Below are positions 1 through 64,000 of a stretch of DNA of 64,000 bases, one piece after another. Below the pieces are notes generated by a model. That model did no database searches, was not told where the DNA came from, and saw nothing but the letters and a program-made list of their open reading frames with translations. Position 1 is the first letter of the stretch; each line of letters starts with the position of its first letter. The position numbers and the translations under genes were made by a program. The DNA is from Alloalcanivorax mobilis (lineage in GTDB: Bacteria > Pseudomonadota > Gammaproteobacteria > Pseudomonadales > Alcanivoracaceae), in the NCBI RefSeq assembly GCF_002864685.1, contig NZ_NMQZ01000019.1, positions 1 to 64,000 of the forward strand, given 5' to 3'.

Positions 1-594
1 TGGCCGCGCAGCCATTGGCTGGCGCTGGACCTGTCGCCGGCGATGCTCAGCGAGGCGCGCGCGCGCGGCCGCACCGGCGCGCGCTTTCAACCGCTGTGCG
101 CCGACGCGGAACGCCTGCCCCTGGCCGGCGCCAGCCGCGCGCTGGTGTTCTCCAGCTTCGCCTTGCAATGGTGCCGGCCGCGCACGGTGATGGCGGAAGT
201 GGCGCGCGTGCTGGTGCCCGGCGGCCACCTGATGCTGGCGGTACCGCTGGCCGGCTCGCTGCACGAACTGACCGAAAGCTGGGCGGCGGCGGACGGCCGC
301 GCCCACGTTAACCGGCTGCCAACGGAACAACACTGGCGCGCCGCGCTGGCGGACGCCGGCCTGATGCCCAGCCAATGGCAATGCCTGAGTTTCACCGAAC
401 ACTACCCGGACGTGAAAACCCTGGTGCGTGCCTTCAAAGCCACCGGCGTTGATCACGTGCAAGGCGCCGCCGCCGGCCTGACCGGCAAAACCGCCTGGCG
501 CGCCATGGCGCACGCCTATGAGCAGCGTCGCCAACCGGCGGGGTTGCCGTTGACGTGGCGGGTGTTGTTCGTGCGAGCGGAGAAGGGCGCTTGA
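1..594 (+). CDS. bioC: Malonyl-[ACP] O-methyltransferase BioC, 3' part
   Basis: The reading frame is open from base 1, so the 5' end lies outside the window; about 197 codons remain of a family usually near 250-280. BioC methylates the free carboxyl of malonyl-ACP so that the fatty-acid machinery can build the pimeloyl part of biotin. Visible SAM-methyltransferase features are a LALDLSPAML stretch (the acidic strand-2 region after the lost glycine-rich loop), CADAERLP, and SSFALQWC followed by RVLVPGGHL, all typical of class I methyltransferases of the BioC type. The C-terminal AFKATGVDHV stretch also resembles BioC. bioD follows 145 bp downstream. The TGA stop (592-594) overlaps the first heptamer of an inverted heptamer element. 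Confidence 0.85.
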   Translation, partial: WPRSHWLALDLSPAMLSEARARGRTGARFQPLCADAERLPLAGASRALVFSSFALQWCRPRTVMAEVARVLVPGGHLMLAVPLAGSLHELTESWAAADGRAHVNRLPTEQHWRAALADAGLMPSQWQCLSFTEHYPDVKTLVRAFKATGVDHVQGAAAGLTGKTAWRAMAHAYEQRRQPAGLPLTWRVLFVRAEKGA

Positions 595-715
595 CGCCGG
601 ACGCCGGACGCCGGACGCTAAAACCCGGCGCGGTGTGGAGTGTTGACTGAAACGCAGAAAACACACCAACGCTTTCAGACTATGGGTTAAGCGTCCGGCG
701 TCCGGCGTCCGGCGT
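593..715. repeat. Inverted heptamer element HE1 (bioC/bioD)
   Basis: The left arm (593-620) is three GACGCCG units and one GACGCTA. The right arm (691-715) is three GCGTCCG units plus GCGT, the reverse complement of the left arm. The centre holds junction boxes (CGCTAAAACCC at 617-627 and GGGTTAAGCG at 684-693), a short GGTGTG/CACACC stem, and the core box CGCAGAAAACAC (653-664), which recurs in HE3 and HE7. The left arm overlaps the bioC stop codon. Confidence 0.85.
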
Positions 716-739
716 ATAACCCCTAACCGAGGACCCCCA

Positions 740-1387
740 ATGCCACAAACCACGCCCCCACCCCTGCCCGTCCTGCGCGGCGTCTTCTTCATCACCGGCA
801 CCGACACCGAGGTGGGCAAGACCTGGGTCAGTTGTCGGTTGTTGGAGCGGGCGCGGGAGGCGGGGTTGAAGTGTTACGGGTTGAAGCCGGTGGCGGCGGG
901 GTGTGAGGCGACGGCCGAGGGATTGCGCAATGAGGATGCGGTGAATCTGATGGCGTCGTCGTCGGTGACGCTGCCCTACGAGGTGGTCAACCCGGTGGCG
1001 CTGAAGGCGGCCATCGCGCCGCACATCGCCGCCGCGCAGGAAGACCGGCGTATTACCCTGTCACAACTGGCGGGCTATGTGCGCGGCGCGCTCAATAGCC
1101 ACCCGGCGGATCTGGTGCTGGTGGAAGGCGCCGGCGGCTGGCGGGTGCCACTCAATGATCGGGAGATGCTGTCCGGTCTGGCCAAAGAACTGGCGCTGCC
1201 GGTGATCCAGGTGGTCGGCATGAAACTCGGCTGCATCAACCACGCCCTGCTCACCGCCGACGCGATCCAAGCCGATGGCCTGCGCTACACCGGCACCGTC
1301 GCCAACTGCTTCGGCGCCATGGACGTGCGCGAGGAAAATCTGCTCACCCTGCGGCAACATTTGCCGGGTGCGTTTACGGTGGTGTGA
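740..1387 (+). CDS. bioD: Dethiobiotin synthetase BioD
   Basis: This 215-residue ATP-dependent enzyme carboxylates and closes the ureido ring of 7,8-diaminopelargonate to give dethiobiotin, the penultimate step of biotin synthesis. The P-loop FFITGTDTEVGKTW is near residues 13-26. The GLKPVAAGCE segment (about 48-57) matches the substrate lysine region of the family, and LVEGAGGWRVPL (about 126-137) is the conserved second glycine-rich loop. The length is normal. The ATG has a GAGG Shine-Dalgarno just upstream. The gene lies behind bioC, as in many gammaproteobacterial bio operons, with a heptamer element in the gap. Confidence 0.95.
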   Translation: MPQTTPPPLPVLRGVFFITGTDTEVGKTWVSCRLLERAREAGLKCYGLKPVAAGCEATAEGLRNEDAVNLMASSSVTLPYEVVNPVALKAAIAPHIAAAQEDRRITLSQLAGYVRGALNSHPADLVLVEGAGGWRVPLNDREMLSGLAKELALPVIQVVGMKLGCINHALLTADAIQADGLRYTGTVANCFGAMDVREENLLTLRQHLPGAFTVV

Positions 1388-1408
1388 CACGTCAGCGCAG
1401 AGCACGTA

Positions 1409-1498
1409 GTTGAAAGTTAAAAGTTAAAAGGGCGGCTTCGTAGTATGGGCCCGCTTCAACTTTTAACCTTCAACTTTCAACTCGCTTCTACGAAGCCG
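1409..1498. repeat. Inverted heptamer element HE2 (bioD/PEBP gene)
   Basis: The left arm (1409-1430) reads GTTGAAA then GTTAAAA twice. The right arm (1454-1481) is CTTCAAC, TTTTAAC, CTTCAAC, TTTCAAC. The centre is only 23 bp. A second, perfect 11-bp inverted repeat is interleaved with the first: CGGCTTCGTAG in the centre (1433-1443) pairs with CTACGAAGCCG outside the right arm (1488-1498). It lies between convergent genes and may act as a bidirectional terminator. Confidence 0.8.
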
Positions 1499-1532
1499 GC
1501 CAGCGCCGGTGATGCGGCTTTATTTCTGGCAT

Positions 1533-2153
1533 TCAAATATTCGGATTCAACGTATACGTCCCGGTGACGCTGGCCTGGTCGAGGATGTGGCCGTCCATGG
1601 CTTTCAGGGCGTCGGCGCCGGTGAAATTGCCTTGCAGGTTGAGGCTGGGCACGTCCAGGGCGTACACGGTGAAGGTGTAGTGGTGCAGGCGTTCGTCGTT
1701 CCACGGCGGCGCGGGGCCGTCGTAACCACCGTACACGCCTTTCAGGGTGTCGTCGCCGGCGAAGAAGTCGGTGTAGCCGTTGATGCCGCGCACGCCTTTG
1801 TCGGTGGGGCCGGGGTCCTTGCCGCCGGTGACCACGCCGTCGGCGTCCTCGCCTTCGTCGATGTCACGCACGTCGGCGGCGATGTCCACCAGCACCCAGT
1901 GGTAGAAGTCCACCCGTTTCAGGTCCTTGGGCACGGTCTTGCCTTCCTGGTTGACGTTGGTGGGGTCGGAGGGCACGTCCGGGTCGACCACCAGAACGGC
2001 AAAGCCGCGGGTGCCATCGGGCACGTCGTCCCAGCTGACTTTTGGGTTGCGGTTGTCGCTGAACCGGAAATGCTGGTCCGGGTCGGGAATCGCGAACGCG
2101 AACGGGGCGGGGATCGGCTGGCCTTCGGAAATGCCTTCAACGGTAACGCGCAT
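1533..2153 (-). CDS. YbhB/YbcL-family (PEBP, Raf kinase inhibitor-like) protein
   Basis: This 206-residue protein belongs to the phosphatidylethanolamine-binding protein fold as found in bacterial YbhB/YbcL. Hallmarks are NPKVSWDDVPDGTRGFAVLVVDPD (about 36-59), where Asp-Pro-Asp lines the anion-binding pocket, FYHWVLVDI (about 82-90), and YGGYDGPAPPWNDERLHHYTFTVYALD near 142-168 (GPxPP plus HHYxF motif). No signal peptide is visible, so it is probably cytoplasmic. The start has a strong AGGAG site. The physiological ligand of bacterial members is not settled, and neighbours give no clue. The family call is firm and the function is unknown. Confidence 0.85.
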   Translation of the reverse strand: MRVTVEGISEGQPIPAPFAFAIPDPDQHFRFSDNRNPKVSWDDVPDGTRGFAVLVVDPDVPSDPTNVNQEGKTVPKDLKRVDFYHWVLVDIAADVRDIDEGEDADGVVTGGKDPGPTDKGVRGINGYTDFFAGDDTLKGVYGGYDGPAPPWNDERLHHYTFTVYALDVPSLNLQGNFTGADALKAMDGHILDQASVTGTYTLNPNI

Positions 2154-2231
2154 GATTGTCTCCTGAGCAATAAAAACGAGGTCGATCTTTTCGCGATGTA
2201 CCTGGTGCAGTGGGTGCCGCGGGCGTGTTTT

Positions 2232-3323
2232 TCAAGCGTCTGGCGTGCGTGAAGGCGGTGGCACCGCTTTCTGTTGCTGGATGCCGTACACCCACTCACG
2301 CCAGATCGCCACCAGCAGCGCCATCAGCACCGGGCCGATAAACAGGCCGACCAGGCCCATGGTCTTGGCGCCGCCCACCAGGCCGAAAAAGGTGGGCAGG
2401 AACGGCAACCGGATCGGCCCGCCCACCAGGCGCGGGCGCAGGGTCTTGTCGACGATGAACAGCTCCACCGTGCCCCACACGAACAGGCCGATGGCGGCGC
2501 CGGTTTCGCCGGTGCCGAACAGGTACAGCGAGACCAGGCTGAAGGCCAGCGGCGCGCCGCCGGGAATCAGCGCCATAAAGCCGGTGAGCACACCGAGAAT
2601 CACGTGCGAGGGCACGCCGGCGATCCAATAGGCGATGCCCAGCACCACCCCTTCGCCGAGTGCGATCAGGCCCATGCCCAGCACCGTGGAGCTGACCGTG
2701 GCCGGCACCACCCGTGAGAAGCGGTGCCAGCGCGAGGGCAGCACGCGCTCGCCGATCACATCGAGTTGCCGCGCCAGGCGGCGGCCGTCCTTGTAGATGA
2801 AAAACAGCGTGATCAACATGAACAGCAGGCCCAGCAGAAGATTGAGCGCGCCGCCGCTGAGCGTCAGCGCCCAGCGATAGAGGTTGCCGATCTGCTCACC
2901 GCTGACCAGGCGGATCACCTCGCCGATGGCATGGGGTTCGGCGAGATTGTCCTGCCATAGTTGCGCCAGCCATTCGCCGGCGCCGGGCAGATCGGCGATC
3001 CAGGCCGGCACCGGCGCGCCCTGCTGATTGGCCACCAGCAGCCAGTGGGTCCACTGGCGTAGTTCCTGCACCGCGAACGTCAACGCCATGGCGATGGGAA
3101 TCACCAACCCCAGCACGATCACGATGATCGCCAGGCTGGCACTGAGCAGATCACGGCCGCCGCAGCGGGCGTGCAGGCGCTGGTATAGCGGCCAGCTTGA
3201 AAAGCCGATGATCAGCGCGGCCAGAATTGGAATCAGAAAGCCGCGAAAGAAGTAGGCGGCGACCACCAGCAAAAGCACCAGCAGCCAGCGCGCAACGATG
3301 TTGTCGGGGAGAATCGGGGTCAT
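2232..3323 (-). CDS. AI-2E family transporter (PF01594-type membrane protein)
   Basis: This 363-residue integral membrane protein has hydrophobic segments starting at about residues 10, 30 and 60, a long polar stretch around 90-150, and four or five more segments to the C terminus. This is the pattern of the AI-2E/PerM/YdiK family. Family-like stretches include FFIYKDGRR (about 174-182), LIPGGAPLAF in the C-terminal half and FIVDKTLRPRLVGG. Members have been linked to autoinducer-2 export or Na+/H+ antiport, but the substrate cannot be told from sequence. It lies in a minus-strand run with the PEBP and flavoprotein genes, with gaps of about 80 and 120 bp. Confidence 0.85.
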   Translation of the reverse strand: MTPILPDNIVARWLLVLLLVVAAYFFRGFLIPILAALIIGFSSWPLYQRLHARCGGRDLLSASLAIIVIVLGLVIPIAMALTFAVQELRQWTHWLLVANQQGAPVPAWIADLPGAGEWLAQLWQDNLAEPHAIGEVIRLVSGEQIGNLYRWALTLSGGALNLLLGLLFMLITLFFIYKDGRRLARQLDVIGERVLPSRWHRFSRVVPATVSSTVLGMGLIALGEGVVLGIAYWIAGVPSHVILGVLTGFMALIPGGAPLAFSLVSLYLFGTGETGAAIGLFVWGTVELFIVDKTLRPRLVGGPIRLPFLPTFFGLVGGAKTMGLVGLFIGPVLMALLVAIWREWVYGIQQQKAVPPPSRTPDA

Positions 3324-3443
3324 TGAAGGCCCAGTGCTGCCAAGCGGTAAAGGGGCGCCGCCGCCCGGGCGGTGAGTGGTTTATCAACCATATCACGGCC
3401 GCCCGTGAAGCAAGCAGCAGGGAAATATTTTGTCGCGCTTGCT

Positions 3444-3914
3444 CTACAGAACGCCGTTGTCCAGACCGGCGGCCAGATACAGCCCCAGCTCGCCGACCTG
3501 ACCGACGAACGCCTCTTGCCATTCGCCCCGGCAGATCAGCGGCGGTTGCGCCCAATTCCAGCGCAGGCCGGTGATGATCGACTCCACCGCCCGGCGCGTG
3601 CCGGTGCCGTCATGGCCGGCGCGCACGTAGAGCGCGCAGGGCAGGCCCTGTTTGTGTTCCAGCACGGCGTAGTAGGTGCGATCAAAGAAATCCTTCAGCG
3701 CGCCGCTCATGTAGCCCAGGTTCTCGGTGGTGCCGAGCACGATGCCGTCGCAGGCCATGACATCGTCCGGGCCGGCCTCCAGGGGCGCTTTCCAGATCGC
3801 CCGCACGTCCTCGATGTCCGGATGACGGGCCCCTTCCAGGGCGGCCTCGGCCAGGCGGCGGGTGTTCGGCGAGGGGGCATGGGCGACGATCAGCAGGTGT
3901 TTTGAATCGGTCAT
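3444..3914 (-). CDS. Small flavodoxin-like / NAD(P)H-dependent FMN reductase family protein
   Basis: This 156-residue protein has a flavodoxin-like fold. LLIVAHAPSPNTRRLAEAALEGA (about 7-29) is the phosphate-binding loop of FMN. GIVLGTTENLGYMSGALKDFFDRTY (about 57-81) is the second flavin loop and matches the NADPH-dependent FMN reductase/multimeric flavodoxin group. There is no signal peptide. The electron-transfer partner is unknown. A degenerate copy of part of this gene (3816-3852) recurs at 4691-4727, next to element HE3. Confidence 0.8.
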   Translation of the reverse strand: MTDSKHLLIVAHAPSPNTRRLAEAALEGARHPDIEDVRAIWKAPLEAGPDDVMACDGIVLGTTENLGYMSGALKDFFDRTYYAVLEHKQGLPCALYVRAGHDGTGTRRAVESIITGLRWNWAQPPLICRGEWQEAFVGQVGELGLYLAAGLDNGVL

Positions 3915-4034
3915 GCAGGCAGTGTAAGGGATCGCCGCGCCAGCGGCACCCGGTTGCCAGCGCGCTTGCCTTTGTGACCGGTCTCACATAAAAAGGGCTG
4001 GGGTAAAAAAATAACGAATGGCAAGGAGCCAGCT

Positions 4035-4679
4035 ATGCAGCGCTTTTTCATGGGGGCGGCGTGTGCCGCGATCGCACTTTCCACATTCACTTCCGCATCC
4101 GCATCGTCGTGGTTCCAGACCAGCGCCTACGTGGCCGCCGATCTGGGGCGCTCCGATGCCAACTTCTCGCGCTCCGACTTCGGGGCGTTCCAGGCCACCG
4201 ATTCGGGTGGCAACACCTATGTGTTCACTCCGTCGGTGGACGATAAAGACGTCGCCCTGGCATTTCTGGTGGGTATACAGCCGCACCCCAACATCGCCCT
4301 GGATGTCGGCTACCTGGATCTCGGCGAAGCCTCGGTTACGTACCAGGCGGCGGGAACCGGTGTGTCCGCGAAAGGGGAAATCGGCGTGGACGGCATGACA
4401 TTGGGGATCAACCTGCTCTCGCCGAGCTATCGGCAAGTGACCCTGTTCGCCCGGGGTGGCCTGTTTCGCTGGAGCAGTGATACCCGGGTCAGGATCGATG
4501 GCGCGACGCTCGCCAGCGACGATGACGACGGTACCGATCCGTTCTACGGGGTGGGCCTGCTGTTTGGCTGGGACAACCTCAGGTTCCGCGCCGGCGTGAC
4601 CCGCTACGAAGTGGAGGACACCGACATCGATGTCTACGGGGGTGGCCTTCAGTACCGTTTTCCGGTGGGCGGTGCCTGA
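4035..4679 (+). CDS. Outer-membrane beta-barrel protein (OmpA-TM/OmpW-like size)
   Basis: This is a 214-residue secreted protein. The N terminus MQRFFMGAACAAIALSTF followed by TSASA is a type I signal peptide with cleavage near residue 24. The rest alternates hydrophobic and polar residues in strands such as SAYVAADLG, NIALDVGYLDLG, VTLFARGGLFRW, FYGVGLLFGW and LRFRAGVTRYEV. It ends in GGGLQYRFPVGGA, close to the aromatic C-terminal signal of barrel proteins, although the last residue is not aromatic. The size suits an eight-stranded barrel. AAGGAG-type site before the ATG. It stands alone and convergent to the Lrp gene. Ligand unknown. Confidence 0.7.
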   Translation: MQRFFMGAACAAIALSTFTSASASSWFQTSAYVAADLGRSDANFSRSDFGAFQATDSGGNTYVFTPSVDDKDVALAFLVGIQPHPNIALDVGYLDLGEASVTYQAAGTGVSAKGEIGVDGMTLGINLLSPSYRQVTLFARGGLFRWSSDTRVRIDGATLASDDDDGTDPFYGVGLLFGWDNLRFRAGVTRYEVEDTDIDVYGGGLQYRFPVGGA

Positions 4680-4681
4680 AC

Positions 4682-4727
4682 CGCTTTCCAGTCCGGATGA
4701 GGGGCCCCGTCCAGGGCGGCCTCGGCC
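4682..4727. repeat. Degenerate duplicate of part of the upstream flavoprotein gene
   Basis: Positions 4691-4727 match 3816-3852 inside the flavoprotein gene at 35 of 37 bases, in the same orientation. The 10 bases before it (CGCTTTCCAG) match 3786-3795, so the copy lacks about 20 bp present in the source. The duplicate ends exactly where the first heptamer of HE3 begins. It is non-coding here. Confidence 0.75.
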
Positions 4728-4961
4728 GGACGCTGGACGCCGGACGCTGGACGCCGGACGCCGGACGCTAAGATCAAACCCCGCTGCTGAAAACATTGCG
4801 GCTGCGCATAGGGGGATTGTCTTTTCGCAACCGGCGAAAGCGCGGCAGCCGTTGGATGCTAACCCGGTGGGGCTTTCCGTGTGTGTTGCGCCAAGCCTCG
4901 CAGAAAACACTCCGAGCCTTTCGGAGCCAGGGTTAAGCGTCTGGCGTCTGGCGTCCGGCGT
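4728..4961. repeat. Inverted heptamer element HE3 (barrel gene/lrp)
   Basis: The left arm (4728-4769) is six units of GGACGCY. The right arm (4937-4961) is GCGTCTG twice, GCGTCCG and GCGT. The centre, about 165 bp, is one of the longest in the window and carries the core box CGCAGAAAACAC (4899-4910) and the junction GGGTTAAGCG (4931-4939). The last base of the right arm is the first base of the complement of the lrp stop codon, so the element abuts the end of that gene. It separates convergent genes. Confidence 0.85.
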
Positions 4962-5452
4962 TACTCCACATAATCCAACGGCAAAGCGGTGGTGTCGATC
5001 ACCCGGCGCATGATAAAGCTCGATTGAACGCCGCTGACGCCCTCGATGCGGGTGATCTTGTTGAGCAGAAACTGCTGGTAGTGATCGATGTCGGGCACCA
5101 CCACCTTGAGCAGGTAGTCCGCTTCCTGGCCGGTGACCAGATAACACTGCTGCACCTCCGGGTACTGCTTCACGGTGGCCTCGAAGTTGGCGAAGCGTTC
5201 CGGGGTGTGGCGGTCCATGCTGATCTGGATCATGGCGGTGAGATCCAGCCCCAGCGCGCGCGGGTCGAGCACCGTTTCGCGGCGCACGATCACCCCCGCG
5301 CTCTCGAGCTTTTGCACTCGCCGGGAACAGGGCGACGGCGACAGGCCGATGCGCTCGGCGAGTTGCTGATTGGTGAGTCCGCCGTCGTCCTGCAGGGCCT
5401 GCAGGATTTTCAGGTCGGTGCGGTCGAGAGTCGCGATCTTTTTCTTGGTCAT
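4961..5452 (-). CDS. Lrp/AsnC-family transcriptional regulator
   Basis: This 163-residue regulator has an N-terminal winged helix-turn-helix (LDRTDLKILQALQDDGGLTN, then QQLAERIGLSPSPCSRRVQKLE, about 9-50) and a C-terminal RAM/AsnC ligand-binding domain (about 70-150, including QCYLVTGQEADYLLKVVVPD). The start at MTKKKIATLD is preferred to a longer in-frame start because AAAAGGGA lies about 10 bases upstream. Proteins of this type sense amino acids and bind as octamers. It is divergent from leuA across 278 bp, which suggests, but does not prove, control of leucine synthesis or of itself. Confidence 0.9.
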   Translation of the reverse strand: MTKKKIATLDRTDLKILQALQDDGGLTNQQLAERIGLSPSPCSRRVQKLESAGVIVRRETVLDPRALGLDLTAMIQISMDRHTPERFANFEATVKQYPEVQQCYLVTGQEADYLLKVVVPDIDHYQQFLLNKITRIEGVSGVQSSFIMRRVIDTTALPLDYVE

Positions 5453-5465
5453 GCAACAAAATCCC

Positions 5466-5493
5466 TTTTCATATTTTATTCGTGGAATATTAT
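5466..5493 (+). promoter_or_regulatory. Candidate leuA promoter
   Basis: TTTTCA (5466-5471), a 16-bp spacer and TATTAT (5488-5493) lie in the only AT-rich stretch of the lrp-leuA gap. The same AT-rich block is also the likely site for the lrp promoter and for Lrp-type binding. Assigned by eye. Confidence 0.35.
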
Positions 5494-5509
5494 TGCGTGA
5501 AAGGTGGAA

Positions 5510-5569
5510 ATGCACGCAAATAAGCAATCACATTGCCGGGCCTTTGCCGTACACTGTTTCTGTCGCTGA
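5510..5569 (+). CDS. Possible short leader ORF upstream of leuA
   Basis: An ATG at 5510 opens a 19-codon frame (MHANKQSHCRAFAVHCFCR) with a good AAGGTGG Shine-Dalgarno seven bases upstream, just after the candidate promoter. It contains no leucine codon, so it is not a classical leucine-attenuator peptide. It may be fortuitous. Confidence 0.2.
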   Translation: MHANKQSHCRAFAVHCFCR

Positions 5570-5595
5570 GGGGAAGGCCACAAGCCGGACCACAG

Positions 5596-5635
5596 CCGAC
5601 CCGGCCTCCGTCCTACCCGGAGGAAGCCGGGTCGG
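5596..5635 (+). promoter_or_regulatory. Strong hairpin in the leuA leader
   Basis: CCGACCCGGC (5596-5605) pairs perfectly with GCCGGGTCGG (5626-5635), and the enclosed 20 bases contain a further CCTCCG/CGGAGG stem. No U-tract follows, so it is not a plain intrinsic terminator. It sits 96 bp before the leuA start and may influence leader folding. Confidence 0.45.
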
Positions 5636-5730
5636 AGACGACATCTTCCGCACGCCGGGGCAACCTCCCGGGCACGGTGCCGGCGATCCCGGACCGGACG
5701 CGGTCATTATCTCACTCCAAGGAGTCACCC

Positions 5731-7407
5731 ATGAGTTTCGATCATCGTAAGTACGCGCCCATTGCCACCATCGACAAGCCCAACCGCAGCTGGCCGAACC
5801 AGCGTATCGAGAAGGCGCCGCTATGGGCCGCGGTGGACCTGCGCGACGGCAACCAGGCGTTGATCAAGCCCATGTCGGTGGCCCAGAAAGCCCGCTTTTT
5901 CACATTGCTGGTGGAGCTTGGCTTCAAGGAAATCGAAGTCGGTTTTCCCTCCGCCAGCCAGATCGATTTCGATTTCTGCCGCATGCTGATCGAACAGGAC
6001 ATGGTGCCCGACGATGTGCACATCCAGGTGCTCAGCCAGTCCCGGCAGGAGCTGATCGAGCGCACCTTCGAGGCGGTCAAGGGCGCCAAGAACGCGATCG
6101 TGCACATTTACAACGCCACCTCGCCGATCTTCCGCGAGCAGGTGTTCAACGTCGACCGCGAAGGTTGCAAGGCGATTGCCGTGCAGGCGGCCACCTGGGT
6201 GCGCGACTGTGCCGCCCGGCAGCCGGAGACGCGCTGGAGCTTCGAGTATTCGCCGGAGACCTTCAGCGCCACCGAGACCGAATACGCCATTGAGGTGATC
6301 GACGCGGTCAACCAGGTGTGGCGGCCGGATCAGGGTCAGCGGGTGATCATCAACCTGCCGGCCACCGTGGAAGTGAGCACCCCCAATGTGTTCGCCGACC
6401 AGGTGGAGCTGGTGCACGAAAACATCCAGCACCGCGAGCACGTGCTGATCAGCGTGCACACCCACGACGACCGTGGCTGCGGCGTGGCGGCGGCGGAGCT
6501 GGCGCAGATGGCCGGCGCCGACCGGGTCGAGGGCACGCTGTTGGGCAACGGCGAGCGCACCGGCAACATGGATCTGGTCACCTGCGGCATGAATCTGTAC
6601 GCCCAGGGCATCGATCCGCGAATCGATTTCTCGCGCATGAAAGAGATCGTCGAGGTGGTGGAAGACATTACCGACATCCAGACCCATCCGCGCCATCCGT
6701 ACGCGGGCGATCTGGTGTTCACGGCGTTCTCCGGCAGCCATCAGGACGCGATCCGCAAATGCCTGGCCCGTTACCAGCCCGGCGATGTCTGGCGGGTGGC
6801 CTATTTGCCCATCGACCCTCACGATCTGGGGCGGCGCTATGAGGAAGTGGTGCGCATTAACTCCCAGTCCGGCAAGGGCGGCGTGGCGCACGTGCTGGAG
6901 CGGGACTTCGACATCAGCCTGCCGCGCTGGCTGCAACAGGAGCTGGCCGGGGTGGTGCAGAAGGATGCCGAAGAGGACGGCGGCGAGATCGATGGCGAAC
7001 GCATTCACCGCCGCTTCAACGAGGACTACCTGAACGTGCCCGATGGCTGGACGCTGCGCTCCTACGACCTGCACCGCAGCGACGAGGGCGTGCAAGCGCA
7101 GATCAGCATCGGCGACGCGAACAACCCGGCCAGCGTGCTCTCCGGCCGTGGTGAAGGCGCCATGGGCGCCCTGGTGGACGCGCTCAACCGTCGCCATGGC
7201 TGGCAGCTGCGGGTGGAATGCTTCGACGAATCCTCCCTGGGGGACAACACCGAAGCCAACGCCATGGCCTGTGTGCGGGTGCAGGTGGGTGAGCAGGTGC
7301 AAAGCGCCGTGGCGCTGGCCGCCGATACCACCGCAGCAGCCCTGCAGGCGATCCTGTGCGCCGCCGGCCGGGTCGCCGCCGCCGAGGAAAAGCGCCAGAG
7401 CGCGTAA
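5731..7407 (+). CDS. leuA: 2-isopropylmalate synthase LeuA (long, type 2 form)
   Basis: This 558-residue enzyme condenses acetyl-CoA with 2-oxoisovalerate, the committed step of leucine synthesis. The start at MSFDHRKYAPIATID is chosen because AAGGAG lies eight bases upstream; the longer frame has no site. The catalytic TIM barrel contains AAVDLRDGNQAL (about 36-47), where Arg-Asp are catalytic and metal-binding, SVHTHDDRGCGVAAAE (about 244-259; HxH metal ligands) and GNGERTGNMDL. The C-terminal LeuA regulatory (leucine-binding) domain follows after about residue 430. A strong terminator is 27 bp downstream. Confidence 0.95.
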   Translation: MSFDHRKYAPIATIDKPNRSWPNQRIEKAPLWAAVDLRDGNQALIKPMSVAQKARFFTLLVELGFKEIEVGFPSASQIDFDFCRMLIEQDMVPDDVHIQVLSQSRQELIERTFEAVKGAKNAIVHIYNATSPIFREQVFNVDREGCKAIAVQAATWVRDCAARQPETRWSFEYSPETFSATETEYAIEVIDAVNQVWRPDQGQRVIINLPATVEVSTPNVFADQVELVHENIQHREHVLISVHTHDDRGCGVAAAELAQMAGADRVEGTLLGNGERTGNMDLVTCGMNLYAQGIDPRIDFSRMKEIVEVVEDITDIQTHPRHPYAGDLVFTAFSGSHQDAIRKCLARYQPGDVWRVAYLPIDPHDLGRRYEEVVRINSQSGKGGVAHVLERDFDISLPRWLQQELAGVVQKDAEEDGGEIDGERIHRRFNEDYLNVPDGWTLRSYDLHRSDEGVQAQISIGDANNPASVLSGRGEGAMGALVDALNRRHGWQLRVECFDESSLGDNTEANAMACVRVQVGEQVQSAVALAADTTAAALQAILCAAGRVAAAEEKRQSA

Positions 7408-7433
7408 CGCGGTGGATTGAAAAGGCCGTTGAG

Positions 7434-7461
7434 AAGCCCCCGGGAAACCGGGGGTTTTTTC
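7434..7461 (+). terminator. Intrinsic terminator after leuA
   Basis: CCCCCGG and CCGGGGG form a seven-bp GC stem around a GAAA tetraloop, followed by six T and then CTTTTG. It lies 27 bp past the leuA stop. Confidence 0.9.
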
Positions 7462-7756
7462 TTTTGAAAAATCCGATACAGGAATCAGGATACAGCGCGG
7501 CGAAGGCCTCGGTGTGCTGCAGGGCCGTGCCCGCGCCGTGGTGCCGAAAGACCGCCCCTCTCCCTGTCCCTCTCCCTGTCCCTCTCCCGCAAGGGGAGAG
7601 GGGACCCTCCAGCACGCGCCTTTGCAGCTCTTCCGCGCATACGCTTAGCCCCTCTCCCCTCGCGGGAGAGGGGTTGGGGAGAAGGGGTGATTCAGCTTTC
7701 GACGCCTGCCCGGCCGTTCCTACGGTTGGGCGCCGGCCTGTTCCCCCGGCCGCCAA
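7462..7756. repeat. Gene-free stretch with CCCTCTCCC-type palindromes
   Basis: No credible gene lies here. From 7556 to 7688 there are direct repeats of CTCCCTGTCC and two palindromes: CCTCTCCC/GGGAGAGG (7581-7601) and CCCCTCTCCC/GGGAGAGGGG (7649-7673). These resemble the common GGGAGAGG-type intergenic palindromes of many proteobacteria. They may stop transcription at the convergent ends of leuA and the amidotransferase gene. Confidence 0.6.
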
Positions 7757-8467
7757 TCAATCCCGGGTTATTTGCGCGCCTTCCAGAAACGTTTCCAGGA
7801 CTTCGCCCATGCGCCGCTGGCTGGCGGCGAACAGGGTGGGGTCGGCGAGCATTTCGTTTTCGGTTTGCATCCAGGGGCCGGGTTTCAGCTCGCCCGCGCA
7901 TTCCTGGCACAGGGCGCGCACGTTGTCGGCGGTAAGCTCCAGGTGGAATTGCAGGCCGAGCACCTGCTCGCCATACAAAAACGCCTGATTCTCACAGCCC
8001 CAGCTGCGCGCCAGGTGGCGGGCGCCATCGGGAATGGCGAAGGTGTCGCCGTGCCAGTGCAACACCGGCGCCGGGTTGTTGAACAGCGCGCCCAGGGCGG
8101 TGTCACGGCCGGCTTCGGTGGATTGCACCGGAAACCAGCCGATTTCCGGTTCCGGGTTGCGGCGCACGCGGGCGCCGAGCACCCGGGCGATCAGTTGCGC
8201 GCCCAGGCACACACCGAGCACTTTCTTGTCGGCGCCGATGCAGCGCTCGATCAGGCGTTTTTCTTCGGCCATCCACGGGTAGCGGCCTTCGTCGTCGGCG
8301 CTCATTGGCCCGCCCATCACGATCAGCGCGTCCAGTTGGTCCGGGTCCGGCAACGGTTCGCCGTGGTAAAGGCGGGTGGCGCCGATGGCGTGGCCGCGCT
8401 GGCGCAGCCAGGGCTCCATGGTGCCGAGCTTTTCGAAGGGAACATGGGTCAGGTAATGGATGCGCAT
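7757..8467 (-). CDS. Class I glutamine amidotransferase-like protein
   Basis: This protein is about 236 residues. It has the triad of a class I glutamine amidotransferase: nucleophile Cys in KVLGVCLGAQLIARVLGA (about 81-98) and His-x-Glu in LQFHLEL (about 173-179), with HWHGDTF and the oxyanion region LIVMGGPMSADDEG (about 48-61). Such stand-alone domains usually remove ammonia from glutamine or gamma-glutamyl compounds for a partner, or act like GMP synthase amidotransferase homologues (YfeJ/GuaA-like). No synthetase partner is adjacent. The start at MRIHYLTHV is chosen over one ten codons upstream by homology to the fold; neither has a strong ribosome site. Confidence 0.8.
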   Translation of the reverse strand: MRIHYLTHVPFEKLGTMEPWLRQRGHAIGATRLYHGEPLPDPDQLDALIVMGGPMSADDEGRYPWMAEEKRLIERCIGADKKVLGVCLGAQLIARVLGARVRRNPEPEIGWFPVQSTEAGRDTALGALFNNPAPVLHWHGDTFAIPDGARHLARSWGCENQAFLYGEQVLGLQFHLELTADNVRALCQECAGELKPGPWMQTENEMLADPTLFAASQRRMGEVLETFLEGAQITRD

Positions 8468-8551
8468 GGCCGCGTCCGCCGTGGTGGGTGCGTGCAAGGT
8501 GCCGGTACCAATGCTGTTCGCCGGATGACAGTTACCGGTTACAAGTACTGC

Positions 8552-9919
8552 TTATAAGTACTGGGCCTGAAACACGGCGAGCAGATGATCATCGCCATCG
8601 TACAGACTCAGGCGCTGGCCTTGCAGATTAAAGTGATCGGTTTTGTTGAGGCTGTCCACAAATTCCTCGGCCACGTTGGGCCCCACGCAGGCGCGCCGGG
8701 TGCTGGCCAGCTTATCCAGCGCGAGGCGATCGCCGTCGCGCTGGTATTCGCCACTGAGACGGTTGCAGCCGGTGCTGCCCTTGACGTCCTTGTCGCCGAG
8801 AATCAGGTGCGGCTCGCTCTCGCCGTGTTGCGGCGCGGGCACCGGCTGGTCATCCAGGTGCATCAGTTTCCAATATGTATTGGTCAGGCTGGCGGTGGGC
8901 TCGTCGCAGTCCACGCGCTGATTGCTGACTCGGAAGCTTTGCACCACCAGGGTGGCTTCGGTGGTGCCCGATTGCGCGCCATCGCGCTTTTCGATTTCGC
9001 CGGTGACTTGCATGACCACCGGCGCCAGCGGCTCTTGACGGGCGTCGAGATAGGCCTTTTGCATATCGCCGGTGCGCGGGCCGGCCACCTTGAACCGTTG
9101 GTCGCCGCCGCAGGTGGTAAAAGTGGCGTTGTCCGGCTGGTAAACGAAGCGGCCCAGATAGCTGTTGCCGGCGCGGGTGGCCGGTTGAAGGGCCAGGGTC
9201 ACGGCCTGATGCGCGTCATCGAGCACCGGCTGGGCGGTGGTGGTGGTGAAGTGCACGGCGCCGTCGGCGATCACCCGGGCGCTGACCGTGTACTGGTGCC
9301 CGGCCTGGATCGCGGCTTCATTGAAGTACAATTGAAAGGGCATGCGCAGCCCCTCCAGCCGCAGCCGGGTGAGCCGCTGAGCGACCACCTCGGCGGTGGT
9401 CTGCTGTTGGGACACGTCCTGGAGGGTCAGCGCCAGCACCGCGTTGTCGGGTACGCCGACATCGGCGGGCAGCACCACGGTGCCTTGCAGCGAGCCAATG
9501 CCGCTGTTGTCGCGGCGATAGGCGCCGGCGAATGGGCTCTCGCCCTCCAGGTTGAGGGTATCGCCGTCCACACCGGCGCTAAGCTGGTCGTCGGTGAGGG
9601 TTTCGGTTTGTTCGCCACCAAGATAGTGCAGAGTGAGTTTCGTGTCGTTCGGAGCCTCCCAGTTGACACCCCGGTGGCGCTGATCGCCAATCACGTAAAA
9701 GTGGCCGTCCTGTTCCAGAATCAAGGCGTCCAGCCCGGTGGCGGTATCGACGGGTTGCCAGATACCCTGCAAGCCACTTCGCTGAGCCTGCTGAGGTACC
9801 GGTTCCTGCTTCTGGAGTGCCTCGGCCTGCTGGTCGGGGTGGGCCTGGCCGCTTTGGTCGGCGTCATCACAGGCGCCGAGAAACAGCGCCAGGGGCAGGG
9901 CGAGCCAAAGGGATTTCAT
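8552..9919 (-). CDS. Lipoprotein with YbaY-like and META domains
   Basis: This is a 455-residue predicted lipoprotein: MKSLWLALPLALFLGACDD has a lipobox LGAC, with the acylated Cys at about residue 17 and Asp-Asp after it, which may favour inner-membrane retention by the Lol rule. A glutamine-rich linker follows. Around 140-250 the GTVVLPADVGVPDNAVLALTLQD-like stretch resembles the YbaY/YscW-type lipoprotein domain. The C-terminal about 110 residues (from NTYWKLMHLDDQPV, with GSTGCNRLSGEYQ and TRRACVGP) form a META/HslJ domain. The start is placed five codons inside the longest frame because GGAGA precedes it. META proteins are linked to stress or antibiotic response, but the role here is unknown. 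Confidence 0.8.
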   Translation of the reverse strand: MKSLWLALPLALFLGACDDADQSGQAHPDQQAEALQKQEPVPQQAQRSGLQGIWQPVDTATGLDALILEQDGHFYVIGDQRHRGVNWEAPNDTKLTLHYLGGEQTETLTDDQLSAGVDGDTLNLEGESPFAGAYRRDNSGIGSLQGTVVLPADVGVPDNAVLALTLQDVSQQQTTAEVVAQRLTRLRLEGLRMPFQLYFNEAAIQAGHQYTVSARVIADGAVHFTTTTAQPVLDDAHQAVTLALQPATRAGNSYLGRFVYQPDNATFTTCGGDQRFKVAGPRTGDMQKAYLDARQEPLAPVVMQVTGEIEKRDGAQSGTTEATLVVQSFRVSNQRVDCDEPTASLTNTYWKLMHLDDQPVPAPQHGESEPHLILGDKDVKGSTGCNRLSGEYQRDGDRLALDKLASTRRACVGPNVAEEFVDSLNKTDHFNLQGQRLSLYDGDDHLLAVFQAQYL

Positions 9920-9964
9920 AGATGGGTTCTCCAAAAACTGATCTTCGTCAGAGTGCGGCGGCGC

Positions 9965-10645
9965 TTATCGGTTCCCATTGGGGGGAATCGCCACCAGGGA
10001 GAGCTGTTTCTCGATCCACTGGGTACGTTGCTGCACATAGTCGGTGGTGCCGCGAAGATCGTAATAGCTGGGGCGCGGCAACATCACCGCCAGTTGTGCC
10101 GCCTGGGTGCCGCTGAGCCCGCCGGCGTTGGTGCCGAAGTAATGGCGCGCGGCGGCTTCCGCGCCGAATACCCGGTTGCCCCATTGGGCGGTGTTCAGAT
10201 ACAGCTCGAGAATGCGCCGTTTCGACAGCGTCAGTTCAAGCATGGCGGCGATCACCGCCTCCTGGGCCTTGCGCACATAGCTGCGGTCGCTGTTGAGAAA
10301 CAGATTCTTGGCCAGTTGCTGGGTGATGGTCGAACCGCCCGCCACCGGCCGGCCGGCCTCTTCGTTGCGTTCAATGGCGTGGCGAATGCCGCGCCAGTCA
10401 AAGCCCATGTGCTCCACGAAGTGGGCGTCCTCGGAGATCAATACCGCGCGTTTGAGGTCGTTGGCGATCTGCTCGTAGTCGCGCCATTGATACTGAACCG
10501 GCCCATGCTGGCGGGCGCGCTCCATAAAGGCGGTGTCTTGCGGGTTGTGATCGCGCAACTGAACGACCTGGACCAGATACCAGAGCTGGGAGCCCACGGC
10601 GACCAGCAGCACCAGACCCACCAGGGACAAAAACAAACGCTTCAT
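9965..10645 (-). CDS. mtgA: Monofunctional biosynthetic peptidoglycan transglycosylase MtgA
   Basis: This 226-residue enzyme polymerises lipid II into glycan strands at the periplasmic face. One N-terminal membrane anchor (about 3-25) is followed by a GT51 domain. Catalytic Glu lies in ISEDAHFVEHMGFDW (about 68-82). Other family motifs are GGSTITQQLAKNLFL (about 97-111), the RKAQE stretch holding the second catalytic Glu, and LELYLNTAQWG. The start MKRLFLSLVG is preferred because a much longer frame runs into the SulP gene region in another frame. It is 45 bp from the lipoprotein gene and may be co-transcribed with it. Confidence 0.92.
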   Translation of the reverse strand: MKRLFLSLVGLVLLVAVGSQLWYLVQVVQLRDHNPQDTAFMERARQHGPVQYQWRDYEQIANDLKRAVLISEDAHFVEHMGFDWRGIRHAIERNEEAGRPVAGGSTITQQLAKNLFLNSDRSYVRKAQEAVIAAMLELTLSKRRILELYLNTAQWGNRVFGAEAAARHYFGTNAGGLSGTQAAQLAVMLPRPSYYDLRGTTDYVQQRTQWIEKQLSLVAIPPNGNR

Positions 10646-10724
10646 AGACTCGTGCATCCTGCTCGGCGAGGCGTTTATCTTGGCGAAAAGCCACGCCGTT
10701 GTCAGGTCCCGTGGTGGCAAAGGG

Positions 10725-12425
10725 TCACGATTGCGGCGAAGACTCCGGCGCCGAACGCCGCAGCGCCTTGATGGCATCGCGGTTATTGACGAACAGATTG
10801 TCGTGGCCAATCTGTTGCGCAAGGCCAGTGCGATGCAGCACGTCGAGCACCTGCTTCTTGGCCCCGGAGAGGGCCAGGCGAACGCCGCGGCGATGCAAAG
10901 CGGTTTGCAGGTCGGCGAGCATTTCGGTGCCGGTGCCGTCCACCGCGTTGACCGCCGACATGCACACCAGCACCACGGTGAGCCCGGGTTCCTGGTCCAG
11001 CCGTTCACGGATAAAACGGTCCATCAGGGGCGCGGTGATGTAGGTGAGTGAGGCGTCCATGCGCAACGCCAGCACCCCCGGGGCGATCGGCGGCACGCCA
11101 TGCAGGGCGCGGTCTCGCAGGGTGCCGGCGGAGTGCAAACCGAGCTCGATCAGGCGCGGGTGGGCGCGCCGATACAGGAACAGCAGGATCGCCAACAGGA
11201 AACCGGTGAGCACGCCCCAGTGCAGGTAAGGCACCGAGATCAGGGTGGCGACGAAGGTGGCCACCGCCACCACGCCGTCGTCCAGGGAGGCGCGGCCCAG
11301 GCGCACGAAAGCACGGGGCCTGATCAGGCCGAACACCGGCACCACGATGATGGCGGCGAGCACCGCCTTGGGCAGGTGGTGCAGGCTGTCGGTGAAAAAC
11401 AGCAGGCAGATCAGTGTGCACAGGCCGGCGAACAGGGCCGACCAGCCGCTGGTGGCGCCCACGTACAGATTCAGGGCGGTGCGCGAGAACGAGCCACTGA
11501 CGGGAAAGGCGCCGCTCAGGCCGCTGGCCACCTTGGCCAGGCCCTGGCCGATCAGCTCCTGGTTCTGATTCCACAGGCGGCCATCCGGCGCCGGGATCGT
11601 GCGGGCGCTGGACATTGCCTCGGTGAAGCTGATCAGCGCGATGATCACCGCCGCCGTCAACAGCGAGCGGTGGGTCTCCAGATCCAGGGATGGCGGCCAG
11701 GCCAGCGACGGCAAGCCGGCGGGAATGGCGCCCACCACGCCGCCGCCCATGGATTCGAAGCCGATCAGCGCGCTCACCACGGTGGCCGCGATACACACGA
11801 TCAGCACCCCGGGCAGGCGCGGCGCCAAGCGCTTCTGGATCAGCAACAGCAGCATCGAGCCGAGCCCGAACATCAGCGTCCACAGCCAGGCCGGGTCCGG
11901 TTCACGCAGATGCGCCAGCAACCCCTGCCACTCGAGCATGGCGCTGCCCGAGGGCAGCCCTAGCAGGGCCGGTAACTGGGACAGAAGAATGATCAGCGCG
12001 GCGGCGTTGATAAAGCCGGTGATCACCGCGTTGGAGACAAAATTGGCGATTTCCCCCAAGCGCAAGGCGCCGAGCAGAAACTGGATCAGACCGGCGTACA
12101 GCGACAGCCAGATCGCCAGCATCACCCAATGGGGGCTGCCGGGCTCCGCCAGCGGTTGCAGGGCGGCGAAGGTGAGCAGGCTGGTCAGCGCCACGGGCCC
12201 CACCGCCAGCAACGGCGACGAGCCCCACAGAATACCGACGATACTGGGGATCAGAGCGGCGTAGAGGCCGGTCACCGGCGGCATGCCGGCCAGGGTGGCG
12301 TAAGCGATCGCCTGGGGCACCAGCACCAGGCCCACGGTCAGGCCGGCGAAGGCGTCGCTGCGCAAGCTGCGTGCGGTGGGGCGGGGCCAACGCAAAAACG
12401 GCAGCAGGCGGGTCCAGGCTTTCAT
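10725..12425 (-). CDS. SulP/SLC26-family anion transporter with STAS domain
   Basis: This 566-residue membrane protein starts its conserved core with SDAFAGLTVGLVLVPQAIAYATLAG (about 24-48), the SulP signature. It has roughly 12-14 hydrophobic segments to about residue 410 and then a cytoplasmic STAS domain (about 430-550, including VLVCMSAVNAVDGTGTEMLADL). Members carry sulfate, bicarbonate or dicarboxylates, usually with H+ or Na+. The substrate cannot be read from the sequence. CTGGAG precedes the ATG. The neighbouring genes do not define a pathway. Confidence 0.9.
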   Translation of the reverse strand: MKAWTRLLPFLRWPRPTARSLRSDAFAGLTVGLVLVPQAIAYATLAGMPPVTGLYAALIPSIVGILWGSSPLLAVGPVALTSLLTFAALQPLAEPGSPHWVMLAIWLSLYAGLIQFLLGALRLGEIANFVSNAVITGFINAAALIILLSQLPALLGLPSGSAMLEWQGLLAHLREPDPAWLWTLMFGLGSMLLLLIQKRLAPRLPGVLIVCIAATVVSALIGFESMGGGVVGAIPAGLPSLAWPPSLDLETHRSLLTAAVIIALISFTEAMSSARTIPAPDGRLWNQNQELIGQGLAKVASGLSGAFPVSGSFSRTALNLYVGATSGWSALFAGLCTLICLLFFTDSLHHLPKAVLAAIIVVPVFGLIRPRAFVRLGRASLDDGVVAVATFVATLISVPYLHWGVLTGFLLAILLFLYRRAHPRLIELGLHSAGTLRDRALHGVPPIAPGVLALRMDASLTYITAPLMDRFIRERLDQEPGLTVVLVCMSAVNAVDGTGTEMLADLQTALHRRGVRLALSGAKKQVLDVLHRTGLAQQIGHDNLFVNNRDAIKALRRSAPESSPQS

Positions 12426-12548
12426 CGAAACTCCAGCAGAGCGACCCGCGGCGAGAGAGCCCGGACGCCGTTATAACTTAAAGTGTTAATGATATGGCAT
12501 TATTGTCGCGCTGTGGAGAGGAACGGCTCAAAATAACCGCTGTTGTTT

Positions 12549-12766
12549 GACGTGGGACGCTAGACGCCGGACGCCGGACGCCGGACGCCGGACGCTACAC
12601 CGGCGTGGTCCGACGGGCATGCAGGTTTGCAAACACGGTTCTGAAAACCTGCAAAGGATGCAGTACGGGGTTTTGACTTGGCGTCCGGCGTCCGGCGTCC
12701 GGCGTCCGGCGTCAGGCGTCAGGCGTCTAGCGTCCGACGTCCGACGCCAGACGTCCGACGCCAGAC
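12549..12766. repeat. Inverted heptamer element HE4 (sulP/nuoN), unequal arms
   Basis: The left arm (12549-12596) is GACGTGG, GACGCTA, then GACGCCG four times and GACGCT. The right arm (12681-12766) has twelve units: GCGTCCG four times, GCGTCAG twice, GCGTCTA, GCGTCCG, then ACGTCCG and ACGCCAG alternating. Read outward from the centre both arms show four CCG-type units and then a TA-type unit, but the right arm has two extra CAG units between. The centre contains GCAAACAC (12629-12636), a degenerate core box. The right arm ends six bp from the nuoN stop codon. The preceding 12426-12548 is the sulP leader, with no other gene. Confidence 0.88.
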
Positions 12767-12772
12767 ATCCCC

Positions 12773-14227
12773 TCAACCGCCGAGTCCGGCCGCCTGGGCG
12801 AGCAGCAGCAGCGGTTGCGGGTAAATGCCCAGCGCCACGGTCAGGAAGGCGATCAGCAGCAGCATGATGCCGCCGGCCTGTTGGCCCCAGTTGAGCGGCG
12901 GTTCGCGGCGGCGCAGGGTGGGTTCCACCAGATACAGGATCACCATCACCCGCAGGTAGTAGAACAGGCCGATGGCGCTGCCGATGATCAGCGCGCCGAG
13001 CATCCACCACAGGTGTGAATCCACGCCCACGGCGATCAGATAGAACTTGCCGATAAAACCGGCGGTGAGCGGAATGCCGGCCAGCGAGAGCATCATCACG
13101 GTGAGCACCGCGGTCAGGTACGGCCGGCGCCAGAACAGGCCCCGGTATTCGTACAGCGCGTCGCAATCACGGTCTTTGTAAGGGCTGGACATCAGCGTGA
13201 TGACGCCAAACGCACCCAGGGTGGTGAGCATGTAGGTGGCCAGATACACCGCCGCCGCCTCGGTTTCGCCGCCGCCGTTGCCGGCCAGCACCATCAGCAG
13301 ATAGCCGAAGTGGGCCACCGAGGAATAGCCGAGCAGGCGCTTGAGGTTGCTTTGCATCAGGGCGAGCAGGTTACCGGCCAGCATCGAGGCGATGCCGAGC
13401 ACCATGATCAGGCCGTGCAGCCAGTCGGTGTCGGTGACCGGCACGCTTTGGAACAATCGCAGCAGTACCGAGAAGATCGCCACCTTGCTGGCGCTGGCCA
13501 GCAGCGCCGCCGCTGGTACCGGGGCGCCCTCGTAGACGTCCGGCGTCCACAGGTGAAACGGCACCACCGAGAGTTTGAAGCCGAAGCCCACCAGCATCAT
13601 CGCCAGACCGGCCTGGGACAGCGGGCCGGCCAGCGCGCCGTCGGCGAGGGCGGCGAACGACAGCGAGCCCACTTCGCTGTACCACAGCGCCATGCCGAAC
13701 AGAATGAACGAGGAGCCGGCGGCGGAGAGCACCAGATATTTGAAGCTGGCTTCCAGGGAATGACGGCTGAAGAAGGCGTAGCCGATCATGCCGTACAACG
13801 GCACCGACAACAGCTCCAGGCCGATGAACAGGGCCGCCAGGTTCTGCGCGCAGGCCAGCACCAGGCCACCGGCGGTGGCGAGCAACAGCAGCAGGTAGAA
13901 CTCTTCCCGGTTGCCGGGGTAACCGCTGTCGTCCTTGCCCTCCAGGTAGGCGTGGGCGAGGGTGGCGCAGGCCAGGCTGGCGATCAGCACCAGCGCCATG
14001 AAAAAGCCGGCGAAGTGGTCCACGCGCAGTAACGGTGTCACTTCCAGGGGTGTCACGTGGAGCGTGACAAGCACCGAGACCAGCGCCAGGTTCAGGCCCA
14101 CCACGCTGAGAATGAACGTCTGCGCGTGGCTGCGCCGCCAGGCGATGCCCAGCATCACCGCCACCGCGGTGGCGGAGGTCACCAGAAGGGGCAGCAGGGC
14201 AATACCGTGTTGGAGCGTCAGATTCAT
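12773..14227 (-). CDS. nuoN: NADH-quinone oxidoreductase subunit N
   Basis: This 484-residue antiporter-like membrane subunit of complex I takes part in proton pumping in the membrane arm. It has about 14 transmembrane segments. The conserved core includes LVLSAAGSSFILFGMALWY (about 166-184), PFHLWTPDVYEGAPVPAAALLASASKVA (about 222-249) and NLKRLLGYSSVAHFGYLLM, with the lysines on broken helices TM7, TM8 and TM12 expected for the family. It is the last gene of the nuo operon, six bp after nuoM in the transcript. Length is normal. Confidence 0.96.
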   Translation of the reverse strand: MNLTLQHGIALLPLLVTSATAVAVMLGIAWRRSHAQTFILSVVGLNLALVSVLVTLHVTPLEVTPLLRVDHFAGFFMALVLIASLACATLAHAYLEGKDDSGYPGNREEFYLLLLLATAGGLVLACAQNLAALFIGLELLSVPLYGMIGYAFFSRHSLEASFKYLVLSAAGSSFILFGMALWYSEVGSLSFAALADGALAGPLSQAGLAMMLVGFGFKLSVVPFHLWTPDVYEGAPVPAAALLASASKVAIFSVLLRLFQSVPVTDTDWLHGLIMVLGIASMLAGNLLALMQSNLKRLLGYSSVAHFGYLLMVLAGNGGGETEAAAVYLATYMLTTLGAFGVITLMSSPYKDRDCDALYEYRGLFWRRPYLTAVLTVMMLSLAGIPLTAGFIGKFYLIAVGVDSHLWWMLGALIIGSAIGLFYYLRVMVILYLVEPTLRRREPPLNWGQQAGGIMLLLIAFLTVALGIYPQPLLLLAQAAGLGG

Positions 14228-14233
14228 GCGCGA

Positions 14234-15769
14234 CTACCTGGCTGAAGCGAGTTGTGAAAAGGCGTGGCCGAGCCATTGCTGAACGCCGCTCATGCTGGCC
14301 GCCGAGGCGTCCAGCACCGGCTGCGGGTAGAACCCGAGCAGCAGCACCAGCACCGCCAGGCACAGCATCATGCCCAGCTCGCGGGCGTTCATGCCGCGCA
14401 GGGTGGTGGCGTTGGCGTCCCGTGGGGCGCCGAAGTAGGCGCGCTGGATCATGACCAGCGAGTACACCGAGCCGAGCACCAGACCGGTGGTGGCGATCAC
14501 CGCGACCCAGGGCTGCACCGCGAAGGTGCCGAGCAGAATCAGGAACTCACCGACAAAGTTGCCGGTGCCGGGCATGCCCAGTGACGCCACCGCGAAGAAC
14601 AGACTGAGTGCGGGCAGGTAGCGCATTTTTCCCCACAGGCCGCCCATCTCTCGCATGTCGCGGGTGTGCAGGCGTTCATAGAGTTGCCCGCAGAGAATGA
14701 ACAACGCCGCCGCCGACAGACCGTGCGCGATCATTTGCACTACCGCCCCCTGCAGGGCGAGCTGGGTGCCGGTGTACAGCGCGATCAGGACAAAGCCCAT
14801 GTGCGAAACGCTGGAGTAAGCCACCAGCCGTTTGATGTCGGTCTGCGCGAACGACAGCACGGCGCCGTAAATGATGCCCACCAGGCCCAGGGTCATGGCG
14901 ATCGGCGCGAACTCCGCCGAGGCGTTGGGGAACATCGGCAGGGCAAAACGCATGATGCCGTAGGCGGCCGTCTTGAGCAGAATGCCGGCCAGATCCACGG
15001 AGCCGGCGGTGGGCGCCTGGGCGTGGGCGTCGGGCAGCCAGGAGTGCAGCGGCACCACCGGGAATTTCACCGCGAAGGCGACGAAGAAGCCCAGCATCAG
15101 CAGCATTTCGGTGGTGGGCGTCAGTTCGGTGGTGAGCAGGGTGGCGTAGTCGAAGCTGAGATTGCCGGTGGTGTTGTAGTGCACGAACACCAGGCCGAGG
15201 ATCGCCACCAGCATGATCAGGCCGCTGGCCTGGGTGAAGATGAAGAATTTGATGGCGGCGTTGATGCGGGTCTTGCCGTCGGTGCCGCTGTGGCCCCACA
15301 GCGCGATCAGGAAAAACATCGGCACCAGCATCATTTCCCAGAAGAAAAAGAACAGGAACAGGTCGAGCGCCAGGAACACGCCGATCACGCCGCCGATCAC
15401 CCACAGTAGGTTGAGGTGGAAAAAGCCCACCCGGTGCTGAATTTCCTTCCAGGAGCAGAGCACCGAGAACAGGCCGAGCAGGCCGGTGAGCGAGAGCATC
15501 AGCACCGACAGGCCGTCCACCGCCAGATGCAGGCTGATGCCCAGGCGGTCGATCCAGGGCAGGCGGAACTGCGCCAGCCAGGCGGGCTCGGCGCCCGGCG
15601 CGGGCGCCAGGGAGGCGTCGCCGGTGACCCACAACCAAACGCTCAGCGCCAGCACCAGCGCCATGCTCCACAGGGCGATCCAGCGTGGCAGGGCGGTGCT
15701 GAAGCGCTCCGCCTGCCAGCACAGCAGACCGGCGATAAACGGGATCAGTATCAGCCAGGGCAGAATCAT
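14234..15769 (-). CDS. nuoM: NADH-quinone oxidoreductase subunit M
   Basis: This 511-residue antiporter-like subunit of complex I has about 14 membrane helices. Family landmarks are FFFWEMMLVPMFFLI (about 138-152, with the conserved Glu of TM5), VKFPVVPLHSWLPDAHAQAPTAGSVDLAGILLKTAAYG (about 233-270, with conserved Lys and His) and DIKRLVAYSSVSHMGFVLI. It lies between nuoL (31-bp gap) and nuoN (6-bp gap). No anomaly. Confidence 0.97.
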   Translation of the reverse strand: MILPWLILIPFIAGLLCWQAERFSTALPRWIALWSMALVLALSVWLWVTGDASLAPAPGAEPAWLAQFRLPWIDRLGISLHLAVDGLSVLMLSLTGLLGLFSVLCSWKEIQHRVGFFHLNLLWVIGGVIGVFLALDLFLFFFFWEMMLVPMFFLIALWGHSGTDGKTRINAAIKFFIFTQASGLIMLVAILGLVFVHYNTTGNLSFDYATLLTTELTPTTEMLLMLGFFVAFAVKFPVVPLHSWLPDAHAQAPTAGSVDLAGILLKTAAYGIMRFALPMFPNASAEFAPIAMTLGLVGIIYGAVLSFAQTDIKRLVAYSSVSHMGFVLIALYTGTQLALQGAVVQMIAHGLSAAALFILCGQLYERLHTRDMREMGGLWGKMRYLPALSLFFAVASLGMPGTGNFVGEFLILLGTFAVQPWVAVIATTGLVLGSVYSLVMIQRAYFGAPRDANATTLRGMNARELGMMLCLAVLVLLLGFYPQPVLDASAASMSGVQQWLGHAFSQLASAR

Positions 15770-15800
15770 CGGTGTCCAGGTCCTTTCAGAAAAAGCGGCA

Positions 15801-17651
15801 TCAGAGCGCCAGCCAAACCGCGCCCACCAGCAGCAGCGCGCCGGCGGCCATTATCAGTGCGTACCAGCGCACCTGACCGGTTTGCGACCGGCTTAGCAGT
15901 TCATGCCCGCCGCGCGCGGCACGGGGTATCAGGTTCAGGGTGCGATCCAGCGGGTCGCGGCGCAGCAGCGCGGCAAGCCACAGGTACGGCCGCACGAACA
16001 GGTGATCGTAGAGCCAGTCGAAGCCCCAGGCGGCGTACCACCAGCGGCCGAGAAAACGCCCGGGGGCGCTGTTGGCGATGCGCGTGACCAGGGTGCGCTC
16101 GCCGGCGTACAGCAGCAGCGCCAGCACCACGCCGGTGAGGGCGATCGCCACGGAAAGGATTTCCAACTGATGCTGGCCGGCGCCGCCGCCATGGCCAACG
16201 CTTTCCGGCAGCACCCCGGCCAGCGGCGGGGTGATCAGGGCACCCACGAAGGTGGACAGCACGATCAGCATCGCCAACGGCAGATTGTGGCTCAGGCCCT
16301 GGCCGGCGTGCGCGTCGCTGTTGGCCTTGCCGTGGAACACCAGCATGATCAGCCGGAAGGTGTACAGCGAGGTCAGGAAGGCGCCGGCCAGGCCGGCGTA
16401 CAGCAGGCCGGTGTGGCCGCTGGCGAACGCTTCCCAGAGGATCTCGTCCTTGGAATAGAAGCCGGCGGTGACCAGGGGCAGGGCCGCCAGCGCCGCGCCG
16501 CCGACCAGAAACGCCACGTAGGTGAGCGGCAGCTTCTTCCACAACCCGCCCATGCGGAACATGTTCTGTTCGTGGTGGCAGGCCACGATCACCGAACCGG
16601 AGGCCAGGAACAGCAGCGCCTTGAAGAAGGCATGGGTCATCAGGTGGAAGATCGCCGCGTCCCAGGCGGACACGCCCAGGGCCAGGAACATGTAGCCGAT
16701 CTGGCTCATGGTGGAGTAAGCCAGCACGCGTTTGATGTCGGTCTGCACCAGGGCGGCGAAGCCGGCCAGCACCAGGGTGGCGGCGCCGACCACGCCGACC
16801 AGGGCGAGGGTGTCCGGGGCCAGCTCGAACAGGCCGTGGGTGCGGGCGATCAGATAGACGCCGGCGGTGACCATGGTGGCGGCGTGGATCAGCGCGGACA
16901 CCGGCGTCGGGCCGGCCATGGCGTCCGCCAGCCAGGTCTGCAACGGCAATTGCGCGGACTTGCCCACCGCGCCGCCGAGCAGCATCAGGGTGGCCAGCTC
17001 GATCCAGAAGTCGCCGGCGGCGAATTTCTGTGGCGCCAGCGTCAACAGTTCCTGAATGTTCAGGGTGCCCAACTGCATGAACAGAATGAACAGGCCGATG
17101 GCCAGGAACACGTCGCCGACGCGGGTGACGATGAACGCCTTGAGGGCGGCGGCGCCGTTTTTTGGGTCGGTGTAGTAAAAGCCGATCAGCAGATAGCTGC
17201 ACAGGCCGACGCCTTCCCAGCCCAGGTACAGGAACAACAGATTGTCGCCCAGCACCAGGCACAGCATGGCGGCGATAAACAGGTTGGTGTAGGCGAAGAA
17301 GCGGGAAAAGCCCTCCTCGCCGCGCATGTACCAGGAGGCGAACAGGTGGATCAGGAAGCCGACTCCGGTGACCACGCCGATCATGGTCAGCGACAGGCCG
17401 TCCAGATGCAGGGTGAAAGTGGGCGCGAAATCACCGACCACCAGCCACTGCCACAGCGTCACCGTGTAGGCGCCGCCGCTGGGCACCGTGTTCAGAAACT
17501 GCCAGCCGGCGACGGCGCTGAGCAGCGCCGCCAGGCCGACGCTGCCCACTCCGATCAGGGTGGCGGTGCGTTCGCTCCAGCGGCCCCGGGAGAACGCCAG
17601 CAACAGGAAGCCGGCCAGGGGCAGAATAATCACCAGGGGCAATAGGTTCAT
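15801..17651 (-). CDS. nuoL: NADH-quinone oxidoreductase subunit L
   Basis: This 616-residue distal antiporter-like subunit of complex I carries the long lateral amphipathic helix at its C terminus. Visible family segments are [19 protein letters not shown] (about 137-155, with the conserved Glu), [36 protein letters not shown] (about 231-266) and [22 protein letters not shown]. The start overlaps the nuoK stop by four bases, so translation is probably coupled. Length is typical. Confidence 0.97.
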
Positions 17652-17950
17652 CCGTGCATCTCGCTGGCTGCGTCCACGTCGAGGGTGTTGAAGCGGCGAT
17701 GCAACTGCAACAGGATCGCCAGGCCAATGGCCGCTTCCGCCGCCGCCAGGGTGATGATCAGAATGAACATCACCTGGCCGTCGGCCTCCACCCAGCGGCT
17801 GCCGGCGACCACGAAGGCCAGCGCCGCGGCGTTCATCATGATTTCGAGACTCATCAACATGAATAATATGTTGCGCCGGATCATCAGGCCGGTCAGGCCC
17901 AGGGTGAACAGCACCGCCGCCAGGGCCAACCCGTGTTCAAGAGGAATCAT
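17648..17950 (-). CDS. nuoK: NADH-quinone oxidoreductase subunit K
   Basis: This 100-residue small membrane subunit (ND4L homologue) has three helices. It starts [21 protein letters not shown] and contains [18 protein letters not shown] (about 30-47), where the buried Glu belongs to the proton path, and [24 protein letters not shown] with the second conserved Glu. It overlaps nuoL by four bases and is four bp from nuoJ. Confidence 0.97.
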
Positions 17951-17954
17951 GCCT

Positions 17955-18452
17955 TTACTCCTTGTCCTGCCGGCCCAGATGCCAGGCGGCGACCAGCGCC
18001 GCCAGCAGCAGCATGGAAGCCAGTTCCACGGCGAGAAGGTAGGGGCCGAACAGCGTTACGCCGACCTCTTTTGGGTCCACCAGGGTGCCTTTGATCATGG
18101 CGCCGCCCGGCTGATGGAAAAGAATGCCAAGCAGCTCCACCAGCAGCAGCGCGGCCAGCACCGAGGGGCCCAGCCAGGCACGCGGTGTCAGCCAGCGGCG
18201 TTCCTGTTCGGCGGTGGCACGCCCCAGGTTGAGCATCATCACCACGAATACGAACAGCACCATGATGGCGCCGGCGTAGACGATGATTTCCAGGGCGCCG
18301 GCGAACGGCGCGCCGAGGCTGAAGAAGCACATCGCGATCGCCATCAGCGACACCACCAGATAAAGCAGCGCGTGCACCGGATGGGTGTGGGTGATGACCC
18401 GCAGGGTCGCCGCCACGGCGATGCCCGCTGAGAAATAAAATGCGAACTCCAC
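17955..18452 (-). CDS. nuoJ: NADH-quinone oxidoreductase subunit J
   Basis: This 165-residue subunit (ND6 homologue) has five helices. It contains [24 protein letters not shown] (about 27-50) and [23 protein letters not shown] (about 54-76), which holds the conserved pi-bulge helix. The initiation codon is GTG ([10 protein letters not shown]), supported by a strong GAGGAGAG site six to seven bases upstream. It lies between nuoI (34-bp gap) and nuoK. Confidence 0.95.
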
Positions 18453-18486
18453 GCTCTCTCCTCAGAGTTGACCGGCCCGCGGGCCG

Positions 18487-19035
18487 CTACGGCAGCAGTG
18501 TCTTCACGTCCACCGGCTGGGCTTCGTTGTGCGCCGCGCCCTTGGGCTTGTCTTCAATGGCCATGCCGGCGACCCGGTAGAAATTGTAATCCGGGTACTT
18601 GCCGGGGCCGCTGATCAGCAGGTCCTCTTTTTCGTAGACCAGCTCCTGGCGGTTGTACTCGCCCATCTCGAAATCCGGGGTGAGCTGGATCGCGGTGGTC
18701 GGGCACGCTTCTTCGCACAGGCCGCAGAAAATGCAGCGCGAAAAGTTAATGCGGAAGAATTCCGGGTACCAGCGGCCATCCTCGCGCTCCGCTTTCTGCA
18801 GGGCGATGCAGCCCACCGGGCAGGCCACCGCGCACAGGTTACAGGCCACGCAGCGCTCGTCGCCGTCCGGGTCGCGGGTCAGCACGATGCGACCCCGGTA
18901 ACGGGGCGACAGCGGCACCGGCTGCTCCGGGTACTGCAGAGTGTCGCGCTTGTGGAAGGCGTGGGAGAACACCATTACCAGGCTGCGAAGCTGGGTGTAG
19001 GTGCCCTGCACGACGCCGAAAACGTACTTGATCAT
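18487..19035 (-). CDS. nuoI: NADH-quinone oxidoreductase subunit I (2x[4Fe-4S])
   Basis: This 182-residue peripheral-arm subunit passes electrons through clusters N6a and N6b towards quinone. Two ferredoxin CxxCxxCxxxCP motifs are clear: [16 protein letters not shown] (about 61-76) and [16 protein letters not shown] (about 100-115). GGAG precedes the ATG. The sequence keeps an N-terminal region of about 35 residues that packs on the membrane arm. It lies 10 bp after nuoH in the transcript. Confidence 0.97.
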
Positions 19036-19045
19036 GGTTTCTCCT

Positions 19046-20050
19046 TCAGTTCACCGCGGCCGGTGTGTTGAGCAACACCAGCGCGCCGGTGACCAGTAGG
19101 TTAAGCAGTGTCAGGGGCAAACAGAATTTCCAGCTGAATGACATCACCTGATCGTAGCGGGGCCGGGGAATGGCGGCGCGCAGCAGGATGAAGATCATGA
19201 TGAAGAAGCCGGTTTTCAGGGCGAACCAGATAAACGGAATCTGCGGCAGCAGATCGAACGGGCCATGCCAACCGCCGAAGAACAGGGTCACCAGCAGTGA
19301 GGAAATCAGCACGATGCCGATGTACTCGCCGACGAAGAACATGCCCCATTTCATGCCGGAGTATTCCACGTGGTAGCCGTCGGCCAGTTCCTGTTCCGCT
19401 TCCGGCTGGTCGAACGGGTGGCGGTGGGTGACCGCCACGCCAGCGATAAAGAAGGTACAGAAGCCGAAGAACTGGGGAATGATGAACCACAGGTTCTGGG
19501 CCTGATACTCGACGATGTCGCGCAGATTGAACGACCCCGCCTGGGCCACCAGCCCCATCAGCGCCAGCCCCATGAACACTTCGTAGGAAATGGTCTGCGC
19601 GGAGGCGCGCAGGCCGCCGAGCAACGAGTATTTGTTGTTGCTGGCCCAGCCGGCGAACAACACCGCGTAGACGGTCAGCCCGGCCATCGCGAAGAAGAAC
19701 AAAATGCCGATGTTCATGTCCGCCACGCCCCAGGTGTCGGTCACCGGGATCACCATGAACGAGGCCAGCACGGTGCCCATCGCCACCGCCGGCGCCAGGG
19801 TGAAGATCTTTTTGTCGGCGAACGGCGGAATCCAGTCTTCCTTGAAGAACATCTTGATCATGTCGGCGGCGATCTGCAGGGAACCGAACGGGCCCACCCG
19901 GTTGGGGCCGTAGCGGTCCTGCCACAGCGCCAGCACGCGGCGTTCCACGAAGCTCAGCAAAGCGCCGGCGATCACCGCCACCAGCAGGATCACCACCGCC
20001 TGGAACACGGCGAACAGGATGTCGATCACCTCGGGGGTCAGCCAGCTCAT
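19046..20050 (-). CDS. nuoH: NADH-quinone oxidoreductase subunit H
   Basis: This 334-residue membrane subunit (ND1 homologue) forms much of the quinone chamber. Conserved pieces include [29 protein letters not shown] (about 37-65), [23 protein letters not shown] (about 127-149) and the acidic loop [19 protein letters not shown] (about 206-224). The start [13 protein letters not shown] at 20050 overlaps the nuoG stop as ATGA; a longer in-frame extension lies inside nuoG and is rejected. Confidence 0.96.
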
Positions 20051-22767
20051 GCCCGCACCTCCGCGATGCTCAGCGCCACGCCGCTGACCAGCGCCGGCAG
20101 GCCGGGCAGGCCCACCGGGATGCCGGCCAGGCCGGCGGCCAGGCTGTCGTCGATTGTCACCGGCAACGCCAGGGTGGCTTCGCCCCATCGCAGATTGACC
20201 GGCTCGCCGGCCCGCACGCCCAGACGGGCAGCGTCGCGGCCGTTCAGCGCCACGTAAGGCTCGGGCATGCGCTGCTGAATCGGCTCGGCGAGGGCGCTGT
20301 TTTCCTCGCTGCCGAACAGGTGATACAGGGGCACGGCCTGCAGCTCATCGGCGTCGCGGGCGGCGGGAATCTGGCTGAACCAGGCCAGCTCGCCGCTGCC
20401 GTTGTCCAGCAGGCGCACGCCCGGGTCGCCGTCGCGCAGGTGGCCGCCGACTTCGTCTTGGAATTTGTTCCAGGCCTGCGGCGAGTTCCAGCCCGGGGAC
20501 CAGGCGAACGGCACCACCCGGCGCGGCTCCTGACTGCCGGAATAGCCTTCCATGGAAAACGCCAGCGGGCTGTCGGTGTCTTGCGGGGCGCGCGGTTCGT
20601 GCACGCTCAGGTTGGCGCGCATGGCGGTGCGGCCGCTGTAGCGGTGCGGCTCACGGGCCATCTGCATGCCCTTGATGCGGTAGGAGGCGCTGGGCGCGGC
20701 GTCGACGATGCCCGCCAGCGACGGGTGCGCGGCGGCGCAGGCGGCGGTGACGTGATCAAGCTGGGTCCAGTCCACCGGGCGATCTTGCAGACGGGTGTGC
20801 AGCGCGTGCAGCCAGCGCCAGCTTTCGCGGACGATGATCGAGGGGTCGTAGTATTCCGGGTCATAGACCTGGAAAAAGCGTTGCGCGCGGCCTTCCTGGC
20901 TGACCAGGGTGCCGTCGCCTTCGGCGAAGCTGGCCGCCGGCAGCAGCAGATCGGCGCGTTTGGCGATGGCGGTGGTTTGATGGTCCACTACCAGCAGGTT
21001 TTCCACCGCGTTCAGCGCCGCGTCGAGGCGGCCGGCGTCGGCCTGGCGGAAGGGGTCATTTTCCAGCACCACCAGGGCGTCGATGTCGCCGCCGGCGGCG
21101 CGCTCAAGGGCAGCGTCCAGGCTGTCGTCGAAACCGGCGTTGTCGGTGAGCAGAGCCAGACCGAGGCTGTTGGCGTGCGGCGCGATCAGGGTCAGCGAGC
21201 CGTGGCCGGTGCGCGCATGCAGGGCGCGGGCGATGTTGCCGGCGGCGTGCAGCAGCGCTTCGCTGACCAGCGAGGTGCCGGCCACGATCAGCGGCCGTTT
21301 GGCAGCGAGCAGGTCCTCGGCGATGCGCTGTGCCAATGCGGCGCTGTCCGCATCCAGGCCGGTGACCGCCGGGGCGCTGGCATCGATGGCGTGGGCCACC
21401 GCGAAGCCAAGCCGGGCCAGATCGTCGGGGCCGGCGTGGTGGGTCTCTTTGGCGATGTCGTCCAGGCGGGTGGCGGCGACGCTGGCGATGAACACCGGGT
21501 GGCGGGCGTGCTGGGCCACGTTTTGCACCGCCGAGGCGTTCCAATCCTGGATTTTCATCGAGGCGGCGATTTCGGTGGCCCGGCCATAGGCGGTCTGACG
21601 CAGCGCCAGGGCCAGCCGCGCGGAGGTCTGGGTGACGTCTTCGCCCAACACCAGCACGGCGTCGTGTTTTTCCACTTCGCGCAGGCTGGGCACCGGCAGC
21701 GGACTTTCGCGCAGCAGTTTGAGGGCCAGCCGCAAACAGCTCAGCGGCGCGGCGGCGCTGCCCCAATGGAAGTTGGCGGCGCCGACCAGCTCGCGCAGGG
21801 CGAAATTGCTTTCCAGGCTGGCGCGCTCGGAGCCGATGCCGAGCAGGCGTTTGCCGTTGAGCAGGCCGGCGGCGTGCTCCAGGGCGTGCTCCAGGGTGAG
21901 GGCGTCGCCGTTGCCGAGCAGCGGCCGGCGCGGGCGGTCTTCGCGGTTGACGTAGCCATAGCCGAAGCGGCCCCGGTCGCACAGGAAGTGGTGGTTCACG
22001 TCACCGTTGAAGCGGTTCTCGATGCGGCGGATTTCGCCGTAGCGCTCGCCGGGGCTGATGTTGCAGCCGGCGGCGCAGCCGTGGCAGACGCTGGAGGAGA
22101 ACTGCATGTCCCATTTGCGGGTATAGCGCTCGGAATGGGTTTTGTCGGTGAACACGCCGGTGGGGCAGACCTCGGTGAGGTTGCCGGCGAACTCGCTCTC
22201 CAGCGTGCCGTCCTCGACGCGGCCAAAATAGACGTTGTCGTGGGCGCCGTAGACACCCAGGTCGGTGCCGCCGGCGTAGTCCTTGTAAAAGCGCACGCAG
22301 CGATAACAGGCGATGCAGCGGTTCATCTCGTGGGCAACGAAGGGGCCCAGTTCCTGGTTCTGGTGGGTGCGCTTGTTGAAGCGGTAGCGGCGCTGGTTGT
22401 GGCCGGTCATCACCGTCATGTCCTGCAGGTGGCAATGGCCGCCTTCTTCGCACACCGGGCAATCGTGGGGGTGGTTGGTCATCAGCCACTCCACCACGCC
22501 GGCGCGGAACGCCTTGGCTTCTTCGTCCTCGATGGAGATCCAGGAATCGTCGGTGGAGGGGGTCATGCAGGACATCACCAGCCGGCCGCGGGTGTCGTCC
22601 TTGTCGCTGAACTGTTTGACCGCGCACTGGCGGCAGGCGCCGACGCTGCCCAGCGCCGGGTGCCAGCAGAAATACGGAATATCCAGACCCAGCGAGAGAC
22701 AGGCGTGCAACAGGTTGTCGGCGCCGTCCACTTCGTACTGTTTACCGTCTACATGAATAGTTGCCAT
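20047..22767 (-). CDS. nuoG: NADH-quinone oxidoreductase subunit G
   Basis: This 906-residue subunit (75-kDa homologue) carries several Fe-S clusters. The N-terminal 2Fe-2S domain has [15 protein letters not shown] (about 34-48) and a later Cys. The His-Cys cluster region is [16 protein letters not shown] (about 95-110). Two 4Fe-4S motifs follow: [18 protein letters not shown], and [16 protein letters not shown] of the molybdopterin-oxidoreductase-like part, which also contains the N7-type motif. The rest is the degenerate molybdopterin domain. The ATG (MATIHVDG) is preferred to an upstream GTG whose Shine-Dalgarno would be too close. Length matches the E. coli type. Confidence 0.95.
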
Positions 22768-22837
22768 AGAACAGATTCTCACCCTTCACGCGGGTCTGGC
22801 TGCTATACCACCCGCCGCCCGCGGCGGCGGCCATTGA

Positions 22838-24190
22838 TTACGCGCCGATATCCATTTGCAGTGTTGCGACGTCTTCGGTGCCGCTTTCCTTGCTCACGCC
22901 TGCTTCGAACTCGTCGCGGAAATATTTGATCGCACTGCCGAGCGGCTCCACCGCGCCGGGGGCGTGGGCGCAGAACGTTTTGCCCGGGCCCAGGCCGCTC
23001 ACCAGTTGCAGCAAGGTCTCGATGTCGCCGGGGTTGCCTTCGCCGCGTTCCAGGGCGCGCAAAATCTTCACCGACCACGGCAGGCCATCACGGCAGGGCG
23101 TGCACCAGCCGCAGGACTCCCTCGAGAAAAACTCTTCCATGTTGCGCAGCAGCGACACCATGCTCACCGAGTCGTCCACGGCCAGGGCCAGGCCGGTGCC
23201 CATGCGCGTGCCGACCTTGCCAATGCCACCGGAAAACATCTGCGCGTCGAGGTGCTCGGGCAACAGAAAGCCGGTGCCGGCGCCGCCGGGTTGCCAGGCT
23301 TTCAGGGTGTAGCCGTCGCGCATGCCGCCGGCGTAGTCTTCGAACAGCTCGCGGGCCGGGATGCCCAGGGGCAATTCCCAGACGCCGGGGTTTTTGACCT
23401 TGCCGGAAAAGCCCATCAGTTTGGTGCCGTGGTCTTCGCTGCCTTCGCGGGCCAGCCCCTGGTACCAGGGAATGCCGTTGCCAATGATCGACGGCACGTT
23501 GCACAGGGTTTCCACGTTGTTGACGCAGGTCGGCTTGCCCCACACGCCCACGGCGGCGGGGAACGGCGGCTTGGAGCGCGGGTTGGCGCGGCGGCCTTCC
23601 AGTGAGCTGATCAGCGCGGTTTCCTCGCCGCAGATGTAGCGGCCGGCGCCGGTGTGCACGATCAGCTCGAAATCAAAGCCGCTGCCGAGAATGTTCTTGC
23701 CCAGCAGGCCGGCTTCCCGGGCTTCCACGATGGCGCGGTTGAGATGGCGGGCCGCGTCCACGTATTCGCCGCGCAGGAAGATGTAACCGCGGTAGGCTTT
23801 CAGGGCGCGGGCGCTGATCAGCATGCCTTCCACCAGAAGATGGGGGAGCTGCTCCATCAGCAGGCGGTCCTTCCAGGTGTTGGGTTCCATTTCATCGGCG
23901 TTGCAGAGCAGGTAGCGGATGTCCAAGGATTCGTCCTTGGGCATCAGGCTCCATTTCACGCCGGTGGGGAAACCGGCGCCGCCACGGCCCTTGAGGCCGG
24001 CTTCCTTGACCTGGTTGACGAGATCGTCGGGGGCCTGTTTGAGCGCGGTTTCGGCGGCCTGGTAGCCGTTTTTGGCGCGGTACTCATCCAGCCACACCGG
24101 CGCGCCATCTTCACGCAAACGCCAGGTCAGGGGGTGCTGTTCCTCGCTGCGAGCGCTGCTGTTGATCGGGCCGAGAGAGGTCAGGCTCAT
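22838..24190 (-). CDS. nuoF: NADH-quinone oxidoreductase subunit F (NADH/FMN-binding)
   Basis: This 450-residue subunit oxidises NADH and holds FMN and cluster N3. Motifs are [16 protein letters not shown] (about 65-80, FMN/NADH site), [14 protein letters not shown] (about 96-109), [19 protein letters not shown] (about 177-195), and near the C terminus [12 protein letters not shown] plus a distal Cys for the 4Fe-4S cluster. Its start overlaps the nuoE stop by four bases. Confidence 0.97.
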
Positions 24191-24687
24191 GGGTATTGCT
24201 CCAGCAGTTGCAGCAGCGAATCCGGCGTCACGCTGCTGAAAGTGTCGTCATCGATCATCACCGCCGGGGCCTTGTCGCAGTTGCCCAGGCAGCACACCGG
24301 CAGCAGCGTGAAGCGGTCGTCGCTGGTGGTCTGGCCGATGCCGATGCCCAGGTGCTCGCCGAGGCGGTCGATCAGCGATTCATGGCCGCCGATAAAGCAG
24401 GTCATCGAATCGCACACCAGGATAATGTGGCGGCCCACCGGCTGGCGGAAAATCTGGCTGTAGAAGGTGGCCACGCCTTCCACGTCGCTGGCGGGAATGC
24501 CGAGCACCCCGGCCACCGCGTAGATGGCGCCGTCGGGCACCCAGCCGTGTTCCTTCTGCACCATCTTGAGCGCTTCGATGGACGCCGAGCGTGGATCTTC
24601 GTAGTGGTGCATCTCTTCTTCAATGGCCGCGCGCAGGGCGCCGCTCAGCTCGAAGCGGTCCGTCATGATCAGGGCGTTATTGCTCAT
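24187..24687 (-). CDS. nuoE: NADH-quinone oxidoreductase subunit E (2Fe-2S)
   Basis: This 166-residue subunit carries cluster N1a. The four ligands sit in [13 protein letters not shown] (CxxxxC; about 86-98) and [13 protein letters not shown] (CxxxC; about 126-138), preceded by the thioredoxin-like fold with [15 protein letters not shown]. The start at [12 protein letters not shown] has GGGAGA eight bases upstream; a slightly longer frame has no site. It lies 14 bp after nuoCD. Confidence 0.96.
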
Positions 24688-24701
24688 TTCGACAGTCTCC
24701 C

Positions 24702-26483
24702 TCACCGATCCACATCGGCCATCACGAAATCGATACTGCCCAGATAGGCGATCAGATCCGGCACCATGGAGCCGCGAATCACCGCTGGAATCTGCTGCAG
24801 ATGCGCGAAGCTCGGGGTGCGAATCCGGGTGCGGTAACTCATCGTGCTGCCGTCGCTGGTCAGGTAATAACTGTTGATGCCCTTGGTGGCTTCGATCATC
24901 TGAAACGACTCGTTGGCCGGCATCACCGGGCCCCAGGAGACCTGCAAAAAGTGGGTAATCAACGTCTCGATGTGCTGCAGGGTGCGGTCCTTGGGCGGCG
25001 GCGTGGTGAGCGGGTGATCGGCCTTATAGGCGCCTTCGGGCATGTTGTTCAGGCATTGTTCGATGATGCGCAGGCTCTGGCGCATCTCTTCGATGCGCAC
25101 GATGCAGCGGTCATAGGCGTCGCCGTTGGCGGCCAACGGAATCTCGAAATCGAAATTCTGGTAGCCGGAGTAGGGCCGCGTCTTGCGCAGGTCGAAGTCG
25201 AGTCCGGTGGCGCGCAGGCCGGCGCCGGTCACTCCCCATTCCAGTGCCTCGGCGGTGGTGTACTTGGACACCCCGACGGTGCGGCCGCGCAGAATGCTGT
25301 TGTCCATGGCCGCCTTCTGGTACTCGTTGAGGCGCTTGGGCAGCCACTTGATGAAGTCGCGCACCGGCTTCTCCCAGCCGCGCGGCAGATCGTGGGCGAC
25401 GCCGCCGATGCGGAACCAGGCCGGGTGAAGGCGAAAACCGGTGATGCCTTCGATCACGTCGTAGGCGCGCTGGCGGTCGGTGAAGGTGAAGAACACCGGG
25501 GTCATCGCGCCGACGTCCTGGATGTAGGTGCCCAGGAACAACAAATGGCTGGTGATGCGGAAGAATTCCGCCAGCATCACGCGGATCACTTCGACGCGCT
25601 CGGGCACCGTGATGCCGGCCAGTTTTTCCACCGAGAGCACATAGGGCAGGTTGTTCATCACCCCGCCCAGGTAATCAATGCGGTCGGTATAGGGAATGTA
25701 GCTGTGCCAGGACTGGCGCTCGGCCATTTTTTCCGCGCCACGGTGGTGATAGCCGATCTCCGGCACGCAATCGACGATCTCTTCGCCGTCAAGCTGCAGG
25801 ATGATCCGGAACGCACCGTGGGCGGAGGGGTGGTTGGGGCCCAGGTTGAGGAACATGTAGTCCTCGTTCTTGCCCTGGCGCTTCATGCCCCAGTCTTCGG
25901 GTTTGAAACGCAGCGCCTCCTGCTCCAGGTCCTGTTTGGCGGCGGTCAGGCTGAACGGGTCGAACTCGGTGGCGCGAGCGTGGTAGTCCTTGCGCAGCGG
26001 GTGGCCTTCCCAGGTGGACGGCATCAGCATGCGGGTCAGGTGCGGGTGGCCGGTGAAGGTAATCCCGTACAGGTCCCACACTTCGCGCTCGTACCAATTG
26101 GCGTTGGGCCAGATGCCGGTGGCGGTGGGCAGGTTGAGATCCGCTTCGTTGAGCGCCACCTTGATCATCACGTCGCTGTTCCGCTCGATCGACAGCAGGT
26201 GGTAGAACACGGTGTAGTCCGCCGCTGGCAGGCCGTCGCGGTGGGTGCGCAGGCGTTCGTCCATGGCGTGCAGGTCATACAGCATCACGTAAGGACGGGG
26301 CAGATCGCGCAGCGCGCGCAGCACCTCGATCAACCGGTCACGCCCCACCCACAATACCGGCATGCCGGTGCGCGTGGCTTGCCGGGTGAAGGCGTGTTCG
26401 CCGAAGCGTTCGGTCAGCTCCTGAACCACCTGAGGGTCGTTCTCTGTGTAGGGTGGCACCGCGGTCGCACTGTTTGCGCTCAT
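24702..26483 (-). CDS. nuoCD: NADH-quinone oxidoreductase fused subunit C/D
   Basis: This 593-residue protein joins the 30-kDa (NuoC, about 1-190) and 49-kDa (NuoD, about 205-593) subunits in one chain, as in Escherichia and Pseudomonas. NuoC shows [25 protein letters not shown]; NuoD shows [15 protein letters not shown] (about 212-226), [12 protein letters not shown] and the terminal DFVMADVDR. The D part lines the quinone-binding site near N2. The gap from nuoB is 120 bp, unusually long for this operon, and holds no gene. Confidence 0.97.
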
Positions 26484-26603
26484 GTCAGATCATGTCCCAA
26501 AAACGGTTACCGGTGGTGCGTGCACGGCACTCGCCCGGTCCCTTGGCAGGGTAGTGAAGGCCCGTCGTGATGACGTGTCTTCCGGCCGCCTCGCGGCCCG
26601 TGT

Positions 26604-27293
26604 TCAGAGTTCGTCGGGGCTGCGCAGGTTGGTGACCTGAATGCGCTCCTCGCGACGCAGCTCCTTTTGCGAAGGCATCTCGGGGCGGTATACGCCCTGG
26701 TCGCCGACCACCCAGGAGAGCGGGCGGCGCTCTTTGCCGATCGAGTCCTGCAGCAACTGCAGCCCTTGCAAAAAGGCTTCCGGGCGCGGCGGGCAGCCCG
26801 GCACATAGACGTCCACCGGCAGGAATTTGTCGACGCCCTGCACCACGGAGTAGATGTCGTACATGCCGCCGGAGTTGGCGCACGAGCCCATCGAGATCAC
26901 CCACTTGGGCTCCAGCATCTGTTCATAGAGGCGCTGGATCACCGGCGCCATTTTGATAAAGCAGGTGCCGGCGATGACCATGAAATCCGCCTGGCGGGGG
27001 GAGGCGCGGATCACTTCAGCGCCGAAGCGGGCGATGTCGTGGGGGGCGGTGAAGGCGGTGGTCATTTCCACGTAGCAACAGGAAAGGCCGAAGTTGTAAG
27101 GCCACAGGGAGTTCTTGCGGCCCCAGTTCACCGCCGAGTGCAGCACCTCTTCCAGCTTGCCCATATAAATGCTGCGGTGAACCTGCTCTTCCATGGGGTC
27201 GGGCACGGTCTGCCGTTCGCCGATGGGATACCGCTCGTTGTCCGCATCTGGATTGGCCCGGTCAGGATTGACCCGGGTGAGTTTATATTGCAT
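26604..27293 (-). CDS. nuoB: NADH-quinone oxidoreductase subunit B (cluster N2)
   Basis: This 229-residue subunit holds the terminal 4Fe-4S cluster N2 next to quinone. It contains the unusual tandem cysteines in [10 protein letters not shown] (about 67-76) with [21 protein letters not shown] (about 132-143) and [15 protein letters not shown] (about 160-174). The [11 protein letters not shown] is preferred since GAGGT sits six bases upstream, while the longest frame begins one codon earlier at GTG. The C terminus is longer than in many homologues and ends [10 protein letters not shown]. Confidence 0.95.
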
Positions 27294-27302
27294 CACCAGA
27301 CC

Positions 27303-27731
27303 TCACTGTTTGGGCGTTGCCCGCTGCCGGCTCTGGCGCGCCTTGGGGGCCCATTCCAGGGCTCCCACGCGCCACAGGTAGAACAGACCCGCCAGCAGAA
27401 TCGAGATAAAGATGGTTGCTTCGATAAAGCCCGCCCAGCCGCTTTCGCGAACCGAGACGGCCCAGGCAAACAGGTACAGCGCCTCCACGTCGAAGATCAC
27501 GAACAACATGGCGACCAGATAGAATTTCGCGGAAAAACGCAGATGGGCATCGCCGGTGGGCACCACGCCGGATTCGAACGGGGCGTTTTTGCTGCGACCG
27601 GACGCCCGGCCGCCAAGCAGGCTGGCCACGCCCAGCATAAAGGCGCACATGGCGACCACGCCGAACATGAAAACGGCCACGGCCCAGTGATGCGCCAATT
27701 GGTGCGTAAGTGCAGCGGTAACGTCAGACAT
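27303..27731 (-). CDS. nuoA: NADH-quinone oxidoreductase subunit A
   Basis: This 142-residue first gene of the operon (ND3 homologue) has three helices. It shows the family stretch [45 protein letters not shown] (in part; about 46-92), including the loop of the quinone gate and the FDVE motif. The transcript begins in the 350-bp gap upstream. It is followed by nuoB after nine bp. Confidence 0.96.
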
Positions 27732-28083
27732 ATAGCAGGCATCCCCTGATTGGCGGGCGCCATCTGGAATGACGCGCGGTGAGCTACAGGGCGCTTCCCG
27801 AAACGGCGATAAAGCCGGGGAAAGAACGGCGCAAAGTCTACACCCTTACTATTAGTAAGGTAAACACGAATGCCGTATTCAGTTGCTCTGAAGAAGGGCG
27901 TTCGCGACTCATTGGTGCGGTTCAGCGCGTATACCGGGTGTTTTTCGCCACGCGCTGGCCGGAAGCGACGGCGGCGCGGGTAAACACCGGCTGAGCGCTG
28001 CGTTGGCGGGCGGTGCGTGTTGCCCGGCGGCGCAGCGGACATTGCTCGCCACCGTGGCCGCCGCCAGGGGGCCGGCAGGCCCG
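27732..28083. other. Gene-free region upstream of nuoA
   Basis: This 352-bp gap separates the nuo operon (transcribed leftwards) from the 3' end of the ABC operon. It holds the candidate nuo promoter and palindrome (27835-27864). I saw no other gene. A weak GGGCC/GGCCC stem next to the ATPase stop might be a terminator but lacks a U-tract. Confidence 0.5.
27835..27864 (-). promoter_or_regulatory. Candidate nuo promoter with internal palindrome
   Basis: On the minus strand TTTACC (27859-27864), an 18-bp spacer and TAGACT (27835-27840) resemble a sigma-70 promoter, 104 bp before the nuoA ATG. The spacer contains most of a 15-bp palindrome with one central base, CTTACTATTAGTAAG (27845-27859), placed where a repressor or a response regulator could act. 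Assigned by eye. Confidence 0.4.
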
Positions 28084-28839
28084 TCAGGCTCCTTGGAAGG
28101 CGTCGGCCAGGCTTTGTTTGATCTCGCCGATGTAGGTCATGGTGTCTTCGTCCCGCCGGCGTGGGCGTGGCAGATCAATGCGGTGCTCGGAGGTGGCCGC
28201 CGCCGGCGTGCCGGAGAGCAGCATGACGCGGTCGGAAAGGTACACCGCTTCCTCGATGTCATGGGTAACGAAGATCACCGTGATGCCGCTGTTGCGCCAC
28301 AGATCCAGCAGTTGGTCTTGCAGATTTTCCCGGGTGATGGCGTCGAGCGCGCCGAACGGTTCGTCCATCAGCAGCAGATCCGGTTGCACCGCCAGCGCCC
28401 GGGCCAGGCCAACACGTTGGCGCTGGCCGCCGGAGAGCTGCATGGGGAAGCGTTTTTCATAGTCCGCGAGCCCCACTTTCGCCAGCGCCTCGCGGGCGCG
28501 CCGCACACGTTCCGTGCGGCTGAGGTCCAACGCTTCCAGGCCGAACAGCACATTGCCGAGCACCCGCCGCCAGGGCATCAGGCGCGGGTCCTGAAACACC
28601 AGGGCGCTGGGGCGGCCGCCGGGGTTTGGGTGAGCGTTGACGTCCAGCGTGCCGGAGAGCGGCCGGCTCAGGCCGATGATGGCGCGCAGCAGGGTGGACT
28701 TGCCGACGCCGGAAGGGCCCACCAGGGTCAGGAATTCGCCACGCTTGATGTACAGATCCAGGCCCGAGAGCACCGCCACCGGTTCCTTGTCGCGCCAGTA
28801 GCCCAGCGCCAGATCACGGGCCTCTACGATGTTTGCCAT
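28084..28839 (-). CDS. ABC transporter ATPase, NitT/TauT (SsuB/TauB-like) type
   Basis: This 251-residue cytoplasmic ATPase energises a nitrate/sulfonate/taurine-type importer. Walker A is GPSGVGKSTLL (about 38-48), the Q-loop is LVFQDPRLMPWRRVLGNV, the signature LSGGQRQRVGLARAL (about 135-149), Walker B LLLMDEPFGALD and the H-loop VTHD. It is the third gene of the operon after the binding protein and permease. A MITE-like element ends two bp before its ATG and leaves only a weak ribosome site (AGG). Before insertion the gene probably overlapped the permease gene. Confidence 0.92.
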   Translation of the reverse strand: MANIVEARDLALGYWRDKEPVAVLSGLDLYIKRGEFLTLVGPSGVGKSTLLRAIIGLSRPLSGTLDVNAHPNPGGRPSALVFQDPRLMPWRRVLGNVLFGLEALDLSRTERVRRAREALAKVGLADYEKRFPMQLSGGQRQRVGLARALAVQPDLLLMDEPFGALDAITRENLQDQLLDLWRNSGITVIFVTHDIEEAVYLSDRVMLLSGTPAAATSEHRIDLPRPRRRDEDTMTYIGEIKQSLADAFQGA

Positions 28840-28841
28840 AC

Positions 28842-29110
28842 TAGGGCCTGTTCACACTCATTTTGATGGTCGCGCCGGAGGCCGGTTTCGCGCAAACCAA
28901 GGCGCGGTGAGCGCGGTGTGGGCCGCCACACAAGCGAACTGCAACGCGGGATTGCGCGCAAACGGCCCCGGCCCTTCGGGTTGCGCCCCAAAGCGGGCCA
29001 GGCGGTGTTGCTCGTCGGTCATTTAGCATACTAAACCTCTCTCCTCGCGCCTTGCCTGGCCCGCTTTGGGGCAGCAACGCGGCCATCAAAATTAGTGTGA
29101 ACAGGCCCTA
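28842..29110. mobile_element. MITE-like element with 28-bp terminal inverted repeats
   Basis: The left end (28842-28869) and right end (29083-29110) are inverted repeats of 28 bp with one mismatch, beginning TAGGGCCTGTTCACAC. The outermost TA on each side may be the target duplication, leaving a 265-bp body. Inside, a segment around GCCCCAAAGCGGGCCAGG (near 28986-29004) is inverted again near the right end (29053-29072). There is no transposase gene. It lies in the 3' end of the permease gene and supplies that gene's last 25 or so codons and stop. Confidence 0.85.
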
Positions 29111-29846
29111 ATATCCGGTTGCGGACCAGCACGAACAGGGTGTCGGTCAGGGCGTAAAGCGCGGAGATGGTCAGCATGTAGACCACCACCACATCGGTGG
29201 CGAGCAGGCCGGAGGCGTCCATCATGCGCTGGCCGATGCCGGGAATGCCGAACAGTTCGGCGGCCACCACGGTCATCCAGCCCTGGCCGATGCCGGCGCG
29301 CAGGCCGCCGAGAATGCCCGGCGAGGCGGCTGGCAGCGACACCTTGAACATCTGCCGGGTGGTGCCGGTGTGGCCAAAGGCGTCGGCCAGTTCCAGCAGG
29401 CCCTTGTCGACGGACTGCACCGCGCCCAGGGAGGTGTAGTAATTAATCCAGAAGATGCCAATGGCGATGATGAAGGTGGCGGCGGTTTCGGTGACGCCAA
29501 ACCAGATGATCGCGAACGGAATCCAGGCCAGTGGCGGAATCGGTCGCAGCACGCGCACCAGACCGGCCTGCGCCGCTTCCACGCGCGGCATGCTGGCCAC
29601 CACGATGCCGGCCAGCACGCCCAGCACCGAGCCGATCAGCAGGCCGATCAGGTAATGGCGAAGGCTGGCAAGCACCTTGTCCAGCCAGATACCGGACTGC
29701 CACTCACGCAAAAACGCCTCGGGCACCGCGCTCAGGGGCGGGATCACCATCGGCGACATCACCCCGCTGCGCGACAAGCCTTCCCAGATCACGCCCAGGG
29801 CGACAAGGCCCAGCAAGGCGCTGAGCAGGCGAACCGGCGATTTCAT
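29031..29846 (-). CDS. ABC transporter permease, NitT/TauT (SsuC/TauC-like) type, 3' end altered by MITE
   Basis: This 271-residue inner-membrane permease has six or so helices and the EAA coupling loop near ADAFGHTGTTRQMFKVSLPAASPGILGGLRAG (about 152-183). Its start overlaps the stop of the binding-protein gene (ATGA). The final residues after VRNRIL (LGPVHTNFDGRVAAPK and onward) are encoded by the MITE, not by the original gene. If the MITE and one TA are removed, the frame reads on as RNRILVWQTS and stops 16 nt inside the ATPase gene. The transporter may well remain active because the added tail is terminal. Confidence 0.88.
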   Translation of the reverse strand: MKSPVRLLSALLGLVALGVIWEGLSRSGVMSPMVIPPLSAVPEAFLREWQSGIWLDKVLASLRHYLIGLLIGSVLGVLAGIVVASMPRVEAAQAGLVRVLRPIPPLAWIPFAIIWFGVTETAATFIIAIGIFWINYYTSLGAVQSVDKGLLELADAFGHTGTTRQMFKVSLPAASPGILGGLRAGIGQGWMTVVAAELFGIPGIGQRMMDASGLLATDVVVVYMLTISALYALTDTLFVLVRNRILGPVHTNFDGRVAAPKRARQGARREV

Positions 29847-30865
29847 TGTTTGGCGGTGGCCTTATTGTAAAAGTCGTCATCGAACAGGGCGTCCACGTCC
29901 AGCTCACCGCGGCCAACGCCAATCGCTTGCTGGTACTCGTTAAGGCGTTTGGTGCCCTCGAGCAGCTGTCGGGGAGCGGCGACGAAGTGGCCTTGTTCGG
30001 CCTGTAAGGCGCGTTGCAGCAGAGCCTCGGGCAGCAGGCCCTTGCCGATGAAGTCGGCCAGATAAGGCGCTGCCTGCTCGGGGTGGTTGTTGAGCAGGTC
30101 GGTGGCCCTGGCGTGCAGCGCCACCAGCTTGCGGATTTCTTGCGGGTGCGCGTCGAGGGCCTGTTCGGTTACCGCGACCACGGCGCCGGGATGCTGGGGC
30201 ATCATGTCATCGCCACGGGCGATGACCTTGGCGTCGGGCAGGCGCTCGCCGGCCACGGTGAGGACCGGTTCCATGATCGAGGCGGCGTCCACGGAGCCGG
30301 CCAGCAGCGCCTGTTGGACCGCCGTGGCGCCCATGCCAATGATCTCCACCTGATCCGGTTTCAGGCCCAGCTGTTTTTCAACCCAGTAATGCAAAACGGT
30401 GTCCGGCACCGAGCCCTTCGGCAGAGTGGCGATCTTCAGTTTGCGCTGCTGTGCTTTCTCGAATGCCTTGACTGCATTGGCGCCGGGCTCGGCTTGCCAG
30501 GCCTTGGCGAAGTCGCCACGGGCGATCACCGCCATCTGGTTGTAGACGTTGGCGGCCACGACCTTGATCGGCACGCCCTTGGCCTTGGACACCATGGCCG
30601 GGCCGATGCCGATGTAGGCCACGTCCAGGGTGCCGGAAGCCAGCGCCTGAACCATGGCCGGGCCGGAAGAAAACCGGGTGAGTTTGAGATTGAGGCCGGC
30701 ATCGTCGGTCCAGCCGGCGCCGTCCATCACGAACAACTGCGCCATCGGCATGATTGGGATGTAACCGACGCGCAGGGTGATGTCGTCGGCGCGGGCCGTG
30801 AAGGTCAGCGGCAGGAGCATCAGAATCAGAACCAGGCGAATCCGGCGGCGGGACGCTGCGAACAT
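29843..30865 (-). CDS. ABC transporter periplasmic substrate-binding protein, NitT/TauT family
   Basis: This 340-residue protein begins with a signal peptide (MFAASRRRIRLVLILMLLPL, then TFTARA; cleavage near 26). It continues LRVGYIPIMPMAQLFV, the first strand-loop of the NMT1/SsuA-like fold, and contains ASGTLDVAYIGIGPAM (about 76-91), GSVPDTVLHYW, LLAGSVDAASIMEPV and the GVGRGELDVDALFDDDFY end. The ligand could be a sulfonate, taurine, nitrate, thiamine-precursor-like compound or another small molecule; no adjacent catabolic gene decides it. The start is the ATG at 30865, with AGAGAGAG upstream; the much longer open frame is rejected. Confidence 0.88.
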   Translation of the reverse strand: MFAASRRRIRLVLILMLLPLTFTARADDITLRVGYIPIMPMAQLFVMDGAGWTDDAGLNLKLTRFSSGPAMVQALASGTLDVAYIGIGPAMVSKAKGVPIKVVAANVYNQMAVIARGDFAKAWQAEPGANAVKAFEKAQQRKLKIATLPKGSVPDTVLHYWVEKQLGLKPDQVEIIGMGATAVQQALLAGSVDAASIMEPVLTVAGERLPDAKVIARGDDMMPQHPGAVVAVTEQALDAHPQEIRKLVALHARATDLLNNHPEQAAPYLADFIGKGLLPEALLQRALQAEQGHFVAAPRQLLEGTKRLNEYQQAIGVGRGELDVDALFDDDFYNKATAKQ

Positions 30866-30893
30866 GGGCGCTCTCTCTTCTGTCGGCTTTATC

Positions 30894-30938
30894 GGGTGCC
30901 GCACCGACGGGTGCCGCACCGACGGGTGCCGCACCGTT
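30894..30938. repeat. Three tandem 15-bp units, each a palindrome, upstream of the ABC operon
   Basis: GGGTGCCGCACCGAC occurs twice and then GGGTGCCGCACCGTT, head to tail, 29-73 bp upstream of the binding-protein start. Each unit contains the palindrome GGTGC-C-GCACC. One and a half helical turns separate the palindromes. They may be iterated operator sites for a regulator of the transporter. Confidence 0.6.
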
Positions 30939-31463
30939 GGTTCGGTGGCGACCCGGGCGTGTCGCCTCGAGCGGCGGTGGTCGACTATAGCGGTGTCGCG
31001 CCGGCGCACAAAGACGGATTGGTTCTTTGGGTATGCAAGGGCTGCCGTTGAACGGTTTGTGTCTTGAGGTCGGCGGAGGATTGTAGCAGCGCAGCCGTCG
31101 GTCGGGTAATCCGTTCGCAGGGGTTGGCCGGTACCGCCGAATTCTGGTCGAGCCCGACCCGATTGCCCGCTTTGTCCTCGATTCACCCTCAGAGCACCGC
31201 CACCGCCCAGGGAGCCTGATAAATCAGCACACTTTTTCGTCAATCCGCGATGAACCACAAAAAGCCGATTCGTTGTGCTGACTTTTATAGGGCCTCCTGA
31301 CCTTCGGTCAGGGCTCTTTGTGGGCGGCGGCGGGGAGGTGGGGAATCGCTTTAACGATTCCCCATCCCTCCCTTTGGTCGGGACCGTCATCGCGTTGCGA
31401 TAACGTCCTGCGTCGCTGGCCGGTACGGCCCGCTCCTGGTCGAACCCGGGACTTGGCTCCTCA
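30939..31463. other. Gene-free stretch between ABC operon and tmRNA
   Basis: No credible gene. Visible structure includes an inverted CAGCACA...TGTGCTG pair (about 31228-31282) and a CCTGACC-TTC-GGTCAGG hairpin (near 31296-31312) followed by GCTCTTT. Further right, TCGAACCCGGGACTTGG (around 31438-31454) looks like the antisense of a tRNA T-arm. The region could be scar tissue of a former island at the tmRNA gene, which is inference only. Confidence 0.4.
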
Positions 31464-31541
31464 ACCCGCCGCCTCCACCAGACACAAAAAAAGCCGGCCC
31501 CGTGGGGCCAGCCTTTTTTTGTGTCTGGTGGAGGCGGCGGG
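31464..31541. terminator. tmRNA terminator within an inverted duplication of the tmRNA 3' end
   Basis: Seven A, GCCGGCCCC, GTGGGGCCAGCC and seven T (31485-31520) form a bidirectional intrinsic terminator for the minus-strand tmRNA. The palindrome extends far beyond the terminator: 31464-31501 is nearly the reverse complement of 31504-31541, so GCCGCCTCCACCAGACAC, the mature 3' end with CCA, is present on both strands. Confidence 0.85.
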
Positions 31542-31881
31542 GATCGAACCCGCGTCCGCCAGCAATCCATCTATGGATCTACATGCTTAGTCATGTCTAT
31601 TGATTTAAGTGGCTGCGGCCCGACCGACAGGGCGCAGTCACCGAGTCCCTAAGGTTTTAACAGCGCGATCCGGGACGGACGTTGCTGCGATCCTGTGTAG
31701 CGATGCTCGCCGCTCTTCCCCACAGGCTGGGTCGATTGGCGATAAGCAGGGTTTAAGCTGCTAGTGCGTAAGTATCGTCGTTTGCGATTACTTTAGTGTG
31801 CCACAAGGTGGTTACGAGCACTGTGACCTACTCGGCATGCACCACAGAGTTCAATACCGGCGTCGAATCCATGTCGCCCCC
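31526..31881 (-). ncRNA. ssrA: Transfer-messenger RNA (tmRNA)
   Basis: This RNA of about 356 nt rescues stalled ribosomes by trans-translation. The 5' end reads GGGGGCGACATGGATTCGACG, and the 3' end GCGGGTTCGATCCCCGCCGCC-TCCACCA makes the T-arm and acceptor stem of the tRNA-like domain. The resume region encodes ANDDTYALAA followed by TAA (31753-31785), very close to the Pseudomonas tag ANDDNYALAA. The CCA is encoded. SmpB, its protein partner, is encoded about 630 bp away on the same strand. Ends are placed by homology. Confidence 0.95.
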
Positions 31882-31896
31882 TGTTGGTGATCGATC

Positions 31897-31902
31897 ATTG
31901 TA
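31897..31902 (-). promoter_or_regulatory. Candidate -10 of the tmRNA promoter
   Basis: TACAAT on the minus strand ends 15 bases before the mature 5' end, which fits a short precursor trimmed by RNase P. The -35 region (TTCGAC with an 18-bp spacer) is weak. Confidence 0.35.
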
Positions 31903-32194
31903 GAAGATGGGGACGGGGAAGTCGAAGACAATAGTGTGTTGAAAATAAGGGGGTTTACAGGGCTTTACAGTTATTGTCCGACAATCGGACTCAAAGACAT
32001 GGGATTGTCATCGCAGGGGCGCATCATCGGTGTGTCGCACGGGGTGCGGCTGGGTGGCGCGGCCTCCCGCGGCCACAAGCCGGGGGGTGGGTGGCGGGCC
32101 CATGGATCACACGATGACTTTACAGCGAGCCCCCCAATGAGACTGATAAAGAGGCCGTTGATCAAAGCGTTGTCATTCATTGAGGAGCAAGGAA
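31903..32194. other. Gene-free stretch upstream of the small membrane protein gene
   Basis: Between the tmRNA promoter and 32195 no gene is convincing. A short palindrome TTGTCCGACAATCGGACTCAA (near 31975-31995) contains GTCCGA/TCGGAC. The 94-codon frame across it has no ribosome site and overlaps the next gene. Confidence 0.35.
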
Positions 32195-32485
32195 ATGAAG
32201 ACGATCTTTCGGTCAGCTAAAGCGGTTACCGAGAAGACCCTGGCGCCGGTCACGGCGCGTCCGCTACTGTCGTACAGCTTGCAGTTGGTGCTGGCGGTGG
32301 CGTTGTACGCGGCAGGCATCGCCGTGGTGGCCACCGCCAGTGGCGAGAGCCGGATCGCGGTGGTGTTGTTCGCGGTGTATTTCCTGCCGGCGGTATTGCG
32401 TGCCTGGTTGCAGGTCTATTGGCGCCTGCGCGATGGGGTGAAGCGGCTTGCCGCGCCACGCCGGCGTACCGGCAAGGCGCTGTAG
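32195..32485 (+). CDS. Small inner-membrane protein, unrecognised family
   Basis: This 96-residue protein starts MKTIFRSAKAVTEKTL with AAGGA just before the ATG; the slightly longer frame is less likely. Two hydrophobic segments (about 27-48 and 53-72) flank a short SGESR turn, followed by a basic tail rich in Arg and Lys (GVKRLAAPRRRTGKAL). The basic ends suggest both termini are cytoplasmic. I do not recognise the family. It lies between tmRNA and smpB, convergent to smpB with a 24-bp gap. Confidence 0.6.
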   Translation: MKTIFRSAKAVTEKTLAPVTARPLLSYSLQLVLAVALYAAGIAVVATASGESRIAVVLFAVYFLPAVLRAWLQVYWRLRDGVKRLAAPRRRTGKAL

Positions 32486-32509
32486 CGCCCCTGGCGGCGC
32501 AGCGGCGGG

Positions 32510-32986
32510 TTAACCCCGCCGCAGAATGCGTTGCTTCTGGCGGCTCCAGTCGCGTTCCCGTTCGGTGGCGCGTTTGTCGAATTTCTGCTTGCCCTTGGCC
32601 AGGGCGATGTCCAGTTTGGCCCGCCCATGGTGCCAGTGCAGGTTCACTGGCACGCAGGTAAAGCCCTCTTTCTGAACGCCGCCAAAAATTCTCCCCAGCT
32701 CCTTGCGGTGCAGCAACAGCTTGCGGCTGCGTATCGGGTCGGGGTTGATGTGGGTGCTGGCGGTGGGCAGAGGCTCGAAGCGGGCGCCAAACAGAAACGC
32801 CTCGCCATCGCGCAGCAGCACGTAGGCTTCGGACAGGTTGGCTTTGCCGGCGCGCAGGGATTTCACTTCCCAGCCTTCCAGCGCCAGACCGGCCTCGAAA
32901 AACTCTTCCAGATGATAGTCGAACTTCGCCTTGCGGTTGAGCGCGATGGCGTTCGGTGACGACTTGTGCTTTTTTGATTTGCCCAT
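32510..32986 (-). CDS. smpB: SsrA-binding protein SmpB
   Basis: This 158-residue protein binds the tRNA-like domain of tmRNA and places it in stalled ribosomes. It starts [20 protein letters not shown] and continues with [29 protein letters not shown] (in part; about 27-55), HRKELGRI and the basic tail [17 protein letters not shown], which enters the mRNA channel. A TATAAT (32996-33001 on the minus strand) lies only nine bases before the ATG and no Shine-Dalgarno is visible, so the mRNA may have a very short leader. Confidence 0.96.
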
Positions 32987-33126
32987 GGGGCGGCGATTAT
33001 AGAGAGTGGCCGGGGTTCTGGCGAGGGCCGTGAGCGCAGCGATGACGGCGGCGCTTTGCCGGCTCCCTTGAGCGACCCGGGCAAAACCAAGACAATGGCC
33101 GCACTTCATCGAGGGGTAAGCGACGG

Positions 33127-34524
33127 ATGCAAAAACAGGACAAGCCGGCCCACGGCATGTGGGCCAGCCGTTGGGTGTTTATTCTGGCCGCCACCGGCTC
33201 CGCCGTGGGGCTGGGCAATATCTGGCGGTTTCCCTATATCACCGGGGAGTACGGCGGCGGCGCGTTCGTGCTGCTGTACCTGGCGTGCATCGCGGTGATG
33301 GGCGTGCCCATTATGATCGCGGAGGTGATGCTCGGCCGGCGTGGTGGCCTGAGCCCGATTCACTCGATGAAAAAGCTGGCCACGGACAACAAGGTGACGC
33401 GCCGCTGGGCGGTGATCGGTTATCTTGGCGCGTTGTCCGGTTTCCTGATTCTCTCTTTCTACTCCACGGTGGCGAGTTGGGCGCTGTATTACGCCTGGGA
33501 AGCGCTGCAAGGGGTGTTCCAGGGCATCAGCGCGGCGGATTCCCAGGCCCATTACCAGGCCATGCAGGCCAACCCCTGGTTGATGCTGGGGATGCACACG
33601 CTGTTCATGGTGCTGACCATGGGGGTGGTGGCGATGGGCGTGAAAAAAGGCCTGGAGCGCGCCGTCGAGATATTGATGCCCCTGTTGTTCGTGCTGCTGA
33701 TCGTGTTGATTGGTTACGCGGCCACCACCTCCGGGTTTGCCCAGGGTGTCGATTTCCTGTTCGCGTTCGATTTCTCCAAATTGTCCGGCCAGGCGGTGCT
33801 GGATGCGCTGGGCCAGGCCTTTTTCACCTTGAGCCTGGGCATGGGCGCGATCATGGCGTACGGCGCCTACATGCCTCGGGAGTTACGCGATAAGAAGAGC
33901 GGGCAGACCCGGTCGGTGTCGATTGTGTCTTCGGTGGTGATCATTGCCGCGCTGGATACGCTGGTGGCATTGGGGGCGGGGCTGGCGATTTTCCCGCTGT
34001 TGTTCACCGGCGGGCTGGAGCCGGCTCAGGGGCCGGGCATGATGTTCGTGACCCTGCCGCTGGCGTTCGGTCAGATGCCCGGTGGTCTGTTGTTCGGCAC
34101 CCTGTTTTTCGTGTTGGTGGTGTGCGCCGCCTGGACCTCATCGATTTCCCTGGGTGAGCCGATGGTGGCCTGGCTGGTGGAGCGGGGTATGCGGCGCTGG
34201 CTGGCCTCGCTGCTGGTGGGGCTGGCCGCCTGGCTGCTCGGCGTCGGCTCGGTGCTGTCGTTCAATGTGTGGAAAGACTACACCTTCCTGGGTGGCAGCT
34301 TCTTCGACAACATCGAGCTTCTCTCCACCAGCATCATGCTGCCACTGGGTGGGTTGCTGATTGCCATCTTCGCGGGCTGGATCATGAAGGAAACCCAGGT
34401 GCGCAAAGAGTTGGGTATGAAGAGCTTCGTGCTCTACATGGTGTGGCGAGCGATGGTGCGAATTGTCGCGCCGCTCGGGGTATTGGCGATCCTGATTGGC
34501 TTTTTGACCGGCGCTCTGGACTGA
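33127..34524 (+). CDS. Sodium-dependent transporter, NSS (SLC6-like) family
   Basis: This 465-residue membrane protein has about 11-12 helices. The N-terminal signature [26 protein letters not shown] (in part; about 11-35) contains the Na+ and substrate-site unwound helix 1 with GLGNIWRFP. Helix 6/8-like stretches [19 protein letters not shown] (about 235-253) and [17 protein letters not shown] follow. Bacterial members import amino acids such as tryptophan, leucine or tyrosine with Na+. It precedes rnfH by seven bp, in the place where ratA usually lies between smpB and rnfH. Confidence 0.93.
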
Positions 34525-34531
34525 GGCGGTC

Positions 34532-34840
34532 ATGGATGAGGCGTTGATCGGCGTGGAAGTGGTGTACGCGCTGCCTGATCGGCAACGTCTGGTCGCCTTG
34601 CGGGTGCCGCCGGGCACCACGATGGTGGAGGCGGCCCGGTTGTCCGCTCTGGATACCGTGTTCGAGGGGTTGGACCTGGCGTCGGCGCCGATGGGAGTGT
34701 TTGGCAAGCTGGAGCCCGAGCCGGCGACGCGGGTGTTGCGCGACGGTGAGCGGGTGGAAATTTATCGGCCCCTTGAGGTGGACCCGAAAGCCGCTCGCCG
34801 CGCCCGCGCCCGGCGAGCGCCGACCACCGGCGACGCCTGA
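34532..34840 (+). CDS. rnfH: RnfH-family ubiquitin-like protein
   Basis: This 102-residue protein has the UPF0125/RnfH beta-grasp fold: VEVVYALPDRQRLVALRVPPGTTMVEAARLS (in part), then MGVFGKLEPEPATRVLRDGERVEIYRPLEVDPKAARR (in part). The ending ERVEIYRPLxxDPK is typical. The biochemical role is not established (the E. coli homologue is also called RatB). It follows the NSS gene directly and converges on bamE with an 18-bp gap. Confidence 0.92.
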   Translation: MDEALIGVEVVYALPDRQRLVALRVPPGTTMVEAARLSALDTVFEGLDLASAPMGVFGKLEPEPATRVLRDGERVEIYRPLEVDPKAARRARARRAPTTGDA

Positions 34841-34858
34841 AACCGCCGCCGTCGTGGC

Positions 34859-35266
34859 TTACAGCAGCGGGTTTTCCTTGCGGTCTTCGGCCTTGCGCTC
34901 CAGCTCGCGGTCGCGGCGGGCGGAGGTACGCTGGCGCAAATCCTTAAGGGCCTCGCCTTCGTAGCGGGTGAACTGGCCGTTCTCGAAATAGACCACGATC
35001 TGCTGTTCCACCACGTCGCCGTTGCCGGGCTGATAGTTCAGCAGGTAATACCAGGTGTTCGGCGTGAACGGGTCGGTCAGGGTGGCCGGGCCGAGCACGT
35101 AGCGGACCTGGTCCGGGGTCATGCCGGGTTTGAGGTCAGCCAGCATGTCCTGGGTTACCATGTTGCCCTGGGGGATGTCGATACGGTACACCCCCGGGAA
35201 GCGCAGGGAGCTGCAGCCGCTCAGCAGGGCGGTGGAAAGTACGAAGAAGACTAGAATCCTTGGCAT
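34859..35266 (-). CDS. bamE: Outer membrane assembly lipoprotein BamE (OmlA/SmpA)
   Basis: This 135-residue lipoprotein is an accessory part of the BAM complex that inserts beta-barrels. The signal peptide MPRILVFFVLSTALLSGCSS has the lipobox LSGC, and FPGVYRIDIPQGNMVTQDML is the conserved start of the mature domain, followed by LKPGMTPDQVRYVLGPATL. An in-frame ATG six codons upstream (35284) is possible, but it lies only about six bases from the predicted transcription start. The gene is divergent from fur with overlapping promoters, the arrangement known for omlA-fur in Pseudomonas. Confidence 0.92.
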   Translation of the reverse strand: MPRILVFFVLSTALLSGCSSLRFPGVYRIDIPQGNMVTQDMLADLKPGMTPDQVRYVLGPATLTDPFTPNTWYYLLNYQPGNGDVVEQQIVVYFENGQFTRYEGEALKDLRQRTSARRDRELERKAEDRKENPLL

Positions 35267-35324
35267 GGTTTTTCGACTTGGCATAATGTCCGGGCGATAA
35301 TACAGACTTGACCACCGGGAACAA
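35260..35324. promoter_or_regulatory. Overlapping divergent promoters for fur and bamE
   Basis: For fur (plus strand): TTGGCA (35260-35265), 16 bp, CATAAT (35282-35287). For bamE (minus strand): TTGTTC (35319-35324), 16 bp, TATTAT (35297-35302). The two units face each other and their start regions overlap, so the transcripts probably interfere with one another. No clear Fur box was recognised. Confidence 0.5.
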
Positions 35325-35373
35325 GGTTCCCGGCGGCGGGCATTTCCTTTCGGCGGCATACGGAGCGAACACA

Positions 35374-35781
35374 GTGGATAATCAGGATTTGAGAAAGGCG
35401 GGGCTGAAAGTGACCCTGCCGCGGGTGAAAATCCTGCAGCAGCTGGAGTCGTCCAAAGACCGGCATCTGAGCGCCGAGGACATTTATAAGGCGCTGATGG
35501 ACGCCGGTGAAGACGTGGGTCTGGCTACCGTTTACCGGGTTCTGACCCAGTTCGAGCAGGCCGGCATCGTGCTGCGGCACAACTTCGAGGGCGGTTCGGC
35601 GGTGTTCGAACTGGCCGATGAGGAACACCACGATCATATGGTGTGCCTGGAGACCGGGGAAGTGGTGGAGTTCATGGATGCGGAAATCGAGAAGCGCCAG
35701 CAGATGATCGCCGAGAAACACGGTTTCGACATCGTCGATCATTCCCTGGTGCTCTATGTGAAGCCCAAACAGAAAAAGTAG
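35374..35781 (+). CDS. fur: Ferric uptake regulator Fur
   Basis: This 135-residue iron-dependent repressor has a winged-helix domain (about 1-83, LRKAGLKVTLPRVKILQQLE) and a dimerisation domain with HHDHMVCLETGEVVEF (about 86-101). The Cys-x-x-Cys zinc motif of E. coli is reduced to one Cys (CLET), as in Pseudomonas Fur. Initiation is at GTG (35374; MDNQDLRKAG), with CGGAG about eight bases upstream; the longer frame is not homologous. It converges with recN. Confidence 0.95.
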   Translation: MDNQDLRKAGLKVTLPRVKILQQLESSKDRHLSAEDIYKALMDAGEDVGLATVYRVLTQFEQAGIVLRHNFEGGSAVFELADEEHHDHMVCLETGEVVEFMDAEIEKRQQMIAEKHGFDIVDHSLVLYVKPKQKK

Positions 35782-35800
35782 ACCGCCCCGCCAGCCCGGC

Positions 35801-35822
35801 GCCGTCCGCCTGCTCGGACGGC
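35801..35822. terminator. Hairpin between convergent fur and recN
   Basis: GCCGTCCG and CGGACGGC form a perfect eight-bp stem with a six-base loop. No U-tract follows on either strand, so termination would be weak or factor-dependent. Confidence 0.4.
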
Positions 35823-35855
35823 CCTCAGCCCGCCCTGTTCACCGTTGTTCTTGCG

Positions 35856-37535
35856 TCAGGCCCTGCGCGCCGTCTTTTGCCCCTTGTCGAGCATTTCGCT
35901 GGCATGGGCACGGGTGGACTCGGTGATCTCGACGCCCCCCAACATGCGCGCCACTTCCTCGATCCGGGCGGCCGGTTCCAGGGTGTGGATGCGCGTGTGG
36001 GTGGTGCTTTTGCCTTGAATTTTGTGCACCTGCCAGTGTTGATGCCCCTGGGCGGCCACCTGTGGCTGGTGGGTGATGCACAGCACCTGGGCATGGCCGC
36101 CCAATTCGCGCAGCAGCCGGCCGACGATTTCGGCAACGCCACCGCCGACCCCCACATCCACTTCGTCGAACACCAGGCTGGGCACCGTCAGATTGCGGGC
36201 GCAGATCACCTGAATCGCCAGGCTGACCCGGGACAGCTCGCCACCGGAGGCGACCTTGGCCAGCGGCCGCAGCGGTTGCCCGGGGTTGGCGGTGAATTGA
36301 AATTCCACCTCTTCCAGGCCGTCGGCGCCGGGTTTTGTTTCACTGAGCACCGTTTCCAGGCGGGCCGCCTTCATGCCCAGTGCCTTGAGCTGCTTTTGCA
36401 CTTGTTGGTTGAGCCCGGTGGCCGCTTCCCGGCGCTGGCGGCTGAGCTCGCGGGCGCTTTCCATGTAGGTGTTTTTGGCCTGCGCCTCGGCGCTGGCCAG
36501 CGCCTCCAGATGTTCGTCAAAATGCTCCAGGGTGTCGGCTTCGCTGGCCAGCTTGCGGTGGTGTTCGACCAGCTCTTCCGGGCGCAGCCGGTGTTTGCGC
36601 GCCAGGCTGTAGGCCTGGCTGAGGCGTTCCTCGACCTGATTGAGGCGCTCCGGGTCCAGGTCCAGCCGCTCCAGATAATGGCGCAGCGCTTCGGCGGCGG
36701 CTTCCACCTGCAGGCGCGCGGATTCCACGGTTTCGAACGCCTCCGCCAGGCCCTCGTCACTGGCGCGCGCTTCGTCCAGCCAGTGGCTGACCTGGCCAAG
36801 CTGGTCGTTGCAGGTGTTTTCTTCGCCGTCGTAGAGCGCGCTCACCGACTGCTGACACAGGCGGATCAGGGCTTCGGCGTTGCCCAGGCGTTGTTGCTCC
36901 TGCTCCAATTCCGCCAGCTCGCCCTCCGCCAGGGCCAGGGCGTCGAGTTCCTCCAGTTGGAAGCGCAGCAATTCCTGACGCTCATTTTGCTCGCGGGCGT
37001 CGGCCAGGGCCTGGTCATGGGCGCGGCGGGCGGCCTGCCAGTCGCGCCAGAGCGTGGCCACGGCGAGGCTCAGAGGGCCCGCTTCGGCGACGTTGTCGAG
37101 CAGGGCGCGGTGGGTTTCCTTGCGCAGCAGGGCCTGATGTTCGTGCTGGCTGTGGACACTGATCAGCTGCTCGCCCAGCGCGCGCACATCGGTCAGCGGG
37201 GTGGGCGTACCGTTGACGTAGGCGCGGGAGCGGCCATCGGCGCGCACGGTGCGGCGCAGCAGGCATTCATCGCCGTTGTCCAATTCGCGCTCGGTGAGCC
37301 AGGCGCGGGCGGCCGGATTGTCCTGCAGGTGAAAGGTGGCGAGCACCTCGGCGCGCTCGCAGCCAGGGCGCACCACTGCACTGTCGGCGCGCTCGCCCAG
37401 GGTCAGCGAGAGGGCGTCGATCAGCACCGACTTGCCGGCCCCGGTTTCGCCGCTGATCACGGTCAGGCCGTTTTCCGGCTCCAGTTCAAGCTGGTCCACG
37501 GTGGCGAAGTGGCGAACGCTTAAATGGGTCAGCAT
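35856..37535 (-). CDS. recN: DNA repair protein RecN
   Basis: This 559-residue SMC-like ATPase acts in double-strand-break repair. The N-terminal Walker A is VISGETGAGKSVLIDALSL (about 26-44). A central coiled-coil region (about 160-390) is rich in Glu, Ala, Leu and Arg. The signature VASGGELSRVSLAIQV (about 434-449) and Walker B LVFDEVDVGVGGGVAE (about 459-474) follow. The start MLTHLSVRHFATVDQ at 37535 is chosen by homology; the open frame extends far upstream without support. No good LexA box was seen in the gap to hrcA. Confidence 0.95.
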   Translation of the reverse strand: MLTHLSVRHFATVDQLELEPENGLTVISGETGAGKSVLIDALSLTLGERADSAVVRPGCERAEVLATFHLQDNPAARAWLTERELDNGDECLLRRTVRADGRSRAYVNGTPTPLTDVRALGEQLISVHSQHEHQALLRKETHRALLDNVAEAGPLSLAVATLWRDWQAARRAHDQALADAREQNERQELLRFQLEELDALALAEGELAELEQEQQRLGNAEALIRLCQQSVSALYDGEENTCNDQLGQVSHWLDEARASDEGLAEAFETVESARLQVEAAAEALRHYLERLDLDPERLNQVEERLSQAYSLARKHRLRPEELVEHHRKLASEADTLEHFDEHLEALASAEAQAKNTYMESARELSRQRREAATGLNQQVQKQLKALGMKAARLETVLSETKPGADGLEEVEFQFTANPGQPLRPLAKVASGGELSRVSLAIQVICARNLTVPSLVFDEVDVGVGGGVAEIVGRLLRELGGHAQVLCITHQPQVAAQGHQHWQVHKIQGKSTTHTRIHTLEPAARIEEVARMLGGVEITESTRAHASEMLDKGQKTARRA

Positions 37536-37622
37536 GGGTACCTCGTCGGTTCGTGCCTGCGGTCGGTTGGTGTTCGGGCCCGGCCGGGCCTGGGCTGGAA
37601 AGCTGTCCGTTTGGTCAGTATT

Positions 37623-37645
37623 CGCCGATGTTAGGCTAATCGGCG
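37623..37645. promoter_or_regulatory. Inverted repeat with 9-bp spacer between recN and hrcA
   Basis: CGCCGAT (37623-37629) and ATCGGCG (37639-37645) flank nine bases that include the smaller palindrome TTAGGCTAA. The nine-bp spacer recalls the CIRCE operator of HrcA, but the arms do not match TTAGCACTC/GAGTGCTAA. It may control hrcA or recN. Confidence 0.4.
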
Positions 37646-37743
37646 GAGCAAAGTAAGCCCCCGCGCCGGGCTGGCGCGCGGGCGGGTTGAGGAAAGTGAC
37701 CGCTTCCCTTGTATACTCGGAACGTCTGACAGGTGGCGAGCGC

Positions 37744-38793
37744 ATGGCGAAGCTGGAAATCAACGAACGAAAGCAACGGTTGCTGATGGCGCTGGTGGAG
37801 CGGCATATCCGCTTTGGCCAGCCGGTCGGCTCCAAGACGCTGGCGACAGGCAGCGGCCTGAGCGTCAGCCCGGCGACGATCCGCAATATCATGGCGGAGC
37901 TGGAGGAGATGGGGCTGCTGACCAGCCCACACACCTCGGCGGGACGCGTGCCCACCGAACTGGGCTATCGCCTCTATGTGGACACCCTGCTTGCGTCCAG
38001 CACCATGGAGCGGCCCGACAACGCCCGCCTGCGTGACCAGTTGCGCCTGTTGCTGGCTCCGGAGCAATCGCCCCAGGAGCTGGTTTCCCAGGCCTCGCGC
38101 ACCCTCGCCGAACTGACCCGCATGGCTGGCCTGGTGGCGGTGCCGCGCCGCGAAGTGGCGACCCTGAGGCAAGTGGAGTTTCTGCCGTTGTCCGGCCAGC
38201 GGGTGCTGGTGGTGCTGGTGGTCAACCGCTCCGAGGTGCAAAACCGGATCATCCACACCAGCCGCGAGTACGACCAGAGCGAGCTGCGCCAGGCCGCCAA
38301 TTACATCAACCATACCTACGCCGGCTGCGATCTGGACCGTATCTGCGAGGGGCTGCTGAGCACCATGGACGCGGATCGCGCGCAGATGGACGTGCTGATG
38401 CAGACCACCCTGGACATCGCCGGCAAGGCGTTGCGTCAGGAGGTCCAGGACTCCGATTACGTGGTGTCCGGCGAGTCCAACCTGTTGGAGGGCGCCCAGG
38501 CCGACAACATCGATCAGCTGCGAGATCTGTTCGCGGCCTTCAATCGCAAGCGCGACATCCTGCATCTGCTGGAGCGCAGTATAAAAGCCGAAGGGGTGCA
38601 GATCTTTATCGGCCGCGAGTCCGGCTATCAGCCGTTCGAGGATTATTCGCTGGTGTCCGCCCCTTACAAGATGGGCAATGGGCCAGTGGGGGTGCTGGCG
38701 GTGGTCGGCCCCACGCGCATGGATTACGAGAAAGTGATCCCCACCGTGGACATCACCGCCCGCATCCTCTCCGCGGCGCTGACACAACTATAA
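37744..38793 (+). CDS. hrcA: Heat-inducible transcription repressor HrcA
   Basis: This 349-residue repressor normally binds CIRCE sites at heat-shock operons and needs GroEL for activity. The N-terminal winged helix contains GQPVGSKTLATGSGLSVSPATIRNIMAELEEMGLL (in part; about 24-58) and HTSAGRVPTELGYRLYVD. The C-terminal GAF-like region contains ILHLLERSIKAEGVQIFIGRES and MGNGPVGVLAVVGPTRMDYEKVIPTVD (in part). The start MAKLEINERKQ is chosen by homology. It heads the hrcA-grpE-dnaK-dnaJ cluster, an order seen in some gammaproteobacteria such as Xanthomonas. Confidence 0.94.
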   Translation: MAKLEINERKQRLLMALVERHIRFGQPVGSKTLATGSGLSVSPATIRNIMAELEEMGLLTSPHTSAGRVPTELGYRLYVDTLLASSTMERPDNARLRDQLRLLLAPEQSPQELVSQASRTLAELTRMAGLVAVPRREVATLRQVEFLPLSGQRVLVVLVVNRSEVQNRIIHTSREYDQSELRQAANYINHTYAGCDLDRICEGLLSTMDADRAQMDVLMQTTLDIAGKALRQEVQDSDYVVSGESNLLEGAQADNIDQLRDLFAAFNRKRDILHLLERSIKAEGVQIFIGRESGYQPFEDYSLVSAPYKMGNGPVGVLAVVGPTRMDYEKVIPTVDITARILSAALTQL

Positions 38794-38796
38794 GCA

Positions 38797-38933
38797 GTTG
38801 ACAGTTGATAGTTGACGGTTGATAGCTAAGTTCAAAACACCGTTGCAGAGAGCATGGGATGCTTCGCTATTTTGCAACGACATTGCCGTTACGCATGGTT
38901 TTCGCTGTCAACTGTCCACTATCCACTGTCAAC
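38797..38933. repeat. Inverted heptamer element HE8 (hrcA/grpE)
   Basis: The left arm (38797-38824) is GTTGACA, GTTGATA, GTTGACG, GTTGATA. The right arm (38906-38933) is TGTCAAC, TGTCCAC, TATCCAC, TGTCAAC. The centre begins GCTAAGTTCAAAACAC and ends GGTTTTCGC, resembling the junction boxes of the GC-rich members, and contains CGTTGCA/TGCAACG and AGCAT/ATGCT stems. It starts three bp after the hrcA stop and ends 14 bp before the grpE sigma-32 promoter. Confidence 0.85.
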
Positions 38934-38947
38934 TACCTGTCCCTGCC

Positions 38948-38975
38948 CTTGAATCCCGCCCGGGTGTTCCCATAT
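38948..38975 (+). promoter_or_regulatory. Sigma-32 promoter of grpE
   Basis: CTTGAAT (38948-38954), a 14-bp spacer and CCCATAT (38969-38975) match the heat-shock sigma-32 consensus (CTTGAAA, then CCCATNT). It lies 42 bp before the grpE ATG. Confidence 0.8.
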
Positions 38976-39016
38976 CTTTGCCCGCTTTCCCAACATTCGG
39001 GATTCGTGGAGTGGAT

Positions 39017-39628
39017 ATGAGCGAACAGGAAAAACAGCAGCAGCCCCAACAAGAGGCCGCCGGGCAGGCCGAGAACGGCGCGCCCATCAACGAACCGGCC
39101 CGTGAGGACGAGGCTCGGAACGCGGAGGGCGGGTCGCCCGGCGCGGTCGATCTGGAGTCGCAACTGGTGGACGCCCACCAGCGCCTGGCGGCGTTGGAAA
39201 AAGCACTGTCCGAAGCGGACATCCGTGCCCAGGCCGAGATCCAGAACGTGCGCCGCCGCGCCGAGCGCGACGTGGACGGCGCCAGAAAGTTCGCTCTCGA
39301 GAAGTTCGCCGGTGACCTGCTCACCGTGGCGGACAGCCTGGAGCGTGGGCTTTCCACCCTTGATCCGGACAACCAGGCGCTGGCGCCTGCCCGCGAGGGT
39401 CTGGAACTGACTCTCAAGGTCCTGCTGGATGTGTTCAACCGGTACAACCTTGAGCAGATCGATCCCCAGGGCCAGCCGTTCAACCCCGAGCACCATGAGG
39501 CCATGACCATGGTGCCGGCGCCGGACGCCGAGCCCAATACGGTGATCGAGGTGCTCGAGAAGGGCTATCAGCTCAACGGACGGTTGATTCGTCCGGCGCG
39601 CGTGGTGGTCAGTAAAGCGCCGGGCTGA
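39017..39628 (+). CDS. grpE: Nucleotide exchange factor GrpE
   Basis: This 203-residue protein releases ADP from DnaK. An acidic, disordered N terminus (about 1-45, [13 protein letters not shown]) leads into a long dimerisation helix with [26 protein letters not shown] (in part), then the beta-domain ending [45 protein letters not shown] (in part). The start at 39017 has a GTGGAG site; the longer frame begins inside element HE8 and is rejected. It has its own heat-shock promoter. Confidence 0.95.
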
Positions 39629-39654
39629 TGGACGTCAGCGGCTTGCCGGATTCT

Positions 39655-39682
39655 CTTGAAAAGCAACGCCGCGCCGCCATAT
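39655..39682 (+). promoter_or_regulatory. Sigma-32 promoter of dnaK
   Basis: CTTGAAA (39655-39661), 14 bp, GCCATAT (39676-39682) match the sigma-32 consensus except for one base. A second feature nearby is a direct repeat CCGGATCG (39713-39720 and 39729-39736). No CIRCE operator is present before dnaK. Confidence 0.7.
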
Positions 39683-39757
39683 AGCCTGCAAGTCAATTAG
39701 GTTCAGCTGTCCGGATCGCCTTTGGGTTCCGGATCGTGTGAAGGAGAAAAGGACATT

Positions 39758-41686
<1,929 letters not shown>

Positions 41687-41694
41687 TAAAGGCC

Positions 41695-41793
41695 TGACGC
41701 CGGACGCTCGACGCTGGACGCCGAAAGACGAGACCCGATACTGAGCGTCAGGCGTCAGGCGTCAGGCGTCAGGCGTCAGGCGTCAGGCGTCAG
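41695..41793. repeat. Inverted heptamer element HE5 (dnaK/dnaJ)
   Basis: The left arm (41695-41722) is TGACGCC, GGACGCT, CGACGCT, GGACGCC. The right arm (41745-41793) is GCGTCAG seven times without any change. The centre is only 22 bp, so the whole can fold as one long hairpin. It begins eight bp after the dnaK stop, inside what is normally a dnaK-dnaJ operon. Confidence 0.88.
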
Positions 41794-41849
41794 AGCATAT
41801 TTATATCGCCGGCGGAAAACGCCGGCGTTTCTGCTTCACGGCAAGTTGA

Positions 41850-43878
<2,029 letters not shown>

Positions 43879-43916
43879 GAAGCGGGCACGGATTGCCGCT
43901 TTCCGCCGCTCCTTGG

Positions 43917-43945
43917 GTGACAGCGCCGCGCGAAAGGCATAAAAT
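43917..43945 (+). promoter_or_regulatory. Candidate carAB promoter
   Basis: GTGACA (43917-43922), 17 bp and TAAAAT (43940-43945) form a plausible sigma-70 promoter just after dapB. It would place the intrinsic terminator at 43994-44029 inside the carA leader. I found no equally good promoter between that terminator and carA. Confidence 0.4.
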
Positions 43946-43959
43946 GCGCGCAGCCCAAG

Positions 43960-43983
43960 ATGGGCGTGCGGGTGGCCGAGTGA
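43960..43983 (+). CDS. Possible 7-codon leader ORF ahead of carA
   Basis: ATG at 43960 reads MGVRVAE and stops at TGA 10 bp before the terminator. No Shine-Dalgarno is evident. It is listed only because of its position between the promoter and the terminator. Confidence 0.15.
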   Translation: MGVRVAE

Positions 43984-43993
43984 AGAATTCTCT

Positions 43994-44029
43994 AAAAAAG
44001 CGAGGTGGAGCAATCCATCTCGCTTTTTT
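43994..44029 (+). terminator. Intrinsic terminator after dapB / before carA
   Basis: AAAAAAGCGAG-G-TGG pairs with CCA-T-CTCGCTTTTTT around a short AGCAAT loop; the stem ends in a U-tract. It may simply end the dapB transcript, or act as an attenuator if the promoter at 43917 is real. Confidence 0.85.
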
Positions 44030-44075
44030 GCGAACGCAGCGCCCCCCGCCACCGATCTCCCATAAGGGCATCACT

Positions 44076-44151
44076 GTTCATTGCTTGCGGCCCGTGCTTC
44101 TCAGGCCGGCCCGCATCAGGGCGCCGCGGCGCGCGGGCGCGGGCAATGAAC
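44076..44151 (+). promoter_or_regulatory. Long-range stem in the carA leader
   Basis: GTTCATTGC (44076-44084) pairs perfectly with GCAATGAAC (44143-44151) across 58 bases of very GC-rich, self-complementary sequence. It ends 37 bp before the carA start. It may be a leader structure or binding site for carAB control by pyrimidines or arginine. Confidence 0.35.
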
Positions 44152-44188
44152 GGGGGCGCCCAGAGTCCCAATCCGCCAGGAGGTTGCG

Positions 44189-45325
44189 TTGACGGTACCC
44201 GCCATTCTTGCTCTGGAAGACGGCAGTCTGTTCCGGGGTGTCGCCATTGGCGCCACGGGTGAAACCGTGGGCGAAGTGGTGTTCAACACCGCCATGACCG
44301 GTTATCAGGAAATCCTCACCGATCCGTCCTATGCCAAACAGATCGTGACCCTGACCTATCCGCACATCGGCAATACCGGGGTCAACCGGGAAGACGAAGA
44401 GTCCGACCGGGTCTGGGCCGCCGGCCTGGTGATCCGTGATCTCACCCTGACGGTGAGCAACTGGCGCTCCGAGGAGTCGCTGCCGGATTACCTGAAAGCC
44501 CGTGGCATTGTTGCCATCGCCGACATCGATACCCGCCGGCTGACCCGGATTCTGCGCGACAAAGGTGCTCAGAACGGCTGCATCCTGGCCGGCGACGCCA
44601 TCGATGAGCAGCGTGCTCTGGACGCGGCGCGCGCCTTCCCTGGCCTCAAGGGCATGGACCTGGCCAAGGAGGTCAGCGTCACCGAGCCCTATCAGTGGGG
44701 CGAGGGCTCCTGGGTGCACGGTGAAGGTCACGCCAGCCGCGATGACGGCCGCTTCCACGTGGTTGCCTACGACTACGGCTGCAAACGCAATATTCTGCGC
44801 ATGCTCGCCGATCGCGGTTGCCGGCTGACGGTGGTGCCGGCGCAGACGCCCGCCGCCGAGGTGCTGGCGATGAACCCGAACGGCGTCTTTCTGGCCAACG
44901 GCCCCGGTGATCCGGAGCCCTGCGACTACGCCATCGAGGCAATTCGCGAGGTGGTCGCCACCGGCTTGCCGGTGTTCGGGATTTGCCTGGGGCACCAGCT
45001 GCTGGCGCTGGCCAGTGGCGCGCGTACCCTGAAGATGAATCTCGGCCACCACGGCGCCAACCATCCGGTCAAGAACCTGCAAGATGGCACGGTGATGATC
45101 ACCAGCCAGAACCATGGTTTCGCGGTGGATGAAAGCAGCCTGCCGGACAATCTGAAAGCCACCCATGTGTCGCTGTTTGATGGCACCTTGCAGGGTATCC
45201 ACCGTATCGACACGCCGGCATTCAGCTTCCAGGGGCACCCGGAAGCGAGCCCCGGCCCGCACGACTGCGCGCCGCTGTTCGATCACTTTATTGAGCTGAT
45301 GGAGGCGCACGGGAGCGCCGGTTGA
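44189..45325 (+). CDS. carA: Carbamoyl-phosphate synthase small subunit CarA
   Basis: This 378-residue glutaminase subunit supplies ammonia to CarB. The N-terminal domain begins [37 protein letters not shown] (in part). The amidotransferase domain has [18 protein letters not shown] with the nucleophile Cys (about residue 267) and [11 protein letters not shown] with catalytic His and Glu. The initiation codon is TTG, with AGGAGG seven bases upstream. The unusual start is supported by that site and by the conserved N terminus. Confidence 0.96.
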
Positions 45326-45361
45326 TTCCGGAACGACCGTGGCCCGCGACGGCTTCGGAGG

Positions 45362-45451
45362 GTCGGACGTCGCACGTCGGACGTCGACACAGAAACACAG
45401 AGGCGGCTCCGCCGCCGAAAAGCGTCCGACGTCCGACTTCTGACGTCAGAC
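45362..45451. repeat. Inverted heptamer element HE6 (carA/carB)
   Basis: The left arm (45362-45389) is GTCGGAC, GTCGCAC, GTCGGAC, GTCGACA. The right arm (45424-45451) is GTCCGAC twice, TTCTGAC, GTCAGAC. The 34-bp centre contains CAGAAACAC (45390-45398, a shortened core box) and a GGCGG/CCGCC hairpin. It lies between two genes whose products act in fixed ratio. Confidence 0.82.
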
Positions 45452-45489
45452 CCCAAGCAAAATGCTCGAATCTGGACGGTTAATAAGAC

Positions 45490-48708
<3,219 letters not shown>

Positions 48709-48774
48709 CCGTTTCAGGGGCGCCCGGGGGGGTGCCCCGGGAATGACCCATGAAGGATTCAAGAGGTTAGCGAT

Positions 48775-49251
48775 ATGCAACGTGTTCCCATGACGTCCGC
48801 CGGGGCGGAAGCCTTGCGCCAGGAGCTGGAACAGCTGAAAAAGGTGGATCGCCCACGCATCACCGCGGCGATCGCCGAGGCCCGCGAGCACGGCGATCTC
48901 AAAGAGAACGCCGAATACCACGCCGCCCGCGAACAGCAGGGTTTCTGTGAAGGGCGCATCAACGACATCGAGGGCAAGCTGTCCAACGCCCAGATTATCG
49001 ATATCACCCAGATTGCCCGCACTGGCAAGGTGATTTTCGGTGTCACCGTCACCATTATCGACGTGGACACCGACGAAGAGCGGGTCTACCAGATTGTCGG
49101 TGACGACGAAGCCGACATCAAAAAGGGTAAGCTCAGCGTCAATTCACCCATCGCCCGCGGCCTGATCGGCCGGGAAGAGGGCGATACGGTGCAAATCGAT
49201 ACGCCCAGCGGCACTAAAGAGTACGAGATCGATAAGGTCGAGCATTTGTGA
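48775..49251 (+). CDS. greA: Transcription elongation factor GreA
   Basis: This 158-residue factor enters the RNA polymerase secondary channel and stimulates cleavage of backtracked RNA. The N-terminal antiparallel coiled coil (about 1-75) includes EELKK-type heptads and [22 protein letters not shown] with the tip acidic residues Asp and Glu. The C-terminal FKBP-like domain has [15 protein letters not shown] and [14 protein letters not shown]. It follows carB by 66 bp, the usual order in gammaproteobacteria. Confidence 0.97.
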
Positions 49252-49256
49252 GATGG

Positions 49257-49394
49257 GTCGGACGTCTGATGTCGGACGTCTGACGCTTTAACCCGGGTTC
49301 TGCGACCGGTGAGTATTTCCCGACCGTCGCAGTAAACACTTGGAGCTTTCCGGTTTCGGGTTTAGCGTCCGACGTCCGACGTCCGACGTCCGAC
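49257..49394. repeat. Inverted heptamer element HE7 (greA/yhbY)
   Basis: The left arm (49257-49284) alternates GTCGGAC and GTCTGAY. The right arm (49367-49394) is GTCCGAC four times. Junction boxes GCTTTAACCC and GGGTTTAGCG bound the centre, which holds the core box CGCAGTAAACAC (49328-49339). The element starts five bp after the greA stop and ends one bp before the complement of the yhbY stop, so it fills the whole gap between convergent genes. Confidence 0.88.
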
Positions 49395-49395
49395 A

Positions 49396-49707
49396 TTACC
49401 CGTTGGCGCGCAGCACGTTGGACAGCTTCGGGTCCGGTTTGGCGGCGGCGCGGTAGAGCAGGGCGATGTTGCCGATGCGCTGCACCAGCTCGGCGCCGGA
49501 TGACTGGCACAGGGCCTCGACGAACTCGGCGCGCTGGTCACGGGTGGGGGCGTTGACCTTCACCTTGATCAGCTCATGGTCTTCCAGGCGCCGGTCCAGC
49601 TCTTCCAGAAAGTTCTCGGTGAGGCCTTTGTCACCGGAGATCAGCACTGCTTTGAGGTGGTGGCCGATCTGGCGAAAGCGTTTTTTGTCCTGTTGACTCA
49701 GTGACAT
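49396..49707 (-). CDS. yhbY: CRM-domain RNA-binding protein YhbY
   Basis: This 103-residue protein is a single CRS1-YhbY domain, associated with 50S ribosome precursors. It contains [51 protein letters not shown] (in part), where the HxLKxxxxxGxxGLT motif replaces a GxxG RNA-binding loop, and [17 protein letters not shown] precedes the ATG. It is divergent from rlmE, the conserved neighbour. Confidence 0.95.
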
Positions 49708-49797
49708 GCTGTTCTCCGTAAAAGGGAGGCCATTCTAGGAACCTGGCGTGCCTCCCGCAATCATCCGATGCTTCAACCAAGCGCAGGCGGATTCATT

Positions 49798-50415
49798 ATG
49801 GCCCGATCCAAGAGCAGCCAGCGCTGGCTGCGCGAGCACTTCGACGACCAATGGGTGACCCGCGCCCAGGCCGAGGGCTATCGCTCGCGGGCCAGCTTCA
49901 AACTGATCGAGATCAACGACAAGGACAAGCTGTTCCGCCCGGGCATGACGGTGCTGGATCTGGGCGCCGCGCCGGGCGGCTGGACCCAGGTGGCGGCAAA
50001 GCTGGTCGGTTCACGGGGCACGGTGGTGGCCAGTGATATTCTCGCCATGGATGCCCTGCCGGATGTCACCTTTATCGAAGGCGACTTTCGCGAGGAGGCG
50101 GTCTATGAGCGGATCATCGCATCGCTGGGCGGGCGTCCGGTGGACCTTGTAATGTCCGACATGGCCCCCAATATGAGTGGGAACCGGGCCGTTGATCTGC
50201 CCCGCGCCATGTATCTGGCTGAACTGGCGCTGGATATGGCGGTCAAGGTTCTCAGCCCTGACGGACGCTTTCTGGTGAAAGTGTTCCAAGGCGAAGGGTT
50301 CGATCAGTACCGGCGTGAGCTGCAGAGCCGGTTTGTGCGAGTGGTCAGCCGCAAGCCAGCGGCCAGTCGGCCGCGCTCCTCCGAGGTGTATCAATTGGGG
50401 GTGGGCCTGAAGTAG
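49798..50415 (+). CDS. rlmE: 23S rRNA 2'-O-ribose U2552 methyltransferase RlmE (FtsJ/RrmJ)
   Basis: This 205-residue heat-shock-associated methyltransferase modifies U2552 in the A loop. The SAM-binding loop is [20 protein letters not shown] (about 53-72). The catalytic K-D-K tetrad residues are visible in [18 protein letters not shown] and [10 protein letters not shown]. The start [10 protein letters not shown] is chosen by homology over a start ten codons upstream. ftsH follows, as in many gammaproteobacteria. Confidence 0.96.
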
Positions 50416-50440
50416 TGTAAAGTTTGTTCCATACGATGCG

Positions 50441-50503
50441 TGTCAGCCCGCTGACAATCCTTTGCCAGGCCGGTGCCTGCCAAAGGATTGTTAACAGGCC
50501 CTA
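50441..50503 (+). repeat. Nested hairpins and a possible mobile-element end between rlmE and ftsH
   Basis: TGTCAGC-CC-GCTGACA (50441-50456) is a perfect palindrome that overlaps a second stem: ACAATCCTTTGCCAGG (50454-50469) pairs with CCTGCCAAAGGATTGT (50476-50491) with one mismatch. The sequence then reads TAACAGGCCCTAA, which reversed (TTAGGGCCTGTTA) resembles the terminal repeat of the MITE at 28842 (TAGGGCCTGTTC). Confidence 0.5.
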
Positions 50504-50527
50504 AAGCCCAAGAAGTCGAGGTCTCCC

Positions 50528-52467
<1,940 letters not shown>

Positions 52468-52468
<1 letters not shown>

Positions 52469-53331
52469 TGATCACACGGCTTACCTGTGGGGCGCGGACA
52501 TTGGATTTGTCCGCGCCCCTTGTTATGGGCATCCTGAATGTCACCCCGGATTCCTTTTCCGACGGCGGTCGCCATGCCTCCCTGAGCGATGCTTTGCGCC
52601 ACGGCGAACGCATGCTCGAAGAGGGCGCGGCGATCATTGATGTGGGCGGTGAGTCCACCCGGCCGGGCGCGGCACCAGTGTCCGTGCAACAGGAACTGGA
52701 CCGGGTGGTGCCGGTGGTCGAGGCCCTGGCCCGGGATCTGGGCGCCGTGGTTTCGGTGGACACCAGCACCCCCGAGGTCATCCGCGAAGTGGCCGGCGCC
52801 GGCGCCGGCCTGATCAATGATGTGCGCTCCCTGCGCCGCCCCGGTGCTCTGCGGGCGGCCGCTGACAGCGGCCTGCCGGTCTGTTTGATGCACATGCTCG
52901 GTGAGCCGGGCGACATGCAGAACAACCCCCATTATGACGATGTCACCGGTGAGGTGATCACCTTCCTTGAGGCGCGTATCCAGGCCTGCCGTGCCGCCGG
53001 CATTGGCCGCGAGCGCCTGTTGCTGGATCCGGGCTTTGGTTTTGCAAAGACGGTCACGCATAATTTGCGTTTGCTGGCTGAACTTGAACGGCTCAGCGCG
53101 CTCGAATTGCCGGTGTTGGTGGGCCTGTCGCGGAAGTCTCTGTTCGGTAAGGTGCTGAACCGACCGGTGCGGGAGCGCCTGCCCGCTTCGCTGGCGGCGG
53201 CGGTGATGTGCGTGGAGCGGGGCGCGTTGATTGTGCGGGCCCATGATGTGAAAGAAACCGTGGACAGCGTGCGCTTCGCGCGGGCTGTTCTGAGTGAAAG
53301 CGGTCCTCGGGAGACAATGGATGAGTCGTAA
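52468..53331 (+). CDS. folP: Dihydropteroate synthase FolP
   Basis: This 287-residue TIM-barrel enzyme joins p-aminobenzoate to the pterin pyrophosphate in folate synthesis and is the sulfonamide target. Motifs are [16 protein letters not shown] (about 17-32), INDVRSL (about 116-122), [15 protein letters not shown] and GLSRKSLFG (about 213-221). The start overlaps the ftsH stop by one base, and the end overlaps glmM by 11 bp, so the three genes are probably translated in a coupled way. Confidence 0.97.
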
Positions 53332-54655
53332 ATATTTTGGAACGGATGGTATCCGTGGCACCGTGGGGGAACCCCCGATCACGCCGGATTTCGTGCTCAA
53401 ACTGGGCTGGGCCGCCGGGCGCGTGCTCGCCGCTCGTGGCGGCAGCAAAATCCTGATCGGCAAGGACACCCGCATCTCCGGCTATATGTTCGAATCGGCC
53501 CTGGAAGCGGGCATCTCCTCCGCCGGCGTGGACGTGCGCCTGCTCGGGCCGATGCCCACCCCGGCGATCGCTTATTTGACGCGCACGCTGCACGCCCAGG
53601 CCGGCATCGTGATCTCCGCGTCGCACAATCCCTACACCGACAACGGCATCAAGTTTTTCGGCGGCGACGGCCGTAAGCTCAACGAGCAGATCGAGGAAGA
53701 GATCGAGCGCATGCTGGACGAGCCGATCGCCGTGGTCGCCACCGACAAGCTGGGCAAGGTGCGCCGCATCGACGACGCCCGCGGCCGCTATATTGAGTTC
53801 TGCAAAAGCACGGCGCCGGGCCTGAGCCTGAAGGGTCTGAAAATCGTCGTCGACACCGCCAATGGCGCGGCTTACCACATCACCCCTGATGTGTTCGAAG
53901 AGCTCGGTGCCACGGTGGTGGCCATCGGCAATCGGCCCGACGGGTTCAATATCAACCGTGAATGCGGCTCCACCCACCCCGACGCCCTGTGCCAGCGCGT
54001 GGTGGACGAAGGCGCGGACCTGGGCGTGGCCCTGGACGGCGACGCCGACCGGTTGATCATGGTGGATGACCAGGGGCGGGTCGTGGATGGCGACCAGTTG
54101 CTGTACATCATTGCCCGGCAGCGTCACGGTCGCGGCGCGCTCAAGGGCGGCGTGGTGGGAACGCTGATGTCCAATCTGGGCCTGGAGCTGGCGCTGCACG
54201 ACCTGGGTATTTCGTTCGTGCGCGCCAAGGTCGGCGATCGCTACGTGATGGAGCAGCTTGAAGAGCACAACTGGCTGCTGGGCGGCGAATCCTCCGGCCA
54301 TCTGGTGTGTCTGGATCGCACCTCCACCGGTGACGGCACGGTGGCCGCTCTGCAGGTGCTGGCGGCGCTGTGCGAGCAGGGCGTCACTTTGCGTGAGGCG
54401 GCCGCCGCGGCGCCATTGATGCCTCAAAGTCTGATTAACGTGCGCGGCGCGAACCGCGACGGGTTCATGGACGACACCGCGATGACGGCGGTGTTGCACG
54501 AAGTGGAACAGGAACTGGGCAGTAATGGGCGCGTGCTGTTGCGGCCGTCCGGCACTGAGCCGCTGGTGCGGGTCATGGTGGAAGGGCGCGATGCCGATCA
54601 GGTTGAGCGGTTATGCCAGCGTCTCGCCGACGCCGTGCAGACGGCGATTGCCTGA
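53321..54655 (+). CDS. glmM: Phosphoglucosamine mutase GlmM
   Basis: This 444-residue enzyme converts glucosamine-6-phosphate to glucosamine-1-phosphate for UDP-GlcNAc. It starts [17 protein letters not shown]. The phosphoserine loop is [20 protein letters not shown] (about 97-116). The metal loop DGDADR is near 239-244 and the sugar-binding loop GGESSGH near 321-327. The phosphate-binding loop [12 protein letters not shown] is near the C terminus. It overlaps folP by 11 bp. Confidence 0.97.
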
Positions 54656-54705
54656 GTGCCGGCGCCGGGCCGCGAAGATCCCGTGACGCCCTGGAGGGGG
54701 ATGCA

Positions 54706-55452
54706 ATGACAAGAACACCGCTGGTGGCGGGCAACTGGAAGATGAATGGTCGGCGCGGCCTGGCCGGCGAGATCGCCGCCGCGCTGACCGGCTCCCTGTC
54801 GGAAAACGTGGAAGTGGCGTTATGCCCGCCGTATCCGTATCTGGTGGCGCTGGGCGATGCCCTGCCCGCCGGCGTGGGGCTGGGTGCGCAGGATGTGTGC
54901 GACCACCAGGATGGCGCTTTCACCGGTGAGGTCTCCGCTGAAATGCTGGCTGATCTGGGCTGCCGTTACGTCATCGTCGGGCATTCCGAGCGCCGCGAGT
55001 ACTACGGCGAAAGCGATGATCTGGTGGCGAGCAAGTTTCTGCGCGCCCGCGAGGCGGGGCTGGTGCCGATTCTGTGCGTGGGTGAAACCCTGCGTCAGCG
55101 CGAAGCGGGAGACACCGAGCAGGTGGTGGTGCAACAGATGATGACCGTGGTCGAGGCGGCGGGTGCCGGCGCGTTCGAGAACGCGGTGCTGGCCTACGAG
55201 CCGGTCTGGGCGATTGGCACCGGCTTGACCGCCAGCCCCGAAGAGGCTCAGGCGGTGCATGCCCTGCTGCGCGGAACCCTGGCGAAAAGTGCCCCGGAAG
55301 TGGCGGCGAAAATGCGCCTTCTTTACGGCGGCAGCGTAAAGGCGGATAATGCCGCCCCTCTGTTTGCCCAGCCGGATATCGACGGAGGGTTGATCGGCGG
55401 GGCGTCACTGAAGGCGGACGAATTTATCGCCATTTGTCGGGCGGCAGGTTGA
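54706..55452 (+). CDS. tpiA: Triosephosphate isomerase TpiA
   Basis: This 248-residue glycolytic enzyme interconverts dihydroxyacetone phosphate and glyceraldehyde-3-phosphate. VAGNWKMNGR (about 7-16) carries the catalytic Lys and Asn, VIVGHSERREYYGE (about 90-103) the catalytic His, and AYEPVWAIGTG (about 163-173) the catalytic Glu and flexible loop. GGAGGGGG precedes the ATG. It lies between glmM and secG, a common order in Pseudomonas-like genomes. Confidence 0.98.
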   Translation: MTRTPLVAGNWKMNGRRGLAGEIAAALTGSLSENVEVALCPPYPYLVALGDALPAGVGLGAQDVCDHQDGAFTGEVSAEMLADLGCRYVIVGHSERREYYGESDDLVASKFLRAREAGLVPILCVGETLRQREAGDTEQVVVQQMMTVVEAAGAGAFENAVLAYEPVWAIGTGLTASPEEAQAVHALLRGTLAKSAPEVAAKMRLLYGGSVKADNAAPLFAQPDIDGGLIGGASLKADEFIAICRAAG

Positions 55453-55460
55453 ATTAGCTT

Positions 55461-55925
55461 ATGGATATTGTGCTTCATGTGGTGCACGTGCTCGCGGCGC
55501 TGGGCCTGATTGGTCTGGTTCTGGTTCAGCACGGTAAAGGCGCCGACGCCGGTGCCTCCTTTGGCAGTGGCGGTTCGCAGACGGTGTTTGGCAGTGCCGG
55601 TAACGCCAACTTCCTGACCCGCTCCACGGCGGTGCTGGCGGCGGTCTTTTTTGTGACCAGTCTGGGGCTGGCCTGGATGGCCCGCAACGAGGCTGGCGGT
55701 GGCGGTATTTTGCCGGCGTTCGAAGAAAGCATCGACGATCAGGATGTGCCGTCTCTGGATCAGAACGACGCGTCCGAAGGTGTTCAGAGCGACGTACCGG
55801 CCGCGAGTGGCGGCGGTGATGTGCCGTCGGTGCAATCTTCCGAAAACGGCACTTCCGATGTGCCGTCGGCTGGGTTAGAATCCCCGGCCCCGGATGAGGC
55901 ACCGTCTCAACCGGCTCAGAATTAA
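55461..55925 (+). CDS. secG: Preprotein translocase subunit SecG
   Basis: This 154-residue inner-membrane protein is part of SecYEG. Helix 1 (about 3-22) and helix 2 (about 52-72) flank [31 protein letters not shown] (in part), the conserved cytoplasmic loop. The C-terminal half (about 80-154) is an acidic, Ser/Pro/Asp-rich tail with repeated DVPS motifs, longer than in E. coli (110 residues). tRNA-Leu follows nine bp downstream, the usual order. Confidence 0.95.
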
Positions 55926-55934
55926 GGTGTTTTT

Positions 55935-56021
55935 GCCGAAGTGGTGAAATTGGTAGACACGCTATCTTGAGGGGGTAGTGACCTTACGGTCGTGCCGGTT
56001 CAAGTCCGGCCTTCGGCACCA
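55935..56021 (+). tRNA. leuU: tRNA-Leu(GAG)
   Basis: An 87-nt class II tRNA. The acceptor GCCGAAG/CTTCGGC is perfect, the anticodon loop TTGAGGG gives GAG (55969-55971), there is a long variable arm, the T-arm is GCCGG-TTCAAGT-CCGGC and CCA is encoded. It lies directly after secG and is probably processed from the same transcript. Confidence 0.97.
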
Positions 56022-56111
56022 ATTTTTGACGTTGATGGCGGGGTTGAAGACTCAGGTTTTCGCCCTAATATCAAGCGAGATGTAACGGGTTTTACGACGG
56101 CCGTTAAGATC

Positions 56112-56134
56112 GCGAAAAATAGAGACTTTTTCGC
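56112..56134 (+). terminator. AT-rich hairpin upstream of the initiator tRNA promoter
   Basis: GCGAAAAA and TTTTTCGC pair around a seven-base loop. It lies between tRNA-Leu and the promoter of the next unit and may end the secG transcript. The stem has few GC pairs and no separate U-tract, so confidence is low. Confidence 0.35.
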
Positions 56135-56142
56135 AGATTCGA

Positions 56143-56171
56143 TTGACAGGGCCCGCGCAAATAACTAGTAT
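56143..56171 (+). promoter_or_regulatory. Promoter of the initiator tRNA / rimP-nusA-infB operon
   Basis: A perfect -35 TTGACA (56143-56148), 17-bp spacer and TAGTAT (56166-56171). The bases after the -10, TTGCGCTCG, form the GC-rich discriminator typical of stringently controlled stable-RNA promoters. Confidence 0.8.
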
Positions 56172-56188
56172 TTGCGCTCGATTTCAAG

Positions 56189-56265
<77 letters not shown>

Positions 56266-56296
56266 CTTGTCAGAACCGGTCCCGGTTCTGTGCCGT

Positions 56297-56323
56297 GAAA
56301 AGCCCCTCTAGCAGGGGCTTTTT
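56297..56323 (+). terminator. Intrinsic terminator after initiator tRNA
   Basis: AAAAGCCCCT and AGGGGCTTTTT pair around CTAGC, with five T at the end. It should stop much transcription before rimP; read-through would feed the operon. Confidence 0.9.
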
Positions 56324-56419
56324 GCTATTCACAACCGGGGTTGGAAGTGGGAATGGGCATCGGGTCTGTTGTCGGATGATTGACAATAGGTCCTAAGCCC
56401 ATTTTTTGTTTGTGATGCC

Positions 56420-56464
56420 GGAGCGGTGGCTCCCGGGGCAACGGCTTTTGAAGCAGCGGCCCCG
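56420..56464 (+). promoter_or_regulatory. Two adjacent hairpins in the rimP leader
   Basis: GGAGC-GGTG-GCTCC (56420-56433) is followed at once by CGGGGC...GCCCCG (56434-56464), which encloses a GGCTTTTGAAGC segment. They end 25 bp before the rimP ATG. Structured rimP leaders are known in gammaproteobacteria; whether this matches one needs a covariance-model search. Confidence 0.4.
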
Positions 56465-56489
56465 AAGCAAAGGCTCGAAAAGGGACTCA

Positions 56490-56945
56490 ATGTCGAAACG
56501 CACGGATCAACTCAAGGAGCTGCTGGCTCCAGTGGTCGAAGACCTGGGTTTTACCCTTTGGGGCGTACAGTACCTCCAGGGGCGCGGTGCGGTATTGCGT
56601 CTGTTTATCGACCATGAAGACGGCATCAACGTGGATGATTGCATCCGCGTCAGTCACGAAGTCAGCGGTGTGCTGGACGTGGAAGATCCGATCCCAGGCG
56701 AGTACAACCTGGAAGTGTCTTCCCCCGGCATGGATCGTCCGCTGTTTGAATTAGCCCAGTTTCAGCTCTATCTGGGCGATGATGTGCACCTAAAGCTGCT
56801 GGCCCCGGTGGCGGGCAAGCGTAAACTGACGGCCACCCTGGTGGGCGTCGACGGCGATACGCTGGTGTTGATGCTCAATGGTGACACCCTGCGTGTTCCT
56901 TACAGTCAGGTGGACCGTGCTCGTCTGGAGCCGCGCTTCGATTGA
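56490..56945 (+). CDS. rimP: Ribosome maturation factor RimP
   Basis: This 151-residue protein is needed for 30S subunit maturation. The N-terminal domain contains LAPVVEDLGFTLWGVQYLQGRGAVLRLFID (in part) and INVDDCIRVSHEVSGVLDVEDPI (in part; about 48-70). The conserved LEVSSPGMDRPL (about 76-87) links to the SH3-like C-terminal domain. AAAGGGA lies six bases before the chosen ATG; the longer open frame starts within the leader hairpins. Confidence 0.96.
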   Translation: MSKRTDQLKELLAPVVEDLGFTLWGVQYLQGRGAVLRLFIDHEDGINVDDCIRVSHEVSGVLDVEDPIPGEYNLEVSSPGMDRPLFELAQFQLYLGDDVHLKLLAPVAGKRKLTATLVGVDGDTLVLMLNGDTLRVPYSQVDRARLEPRFD

Positions 56946-56980
56946 GCGTGACCTGAACATACCTTTGTAAAGGCCTGGCC

Positions 56981-58486
56981 ATGAACAAAGAGATCCTGCT
57001 GGTAGCGGAAACTGTTTCCAACGAAAAAGGCGTCAGCCGCGATGTGATCTTTGAAGCCATCGAGTCTGCGTTGGCGGCGGCGACCAAAAAGCGCTTCAAG
57101 GAAGAAGATGTGGAAATTCGTGTGCAGATCGACCGGGTCTCCGGCGATTACGGCACGTTCCGCGTCTGGCATGTGGTTCCTGACGAAGAGCTGTTCGAGT
57201 TCGGCAAGCAACTGACCCTCGATGAAGCCCACGAGCAGGATCAGAGCCTGCGGATTGGCGATGTCTATGAAGAGCAGATTGAATCCGAAGCGTTCGGTCG
57301 TATCGCTGCTCAGACCGCCAAACAGGTGATCGTGCAAAAGGTGCGTGAGGCGGAGCGTCGCCAGATCATTGAAGAATACCGTGATCGTATTGGTGAGCTG
57401 GTCAGTGGCACGGTGAAAAAATCCAGCCGCGAAGCGATCGTGCTGGACCTGGGTGGCAATGCCGAGGCGCTGATTACCCGCGAACATATGATTACCCGTG
57501 AAAGCGTGCGCCAGAATGACCGGGTGCGGGCTTATCTGCTGGGCGTTAACGAAGAAAGCCGTGGCCCGCAGTTGTTTGCCAGCCGGGCGTGCCCGGAAAT
57601 GCTGATTGAGCTGTTCAAGATTGAAGTGCCGGAAATTGGTGAAGAGCTGATCGAGATCAAGGGCGCGGCCCGTGATCCGGGCTCGCGCGCCAAGATCGCG
57701 GTGAAGACCAACGATCAGCGCATCGATCCGGTGGGGGCTTGCGTGGGTATGCGCGGCGCCCGAGTACAGGCGGTTTCCAACGAGTTGGGTGGCGAGCGTA
57801 TCGACATCGTGCTGTGGGACGACAACCCCGCGCAGCTGGTGATCAACGCGATGCAGCCCGCCGAGGTGGCGTCCATCGTGATGGACGAAGAGAGCCACTC
57901 CATGGACATCGCCGTGGAAGACGAATCGGCGCTGGCCCAGGCGATCGGCCGCAGTGGGCAGAACATTCGCCTTGCTTCCGAGCTGACCGGCTGGGAACTG
58001 AACGTAATGACGCTGGAAGACGCTGAGAACAAGCAGCAGAAAGAGGCCGAAGAGGCCCTCCAGACGTTTATTGATTTTCTCGATGTGGACGAAGAGATGG
58101 CCGCCGTGCTGGTGGACGAGGGTTTCTCGTCGCTGGAAGAAGTGGCGTATGTGCCCACCGAAGAAATGCTCGCGATCGAAGGCTTTGACGAAGACATCGT
58201 CGAAGCGCTCCGGCAGCGCGCCAAGGACGCCCTGCTCACCCGGGCTCTGGTGTCCGAAGAGAAATTTGAACAAGCCGAACCCGCCGAGGACCTGCTGAAC
58301 ATGGAAGGCATGGACCGAGCACTGGCGGTGGATATGGCTTCCCGAGGCATTGTCACCATGGAAGACCTTGCTGAACAAGCGGTGGATGACCTGCTGGAAA
58401 TCGAGGGAATGGACGAAGAGCGCGCGGCCCAATTGATTATGACCGCTCGCGCCCCCTGGTTCGAAGGCGAAGAAGCCGGCGAATGA
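56981..58486 (+). CDS. nusA: Transcription termination/antitermination factor NusA
   Basis: This 501-residue RNA-polymerase-binding protein controls pausing, termination and antitermination. The N-terminal polymerase-binding domain (about 1-130) is followed by an S1 domain (about 135-200), two KH domains (about 230-345, with [32 protein letters not shown] in part) and two acidic C-terminal repeats (about 360-490) with helix-hairpin-helix signatures such as [15 protein letters not shown] and [14 protein letters not shown]. Length is typical for gammaproteobacteria. Confidence 0.97.
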
Positions 58487-58551
58487 CGCGTATGAAATGA
58501 CGCGTTGAGCGCAGGGCACCACCAAGAAGTGGACAGGAGAGTGTTGCTGAC

Positions 58552-61245
58552 ATGGCAGAAACGACCGTAAAAAAGCTGGCCGATGTGGTAGGTATTCCGG
58601 TAGACACGCTGCTCACGCAGATGAAAGAAGCCGGATTGCCTCACACCGATGCCGGTGAAGGGGTCTCCGATGAACAGAAGCAGCAGCTGCTCGCGCATCT
58701 GCGCAAGTCCCATGGTGCCCAGGACGCGGAACCGAAGAAGATCACTCTGAAGCGTCGCTCCACCAGCACCATCAAGACCACCGGTGCCGCGGGTAAAGCC
58801 AAGACCGTGAACGTGGAAGTGCGTAAGAAACGCACCTACGTGAAGCGCGCCGCCGTGGAAGAAGAGGAGCGCGCCGCGGAGGAAGAGGCCCAGCGTCTGG
58901 CGGAAGAGCAGGCCCGTCTGGAGGCCGAGCAAGAAGCCAAGCGCAAAGCGGAAGAAGACGCCCGCAAGGCAGAGGAAGATGCTCTGCGCCGCGAGCAGGA
59001 AGCCCGTGCCCGCGCCGAGCAGGAGCGCAAGGAAGAGGAAGCCCGCGCCGGCCAGGAAAAGGCCAAGCGTGCCTCCGTGCCGAAGCCCGCCAAGAAAGCG
59101 CAGAAAGAAGAAACCGCCGAACAGCGCGCCGAGCGCGAAGCGGAAGAACGCAAGCAGCGTGAGGCGGAAGACGCCCGCCGCAAGCAGGAAGCCGAAGCGC
59201 GCAAGAAAGCTGAGGAAGAAGCCGCCCGTCGTACCGCCGAGGAAGCTCAGCGCATCGCCGAAGAGCTTGAAAAGCGCGAGGGTGAACAGCCCGCCGAACC
59301 GCAGAAAGAAGAGGAAGATAAAGCGTCCTCTATTGTGCGCGATGCCGTGGAAGCCGGTTATCGCACCGAGGAGCGTCAGTCCCGCCGCCGCCGCCGCAAG
59401 TCCAAAGCGGCCGGTGTTGCGCACGGGCAGATGAAAAGCTCCATGAACAAACAGCATGGCTTCAAAAGCCCCACGGAGAAAATGGTATACGACGTCGAGA
59501 TTCCCGAGACCATCACCGTGGCGGAACTGGCTCAGCGCATGAACATCAAGGCCAAGGAACTGATCAAGGCAATGATGAAGATGGGCGAGATGGCCACCGT
59601 CAACCAATACATTGACCAGGAGACCGCGGTCCTGCTGACCGAGGAGATGGGCCACACGCCGAGACTGGTCAAGGGCGAGGAAGAGGCTCTGGAAGACGAT
59701 CTGGCCACACTGGCGGATTACAGCGGCATCGATGCGGATGGCCGGGCGCCGGTGGTGACCATCATGGGCCACGTTGACCATGGTAAAACGTCGTTGCTGG
59801 ATTACATTCGTCGCGCCAAGGTGGCCGATGCGGAAGCCGGCGGTATCACCCAGCATATCGGTGCCTACCACGTGAACACCGACAAAGGCATGGTGACCTT
59901 CCTGGATACCCCCGGCCACGCGGCGTTCACCGCCATGCGTGCCCGTGGTGCCCGCGCCACCGACATCGTGATCATCGTGGTGGCCGCCGACGATGGCGTG
60001 ATGCCGCAGACCGAAGAAGCGATCAACCACGCCAAGGCCGCCGGTGTGCCGATCATCATCGCGGTCAACAAGGTCGACAAAGAACAGGCCGATCCGGACC
60101 GGGTCAAGAACGAGCTGGCCGCCAAGGATGTGATCCCGGAAGAGTGGGGCGGCGAATACCAGTTCGTGAACGTCTCCGCGCATTCCGGCCAGGGTATCGA
60201 TGATCTGCTCGATTCGGTGCTGGTGCAGGCCGAACTGATGGAGCTCAAGGCGCCCGCCACTGGCCCCGCCAGCGGTGTGGTGATTGAATCCCGGATCGAG
60301 AAAGGTCGCGGCACCGTGGCGTCCGTGCTGGTGCAATCGGGTGAGTTGAAGGTGGGCGACATGCTGATCGCTGGCGCCAACTATGGCCGTGTTCGCGCCC
60401 TGGTCGATGAAAACGGCCAGCAGGTCAAGCAGGCCGGTCCCTCGATCCCGGTGGAGGTGCTGGGTCTGGATGGCGCGCCGGAAGCCGGCGAGCAGATCCA
60501 GGTGGTGCCCGATGAACGCAAGGCGCGGGAAGTGGCCGAGTTCCGTCAGGAGCGCGACCGTGACCTCAAGCTCAAGCGTCAGCAGGCCTCCAAACTGGAG
60601 AACCTGTTCGAGAACATGGGCGCCGACGAGGCCAAGTTGGTCAACATCGTGCTCAAAACCGACGTGCGCGGTTCTCTGGAGGCGCTGATCGGTGCCCTCA
60701 ACGACTTGTCCACCGATGAAGTGAAGGTCAGCCTGGTGTCCGCCGGCGTGGGCGCGATCAACGAATCCGACGTCAACCTGGCGATGACCAGTGAAGCGGT
60801 GCTGCTCGGCTTTAACGTGCGCGCCGACTCCAAGGCCAAGCGCCTGTGCGAGCAGGAAGGCATTGATCTGCGCTACTACAGCGTGATCTACGAGCTGATT
60901 GACGACGTCAAACAGGCGCTCAGTGGCCTGCTGGCTCCGGAAAAGCGCGAGCAAATCCTCGGCGTGGCCGAGGTGCGCGACGTGTTCCGCTCTTCCAAGT
61001 TCGGTGCCGTGGCCGGTTGCATGGTGGTCGAGGGTACGCTTTATCGGAACCGCCCGATCCGCGTGCTGCGCGACGATGTGGTGGTGTTCGAAGGCGAGTT
61101 GGAATCGCTGCGCCGCTTCAAGGACGACGTCCCCGAAGTGCGCAACGGCATGGAGTGTGGCATCGCGGTGAAGAGCTACAACGACGTCAAGGAAGGCGAC
61201 AAGATCGAGGTGTTTGAAGTGAAGGAGGTGGCGCGCAGCCTTTAA
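58552..61245 (+). CDS. infB: Translation initiation factor IF-2
   Basis: This 897-residue GTPase brings initiator tRNA to the 30S P site. An IF2-N domain (about 1-55) precedes a very charged Glu/Lys/Arg/Ala-rich helical region (about 90-260) with many AEE/RAE/KAE repeats. Then come a second IF2-N domain (about 315-380) and the G domain with [12 protein letters not shown] (about 403-414), DTPGHAAF and NKVDK. Domains II-IV follow. The charged region is responsible for long false open frames on the other strand. AGGAG precedes the ATG. Confidence 0.98.
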
Positions 61246-61257
61246 GCGCGCCTTGCC

Positions 61258-61668
61258 ATGAGCCGACATCAGCGCCCCCGTGGTTTTCAGCGCACCGACC
61301 GTATCGCGGATCAGATCCAGCGGGAGGTGTCGCGCCTGTTGCAGTTCGAACTGAAGGACCCGCGCGTGGGCCTGGTGACGGTGCAGGATGTCACCGTTTC
61401 CCGGGATCTTTCCTTCGCCGATGTCTACTTCACGTTGCTGGGCGAGGGCGCCGAAGCCGGTGCCCAGGCTCAGGAGATTCTCACCGGCGCGGCGGGATTT
61501 CTGCGCAGCGCCCTGGCGCAGACCCTGAACACCCGCACCACGCCCAAATTGCGCTTTCATTACGATGAGACCCCGGAGCGGGCGGCCAGCCTGTCCCGGC
61601 TGATCGATGAAGCGCGCGCCGAGGACCGGGAAATCGCCCCGGACCGCGACGATACCGATAACGACTGA
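61258..61668 (+). CDS. rbfA: 30S ribosome-binding factor RbfA
   Basis: This 136-residue cold-shock-type factor acts in late 30S maturation near the 16S 5' end. It contains RTDRIADQIQREVSRLLQFELKDPRVGLVTVQDVTVSRDL (in part; about 11-50) and the KH-like LNTRTTPKLRFHYDETPERAASLSRLIDEA (in part). The Asp-rich C terminus is common. It follows infB by 12 bp and is followed by truB, the standard order. Confidence 0.96.
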   Translation: MSRHQRPRGFQRTDRIADQIQREVSRLLQFELKDPRVGLVTVQDVTVSRDLSFADVYFTLLGEGAEAGAQAQEILTGAAGFLRSALAQTLNTRTTPKLRFHYDETPERAASLSRLIDEARAEDREIAPDRDDTDND

Positions 61669-61685
61669 TCACGGAGCACTGAGAC

Positions 61686-62606
61686 GTGGGGAAACGGCGC
61701 CGTGGAGGTCGTAATCTCAATGGCATTCTGTTGCTGGATAAAGCCGATGGCGTGACCAGCAACGGCGCGCTACAGATGGCCAAAAAAATGTTCGCCGCCG
61801 CCAAGGCCGGCCACACTGGCAGTCTGGACCCGCTGGCCACCGGCATGCTGCCGATCTGTTTTGGCGAGGCCACCAAGTTCAGCCAGTTCCTGCTGGACGC
61901 GGACAAGCGTTACCAGGTCACCGCGCAACTGGGGGTGACCACCGAAACCGGCGACGCCGATGGTGAAGTGGTCGAGACCCGCCCGGTGGCGGTCAGCGAA
62001 GCGCAGGTGTTGGCGGCGCTGGATCGCTTTCTCGGCGAGATTGAGCAGATCCCGAGCATGTATTCGGCGATTAAGCACAACGGCACACCGCTGTACAAGC
62101 TGGCCCGTGAAGGCATCACCGTGGAGCGTCAGCCGCGCCGGGTGACCATCCACGAAATCAAGGATGCACGCCTGGAAAGCGAAGACCGGGTGTCCTTCGA
62201 GGTGGCCTGCACCAAAGGCACCTACGTGCGCTCGCTGGTGGAAGATCTGGGCGCCGCGCTCGGTTGCGGCGGCCACGTGGTGGTGCTGCGGCGGCTTTCC
62301 GCCGGGCCTTACCCGCAAGAGCGCATGCTGACCCTGGAGCAATTGGGCGAAATCAAGGCCGAGGGCGGTTTCGAGGCCATCGACGAGTTACTCTTGCCTT
62401 TATCCACCAGCGTGGCAGACTGGCCCCGCGTCGCCCTGGGTGACAACGCCGCCTTTTACCTGCGGCAGGGTCAGCCGGTGATGACCAGTGACCGCCCGAT
62501 GGATGGGTGGGTGAGTGTTTACCAGGCCTCCACGGACGAATTCCTGGGGGTGGGTGAAATACTGGAAGATGGACGCATCGCGCCCCGTCGTCTGGTAAGC
62601 GACTGA
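61686..62606 (+). CDS. truB: tRNA pseudouridine-55 synthase TruB
   Basis: This 306-residue enzyme makes pseudouridine 55 in the T loop of tRNAs. [28 protein letters not shown] (in part; about 40-67) contains the catalytic Asp. [28 protein letters not shown] and [15 protein letters not shown] are further family blocks. A small C-terminal PUA-like domain follows. Initiation is at GTG ([10 protein letters not shown]), as the conserved basic N terminus requires. Confidence 0.96.
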
Positions 62607-62697
62607 TCTTCGGCTCGGTCGCCAATGGCAACAGGACGGCAGCTATAAATATGCATGGCTGGCCGTGTCTTCTAATCGCATATTTGGAGAAGTAACA

Positions 62698-62967
62698 ATG
62701 GCGTTGACCACTGAAAAGAAAGCGGAAATCCTCAAGGAATTTGGCCGTAAAGACGGCGATACCGGTTCCCCGGAAGTGCAGGTTGCCCTGCTTACCGAGA
62801 ACATCAACCTGCTGCAGGGTCACTTCAAGGACCACAAGAAGGATCACCACAGCCGCCGTGGTCTGATTCGCATGGTTAACCAGCGTCGTAAGCTGTTGGA
62901 TTACCTGGCCGGCAAGAAGCCGGACAGCTACCTGAAGCTGATTGAGCGTCTGGGCCTGCGTCGCTAA
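62698..62967 (+). CDS. rpsO: 30S ribosomal protein S15
   Basis: This 89-residue protein binds helices 20-22 of 16S rRNA. It begins [20 protein letters not shown] and contains [19 protein letters not shown] and [21 protein letters not shown] (in part). TTGGAGA precedes the ATG. The leader may hold the S15 autoregulatory structure, which I cannot confirm by eye. A strong terminator lies between it and pnp. Confidence 0.98.
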
Positions 62968-63050
62968 GACGCGCTCCGGTACTCTTCGGCTCCGCCCGTC
63001 CGGTTAACCGGCGGTCGGAAACGATGGGACGCGCAGCAGCATCGGTATCA

Positions 63051-63089
63051 CAACGGAAGCCCGGCCCGCGCCGGGCTTCCGTTGTTTTT
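63051..63089 (+). terminator. Intrinsic terminator between rpsO and pnp
   Basis: CAACGGAAGCCCGGC and GCCGGGCTTCCGTTG form a perfect 15-bp stem around CCGC, followed by TTTTT. Confidence 0.95.
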
Positions 63090-63165
63090 GCACGCTGGAA
63101 AAGGCTTCGGCACTGGCCGGGGTCGGGTTATCATGCCCTGCACGCCAAAAGGCTGAAAGTAAAGA

Positions 63166-63193
63166 GACGTGAGACGAAAGACGTAGAGACGAG
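63166..63193 (+). repeat. Short heptamer run upstream of pnp (possible half-element)
   Basis: GACGTGA, GACGAAA and GACGTAG run head to tail, with AGACGAG after them, 15-42 bp before the pnp ATG. The period and the GACG start match the GC-rich heptamer arms, but no inverted partner arm follows. The purine-rich run may also serve as an extended ribosome-binding region. Confidence 0.35.
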
Positions 63194-63207
63194 GGAAGAG
63201 AAGAGAT

Positions 63208-64000
63208 ATGTTCAAAATTGTGCGTAAAGAAATTCAATATGGCAGCGACACCGTGGTGCTGGAAACCGGCCGCATCGCCCGCCAGGCCACCGGCGCTGTC
63301 ATGGTCACCATCGGTGCCACCCAGGTGCTGGTCACCGTGGTCGGTAAAAAAGAAGCCGACCCCAACAAGCCGTTTTTTCCGCTGACCGTTAACTATCAGG
63401 AAAAGACCTACGCCACCGGCCGCATCCCTGGCGGCTTCTTCAAGCGTGAAGGCCGGCCCAGCGAGAAAGAGACGCTGACCTGCCGCCTGATCGACCGGCC
63501 GATCCGCCCGTTGTTCCCCAAGGGCTTCATGAACGAAGTCCAGATCATCGCCACGGTGATGTCCTCCGATAAAGACCGTGATCCGGATATCGCCGCCATG
63601 ATCGGCACCTCCGCCGCTCTGGCCATCTCCGGGATTCCGTTTAACGGACCGATCGGCGCCGCCCGCGTCGGTTTCAAGGACGGCATGTACCTGCTCAACC
63701 CGGGTTACTCCGAGCTGCAGGAATCCGACCTGAACCTGGTGGTGGCTGGCACCGAAGCCGCCGTGCTGATGGTGGAATCGGAAGCCAAGGAGCTCTCCGA
63801 GGACCAGATGCTGGGCGCCGTGCTGTTCGGCCACCAGGAGATGCAGACGGTGATCGACGGCATTAAAGGTTTCGCCGCCGAAGCCGGCAAGCCGACCTGG
63901 GAATGGTCCGCCGCCGAGGACAACGCCGAGCTCAAAGCCGCCATCAAAGCCCGCTTTGAAGCGCCGCTGGCCGAGGCCTACACGATCACCGAAAAAATGG
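63208..64000 (+). CDS. pnp: Polyribonucleotide nucleotidyltransferase (PNPase), 5' part
   Basis: The frame opens at the ATG at 63208 ([21 protein letters not shown], in part) and runs past the window end without a stop, giving about 264 codons of a usual 700. PNPase degrades RNA 3' to 5' by phosphorolysis and is part of the degradosome. First RNase PH-domain blocks are visible: [47 protein letters not shown] (in part) and [23 protein letters not shown] (in part). AAGAGAAGAG precedes the ATG. The order rpsO-pnp is conserved. Confidence 0.95.

Follow-up and report, generated by a model that had tools for sequence, protein, structure and literature searches.

Inverted elements built of tandem 7-nt units are abundant in Alloalcanivorax mobilis, where they are intergenic, densest in convergent and then in tandem gaps, and placed tight against stop codons. 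The window (the whole 64-kb stretch of DNA that was analysed) contains eight two-armed heptamer elements, six of which lie no more than 10 nt from a stop codon, and the association with gene ends proposed in an earlier note on this DNA holds in 21% of the genome and in pooled relatives, beyond simple promoter avoidance. The explanation that we favor, with about even confidence, is that these are REP/MITE-like dispersed palindromic intergenic repeats, kept where the DNA just behind stops is free of constraint. They look like a variety of the known REP-like/heptamer intergenic repeats and not like a new kind of terminator.

The greA–yhbY element and other elements of the window

The gap that runs from the greA stop to the yhbY stop holds a single heptamer element at 49257–49394, composed of an arm, a core and an inverted arm. 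The left arm (49257–49287, plus strand) is made of GTCGGAC/GTCTGAT units, with the greA stop codon (49249–49251) 5 nt upstream; the alpha-type core (49288–49363, plus strand) reads TTTAACCCGG ... GCAGTAAACAC ... CGGGTTTAGC, its ends being common to the arms; and the right arm (49364–49394) is made of GTCGGAC units on the minus strand, with the yhbY stop codon (49396–49398) 1 nt beyond. The two arms are 90% complementary, and the entire gap with both stops (49249–49398, plus strand) is predicted to fold as RNA into one long hairpin (−84.3 kcal/mol, z −7.7). A scan for a hairpin followed by a T-tract found no terminator-like site in 49251–49396, and at the Rfam gathering score the window gave only tmRNA, two tRNAs and an S15 leader, leaving the heptamer elements unmatched. 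The source genome (G000) is 4.10 Mb, and its GreA is 87% identical to those of Alcanivorax sp. DP30 and Alloalcanivorax marinus, the closest named relatives in a comparison that possibly omitted very near records.

Over the window as a whole, a degenerate heptamer pattern had 62 matches, compared with 2.1 in shuffled sequence. The element at 593–715 (GGACGCC arms, alpha-type core) overlaps the bioC stop by 2 nt; that at 4725–4961 (GGACGCY arms and, by eye, a gamma-like and then an alpha-like core) has 1 nt in common with the minus-strand lrp stop; that at 12540–12766 (GGACGCC/GACGTC arms) is 6 nt from the minus-strand nuoN stop; that at 38795–38934 (CAGTTGA arms, gamma-like core by eye) lies 1 nt past the hrcA stop, with grpE 82 nt further on; and that at 41692–41793, with a right arm of (GCGTCAG)x7, lies between dnaK, whose stop is 5 nt upstream, and dnaJ. 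Two elements, neither of them cited in the earlier note, do not abut a gene: one at 1408–1482 (AGTTRAA arms), 20 and 50 nt from its neighbors with the bioD stop 20 nt off, and one at 45362–45451 (GACGTC), 36 and 38 nt from carA and carB. The distances first given for bioC, lrp, nuoN, greA and yhbY were reproduced, and those for hrcA and dnaK required correction, from 3 to 1 nt and from 8 to 5 nt.

The seven GCGTCAG units in the right arm of the dnaK/dnaJ element, compared with one in the relative G020, represent an in-place expansion. Inspection by eye of hrcA/grpE, carA/carB and dnaK/dnaJ places the element after the stop and ahead of a conserved leader of the next gene. Upstream of grpE (38940–39016), CTTGAA ... 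CCCATAT is kept in several relatives and resembles a heat-shock sigma-32 promoter. The carB leader (45453–45489) contains ACGYCTGACGGTTAG, conserved in most relatives compared and degenerate here by eye. Elsewhere in the window, a 37-nt inverted repeat at 31465–31541 (92% complementary, with an internal T-run) overlaps the tmRNA gene (31526–31881, minus strand) at its 3′ end and is probably the terminator of that gene, and a tandem repeat of CCCTCTCCCTGT (7556–7588, 2.8 copies) overlaps an inverted repeat (7580–7603/7649–7672), the two together spanning 7556–7672.

Abundance, unit families and architecture

Forty stretches and the window together provided a sample of 862 kb, or 21% of the genome. 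At a score of at least 13, this sample contained 182 period-7 arrays, compared with 0–14 for each other period between 4 and 13; the period-7 arrays are not a product of chance. Merging of arrays gave 145 elements, 102 of which had an inverted partner around a core, and extrapolation gives about 690 copies per genome. Two-arm elements measured 71–236 bp (5th–95th percentile), with arms variable in the number and sequence of their heptamers. The unit families were GGACGCY and GACGTCN, AGTTRAA, AGCTNCA, CAGTKTT, GGATWCA, CACGCNN and CAGTTGA; the main units lack GGG, which is present in some variants (GGGCGCT).

Neighboring arrays of the same family were inverted in all 67 cases, whereas the eight pairs of different families comprised 3 inverted and 5 direct. 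Among stop-proximal arrays of determinable direction, 100 ran in the usual direction of their family and 4, all CAGTKTT, were reversed, a test of consistency since the usual direction of each family was set post hoc from the arrays themselves. Core profiles, built from few strict seeds (11, 9 and 7) and thus giving understated numbers, recovered 26 alpha, 12 beta and 14 gamma copies. Alpha cores had GGACGCY/GACGTC arms in 22 of 26 copies, as did 12 of the 14 gamma cores, and beta cores had AGTTRAA arms in 10 of 12; the remaining copies had other or mixed arms. By eye, the two arms of the element at C4 22308 vary independently.

Arrays of unlike families can meet in phase. At G000:C24:33997–34064 (L123), GCCTCAA units run in phase into GCGTCTG units within one array, and at G000:C7:95025–95106 (L099, partly in a called gene), GACGCCA units pass via GCCGCCG into CTGAAAA, again in phase. 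The impression is of a 7-nt frame that persists through a change of sequence.

No mobilizing enzyme or recent insertion was found. Three Y1_Tnp matches occur in the genome, with an array within one locus (L131) and none at the other two, the flanks of the loci being only ∼1.5 kb. An autonomous transposon as the source was considered and rejected; the 862 kb contained no pair of partnerless inverted arrays 0.5–5 kb apart, a search for which arrays of undeterminable direction could not qualify.

Placement against stop codons

Genes were called with our own gene finder, and the arm ends could be off by a few nt. Only 3 of the 145 elements lay mostly in called genes, 5 had no flanking gene, and 137 lay in gaps; occupancy was highest in convergent gaps (44 of 109), followed by tandem (77 of 556) and divergent gaps (10 of 105). 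For the distance test, each element was placed at random in the gap left once the element length was subtracted (10,000 simulations), leaving out two tandem and four convergent multi-element gaps, 10 divergent gaps, the 3 elements in genes and the 5 without flanking genes. Random placement in gaps of 100–350 bp, the comparison made in the earlier note, is not a suitable null, since most of the gap is taken up by the element.

Among 75 tandem gaps with one element, 56 had it within 10 nt of the upstream stop, compared with 17.9±3.0 expected, a count reached in 0 of 10,000 simulations; the median distance was 3 nt to the stop and 63 nt to the start. Two-arm elements met this distance in 49 of 59 cases and single arrays in fewer (7 of 16). 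In convergent gaps, 31 of 40 elements lay within 10 nt of a stop, compared with 25.8±2.0 (p 0.009), with a median distance of 3.5 nt (p 0.06). The residual convergent gap has a median of 29.5 nt, and most of the closeness in convergent gaps such as greA–yhbY is due to these tiny gaps. Thus, the assertion that the elements lie far closer to stops than random placement would give is sustained in tandem gaps, whereas in convergent gaps the effect is modest. Run on 21% of the genome, the comparison of distances with random placement that had been proposed as a check did not find them indistinguishable from random, and the claim was not refuted.

The excess near stops survived when a strip on the start side was barred to the elements. 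With 30, 60, 100 and 150 nt barred, 33 of 51, 23 of 39, 13 of 28 and 8 of 20 elements lay within 10 nt of the stop, compared with expectations of 7.9, 6.2, 4.7±1.8 and 3.6±1.5 (p 0.008 at 150 nt). The start-side constraint as modelled is therefore not the whole explanation, and some targeting of, or selection for, gene ends is possible. In convergent gaps with room, 10 of 18 elements were within 10 nt, compared with 4.7±1.8 (p 0.005).

Other small palindromes were examined in the same way. In array-free gaps, 51 of the 67 hairpins found behind 332 stops began 0–30 nt after the stop, compared with about 6.6 in shuffles. Palindromes other than the heptamer elements lay within 10 nt of the stop in 7 of 24 cases in array-free gaps of this genome (4.7±1.6 expected) and in 10 of 22 cases in the sister species G022 (3.9±1.7 expected), the latter count including some degenerate heptamer elements. 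REP motifs of G022, from a list drawn up after inspecting the G022 gaps, occurred in 12 of 43 convergent, 13 of 309 tandem and 2 of 40 divergent gaps, and 7 of the 13 in tandem gaps were within 10 nt of the stop, compared with 2.2±1.3 (p 0.001). Because REPs and other palindromes also lie on the stop side, the preference seems general to small palindromes and strongest in the heptamer elements.

Relatives and orthologous gaps

In nine relatives pooled, 19 of 26 tandem elements lay within 10 nt of the stop (6.2±2.0 expected) and 10 of 12 convergent elements (5.9±0.8 expected), with half of these cases coming from one genome, G013 (tandem 8 of 12, convergent 8 of 9). The tenth relative, G020, had no element. 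Taken singly, G022 showed no effect in 437 kb (tandem 2 of 5 versus 1.4, p 0.45; convergent 2 of 3 versus 2.1), and G034 (tandem 2 of 4, p 0.08) and G004 (0 of 1) were not significant. Although G029 was chosen for its many heptamer matches, 400 kb of it contained only 9 elements (tandem 2 of 3; convergent 2 of 2 versus 2.0), and G239, from another family, had too few elements for a test (tandem 2 of 3 versus 1.6; convergent 3 of 3 versus 2.4).

GACGYCN arrays were present in 31 of 46 genomes of the family, spread over 3 of its 8 genera, and the matches per genome ranged from 1 to 541. In 274 genomes drawn from the class, triple AGCTNCA units occurred in 1 and AGTTRAA units in 5, this genome included, with the reversed AGTTRAA control also matching (15 here, 26 in G239). 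Around greA, period-7 arrays numbered 2 in 80 gammaproteobacterial loci (798 kb), and one of the two was in Alcanivorax. The 48% GC genome G239 (L242–L261) contains AGTTGAA-armed palindromes, some against stops, and in G044 the heptamer pattern had 0 matches and its reversed control 27, which hints at another period-7 repeat.

When the greA–yhbY gap was compared in 29 relatives, A. marinus-like genomes had a gap of 15 bp and no element, and G022 had an alpha-core element. L010 lacks a palindrome in both its greA–yhbY (15 bp) and carA–carB (31 bp) gaps. In the genus g2, the 16 genomes compared (of 17) carry what appears by eye to be a canonical terminator in the greA–yhbY gap, flanked by heptamers in 10 of the 16 loci: GACGC-type units on both sides in four, CACGC-type units on both sides in two, and GTTGCAA units on one side in four.

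The comparison with G022 covered 198 orthologous gaps, in which the detector placed an element here in 40, in both species in 6 and in G022 only in 1; by eye, further G022 gaps have weaker heptamer arms. In 27 tandem gaps, the G022 orthologue exceeded the residual gap here by a median of 54 nt (interquartile 5.5 to 97.5), from which spacer is read as having been replaced or lost here, yet some G022 gaps hold elements or palindromes of their own. A strong palindrome was present in the G022 orthologue of 12 of 25 element gaps, compared with 12 of 52 element-free gaps (Fisher p 0.037; length-matched expectation 5.5±1.9), a comparison that rests on the longer gaps since the 30–70 nt bin gave 0 of 7 element gaps. 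Some of the G022 palindromes at element gaps are REPs, and others resemble degenerate heptamer elements. In several gaps where this genome has heptamer elements, G022 has TAGGAGCGGCTTCAGCCGCGA-type REPs as inverted pairs, the REP motif occurring in 8 of 25 such gaps.

Two shared sites with a different arm heptamer around a similar core are the most unusual observation. At C9 78840, an alpha core has GGACGCT arms here and AACACGCT/GGCACGCT arms in G022, and at C56 62498 a gamma core is similar in both species and the heptamer of both arms is different. In the G022 gaps (L202–L221) orthologous to C9 78840 and C4 24773, period-8 GGCACGCT is mixed with period-7 AACACGCT in the arms, which surround the same kind of core.

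Comparison with known repeats

Cyanobacterial STRR sequences are tandem intergenic heptamers of several sequences. The GGGAATC heptamers of Xanthomonas and the GGGGA(C/T)T heptamers of Nostoc are described in passages of PMC4692102 as tandem, intergenic and rarer between divergent genes; those of Xanthomonas prefer the sense strand at a distance of 0–50 bp from the stop, with some overlapping stops. Passages of the same paper place them mostly in the same gaps in two Xanthomonas, with varying length, mention inverted pairs, and cite a proposal that links the 7-nt length to DNA polymerase contact and slippage. Our elements resemble these repeats as tandem 7-nt intergenic units near the stop; however, the latter have one G-rich quadruplex-forming unit, whereas we find at least seven unit families, which mostly form inverted pairs about a core and lie closer to the stop.

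REP/BIME sequences, of the GTAG and CGTC super-families, are short, high-copy intergenic palindromes, often inverted dimers (passages of PMC3733652 and PMC12306157). According to passages of PMC12306157, many REPs in E. coli are near stop codons, and in a wider scan only 446 of 4,072 REPs were no more than 15 nt from a stop. The elements described here are likewise palindromic, multicopy and intergenic (102 of 145 partnered, 3 of 145 mostly in genes), but REPs are 20–40 bp with a fixed stem and tag, whereas the arms here consist of 7-mers in tandem that vary in both number and sequence. CGTC is present in GACGTC and, as its complement, in GGACG units, but within a paired arm. Association with a RAYT, a trait of REPs (GTAG), was not found here in the three Y1_Tnp loci (flanks of ∼1.5 kb). 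The terminal inverted repeats of the elements are a likeness to MITEs.

Class 3 paired repeats of Geobacter metallireducens, five tandem MTYCTGA heptamers at 16 aligned sites, were proposed as IHF/HU sites (passages of PMC2700814); an octamer class is described as well. They too are multicopy and consist of paired arrays of short units, placed on opposite strands with a variable distance between them, but the passages of that paper give no link to stop codons. The TAACTGA heptamers of Beggiatoaceae are abundant, intergenic and tandem, mostly just upstream of start codons, with one indirect repeat and 169 direct sets (PMC4679880); these are start-side direct repeats, in contrast to the stop-side inverted pairs found here. 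Our literature search recognized no description of several unit families as mirrored arms with shared cores against stops, combined with a change of arm sequence about a similar core; the passages of PMC9788540, on small RNAs of Alcanivorax dieselolei, contained nothing on heptamer elements, and PMC12320835 added nothing.

Alternative explanations

One alternative, which we regard as unlikely, is that the elements have been selected for a role in RNA like that of E. coli REPs, with a hairpin after the stop shielding the mRNA from 3′ exonucleases or stalling terminating ribosomes. The position within 10 nt of stops, the similar placement of E. coli REPs in passages of PMC12306157, the very stable hairpin predicted for greA–yhbY and the recurrence of palindromes at the same gaps in G022 are consistent with such a role. 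However, arm mismatches in 58 tandem elements showed no excess of G.U over A.C (64 versus 60, p 0.79; in relatives, from few mismatches, 8 versus 4), which speaks against strong selection on an RNA stem and leaves no visible sign of selection for pairing in the sense RNA. The L010 gaps that lack a palindrome, and the small fraction of REPs within 15 nt of a stop in the wider scan of PMC12306157, likewise argue against it. RNA-level effects, including the RNA-end protection raised in the earlier note, may occur. The idea that the units supply stops in all frames as a guard against read-through was dropped, as several units have no stop at all.

That transposition or conversion is aimed at gene ends, either at the stop or at a gene-end hairpin, so that adjacency reflects an insertion preference, strikes us as quite unlikely. 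It would account for the near-stop excess that persists with start-side exclusion and in roomy convergent gaps, for the hairpins just past stops in array-free gaps, and for the heptamers seen by eye to flank the greA–yhbY terminator of g2. Yet element ends vary in length and sequence with no fixed end-to-stop junction, an array lies near only one of the three Y1-transposase loci within the ∼1.5-kb flanks, and the REPs of another species have the same preference, which argues for a shared niche.

It is improbable that the elements are intrinsic, possibly bidirectional, transcription terminators, a use that the earlier note had suggested and that is unsupported in this genome. Strong hairpins, the preference for convergent gaps and the T-rich arms of the AGTTRAA family behind a GC-rich core would suit terminators; however, the GC hairpin followed by a T-tract that defines them occurred at or little above shuffled levels. 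Folding-based scans found it in 8 of 42 convergent element gaps (7 shuffled; 8 of 27 element-free gaps) and in 11 of 66 tandem element gaps (7 shuffled; 30 of 190 element-free gaps), and the T-tract was at the element itself in 7 of the 66 tandem gaps and in only 1 of the 42 convergent ones; a perfect-stem scan (8 of 121 gaps with an element, 22 of 265 without) was insensitive, and the folding-based scan was preferred. Elements also lie between carA and carB, where the core contains two overlapping minus-strand terminator-like sites (45397–45416), and between dnaK and dnaJ, and many tandem elements are probably internal to putative operons, 23 of 75 leaving <40 nt of other gap. The picture differs in relatives, given the apparent terminator of the g2 greA–yhbY gap and the hairpin and T-tract in 6 of 8 convergent element gaps of G013, compared with 2 shuffled. 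Finally, a pure placement artefact, in which contact with a stop is unavoidable when the gap is tiny, accounts for most of the convergent effect (25.8 of 40 expected) but fails in tandem gaps and in the pooled relatives, and we consider it very improbable as a full explanation.

Proposed explanation and significance

Retention of dispersed palindromic repeats in the strip after stops, the explanation that we favor, would operate as follows. The elements would spread or arise as palindromes and would persist mainly between a stop and the next functional signal (a promoter or leader, a terminator or another stop), while adjacent spacer would be lost. The arms would lengthen, shorten and change their heptamer by slippage and conversion at the DNA level, up to the coding boundary, and growth to that boundary would bring the element into contact with the stop. 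A terminator role would not be needed, and any effect on mRNA ends would be secondary.

A more speculative proposal, which we think doubtful, is that stable cores at gene ends have their heptamer arms rewritten, such that a similar core acquires a new 7-nt unit in both arms; it builds on the two sites shared with G022 and on the unlike families that meet in phase. The mostly coupled core and arm families within this genome bear against it, and independent insertion is a possible source of the arm differences at the same gap. If true, the maintenance of a period near 7 while the sequence of both arms is replaced would represent a new mode of turnover for repeats. These elements bear on the preference of bacteria for 7-nt tandem units and on the collection of small palindromes behind stops. 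By extrapolation, genomes of this family supply copies in the hundreds; they also provide several unit families and include both element-rich species and species with almost no elements, and this combination of copy number and contrast between species makes position, function and turnover directly measurable.
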